Part shown: positions 1 to 21,496 of the stretch, piece by piece
Position numbering within the stretch: position 1 is the stretch's first letter
Layout: each line of letters opens with the position of its first letter
DNA from: Pigoraptor vietnamica
Lineage: Eukaryota > Opisthokonta > Filasterea
Length of the DNA stretch: 21,496 nt
Assembly (NCBI GenBank): GCA_943704525.1
Contig: CALSCQ010003150.1
Coordinates: 1-21,496 of the forward strand
Direction: 5' to 3'
Notes under the pieces: generated by a model
What the model was told of the DNA's origin: nothing
What the model saw: the letters and a program-made list of their open reading frames with translations, nothing else
Databases searched by the model: none
Position numbers and translations under genes: made by a program

Positions 1-113
<113 letters not shown>

Positions 114-197
114 AGGGCACTGTCGTGGGCATTTGTGCAACACTCTGCTCACGACACACCGCAATGGCGTGCTTGAACGCGCTCTCTCCCTTTGCAG

Positions 198-3100
198 CGC
201 TGGACGGCGTTCTCGACGAGCTGCGCATGTGGAATTACGTGCGAACGCCGCAGCAAATTCTGTCGGCGTGGAACCGCACCGTAGATCCCTCTGAACCGGG
301 CCTCTGCCGTTACTACCGGTGGGTGCGCAGTTATTACACACTCGCATTCGCACATGCATGGCGCATAGTACCCTCCGATTGTGTCGGTAGTAGGTTACCG
401 TGCGATTGCTGTACCAACCGACGCGTTTCTCTCGCTCTGCAGCTTCGACGACGTGACGACGACGACACCCCGTGCGCTGGACCTCAGCAGCGCCGGGACG
501 AAGCCGACCGTCGGCCGCCTCTCCGACAGCCGCAACGTCCTCAGCTATTCGTCCGCGCGGAGCTCTCGCCCACCCACACGCCCGCAGCCCACGTACTCGT
601 CTGCGCCGTTGGTCGGTTCCGGCAACATGATCGTCACCACCACCAATTTTGGGGACTCTGCCGCCGTCTCGATCGGCGCCTTTGACGCGGAGGGCGATGC
701 CATCACAGCGACGGCGCTCACGCTCCCGACGTCCGGGTCGATTTACGCGGGGAGTTCCGCGGCCGGTTCGCCGCTCATTGTGTCTGGCGCGATTGCGGGC
801 ACGTCGACGCCGGCTGTCGGCGGGGCCAAGTGGTACTCGTTCCCCGTGTTCTACCAGCCGACCGGACAGCCGTCATCGGACTCGTTCAGCGTCCGCTTTG
901 ACGACGGCACGAACCAGGTCACGTGCACGGTGACGGTGCAGGTTCGCCCGGCGCCCGACAGCACGCCGCTGAACATCAACGTCACGCTTAAAGAAGACAC
1001 TCTCACTCCGCTGGCCATGGTGCCCCTCGGCGCGTACGGACAGACGCTCACGGGCTACGTCATGCAGCTGCCGGGCAGTGGGCGCATCTACCAGGTACAC
1101 ACACGCACGCATGCGCGTTAGCTGTTTCGCGGGGAAGCCTGTCCGTCGTGGCACTCTCTGCTTTCACTTGTGCTCATTGCGCCCTTTGCACGCGCAGACG
1201 AGCTTCTCCTCTGCTACAAAGCGCTACGATTCAATTCAGAGCGACACGTCTCTCCTCACTGGTATCGCCGCCACCAACACGGCCATCACCGATGTGCGCG
1301 GCCTTGTCCTCTTCAAGCCCGCGCAGGACGAGAGCTCGGCACCCGGCGTCCCTTATGCCTCGATCAAGGTGCAGCTGAGCGACCCGAAGGCCGCCAACCG
1401 CTCCACGCAGGCGACCGTCAACTTCTTTGTCACGCCGGTGAACGACGCGCCGCTCGGCGTGAGCGCGCAGGTGCAGGTGCCCCTCGTGGGCGGACATCCG
1501 CAGCCGATTGCGCTGAAGCTCAACTCGACGGATCCGGACACGAACTTTAGCCCGCGGCCTTTCTTTAGGGTCACTGTGCCGCCCAAGTTTGGGAGCCTGT
1601 ACCAGGCGCGGATTGGTGGGTGTTTGCGGAAGGGGCGTTGAGCGCTTGCGCTTTGGAAGGAGAAGGCCCTATGCATGTCAGTCCCCTTTCCAATTCGTTA
1701 TTCCGACTTGCGCTACGGAATGGGCACACGAGGAGACGTTCCTCACGCATTCGTTACGCCTTTGCACTGCAGCGTCGTCGAAAGTCGTGCCCGGCGATGT
1801 CGTCCCCGTGCCCGTGTACATTCCGACGGTGTTCGGCTACGCGAGCCGCGTGCGCAACGTGTCGTCGCAGTTCTCCGTGTGCGGTCAGCTCTGCTCCATC
1901 CAGCCGATAGACTGCATTGAAGGCCGGCTCACGAACCAAATCGCCGGTTGCACGAAGAACGCATGGCACGCCACGCAGATCCTCGGGCCGCCGGACGTCT
2001 ACCCGCGCTACGGAGGTGCGGCGCTGTCTGTGCGTTGTGCATGCGTGCGCTCTGTTGTGCACCATGTTCTTTGTGCCCGCTTCACTTACATGCGCTGCGT
2101 ATTGCGTGCGTCGCACCGTGTACGAATTTGCCTGCTCACTTGCGCACTCGTCGCTGTTGCCCCATCGCAGACATCAAGGAGGTGCGGTCGATTGTCGCTC
2201 TGCAGGCCACACGCTGTCTGCACACATTCCACACAAACACGCGCACAAGCGGAGCATTCACTTATGCACATCACCCGCACACCACATCGCGCTTTTCATG
2301 TCGAGCGATTACCGGCGCACTTTGCACGTCACTAAGCACCCGCACGCCCCTTGCGTTGTCGCTTGCAGAACCCCCTTGCGATGTGGTTTGCAGAACTAAT
2401 AAGCACCCGCACGCCCCCTGCGTTGTCGCTTGCAGAACTGGGAGCCCCTTCTCAACCGCGGCTTTGAGTTTATTGAGCTCGAGTACGGCATCGACATGTA
2501 CATTAGCGGCATTCTCATCTACGAGACGTTCAAGCCGGGCTCCATTGTCCGGGTGCTGTCGGCGTCGGAATACAGGGGTAAGTGCTGCGTGCCGTTGCTG
2601 CGTGCCTTCCTCTGAACTGCGTGGCAGCGGACGCTGTTCTTGCTCTCGTGGCCCCTCCTCCCTCCCCCCTCTGTTCGTGCGTGTGCGCACCATGCCTTGC
2701 CTCCATTCACCTGACCTACTTGTGTTGCGCTGTGCAGCCTTCATTTCACCGCGTGTACCTGTGCGTGTTGTGCGCCTTGCTCTTGCCTTCTCTCTTCTCA
2801 CCCGTGTGCGCTTGTGCGTGCCGCGCAGGAATGGACACGCAGTGGACCGTCCTGTGGCAGGGCGCACCGGCCATCCAGCCGGAGAAGGCGCGCATCTTCT
2901 CTCCGCCCCTCTGCGCCTTCCCATTTAAGGCAAGGTTTATCCGGATCGAAATGAACACGGGCGCCGTCCCTGGGTGGGTGCCATCGCAGAGCATCACCGC
3001 GGCAAACTGCGGACGGAGGCACTCGTGCGTTGTGGTTATGTGCGCCTGGAACTCATTTCTATTGGCGTCTTCCCGTGCAGCTGGAGCTCGATTGATGCCG

Positions 3101-4590
3101 TTCAGCTGACGGGCACCCTGGACCTTCCTGTTGGTACCGTTTCGGACGCACTCGCGCGCGTTGTGTATGTGCCGGCGCGGGGCATTCTTCCATCAGGCGC
3201 AGGGCAGAGTAAGTGGCGCACAGTGTAACGTGCTCCCGTTCCCTCTCATGCACGCGCCCTTCGCTTATAGCCAATGGCCGCATGGCCTTTGGGTGTTGGT
3301 ACCACTGCGTCACACTCTTCCCAATTCCGAGTAACCCTTGCGAATGTGCAGCGGCTGTCTTCGACTCGTTCTCCTACCGTGTGTCGGACTGCGAGGCCGA
3401 ATCGCCCGTGGACTCGACGATCTCCCTCACGCTCGCGACCGACACGGCTGTCGGAAGTGGTGGGTGCGGCGATTGTGTGCGGCCCATGCGCCGATGGACA
3501 CCAGATTGCAGACAGTGGCAACGCAGACAGCCATAGATAACACCGCGATTGCCGGCAGTAGTATATGGAAACATGGCATACGTGTCACTGAACTGAGAGG
3601 TCGTTCTTAACCTTGCGCCATGTGACAGCTGCCGCTTCGACGCCATTCGCCACTTTCACCTCGTCGTCATCCTCCGAGAATTCGTTCATTGCGGTGAGTA
3701 GAACGAGTAACGCACGCGCGCCCGGCCCTCCACACTGGCACACTCTTGCTCGTACAGCACAGTACTTGTTGCACACCCTGCCCACTCTCTTAGCTCCGTT
3801 TCTGTTTCAGATCCCCCTCTCGACGGCCGCCAGCCACCTCTCCCAGTCGCTTGGCGTGGCGCTGTCCACAGTGAACGCGTCCTCGATGACCCTCAAGTAC
3901 CTTGGCCAGACGTCGTCGCTCACTCTGCGGCCCATCTCCGCGGCCACACTTAAGTCGCTCGGCGCCAACGCGGCAAGTGTGGACGCGCTCTCCTTCCCCG
4001 GCACGAATGCGTTCGACACGGCCCTCGCGGACGTCGCCGCCTTCGTCAGCGCGCTCAGCGCATCGTCCATGGCGACCCTCCTGGCTGTGTCGCCCCTCGC
4101 CCCGGGTGACGTCATCCCGGCATCAGTGCCCGCCGTGATTGCGACGGGCTCGGGATCGTCGACCATTTCGGCTGCGATGACTGCGCAGGGCGTGTCGTAC
4201 ACGATTGCCGTCAACGTTGCCGTGGGAGGGAGCGGTGGGGTGTCGCTGACGCGCAGTGCTTGTGTGTCCCGAAAATCTCTGTTTGCGCCGATGTGTGGCT
4301 GACTGTTGTAACTTGGTTAACGCAGCGGTCGTTCCGTCGTCGTCCTCTGACAAGAAGTATGTCATTCCGGTCGCTGTGCTGGTGCCCCTTGCGGTGGTCA
4401 CGGCCCTCGTGGTGGGCTTTTACTTGCGCGAGCGCAAGATCAAGGACGAGATGTCGAAGAAGGTTCGTAACACACGGTGCACACGCACACATATGCACGC
4501 ACGCTGGCGCGCACACACACACACGCACGCACGCACACACACACACACGCACACACACACACACACACATGCACATACACGCATTTTTAC

Positions 4591-4641
<51 letters not shown>

Positions 4642-7246
4642 CACACACACACACGCACACACATACACACACACACATGCACACGCAACGCGAATCTGTG
4701 TGCGTACTACTCATGCAATCATTGTGCGGTCAAGTGACGATCTTGCCCCCTCGCATTCCGCAGGCGATGGACTGGCTTGTGGCTTTCAATGAGCTCGAAA
4801 TTCTCGAGAAAATTGGCGAGGGCTCGTGGGGCGCGTGCTACCGCGGGCGATTCCGCGGATCCGAGGTGCGCTGGAGGCTCCGTTTAGATACTCTCTCCCC
4901 CCCCCCCCCCCCCCCCCCCAAACACACACACACGCAGACAATCTCTTTGTGTGCGCGCGAGTGTGTAAGCTGACGTTCAGCGCGCTCGTGTCGGTGCCGC
5001 ACTGACGCTTTCCACTGTTGCTCCCTTGCGCAGGTGGCGATCAAGATGCTCAAGCTCGTCGGACAGACGCAGCTGCAGCGAGCGCTCGGCGACCAGCAGA
5101 ACCTCAAGGAGACCATTTTTGGGCTGGACATTGAGGTGCGCTTGATAATGCATGATCCTCGCGTGACAGCGTAGGTATAAGAACGCACGCACGCATGCAC
5201 GCACATGCACACGTACACGCACCGCACACACCGCAACGAGTGCACGAATTCACGCTGTAGTCTTCCTTTCTGACACTCGCTGCCCGTTTGCAGGCCACGC
5301 GTCTCAAGTCTGACAAGAAGGGGTCGAAGTTGCTGCGGCTGTCGAGCATCCGTTCGCGCTCAAGCAAGAGTGAGTGCATGTAACACATAAGCTCGCGCCC
5401 TTTCGATATGTACCCCTCTCCTCTCTCTCTCCCTCTCGAGAGCTAACATTCCGTGTGTCGTCTGCAGAGAGCAAGTCTGGCTCTGCTTCGGACTCGTCGC
5501 AAGCGTTGACGTCGTTCTTGGGCGAGATTCAAACGATGACCTCTTTGCGCCACCCGAATGTCATCCTGTTCATGTACGTGCGTTTGTTGTGGGACTGTGA
5601 AGTCGTCTGTATGGACACACACGCGCCGCTGACCCTAGTCGTCTGCATGGACATACACGCGCCGCTGAGATGGCGGGTCCATTGTCTGTCCGTGAGCTTT
5701 ACGTGGGTCGGTGTACACTCGAAATTCTAATCCGGCATTTGCTGCAGGGGCGCGTGCCTCGAGTCCAACACGCCGTGCATTGTCATGGAGCTCATGAAGA
5801 TGGTGCGTGCGTGTGCGTTGGCGTGTGTGCGTGCGTGTGCATGTGCGTGAAAGTGTGCATGGGTGCGTGTGTGCGTGTGTTGCGTGCGTGTGCGTGCATG
5901 TGCATGGGTGTGTGTCTGTGCGTGCGTATGTGTGTCTGCGTGTTTGTGCTGCCTGAAGAATTCGTCTGTGCACCTGTGTGTGATTTTAGTCTCATTCTCA
6001 CCCAACACCCGAATGCACTAATCGTCGGTGCTACCCACTTGCTGTTACTCACTCGCCCGCCCTCTTCCGCAGTCGCTGCACGACCTCTACACGAACCCCG
6101 CCGAGATGTTCCCCTGGCAACAGCGATACTCCGTCATCGTCGACACTGCGCGCGGAATGGCCTACCTGCACGCCTTCAAGCCCGCGCCCATCCTCCACCG
6201 CGACCTCAAGAGGTGCGTACCTCGCACACAACTGCGCAGCGCCGTCCCTCACTTGCGACGATACGTTTGTCGTGAATTTGACTCGCGAACTGCGTCACGC
6301 TGCGCCTCACACGCGCGTTATGACAGCACATGTCATGCAAATTGGAAATTGTAAATGTTATGTGTGACGTCGTCGTGCGACGACGTGCTGATTTTCATCC
6401 CCTGCGCTTGTGCAGCCCGAACATCCTGCTCGACGTGCACGGTCGCGCGAAGGTGTCGGACTTTGGCCTCACGATGCTCAAGGAGAGCGACCCGAAGGGA
6501 AAGCAGGGCGCCAGCGAGGAGTCGACGGTGGCCGCGGGCTCGCCCATTTGGATGGTGCGTGCGTGCGCGTGTGTGCGCATGTGTGTGTGTGTACGGGTAT
6601 TGTGTGTGCCTGTAGGTGTCTTGCTGTCCGTGTTCATTTCTTCGCGTCTTCCCCAGTTTTGCATCTTTGTTTTTTGTTGTTGTGAACATCGTTTGGTCGC
6701 CTCCTTCTTCTCGCGTATTTATATTTGATGTGCCCAATCTAACATCGGCATTGCGCAGGCACCCGAGGCGTTGCGGTCGGAGCCCGTCACTGAAAAGTGC
6801 GACGTTTTCAGCTTTGGTGAGCTCCCCTCTCCCCCCCCCCCGCACACACACAAACACACACACAACCTCCTCCCTCCCCCGCACCGCATGTGATGCTTCT
6901 CGCTGCATACGTTTTCACCTTTATCCAGTCCCTTTTTGTGAGTTCGACGGCTCAGCACCGGACTGCAAAATTGACATTGCCTCCCTCCGCAGGCATCACA
7001 ATGTGCGAGGTCGCCTCTCGCCAGCGCCCGTACCACGGCTTCAAGGGCCACGCCCACGCACTCCTTGTGCTCATCTCGACCGACCCGAAGTGCCGCCCTG
7101 AGATCCCCGCCGACACGCCCCCCGCATTCTCCGAACTCACGCGCATGTGCATTGAGCACTCGCCCGACGACCGCCCGTCGTTTGCCGAGCTCCTTCCCAA
7201 GCTCGAGGCCCTCTCCAAGGGCACCAAGTGGGCCGAATCGCGGTAG
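198..7246 (+). CDS. Receptor-type TKL protein kinase, 5' partial
   Basis: Single-pass membrane kinase, 1207 residues visible. Exons: 198-318, 443-1094, 1198-1615, 1773-2015, 2171-2181, 2436-2577, 2829-2973, 3081-3208, 3352-3459, 3629-3693, 3811-4234, 4326-4462, 4764-4865, 5034-5135, 5294-5369, 5468-5573, 5748-5802, 6073-6212, 6416-6554, 6759-6816, 6993-7246; all GT/AG and all keep frame. Domains by visible residue: LamG end (LDELRMWNYVRT) 1-55; cadherin/Ig-like repeats about 70-400, with the PVNDAP signature; FBXL4-type discoidin-like domain about 415-595 (PDVYPRYGD, IYETFKPGSIVRVL, WTVLWQG, FIRIEMN); another Ig-like repeat; Ser/Ala-rich stalk; transmembrane helix about 830-851 followed by RERK; kinase about 870-1190. 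Kinase motifs are all present: IGEGSWG, VAIK (K902), helix-C E977, HRDLKSPN (D1055), DFG (D1073), WMAPE. HRDLKSPN points to TKL, thus Ser/Thr specificity. An active surface receptor is inferred; the ligand is unknown. Stop is TAG at 7244-7246. Confidence 0.93.
2171..2181 (+). other. 11-nt micro-exon of the receptor kinase gene
   Basis: The flanking exons end in phase 1 (2015) and start in phase 0 (2436), so they cannot be joined directly. The short segment after CATCGCAG and before GTGCGG restores the frame and adds Asp-Ile-Lys-Glu (the Asp codon is split over the junction). This completes the PRYGD...W motif expected in the FBXL4-type discoidin-like domain. It is a deduction from frame and family pattern. 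Confidence 0.72.
2333..2438 (+). repeat. Duplicated 3' splice-site segment
   Basis: A 39-nt segment at 2333-2371 recurs at 2400-2438 with one mismatch. Each copy ends in the acceptor-like TTGCAGAAC, and a third such site lies at 2388-2396. The intron before exon 2436-2577 therefore has three tandem acceptors. Only the last gives the family-consistent reading: the first shifts frame, and the second is in frame but meets TAA at once. Confidence 0.88.
4512..4682 (+). repeat. Compound (AC)n tract in intron 4463-4763
   Basis: About 170 bases of nearly pure alternating AC/GC purine-pyrimidine sequence with single-base interruptions (AT, AA, GC). It fills most of the intron between the transmembrane exon and the first kinase exon. 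Long His-Thr or Cys-Val reading frames across it are microsatellite artefacts. Confidence 0.95.
4897..4919 (+). repeat. Homopolymer C run (23 C)
   Basis: An unbroken run of 23 cytosines in intron 4866-5033 of the kinase gene, followed by an AC-rich tract. The length may be inexact, because homopolymers of this size are error-prone in sequencing. Confidence 0.95.
5601..5668 (+). repeat. 36-bp tandem duplication in intron 5574-5747
   Basis: Bases 5601-5632 recur at 5637-5668 (period 36) with two mismatches over 32 bases. The repeat lies inside the intron and leaves coding sequence untouched. High identity suggests a recent replication-slippage or small duplication event. Confidence 0.88.
5803..5945 (+). 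repeat. GTGCGT/GT-rich tract starting at a splice donor
   Basis: The intron 5803-6072 starts GTGCGTGCGTG and continues for about 140 bases as degenerate GTGC/GTGT repeats. The tract begins at the donor itself, so the donor hexamer is copied many times downstream. A shorter version starts at the donor of intron 6555-6758. Confidence 0.85.
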
Positions 7247-7486
7247 ATGCCCAGAACGCATGCGCCCGTCGCTCTGATCGTTTCCCACTGCCGAATCCTT
7301 GTATTTTTCCCGCTGCGCAACGCCCATCTCAATGAACACTCCCAAAAAAAAGAAAACCGGAAATCTTGTACATGGTGTGCGTCGTTGGGATGCAGAGAGA
7401 CGTTTTTAACAATAGCGGTCCAAAAGCTGTCATTTGTAGGGCGATCAGTCCTTCAGACGTGTGTGTTTCTCGGTGTACACGAGCGC

Positions 7487-7572
<86 letters not shown>

Positions 7573-7800
7573 CGTGCCAGTGTGCCGCCAGTGACTGTGT
7601 GTGCAGTTGACAAAGAGGATACCAACGAAGCTTTAGAAATTTGGCCAGTAATAAATTTAATTCCAATACATTTTTCATAGTGATCGAAAAACAAATAATT
7701 GGTTACACCGACGCGATAACCTTTGACACGGTGCTGACAGTGCGTGACACACACACACACACGCACAAACACACACACACATTCGTTACACTCACACATC
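7247..7800. other. Intergenic region after the kinase gene
   Basis: About 550 bases without a supportable gene. It holds the kinase 3' UTR, a possible AATAAA polyadenylation signal at 7650-7655 (about 400 bases after the stop, so weak), the GT run at 7491-7571 and an AC-rich stretch at 7746-7781. No RNA gene or conserved motif was seen. Confidence 0.6.
7491..7571. repeat. (GT)n microsatellite, about 40 units
   Basis: A pure GT run of about 81 bases in the spacer between the kinase gene and the GTPase-PIN gene. Frames across it encode only Cys-Val or Thr-His runs. Confidence 0.96.
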
Positions 7801-7825
7801 TATAAATACTGGCGCGCCATTCAGT
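7801..7825 (+). promoter_or_regulatory. TATA box and possible initiator
   Basis: TATAAATA at 7801-7808 lies about 145 bases before the ATG at 7952. A start-site-like CATTCAGTG is at 7818-7826, at a spacing below the usual 25-30 bases for its first part, so initiation slightly further downstream is also possible. This is the only clear TATA element upstream of a gene in this window. It was seen by eye; the transcription start is inferred. Confidence 0.6.
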
Positions 7826-7897
7826 GACAGTTCGAAACGAGTTCATCCACAACAGAAAAGGACGACAACACTCTGGAATCAAGAAAGCGACACGGCC

Positions 7898-7938
7898 ACA
7901 ACAACAACAACAACAAAAAACAAAAACAAAAACAAAAC
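7898..7938 (+). promoter_or_regulatory. CAA/CAAAA-rich 5' leader
   Basis: Repeats of CAA and CAAAAA lie just before the start codon at 7952. Such G-free, unstructured leaders are known to favour scanning and strong translation in eukaryotes. The base composition differs sharply from the GC-rich coding sequence that follows. The functional role is inferred. Confidence 0.55.
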
Positions 7939-7951
7939 CACGAGCACGACG

Positions 7952-10900
7952 ATGGCGAAAACGATGATGACGGCTCGCAATCCCAGGACTCCCCGCGGCG
8001 GACGGGGGCAACAAGCGCGACAGCAGCAGCCACCCACCAACCCGAACGGCGGCGGCGACAATGACATCACAGCACCGGTTGCTCGCGTGGCGCCGTCGCC
8101 GACGAACGCAACCGACGAGCAGGCCAGTGCCGCATCAGGCGTTCGGTCGGGGTCGATCGCATCGACAGCGTCGGCGCAAACCGGTGCGGGCGCACCTACT
8201 GACGACGACTGGGAGAACCAGTTGGGCGCGCTGCTCGCGACGTCGGCGCCTGGCGGAAGCACGAACAAGGTCAGGGAAGTGATCGACAACCTCGCGGGGA
8301 CGTACGCGACGCTTCGCGACAAGGCGTATCAGACGTCGGCGGTGCTTCTCCTCGGCATGAACCGCATCGGCAAGACGTTCATCATCAACCTCCTCCTCCT
8401 CCTCAGCTGCGTGACGCCCTCGCAGTACAAGTCCGAGGCGTTCAGCCGCGCCCGAGAGCAGTACCCTTCTGGACTGGAGGCGTGCGACGACGCCGAGCGC
8501 AACGAGGACGGCACCGCGGCTGCCGAACCGGAGATCATACGCGCCAGCGACATGGAGAACGAGTGCGGACGATACGATCCCACGGAAGACAAGCGGACGA
8601 CCTACGCAGTCTTGCGGTCGCACGCGGATCCCAACGGGGCGCGCATTAGCGACGACTGGGCGGGCTTCGTGCTGCCGAGCGCAAAGAGCTCGAATACCGG
8701 TACGACGACGGCGGTCCACAACCGCGTCTGTTACGGCTTCACGTTCCACGTGCTCGTCACGTACCAGTCGATCGAGTTCATCCTCAAGGTCCTCGCAAAG
8801 ATCGCGGCTGACAAGCTCGCGGATGCGAGTATCGACATGCTTTCGAGCGAGCGCTGGGCGCAGATAACGGACACGGCAATCGACGATCAGACGCCTGAGG
8901 ACCTGCAGCGGTACGTCGCCGCGCCGGAGACTATCCCGATTCACGACGACGTGCGCGCGGTCGCCGGAAAGCAGCGCGTGTACGCCGGTTGCGGCAAAGA
9001 CATGGACGAAGACCGCTGGTTCGTCCAGAGCGTGCTCCGCATCATTAACGCGAGATCCGAGTCTGATGAGGAGACGACTCGCTACACGCGACAGCGGTAC
9101 GTGCTGCAATCGATACGGACGTACTGTCCATGCGGCGTAGTGGACGGCGGCGTGCAGATTGACGACGCTCCGGGACTCAACGACGAGGACCCGCTGTCAA
9201 CGGCTGTCCTCCGTCAGAGCGAGGACGACACGATGACGCGCACGGTCGTCGCAGTCGTGACGAGCAGATTGAGCGCCAACGCGCTGCTTCTGCAACGGCT
9301 CCGCGAGTCCACGTTCACGCGCCGCCTCATGGCGGAACCGGAGAAGCACACTCTCAGCATCGTGCTGTACACGGAGAACTCGCCTGCCGGGGGCCACCTG
9401 TCCATGCTGGACGAAGACAAGGACTACGCCAAGTGGAGGCGCGAATGCGATATTAATCGCGACGATGCGCTCAGGAGGCTCCGCGGGCTGTTCAAGGATG
9501 TCTACCGCACCTGCCGCGGCAACACGGACGGCCAGGAAGAGGCGACAGTCGAGCGCATGCTGGGCCGCGTCAAGTTCGTGGCGGCGCACCCGGCCCTCTA
9601 CGCATCCCTTTGCATCAACGAAACGCTGCGGCGCCAGTTGGCCAGGGAGCATCCCGCCGATCCCCACTTCGAGGAGCGGCTGCTGCAGCGGACGCACGGG
9701 CGGGAGCTCGTCGGCATCTTCCAGGGTCTGAACGACACCCAGAAGTTCGCCGAGGCGCAGAGCGCAGTGCCGACGCTCCTCAGGGTCCAGCAGGCGGCCG
9801 CGGACGAGCTGCAGGCTGTGCTTCGGGCGGACGAGGACGACGCGAAGGATAAGATCCGCGTGGCCGAGTTCCCGGAAGACGCGCTCAAGCAGGCGCGTGA
9901 ACTGAAGCTCGGATCCCACAAGCTCAACGGTCAGGCACTTCAGATGTTCAAGGAATTCGTTATCGAAGAATGCAAGCGCTCTGGCGTGGACTTCGACAGG
10001 TCTTGGGGGGCGGCCGTCGAAGCATTCGCAGAGGCGTTGACGGGGGCGTGGTCGGACGTGTTGTGCGATTCCATGGAGGCGCGCTTGAAAGACAAGGGGG
10101 AGAGTCTGACAAAGGAGAACGCCAGCGACGCCTTCTCACCTCTCGCGAAGGGCGTGTGGCCCACATTCCCCGTGCGTGACGTCGTGTTCCAAAAGGGCGA
10201 GTCACCCGACAAGGAGATTCGCGCGTTTCTCGCGCAGCTGAGAACGGCTTTCGACGAGCTCAACGTGCGTCTCAAGGGCGACTTCGACCGCATCGTCGAC
10301 GCCAAACTGCCGGGCTTCTTCGAGACGGGTCGCAAGGCCGCGCCGGAGGATGTGCGCGCGCGCGCCGTGAAGATACGCCGCAGCTTCGTCGAAACTTCGC
10401 TCGGTCCCGCGCTCGAAACAAAGCGCGACGGGTTCTTCAGAAAGGGGCGCCGCGAGCGACTCAACGATGAGTGTCTGCAACGCGCGTGGCATAACGCCTG
10501 CGCACGCGCCGTGGAGGCGGATCTCGAGGCGTATGCGGACGTCGCACGAACGGCGAGGTCGGACATAGAGCTGCGCGCATCTCTGCCAATGGTATTTCGC
10601 CATACGATTTTCACCGCGATCACAAGATACTTCGTGGAGGCGATCAGGGCGACCGTGGATCGTCACGTGAAGGCGACGTGGAAGGAGATGGTCGGCGAGA
10701 AAGCGAACACCGGCCGAAAGTCGCACACGGCGGCACCGACCATGCGCCGGCAGGCGCAGCTCTTTTGCGGCCATCTCCTCGAGGAGCACAACAGACACAT
10801 TCGCGACGCTTCGAGAGATCGAACGGCGAGTGCAAGCGAGGACGACGACAACGTTTCAGTCGACGTCGCCGAACGCGTCGAGTATGCGCAGCAATGCAGC

Positions 10901-12998
10901 GAATACGCGGGAAGGCTCGCGCGCGAAATCGAGCTGTTTGGGGTGAGAATGAAGCAGCTGGAGGACTACGGCCGCGAGTTCGAGGAGAAGACCAGCCTCG
11001 CACACCGAATGCTCGACCTTACGCAAGCGTGCGACGTGCGTCTCGAGAGGAAATCGTGCCCTACGACGACGATCCTGCGCACACGCCCAGTCGCGATGCC
11101 GAGGTACCCCGGTCCCCGAAAGGAGGGCTGCCTTCGCGCGTCTGCTCCCGCCCACGCGCGCCAAGCCGAAGTGAGCCTCGACCGCGCACTGAGGGCGAGC
11201 GGACTCCGTCTGTGCGCCGCGGGCGACGGCAGCCTCTTCGACGCCCTCGTCACGTGCCTGTACGGCGATGACATCGACGGCGAAGAGCGCGCGCAGTTAC
11301 GGACGTATCTGCTCACAAAGGCCGTCCTGTGGCAGGCGATGGCTGTCCAGCGGCAGAAGACGCCCGAATCGTTCGAGAAAGCGAACGGCTTGGCGATCGA
11401 CCAGTGGACGGAGTACGCGCGAGGGGACGGCGCACTCTACGACGAGCAGCTTCTGCACATGATGTTCCAGATGGAAGGTGCGCGCACCAGCTTCAACGTG
11501 TGGGTGGCGAAGGGCAGCGAGGAACCGGCTCTCTACCAGATAACGTCGCAGCGGTTGACACGCGAGTACTTCAACATTGCCATTGTTGCGAGCGAAGGTG
11601 CGTAAAAAATGGCCGAGGAAGTGCGGAGAGAGCATGTTTGTGCGTGTGTGCGTGCGTTTCTGTGTAAAGCAGTGCGTCCACCGGCGTGTGTCTATGCATG
11701 CAAGTGCGTGCGGCGGGTGTATATGCTTGTGTATGTACATATATGCGTATGTGACTAATCGGCACAATTTTTCCGATTGCCACCAAAACTTACTTCTCTT
11801 ACCCTGTCCTTCAACAGACCCGACAGACGCGGCGGAACACGTTCCCCTGCGCCACACGTTCCGCGCCATCCGTCCGACACCCATCGTCGACGACAGCGAC
11901 AGCGAAGCCGCCGAGGACATCGCGCGGAAGCCTCCCAGCCGGCGACGCTCGCGTCCCAACCCTACGTCACAAGTGGTCAACGACGGGGCGTACGATGTCG
12001 TCCTCGATACGAGCGCGATCATACAGCGTAACTTCGAGGTTGCCGCGCGAAGAATGCTTTCGTTGGCGCAACACGGCGGCCACGTGATGCGCTTCGTCAT
12101 ACCGACTGTCGCCCGCTACGAACTGGCCGGCATCGTGAAGGACCCACGGCGTCGCGAGATGGCATCACAACGGATGCAGTTCGTGACGGCGATGCTCAAC
12201 AGCAGGCAGATGCGTCCTGAGCTCGTCATCGCGCAAGACAGCCTTGACGCCGCCATCCTCGCTCAAGAAGAACACCGTCGCAACGACATCATCATCGCAT
12301 TCGCCGCGCGCAATTGCGCCAAGCTGCGGCCGGGGCGTGTCCTCCTCTGGAAAGAGGACATGGCCCTCATAGCGCAACAGATCGCGCGCCGAATGGAGCC
12401 TCGTCCCGGCGCACCCCTCCCGTCCGTGAAGACTTCGGAGGAGATCGAGCGCATTCTGCAAGGCGGAAATTTCGTGCAACTCTTCGCCGAGGACAACAAC
12501 GCGAGGGACAGCGCCGCCAGGCGCGCGACGGATGGGCCCAACGCTCGGCCGCAGTGGCACAGCTCACTCGCGCATGCGACTCAAGCGCGACACGAGTGGC
12601 GAGAATCGGGTCATGGACTCAGGCATCGCACAGACAACGTGCCGCGGCGTCCAGGCGATGGGGACACCGGCGAACGAGAGGACGTTCGAGCACGGCGCCC
12701 GCGGGAAGAGGACGACGACTCGAGCGACCGACACGACAAGATACGCAGGGCAGATGTCCGTAACGAGCGCGTCGCCCCCAGTGCGGTGGACAAGGGGGCT
12801 CGTCGCGAGGCTACCGCTCAGCGGGTGCACGGGAACGTAGTCTCGAGGGATGCCGCGCCGGGCGACCGAAGGCACGAGCGAGACTCGGCAGCGACGAGGC
12901 CGTCGGGCAGTTGGTACTTGGACCACCCGCGTCGCCACGATCGACCGGACCAAGCGGACGACGGGGAGAGGGACGCGAAGCGTGCGCGCCGCTACTGA
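7952..12998 (+). CDS. Dynamin/NUGGC-like GTPase fused to pseudo-OTU and PIN nuclease domains
   Basis: Two exons, 7952-11597 and 11818-12998, give about 1608 residues. Residues 1-75 are Gln/Pro/Gly-rich. GTPase: P-loop GMNRIGKT (135-142), G2-like GTTTAV (about 250), G3 DAPG (405-408); pattern and length resemble dynamin-superfamily proteins of the NUGGC (SLIP-GC) type, but no clear G4 NKxD is visible. A long helical, charged region follows. OTU-like domain about 1075-1210: GDGS at 1091-1094 stands where OTU proteases have GDGNC, and Y1206 where the catalytic His is expected, so protease activity is unlikely. PIN domain about 1275-1400 has four acidic residues, D1279 (LDTSAI), E1317 (RYELAG), D1372 (RNDIII), D1396 (WKEDMAL), so metal-dependent RNase activity is plausible. 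The C-terminal 200 residues are Arg/Asp-rich and disordered, ending KRARRY, a possible nuclear signal. TATA and leader lie upstream; AATAAA follows the stop. Substrate and pathway are unknown. Confidence 0.85.
11598..11817 (+). other. Single intron of the GTPase-PIN gene, with in-frame stop if retained
   Basis: Donor GTGCGTAA follows a split codon (phase 1) and acceptor TTCAACAG precedes 11818, restoring frame. If unspliced, translation ends at TAA 11603-11605, leaving GTPase plus OTU-like domain without PIN. The intron is moderately GT-rich and lies exactly between the OTU-like and PIN parts. Confidence 0.85.
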
Positions 12999-13013
12999 GA
13001 TGCCGGCGAAGAG

Positions 13014-13019
13014 AATAAA
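13014..13019 (+). terminator. Polyadenylation signal AATAAA
   Basis: A canonical AATAAA hexamer 16 bases after the stop codon of the GTPase-PIN gene (stop 12996-12998). A GT-rich stretch follows at 13040-13082, as expected for a downstream element. Confidence 0.65.
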
Positions 13020-13316
13020 CGAGTAGGAATGAGGAATGTGCGATATGTGTGCGTGTGTGTGTGCATGCATGCGTGCGCGTGTCGAGTCCGCGTGTGAGGC
13101 CACTGCGCCCTCTACCACAAGTTGTTGATAGCTCCTTGCTGGTAAACATCCCTTGTCCCTTCGGACCGCTCATTCTGCCGCTGCTGCACACAGAGAGATT
13201 TCAGATCAGCGCAAATTGTAGAAATTGGTTTCTCGACGACGGTGGCTACACACACGCAGAGAGAAAGAGGAAGACTGAGAGAGACAGAGAGATAAGAGAG
13301 AGAGAAAAACGACATA

Positions 13317-13392
<76 letters not shown>

Positions 13393-14122
13393 CACGCATC
13401 ACAGCGACAATAACAGCATGAACTAGAACAAGAGCAGCCACACAACAAAACGACGGACATGAAACGCACACACTTTCAGACACAAAACGTTGAATCCACC
13501 TGAGGAGTTTTACGTCGAGACACTGATGTCATCGACACGGACTGGAGCCAGCAGCGGTCCCATAATTAACGAGCGGCTCGGCCAATGCGGTGTGTGTGCT
13601 GCGGTGCCGCCGCTCTCGGCGATTTCTCTGAGGTTGAGCGCGCCGCAGTAACGGCACGCTTGCAATGTGCGCTGCGGTCACTCTGAGCACCGAGTGTCCC
13701 CGTAGCAACCAGACCCTTTGAGGGCGCTAATACATGTATAGCCCTTGCCGACAGCCACCGTCGCCACGGGTGCCGTCGGACAGGGGCTTGATCGCACACT
13801 TTTTCGTCGAGTGGATCGATGACTGAAGCAACTTGCAACTCGCGTGCGGACAACGTCATCACGAAATTGGATTCAATCGCCGACCATCCATACACAAAGA
13901 GTTGCATGTTTGTGCCATCTTATCTCGCCTTTGCCATGCTAGCTACCTCAGCGACTCGGATACCACAGCGGGTGTAGCACTGCACTACGTTTCACTCACA
14001 GTCTGTCACTGTGCAGTCGGCCGGTTTTACTCTAAAGCCGAGCCCGGGTGTTCTGGGCTGCTCCTAACCAGTTCAGTCATAACGCCTGAAGAGTCCAAGT
14101 CGAAGGGACACAGACAATTCAT
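13020..14122. other. Intergenic region between convergent genes
   Basis: About 1.1 kb separating the ends of the GTPase-PIN gene (plus) and the ankyrin locus (minus). Besides the GA/CA repeat at 13255-13389 no coding or RNA signal was found. Open frames here are short or antisense and lack domain patterns. Composition from 13480 onwards is less GC-rich than the genes. Confidence 0.6.
13255..13389. repeat. Purine GA-rich tract followed by (CA)n
   Basis: A GAGA/AAGA purine tract at 13255-13311 is followed by an imperfect, then pure CA run at 13313-13389 (pure from 13325, about 32 units). It lies downstream of the polyadenylation signal of the GTPase-PIN gene. Confidence 0.95.
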
Positions 14123-16287
14123 TCACTTGAACTTGCTCGCAGCCAGCGCGTCTCGTAGCCACTGTATCATGTCGGGAGAGGCCGACAACCAAAGGGCATC
14201 GGGATCACGCAGCTCTGAGGCGCACGGAATCTCAAAGTCAATCAAGGCCTGCAGAATGTCCCGCCTGCCGTGCCCTCGAACAGCCAATCGTTAACGGGAA
14301 GGGGTCGTTCCACCAGCTCAATACCAAGCGCACGCTCGACTGCGAACGTGTCGTAGTTGACGGGCGCCCAGCTGTGTTTTGTCCAGAGGGGAAGCGGTAC
14401 GATACCACGATTGTTCGCAAGCACCGAGCGCAAAAACTGCATGTTGTTTACATACGACAGCAGGGACTTCACATGCGGACGCGCGCGCTCAATTGCGCCG
14501 GGGTGATGAGTCTCAAACCAACGCACAAAATTAAGGCGTCCATCCCCGAGTGCCGCGATGAATGCGCACTTCAGTTCCTCCTCGTCCAGCGAACTCCGCC
14601 CAAGCACCCAGCGAAACAGCCTCCACCGGCGCGATTCAACGGCCGAGGACAGCGACACGTGAAGACCGGGAAGCCGCCGGTCGATCATGAGCGCAAGCCC
14701 AATGTGCCCTCTCCGCACAGCCACTTCGAGGCACCGTGTGAAATTGAAGGGGTCACTCGAAGGATCACTCGACTTGCCACTGTCCACCGCACGCAAATTC
14801 ACGTCTATCATGTACGAGACCATGTCGTAGTGACCCTCCGCAGCGGCCTCTTCCTCAATACTCGCCTTCCAGCTAAGCGCCCCCATCGCGCTGGATACAT
14901 TAAACGCATCGTGCTCGCAGAGATGGCGAAGCATCGCAAGGTCGCCTCTCTTAAACGCTGGCGCAAGCCAAGCGTTGGCCATGTAAGTCCAGTTCTTGTC
15001 AGAATCCCGACGGTCGCCCAGCTGCTCTTTCCTGAGCGCAAGGACAAAGTCAACGGCATCGCGAGACAATTCAAACGACGGCGGTATTGAAAGACCCATC
15101 GACTCCATCCCAACGAACGAGGAATATTCCTGGTATTCCTCGTTAATGGGGGGCAACAGCATGCTGTACGTTAGGTACCCTTCTGCCTTCGCCCACGCGA
15201 GCGCATCCATCGCCCCGTACAAAAGTAACAGCTGCATAATCGTCGGCAACCAGTGACCATTCTTGACGTGCTGCGCCGCCAACTTGGCAGTGTCGTACTT
15301 TCCGCGCATGAGTAACACAAGGAAATCCGCAGCACAGCAGTGCCTCAGCAGCCCCAGGCCATGCATCTCGTCCTCCGCACACGCGCCCATTTCGCGGAGA
15401 CGCGCCGCTATCCGCTCGTTGCCGGCACGAAACGCAGCTGCCGTGGCTTCCGTCCTTGTGTCCGTTGCAAGCGCAGGAAAAGGCACTGGAGCACGGCTAC
15501 TGAATGGCGCGATCGAGATCGACCTCGGTGCCGGCGCAAGCGGCAAGAAGGAACAGCCGCCGCGACAACAGACGGTCGTCTTCCTCGCCCGTCGCCGTGC
15601 GTGACTTGCGCGCCTCCGTTAACACGCCCAAGAGAGAGTCACTGAGGCCCTCAGAGAAGAGAGCGTCGCCCACAACCTCCACAAAGTGCTCTGACGGAGT
15701 AACAAACGGAAGCACTCGGCCCACAAGAGCGGCGTCTCCCATAGTCACTGCCGCAGACGCTGCATCGCGGGCGGCGCCTGGGTACAACTCGAGGAACATT
15801 TCCGGGGGCGCAATGTCCAAGAGCGCACAAAGTTGCTCCCGATTCAGGCGTCTAAATTGAAGCTGGCGCCATCAACATGCAGCTCAGTCTTGGTCACATC
15901 CAGTGTCCGATTGCGCACGAGGAAAACGCACATGTCCAAATCGCTGCGCAGGAGCGCAAACTCGATGGCGTCGTTCGAGCAGTGCGCCACGCGACCGCGC
16001 TTGACCTCGTCCTCGTGGAGCAGCTGAATCACCTCGAGGTGCCCGCTCTTCGCCGCGAGGTCAATGTCCCAGTGACCGTACGGGCGATACCGCGACAAGT
16101 CGCCGACGACGCTGTCGTTGACCGTGTCCCTAATGCGGTCGAAGAAGTCGCAGAGTCGCTTGCACGTCGCGCGGAGGTGGCCCACGTCCGTGAGCGTGAA
16201 CCGCGCGAGCTTGACGAGGTGGACAAGCGCCTCCTCCGACAGGCCTAGAAGAAGCGACACGTCGACCGCGCCCACAGAGACGTCCAT
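14123..16287 (-). pseudogene. Ankyrin-type gene with F-box-like N-terminus, interrupted reading frame
   Basis: The locus starts at ATG 16285-16287 and its coding pattern runs to a TGA at 14123-14125, about 700 codons without a clear intron. The first 50 residues resemble an F-box (LSEEALVHLVKL, LRATCKRLCDFF). Degenerate ankyrin-type repeats follow (DLAAKSGHLEVIQLLHED, AAAEGHYDMVSYMI, CLEVAVRRGHIGLALMI). The longest continuous frame is 434 codons, ending at 14242; beyond it the ankyrin-like C-terminus continues in another frame. Overall there are about three frame interruptions, and no good GT/AG pair explains them. This is either a young pseudogene or an assembly with indel errors. Ankyrin/F-box families are abundant in amoebae; members also occur in their giant viruses, so the ultimate origin is open. 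A substrate-adaptor role in ubiquitylation would be the usual guess for an intact member. Confidence 0.7.
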
Positions 16288-16755
16288 TGCGACCGCGGCA
16301 TAAAGAGCGAAAGTGCACAGACGCGGTGAAAGGGGTAAGCGGGCGAAGTGCTGATTTTAAAAGGAAACTGCAGCCACTGAAAAACAAAGAATCGATTGCC
16401 TGAGCGAGAGGTCGGAAGAATCGCGGAAATGTTGGCGATGTTAGTGATTTTAGGCCGTGAAGTATGCAGGACGCCAGCAGCGCGCACAACATGCAAGTCA
16501 GGAGCCTACAAGCGAGTACGGCACACAATACAAAGACGACAAGGGCGCTGAAGAGAAAAGCTACTCTGCGGCCTTCAAAACTTCCACGCAAACTGAGCCA
16601 ATAATATCGAATCCTACGCATTTATCAGCCGATTGATGCGCCCGCAGCGCGACGCGCCACTTCCATGCCAGCATCCTGATCTCCCCGCCACTGCCTCAAG
16701 TGGTGATTCACCACCCGCGGCTGCCTCGAACGGCAAAGACGCCCCCGCGGTTGCC
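16288..16755. other. Spacer between COPB1 3' end and ankyrin locus
   Basis: About 470 bases between two minus-strand genes. It must hold the COPB1 3' UTR and the ankyrin promoter. A minus-strand GATAAA at 16621-16626 is the best polyadenylation candidate for COPB1, but it is not canonical. A degenerate 30-base repeat overlaps the COPB1 stop codon. Nothing else recognisable. Confidence 0.45.
16355..16362 (-). promoter_or_regulatory. Possible TATA-like element (TTTTAAAA)
   Basis: TTTTAAAA lies about 68 bases upstream of the ankyrin locus ATG on the minus strand. It is palindromic and off consensus, and it stands in a locally AT-richer patch of an otherwise GC-rich spacer. Weak call by position and composition only. 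Confidence 0.25.
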
Positions 16756-16783
16756 TCAAGCGGCAATGACCTCCTGGTTGTGC
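16691..16783. repeat. Degenerate 30-bp tandem repeat across the COPB1 stop codon
   Basis: CCTCAAG/CCTCGAA-type units start at 16694, 16724 and 16754, an exact 30-base period, with a shared CCCGCGG block before the second and third. Identity between units is only about 60 percent. The COPB1 stop (TGA, minus, 16756-16758) is within the unit starting at 16754. Confidence 0.5.
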
Positions 16784-19700
16784 GTAATCTTGTCGCCGAG
16801 GCTCAGCGCAATGCCCTGCGTCTTGCTGCGTATGCGAATGTGGCCGGCAATCTTCCCCTCGGGCGTGCGCTCGATCGAGACGTTCGCAAGCGCGTCCTCG
16901 CCAAAGATGGACCTGAGGTTGCGCCGTCAGAAATTTGCCCACTCAGCGTTAAACAGTTCTTTCTCGAATGTCAATGACAAGTAAGATGCCACGAAGCACG
17001 CAGAAGCCGCACTTTGCAAGAAGGAAACACGGAACAGATATGCAAACCACGTCGATGGTTACGACAAATGCGATAGCACGCACACACACGCACCTGGCGT
17101 AGAGGTTCGCAGCGAGGAATCCACAGTCCCCGGCGAGCGCGCTCTCGGGCGTGAGGCAGCGCATGTTCGTTGCGCCGATAATGTGGCGAAGGTATTGGTT
17201 GAGGTCGGTGCACACCGTTGCCACAGCCACCTGCGCAATGGTACCAGAGGCACGAGTGGGGTTAGGGCCACCAAGTATGCAAACACACGCAGTGCACCAA
17301 AAGGGCAACGGAAACATACTCTCCCACAAACTCACATGCGCACCCAACGAGACATGAGACACGGGCATTACATCGCACGAAGGAAACAACGACAACAGAC
17401 GAACGTGCCACGCACCTTGTTCTCCCACTCAAACTCGACCCACATACGCCGGAAGTCCGTGTCGGTGCAGTCGCCGGGCGTGATGTAGTCCATGACGTCA
17501 ATGTGGATGTCGTTGAGCACCACGCAGTTGCGGTCGCTCGTGCTGCCCGTGAGATCGTACACAATGTTCCCAAAAATGATGCCGTTCTCCGTCGACGACA
17601 CCTGTGCATGTGCGTGCACGCGTGAGTCCAAATTCGCGTAGGGCCATGTGCACGAAGCGATAAATTGCGGAAGTCGACACAGGCTTCACGGCAAGGGTTG
17701 ACCAATAACTGCCACTGCGAAAAAGAGATGCCAAAAACAGTACGGACCTTCACGTTGGCGCGGATGTTGCAGAAGTCGTGGGGGCCGAGCGTGTAGGCCG
17801 TGGGCCGCTCCACGAGCTTGAGGTCGCCGAGGGTCGCCAGTTCGAGCGAGAGGCTCTGGAGGGTGTCGGACGTCTGATTGACCACGAGGACGTCGAGCAC
17901 AATGTCGTACTGGTTGACGTTGACGTAAGCCTCGGCGTAGACGGGGTCGGAGAAGCCGGTGAGCTGGAAGACCTGCATGCGTGTGCGTGCGATAGTAGAA
18001 TCGTCGCGTGAGCAGATTTGATGACACTAAGGGCACAGACAGACAACACGCAACGCACAGACGTCAAAGTCGAGAGTGCATTGCAAATGCTAGCGAGGCG
18101 CACCTTGCTGAGCTTCGACGCCGACTTGTCCTTGGACTCGTTGCCGCCCGTGGCTGCCAACAGGCTCGTCGTGAACACGTCCTCCTCGCTCGCACCCGCA
18201 GCAGCCTGTGACAGGGCCACAAGGGTCACCTCACCAAGAGATTAACAACAACTACAAAGCGAAAATAAAACAAAGCAAAACATAGAGTGGACGACAGCTC
18301 TCTACGCAGCGTACACAGGGATCGAGCCAACACCCCGTACGCACCTTGGGTCCGAGCTGGCGGAACGAGATGAGATCATCGGCCTGCACCGAAATGTTCG
18401 TCCGCGCCTTCTCAAGTGCCTCGGCGGCGCTTTCCGCCTGCTGCGTGCGCTGGAGCATCGCGCTGAACGCCTCCCTGCATGCGTGCTCAAACACCTCGAC
18501 CACGGCCGGGGTGGGTTCCGCGAGCGTGCGCAGGCACACAGCGAGGCGGTCGCGCGAGTCGTCGTCGATGGGCGAATCCGCAAGGCCGCTCTGACCGAGG
18601 TGAATGATGCTGGCGATCGCAAGGAGCGCCTCCGCCGACGCCTTGTGGGAGCGACGTGCAGCGTCGGGCGCACCGCTCGACGCGTAGATGCGAGAGTAGC
18701 GCAGGGACAGCTTCACGAGGGCGGCGCCCAACTGCGCAACCGAGGAAGAGAGGACGATTGAGCACAACTGCGTAAGACCATGCAGAGACCTAAAGGCAGG
18801 GCGCAGATTACACGCACAAAAATGCACACAAGCGACGCGTTCTGAGACACGCGGCACGCACCACGGCGCCAAGGAAGAAGTCGCCGGCCTTGATGAGGGA
18901 GCGCAGCGACGGCTTGTCCTCCGCCACCTTGCTCTCCACACCGCGCGACGTCACCGTCAGCGCACTCTGCGAGGCGTACGTGCCGTCGGACGCGAGAAGC
19001 CTGCGATTGCACACATGGGCGGTTAGTGACGATGCTGTGAGCACACTAGCGCGATAATAAATGCACATATCACCGGGAGAAAACAATGTCTAGACACTAC
19101 CGAAGAGTCTGCGCTTACACCCGCGCCGTTGAGAATGCATACTATCACGTGCGCACAATGCCGAGCACCACCAAGGCGACAGGGGCGGACGCACGCACCT
19201 GGCGGACGGCTGGGAAGGGGCGGCGGCGGCGGGTGCCTTGGCGGGCTCCGCGGGTGCGTCGCCAGCGGCCTCGCGAATCAGCGAGTCCACAATGGGAAGT
19301 TCGCCCAGCGACTCCTTGATGATGGACGTCGCCTGCGACAGGGGAGCAAGGGGCGCATCAGATCGCGACCACTCACGACCAACGACAGGCACAAGCCCAC
19401 ACGAGAGGAGCATGGGTTTCCCTTGGTGACGCACCTGCTCAATCTCGTCGATCGACTCGGCGTACTCGCCCGCAATCCAGAGGGCGACGCGGAAGACCTT
19501 CCCCGCCTTGATCTGCGGCACCGCCTGCAACAGGCCCTGGAGAATCTGCGGCCGCAGCTGCGCGTCCACAAAGAGCACGCGTAAGCATGGACGCAACTGA
19601 AGGGTCATGCCGCGGAATTGAAGCAGGAAAGCCCCGACACGCGCGGAGGACACAACAGAAGTGCTCACGGTGTGGATCGGGCATGTGTCATCCAGATAAT

Positions 19701-21269
19701 AACAGAGCGTGCCGATTGATACCGGCACAAGGCGATACGGAGATGGTGATTGATGGTGAGCAAGGGATTCCAGAGTGCAGACGGCCCACCTTTGGGAAGC
19801 GCTCAATGGCCTCGCGCACAAAGTGGACGACGTCCGAAGCAGAGGCGGCGTTCGTGTCGCCCACATAGTCCATGAGCATGGGGACGATGCTCGCCGCAAT
19901 CGCAGGGTGCTGCGGGGCGTGTGGCCGGAGGGTGAGATGCATGTGCGGGTGACTGTGCGCACGCACACACACACACACTCGCACGCACGCACATACGCTC
20001 GTACAAGTACGCACACGCACAAACAGAAGCAAGGAAATTTCGAAGTGATAATTTCAGAGGCAAGGCGGTTTCGGGAACGCACCTTGATGCCGCAAGTGTG
20101 CAGGGCCTGCACGAGCAGCTGCTTGTACTCGCCGCTCTTGTCAAAGTCATCGCCCGACGACGAGCGCGAGAGCTCCTTCTTCAGCACGAGCACGACCTGC
20201 GTGCCCAAAAGTCACCGAAATAGCGTCAGCCACGAGCCTATTACGGCAATACGCCGCAGAAGCCCCATGTTTGGAAGGACATCGTCGCGTGATGCTGGCA
20301 CTGCCACAGTGAGGCCATCCGATATGCCTCAAAGGAAAACGCACCTCCTCCACATTGCGGGGCGTGACGAGCTCGAGGACGAGCGCGAGCGTCTTCTTAC
20401 GGACGTCGAGGTCGGGTGCGGCAAGGACGCGCAGGATATCCATCACGACATCCTGCGGGGACACAGATGTGAGTTGTGGCGTTAGTCGAGTCAAAGTGGG
20501 CAGTCGGTGAGGCTGGTGTGAAAAGCCAATGGAGGTCGTACAAAAGAGCGACGATCGTAACAACAGAGCGGCAACACGGCCGAAATAAACGTCGTATAGA
20601 CGAAACCACGGCACGTGACGAAAACAAACAAACAAGTCCTCGCATCCGCACCTGGAGGACCTTCTCGTGGCTGGCCGTGCGCTTGAGCTCCGCGAGGCGG
20701 TCCAGCACAATCAGCTTGACGTTGTTGTCGCTCTCCTTCACGACGAGGTCAATGTACGTCGTCGCGGCCGCCTTGATCGCGGTGGGAGCCGTCGACAGCG
20801 TAATTAGCGTGCCAGCGGCGTCGTAGCGAACGGCCGCCGACTGCGCGTTGAGGAGTGTGTAGATGCAGCGGATGAAGCGCGCGCGCTCGGTCGGGTTCGT
20901 GCGGCACACCTGTGCGGGAGGGCCGTGCACGAGTACACGCAAATACAGGGTTATATAGCGACAAAGGTGTGAAGTATGCGCAATACACGAACGCACATAA
21001 CCAAACTCTAACCGCACCAAATTTAAAACGCACACGAACGGAACATCACAACAAAGTAAGGTGGCACACACGGACATAAGAAACACGCACATCCCACCAC
21101 AGCCCCACACCAACACCAGACGCACCTTGTGGATGAGCTCCACGATGATGAGCTGCATGATGTCACCAAAGTTCTGGACCTGGTCGATGACCGTCGCGAG
21201 GTAGTCGAGTGCGCGCGGCTGGTCCACGTGCACGAGCATCATGAAGGCGTTGCGCTTGCAGCTCATGTC
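16756..21269 (-). CDS. COPB1: Coatomer subunit beta (beta-COP), 5' partial
   Basis: Beta-COP is part of the COPI F-subcomplex that coats Golgi-to-ER vesicles. Visible: 790 residues in 14 exons, matching the animal protein from about residue 185 to the end. Exons in gene order: 21269-21126, 20909-20652, 20452-20345, 20196-20083, 19909-19790, 19596-19435, 19332-19199, 19000-18862, 18731-18345, 18205-18104, 17972-17748, 17601-17416, 17230-17094, 16912-16756. All are GT/AG and in frame. The N-terminal HEAT/adaptin trunk has [19 protein letters not shown] and [14 protein letters not shown]. The C-terminal appendage has [40 protein letters not shown] then [14 protein letters not shown], and ends EVIAA. 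An Ala/Pro-rich linker ends the exon at 19199, where animals have a charged one. Eleven of 13 introns are phase 0. The first exons, including the start, lie to the right of the window. Looks intact and essential. Confidence 0.97.
19957..20031. repeat. AC/GC-rich tract in a COPB1 intron
   Basis: About 75 bases of alternating AC and GC repeats in the COPB1 intron 20082-19910; in the gene's sense it is a GT/GC-rich tract. Same class as the intron repeats in the kinase gene. Confidence 0.85.
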
Positions 21270-21496
21270 CTGGGGACGGGGCGTCAGGAATCAGGAATGC
21301 ATCACGCGCACGCGCATTGCACCAAACACGAGAAAAAGAGAAACGAAGCGCACGAAGCGCACGAAACCGCGGAGAGAGCAAATATATTGACCTACACACA
21401 CACGGCAAGAAGAAGAGACGTGCTTTTGACGGACTGCACAATACAACGGTTGCGCACACGCAGCCTAGAGAAATTCTCCCTCCCCGCCCACCCCCC
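21270..21496 (-). other. Partial COPB1 intron at the window edge
   Basis: From the acceptor (CAG just right of 21269) to the end of the window no upstream beta-COP coding is recognisable in any minus frame. The upstream exon, expected to encode the HEAT repeats before the [10 protein letters not shown] motif, must lie beyond 21496, so this intron is longer than most others in the gene. Confidence 0.6.

What the first reader, a model, noticed from the sequence alone, without database searches (positions are those of the whole stretch)
7952..12998. Three-part GTPase / dead-OTU / PIN nuclease protein
One gene appears to join a dynamin-superfamily (NUGGC-like) GTPase, an OTU-like domain and a PIN ribonuclease domain. 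I know of no described protein with this set. A large NTPase coupled to an effector nuclease and a ubiquitin-system fold is the typical build of intracellular immune or RNA-surveillance proteins. A working idea is a GTP-driven sensor or oligomer that controls RNA cleavage, with the OTU-like part serving as a ubiquitin or partner binder. Function is inference.
Basis: partly seen in the sequence, partly recalled or inferred. Interest (0 to 1): 0.88.

Follow-up and report, generated by a model that had tools for sequence, protein, structure and literature searches.

The report
Amoeba NTPase fused to PIN-like nuclease
This is a real two-exon amoeba gene whose product joins a GTPase-like domain to an inactive-looking OTU-like part and a PIN-like nuclease part; the joining is conserved in two relatives in the same genome, but the OTU and nuclease labels are only weakly supported and the function is untested.

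Summary
The gene is real: 7952-11597 joined to 11818-12998, 1608 aa, with a strong coding signal. The genome holds two relatives: one nearly whole on contig C1057 with one in-frame TGA, and a decayed copy on C84. Both keep the order GTPase-like, OTU-like, PIN-like. C1057 has an intron at the corresponding place and phase. The GTPase part has an intact P-loop and DxPG and resembles a genuine SLIP-GC gene of the same genome more than two of its dynamins, but its G4 motif is lost. The PIN part has four acidic residues in order, and Pfam PIN_4 is its best family, below cut-off (16.2 against 21.9 bits); C1057 shows no PIN_4 match. The OTU part lacks catalytic Cys and His. No profile finds it, and one of three known OTUs of the genome aligns to it. 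Pattern-seeded scans of viral and prokaryotic contigs found no relative. Best reading: a nucleotide-controlled SLIP-GC-like scaffold with a pseudo-OTU adaptor and a PIN ribonuclease. Immune or RNA-surveillance function is inference.

The parts
7800..7809 (+). TATA-like box (CTATAAATAC) about 143 bp before the ATG
   Evidence: Read in the sequence. The two other copies also have a TATAAAA stretch upstream, though the alignment does not put all three in one column. Consensus only.
7952..11597 (+). Exon 1: basic/Gln-rich N-terminus, GTPase-like domain, helical-looking region, OTU-like region
8204..9586 (+). GTPase-like domain, about aa 85-545, 41% identical to C1057
   Evidence: SLIP-GC similarity
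8354..8377 (+). G1 / P-loop GMNRIGKT
   Evidence: GMNRVGKT in C1057
8699..8716 (+). Switch I / G2 candidate GTTTAV
   Evidence: GTTTAL in C1057
9047..9361 (+). Stretch (aa 366-470) that aligns with the SLIP-GC gene of contig C292
   Evidence: Score 62, z 5.7, 0 of 500 shuffles
9164..9178 (+). G3 DAPGL
   Evidence: Dynamin_N matches C1057 over this region, E 0.04, below cut-off
9368..9379 (+). Degenerate G4 position (YTEN instead of TKxD)
9587..11155 (+). Helical-looking region (by eye) of no known family; no DUF7605 match
   Evidence: no similarity to the C292 C-terminus (z -0.97)
11156..11590 (+). OTU-like region, catalytic Cys and His absent (GDGS-LF, YFNIAIV)
   Evidence: No OTU profile hit
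11598..11817 (+). Intron, GT-AG, 220 nt, phase 1
   Evidence: corresponding intron in C1057
11818..12998 (+). Exon 2: RHTFRAIRP linker, PIN-like domain, charged tail ending KRARRY
11979..12431 (+). PIN-like domain, about aa 1270-1420
   Evidence: Pfam PIN_4 E 0.013 to 0.027 on four slices
12006..12008 (+). PIN acid 1, D1279 (VVLDTSAI)
12120..12122 (+). PIN acid 2, E1317 (VIPTVARYEL)
12285..12287 (+). PIN acid 3, D1372 (RNDIIIAF)
12357..12359 (+). PIN acid 4, D1396 (WKEDMAL)
13014..13019 (+). AATAAA just after the stop codon, possible poly(A) signal
   Evidence: Read in the sequence

Best explanation
An amoebozoan protein, so far seen only in this genome, built on a diverged SLIP-GC/NUGGC-like large NTPase. 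The NTPase head and helical region act as a nucleotide-dependent switch or scaffold (inferred), the pseudo-OTU region acts as a protein-binding adaptor (inferred), and the C-terminal PIN-like domain is the metal-dependent ribonuclease effector (inferred from four acids in order and PIN_4 similarity). Shown here: the gene, its exon joining, the recurrence of the order in two relatives, P-loop and DxPG conservation, loss of G4, and absence of the OTU Cys/His.
For: Same order in the two relatives and a corresponding intron of the same phase in C1057; strong coding signal. GTPase segment to C292 SLIP-GC, local mode: z 5.7 (0 of 500 shuffles), C1057 z 4.7 (1 of 500), and 0 of 230 background tiles as high as the window, while the window gives local z of 0.2 or less with dynamins L012 and L013. 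C292 has FHA, Dynamin_N and DUF7605 over their cut-offs. Among 1261 sequences the GTPase-pair HMM ranks C292 first (whole-sequence E 0.19, best domain 0.0076). PIN_4 is the best Pfam family on 4 of 4 window slices of the domain, matching profile positions 1-117 of 132; for a family named beforehand, E 0.013-0.027 over 24,736 models is p about 5e-7 to 1e-6. C1057 PIN part to the C136 PIN: z 3.7, 1 of 500. OTU-like region to the C433 OTU: z 6.15, 0 of 500, 0 of 549 tiles; window to C1057 OTU-like region z 6.29, 0 of 500. Exon 2 of window and C1057: blastp E 1.7e-4, or 0.007 with composition correction; first 240 aa z 5.3, 0 of 1000.
Against: No curated cut-off is reached for any of the three domains, and the own-genome searches for Dynamin_N, OTU and PIN_4 do not list the window gene. 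C1057 slices show no PIN_4, and C1057 lacks PIN acids 2 and 3 by alignment. HMMs from the genome's own OTU, PIN and SLIP-GC sequences do not show the window gene among the 12 rows printed for each. In global mode the SLIP-GC similarity is weaker for the window (z 1.4 to 3.3; 4 to 63 of 500) and absent for C1057 (z -1.5 to 0.4), and hhalign saw only the P-loop. The window OTU-like region does not align with two of three known OTUs, and that of C1057 with none of the three; the OTU-pair HMM puts C147 at row 6 and C433 at row 23. Window PIN to C136 is z 2.7 (11 of 500) and to C1190 z 1.3 (67 of 500), with 6 of 426 tiles as high for C136. Without its first residues the exon 2 likeness falls to z 1.5 (91 of 1000). 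PDB sequence searches named no GTPase, OTU or PIN chain. PMC12709174 says PIN cores invariably hold a tetra-Asp motif (passage); here acid 2 is Glu. G4 is lost. No structure could be predicted.
Confidence: 0.42

Rival explanations
1. Scaffold only: the NTPase binds nucleotide weakly or not at all, the OTU-like and PIN-like parts are both pseudo-enzymes, and the protein is a docking platform.
For: G4 lost in both long copies; OTU Cys and His gone; C1057 lacks PIN acids 2 and 3 by alignment; motif 4 in the window is WKED, whereas the genome's own PINs read LLTDD and LLTRD.
Against: In the window copy the P-loop, DxPG and four PIN acids are kept.
Confidence: 0.3
2. Only the GTPase-like part is what it seems: the C-terminal regions are orphan domains that resemble OTU and PIN by chance.
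For: No family cut-off reached, own-genome OTU and PIN_4 searches do not list the window, PDB sequence searches name no OTU or PIN chain, HMM tests largely negative.
Against: PIN_4 is the best family on 4 of 4 window slices in near-full register; four acids in order; OTU motif order by eye GDG-LF, LR, DE-LL, NVWV, YFNIAIV; C433 alignment 0 of 549 tiles.
Confidence: 0.2
3. Two separate genes: a GTPase/OTU-like gene ending at TAA 11603-11605 and a PIN-like gene downstream.
For: The exon 1 frame runs two codons past the donor to a stop; there are no RNA data.
Against: A corresponding intron of the same phase in C1057, and a similar exon start in all three copies (RHTFRAIRP, RHTYRAIRP, RHKYCAIRP). 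I did not look for a separate start for exon 2.
Confidence: 0.05
4. A captured viral or mobile-element gene.
For: Fast-diverging copies, one with a stop and one decayed.
Against: Five viral scans and one prokaryote scan, all seeded by short peptide patterns, found no relative; neighbours look like ordinary host genes.
Confidence: 0.05

Closest known systems
SLIP-GC / NUGGC-type large GTPase (the C292 gene of the same genome; Dynamin_N + DUF7605; the name SLIP-GC for it is recalled)
   Same: P-loop, G3 and the stretch after G3 align in the same order
   Different: G4 lost, about 90 extra residues between P-loop and switch I, no DUF7605 match, OTU-like and PIN-like C-terminus, no FHA found
PIN_4-type PIN ribonuclease domain (Pfam PF13638)
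   Same: Four acids in order; best Pfam family
   Different: Below cut-off; motif 4 is WKED
OTU-family pseudo-deubiquitinase such as OTULINL/FAM105A (PMC7862380, passages read)
   Same: OTU-like motif order with the catalytic residues gone
   Different: Much weaker sequence support; fused to an NTPase and a PIN-like domain
KHNYN / N4BP1: PIN nuclease beside a ubiquitin- or NEDD8-binding domain (KHNYN PMC12709174, passages read; N4BP1 PMC11032371, title and start of abstract in a search listing)
   Same: General build: ribonuclease plus a ubiquitin-system part; antiviral in KHNYN
   Different: No GTPase in KHNYN's domain scheme, another PIN subfamily, another ubiquitin-binding fold; analogy only
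GBP-like and other dynamin-superfamily proteins of Dictyostelium (PMC8565484, passages read)
   Same: Large GTPases of amoebae with possible host-pathogen roles
   Different: No OTU or PIN fusion is mentioned in the passages I saw

Membership tests
SLIP-GC/NUGGC-type dynamin-superfamily GTPase | P-loop GxxxxGK[ST] | tested here: met
   GMNRIGKT aa 135
SLIP-GC/NUGGC-type dynamin-superfamily GTPase | G3 DxPG | tested here: met
   DAPGL aa 405
SLIP-GC/NUGGC-type dynamin-superfamily GTPase | G4 [T/N]KxD | tested here: not met
   YTEN; YLEH in C1057; C292 has TKTD
SLIP-GC/NUGGC-type dynamin-superfamily GTPase | Dynamin_N (PF00350) over cut-off | tested here: not met
   Window none; C1057 14.4 bits against 27; own-genome search lists neither
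SLIP-GC/NUGGC-type dynamin-superfamily GTPase | DUF7605 (PF24564) C-terminal region (association recalled; seen in C292) | tested here: not met
   No family on window 9560-11160; no similarity to the C292 C-terminus (z -0.97; C1057 z 2.0, 23 of 500)
SLIP-GC/NUGGC-type dynamin-superfamily GTPase | Pairwise similarity to a genuine member | tested here: inconclusive
   Local: score 62, z 5.7, 0 of 500; 0 of 230 tiles, best tile 60. Global mode weaker, absent for C1057; C292 HMM does not show the window gene among 12 rows
OTU deubiquitinase | Catalytic Cys in DGNCLF | tested here: not met
   GDGS-LF
OTU deubiquitinase | Catalytic His before the last strand (HY.., recalled) | tested here: not met
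   YFNIAIV; C1057 QFHVAIV has a His two places later than expected
OTU deubiquitinase | Pfam OTU (PF02338) | tested here: not met
   No OTU hit; own-genome OTU search does not list the window
OTU deubiquitinase | Pairwise similarity to known OTUs of the genome | tested here: inconclusive
   Window: 1 of 3 (C433, z 6.15); C1057: 0 of 3
OTU deubiquitinase | OTU fold | not testable with these tools
   Structure prediction switched off
PIN domain nuclease | Four acidic active-site residues in order | tested here: met
   D1279, E1317, D1372, D1396; C1057 keeps 2 of 4 by alignment
PIN domain nuclease | Pfam PIN_4 over cut-off | tested here: not met
   15.2 to 16.2 bits against 21.9 on 4 window slices; none on the whole exon or on 4 C1057 slices
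PIN domain nuclease | Ribonuclease activity | not testable with these tools
   No assay
Single three-part protein | Exon join conserved in relatives | tested here: met
   Corresponding intron and phase in C1057; order kept in the pieces of C84

The most novel reading that the evidence does not exclude
A new family of amoebozoan effector: a SLIP-GC-like NTPase that assembles on a trigger, recognises partners through a catalytically dead OTU domain and releases or positions a PIN ribonuclease. It would link dynamin-superfamily sensing to RNA cleavage in one chain, with the birth-and-decay of copies often seen in defence genes.
Probability: 0.25. Interest if true: 0.78.

Novelty: new variant of a known kind. 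Interest (0 to 1): 0.52.

Why it matters
If the labels hold, it would be a single protein that couples a dynamin-superfamily NTPase to an RNA-cutting domain through a pseudo-OTU. That would suggest how a unicellular eukaryote might turn a sensing or assembly event into RNA cleavage, and would give SLIP-GC-type GTPases a testable effector. Six literature searches bear on the parts or the combination. In their listings I saw no title or abstract start describing it. The library holds open-licence papers only, and the one paper holding all of PIN domain, OTU domain, GTPase and fusion (PMC3482391, on polymorphic toxins) was not opened.

Tried and rejected
Relatives elsewhere: viral scans with exon 1, exon 2 and the GTPase, helical/OTU and exon 2 alignments and one prokaryote scan gave none. 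Other family libraries on 7 slices: PHROGs gave hits of E 0.012 to 0.35 and NCBIfam two (0.025, 0.18), with no common theme; PADLOC gave none. Pfam also gave chance-level hits beside PIN_4 (ALGX E 0.046-0.068). So E near 0.02 alone is not evidence; I lean on PIN_4 because that family was named beforehand. PDB sequence searches named no GTPase, OTU or PIN chain. hhalign of the GTPase pair to the SLIP-GC gene found only the P-loop (26 columns, probability 6%). A first PIN pair slice misaligned at its ends and was replaced. An intron that would remove the TGA in C1057 was looked for by eye only: the one in-frame candidate I counted would delete a conserved stretch. Other in-frame joins of the window gene exist (3 combinations in the ranges tried); 11598-11817 is preferred from the C1057 comparison. 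A canonical dynamin was rejected: local z 0.2 or less for the window against L012 and L013, the two tested.

Rows dropped before counts: loci L001-L006, L015, L016, L021, L026, L027, L031 and L034 were left out as overlapping or source loci, and frames under 40 aa, frames of the window gene and C1057, and all of L022, L024, L025, L029, L030, the L008 + strand and the L028 - strand were also left out.
Full report
What was checked. The window is the whole of contig C1300 (21,496 bases) of a 32.5 Mb assembly of 1395 contigs. The genome's profilin has its three best PDB matches in 1acf, 1f2k and 1prq, which I recall as Acanthamoeba profilins, so an Acanthamoeba-like amoebozoan is likely. No call named the organism.

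The gene. A frame opens at ATG 7952 and runs to a stop at 11603-11605; a GT-AG intron 11598-11817 joins it in frame to a second exon ending at TGA 12998, giving 1608 aa. Codon-position GC in exon 1 is 0.643/0.465/0.807, the PIN part of exon 2 gives 0.688/0.455/0.759, and the intron is 49% GC. A 1285-codon open frame compares with a mean of 295 and a maximum of 447 in 100 simulated windows. A TATA-like box lies at 7800 and an AATAAA at 13014.

Relatives in the same genome. Searching the genome with exon 1 gave three places at E <= 0.001: the window, C1057 (32% over aa 7-1114, one TGA inside) and a short match on C84. C1057 reads past its OTU-like end into an intron of 84 nt (75 or 69 nt with two other in-frame donors), same phase, within a few residues of the corresponding place, and a second exon beginning RHTYRAIRP. 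C84 is a decayed copy of the C1057 line, with frameshifts, 82% identical in DNA over its longest block, and holding pieces of all three parts in the same order. The two second exons are alike by blastp at E 1.7e-4 without and 0.007 with composition correction over 173 residues (first 240 aa: z 5.3, 0 of 1000; whole exon: z 4.3, 2 of 1000). Much of that rests on the RHTxRAIRP start: without the first residues z falls to 1.5 (91 of 1000). A genome search with window exon 2 finds only itself at E <= 0.001, and one with C1057 exon 2 finds only C1057 and C84 at E <= 0.01. So the order and the splice are conserved, while the PIN-like part diverges fast.

GTPase part. G1, a switch I Thr cluster and G3 are kept in both long copies. 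G4 is not: YTEN in the window, YLEH in C1057. The window has no Dynamin_N match; C1057 has a sub-threshold one (E 0.04, 14.4 bits against 27) in the G3 region, and the own-genome Dynamin_N search lists neither. The genome holds a SLIP-GC-type gene on C292, with FHA (E 9.7e-11), Dynamin_N (E 5.2e-8 and 3.4e-6 on two exons) and DUF7605 (E 1.6e-15). In local alignment the window segment aa 241-481 scores 62 against it, z 5.7, 0 of 500 shuffles (C1057: 57, z 4.7, 1 of 500; a longer window segment z 4.2-4.4, 0 or 1 of 500). That is as strong as the SLIP-GC gene against dynamin L013 (z 5.9; against L012 z 4.1), while the window itself has local z of 0.2 or less with L012 and L013. In global mode the window gives z 1.4 to 3.3 and C1057 z -1.5 to 0.4. 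Against 230 background tiles none reached 62, though one reached 60. An HMM of the window/C1057 pair ranked the C292 protein first of 1261 sequences (whole-sequence E 0.19, best domain 0.0076). On the other side, hhalign saw only the P-loop, an HMM of the C292 GTPase did not show the window gene among the 12 rows printed, and the C-terminal halves do not align (z -0.97). NUGGC-like is therefore the best-supported label, but the protein fails G4 and DUF7605 and should not be filed as a SLIP-GC member.

PIN part. D1279, E1317, D1372 and D1396 sit in the order and context of PIN motifs as I recall them (VVLDTSAI, VIPTVARYEL, RNDIIIAF, WKED). Pfam PIN_4 is the best family on 4 of 4 window slices holding the domain (E 0.022, 0.027, 0.013, 0.013), matching profile positions 1-117 of 132, below the cut-off of 21.9 bits. 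Scanning the whole of exon 2 gave no family, 4 of 4 C1057 slices gave no PIN_4, and the own-genome PIN_4 search does not list the window. The window PIN aligns to the genome's C136 PIN at z 2.7 (11 of 500) over the first half and to C1190 at z 1.3 (67 of 500); C1057 aligns to C136 at z 3.7 (1 of 500) over the second half with its LLTDD motif and to C1190 not at all. Against background tiles the window/C136 value is reached by 6 of 426. The PIN-pair HMM puts C136 at row 3 (E 0.68), behind two chance frames. C1057 lacks acids 2 and 3 by alignment. PMC12709174 calls the tetra-Asp motif invariable in PIN cores (passage); here acid 2 is Glu, as in the EL motif of the genome's own C136 PIN.

OTU part. 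The order of elements fits an OTU domain by eye (GDG-LF, LR, DE-LL, NVWV, YFNIAIV; the reading is recalled knowledge). The catalytic Cys is missing (GDGS-LF) and the His is not in place. The window region aligns to one of the genome's OTUs, C433, at z 6.15 (0 of 500; 0 of 549 tiles), but not to C583 or C147; the C1057 region aligns to none of the three (best z 1.8, C147). No OTU profile finds it, the OTU-pair HMM puts C147 at row 6 and C433 at row 23, and PDB searches name no OTU. This is the weakest of the three labels.

Surroundings. Upstream on the + strand are sub-threshold pieces of a protein kinase; downstream on the - strand an ankyrin-repeat piece and the beta-COP gene. These look like ordinary host genes.

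How it may work. Inferred: a nucleotide-controlled head and helical scaffold assemble on a trigger, a pseudo-OTU binds a partner, and a PIN ribonuclease acts. KHNYN joins a PIN nuclease to a domain that binds ubiquitin and NEDD8 in antiviral defence (PMC12709174, passages), and OTULINL shows that a dead OTU can exist without binding ubiquitin (PMC7862380, passages). These are analogies, not homologies. The fast divergence, one copy with a stop and one decayed copy fit a birth-and-death family, which is common among defence genes but not confined to them.

Verdict. I saw no description of the combination in the listings of searches of an open-licence library.

Noticed in passing
L028 (contig C292 62500-71500), - strand: A SLIP-GC-type gene of the same genome carries an FHA domain before its GTPase (FHA E 9.7e-11, Dynamin_N, DUF7605 E 1.6e-15).
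   Followed up: partly
L007 4901-4903 (contig C1057), - strand: Single in-frame TGA in an otherwise open relative of the window gene; recent loss or an assembly error.
   Followed up: partly
L008 1250-5600 (contig C84), + strand: Decayed copy of the C1057 line with flank, missing about 1.3 kb of its middle.
   Followed up: partly
L008 2465-2791, - strand: Leucine-rich-repeat-like frame (by eye) inside the decayed copy on the other strand.
   Followed up: no
window 116-7100, + strand: Multi-exon gene pieces: a LamG-like stretch by eye (DGVLDELRMWNYVRT) and sub-threshold protein-kinase pieces at 6022-6725 (E 0.0024 and 0.0097); perhaps a receptor kinase.
   Followed up: partly
window 15847-16356, - strand: Ankyrin-repeat piece (Ank_4 E 9.3e-5).
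   Followed up: no
window 16952-21290, - strand: Beta-COP (coatomer) gene in several exon pieces (Adaptin_N, Coatamer_beta_C, Coatomer_b_Cpla).
   Followed up: no
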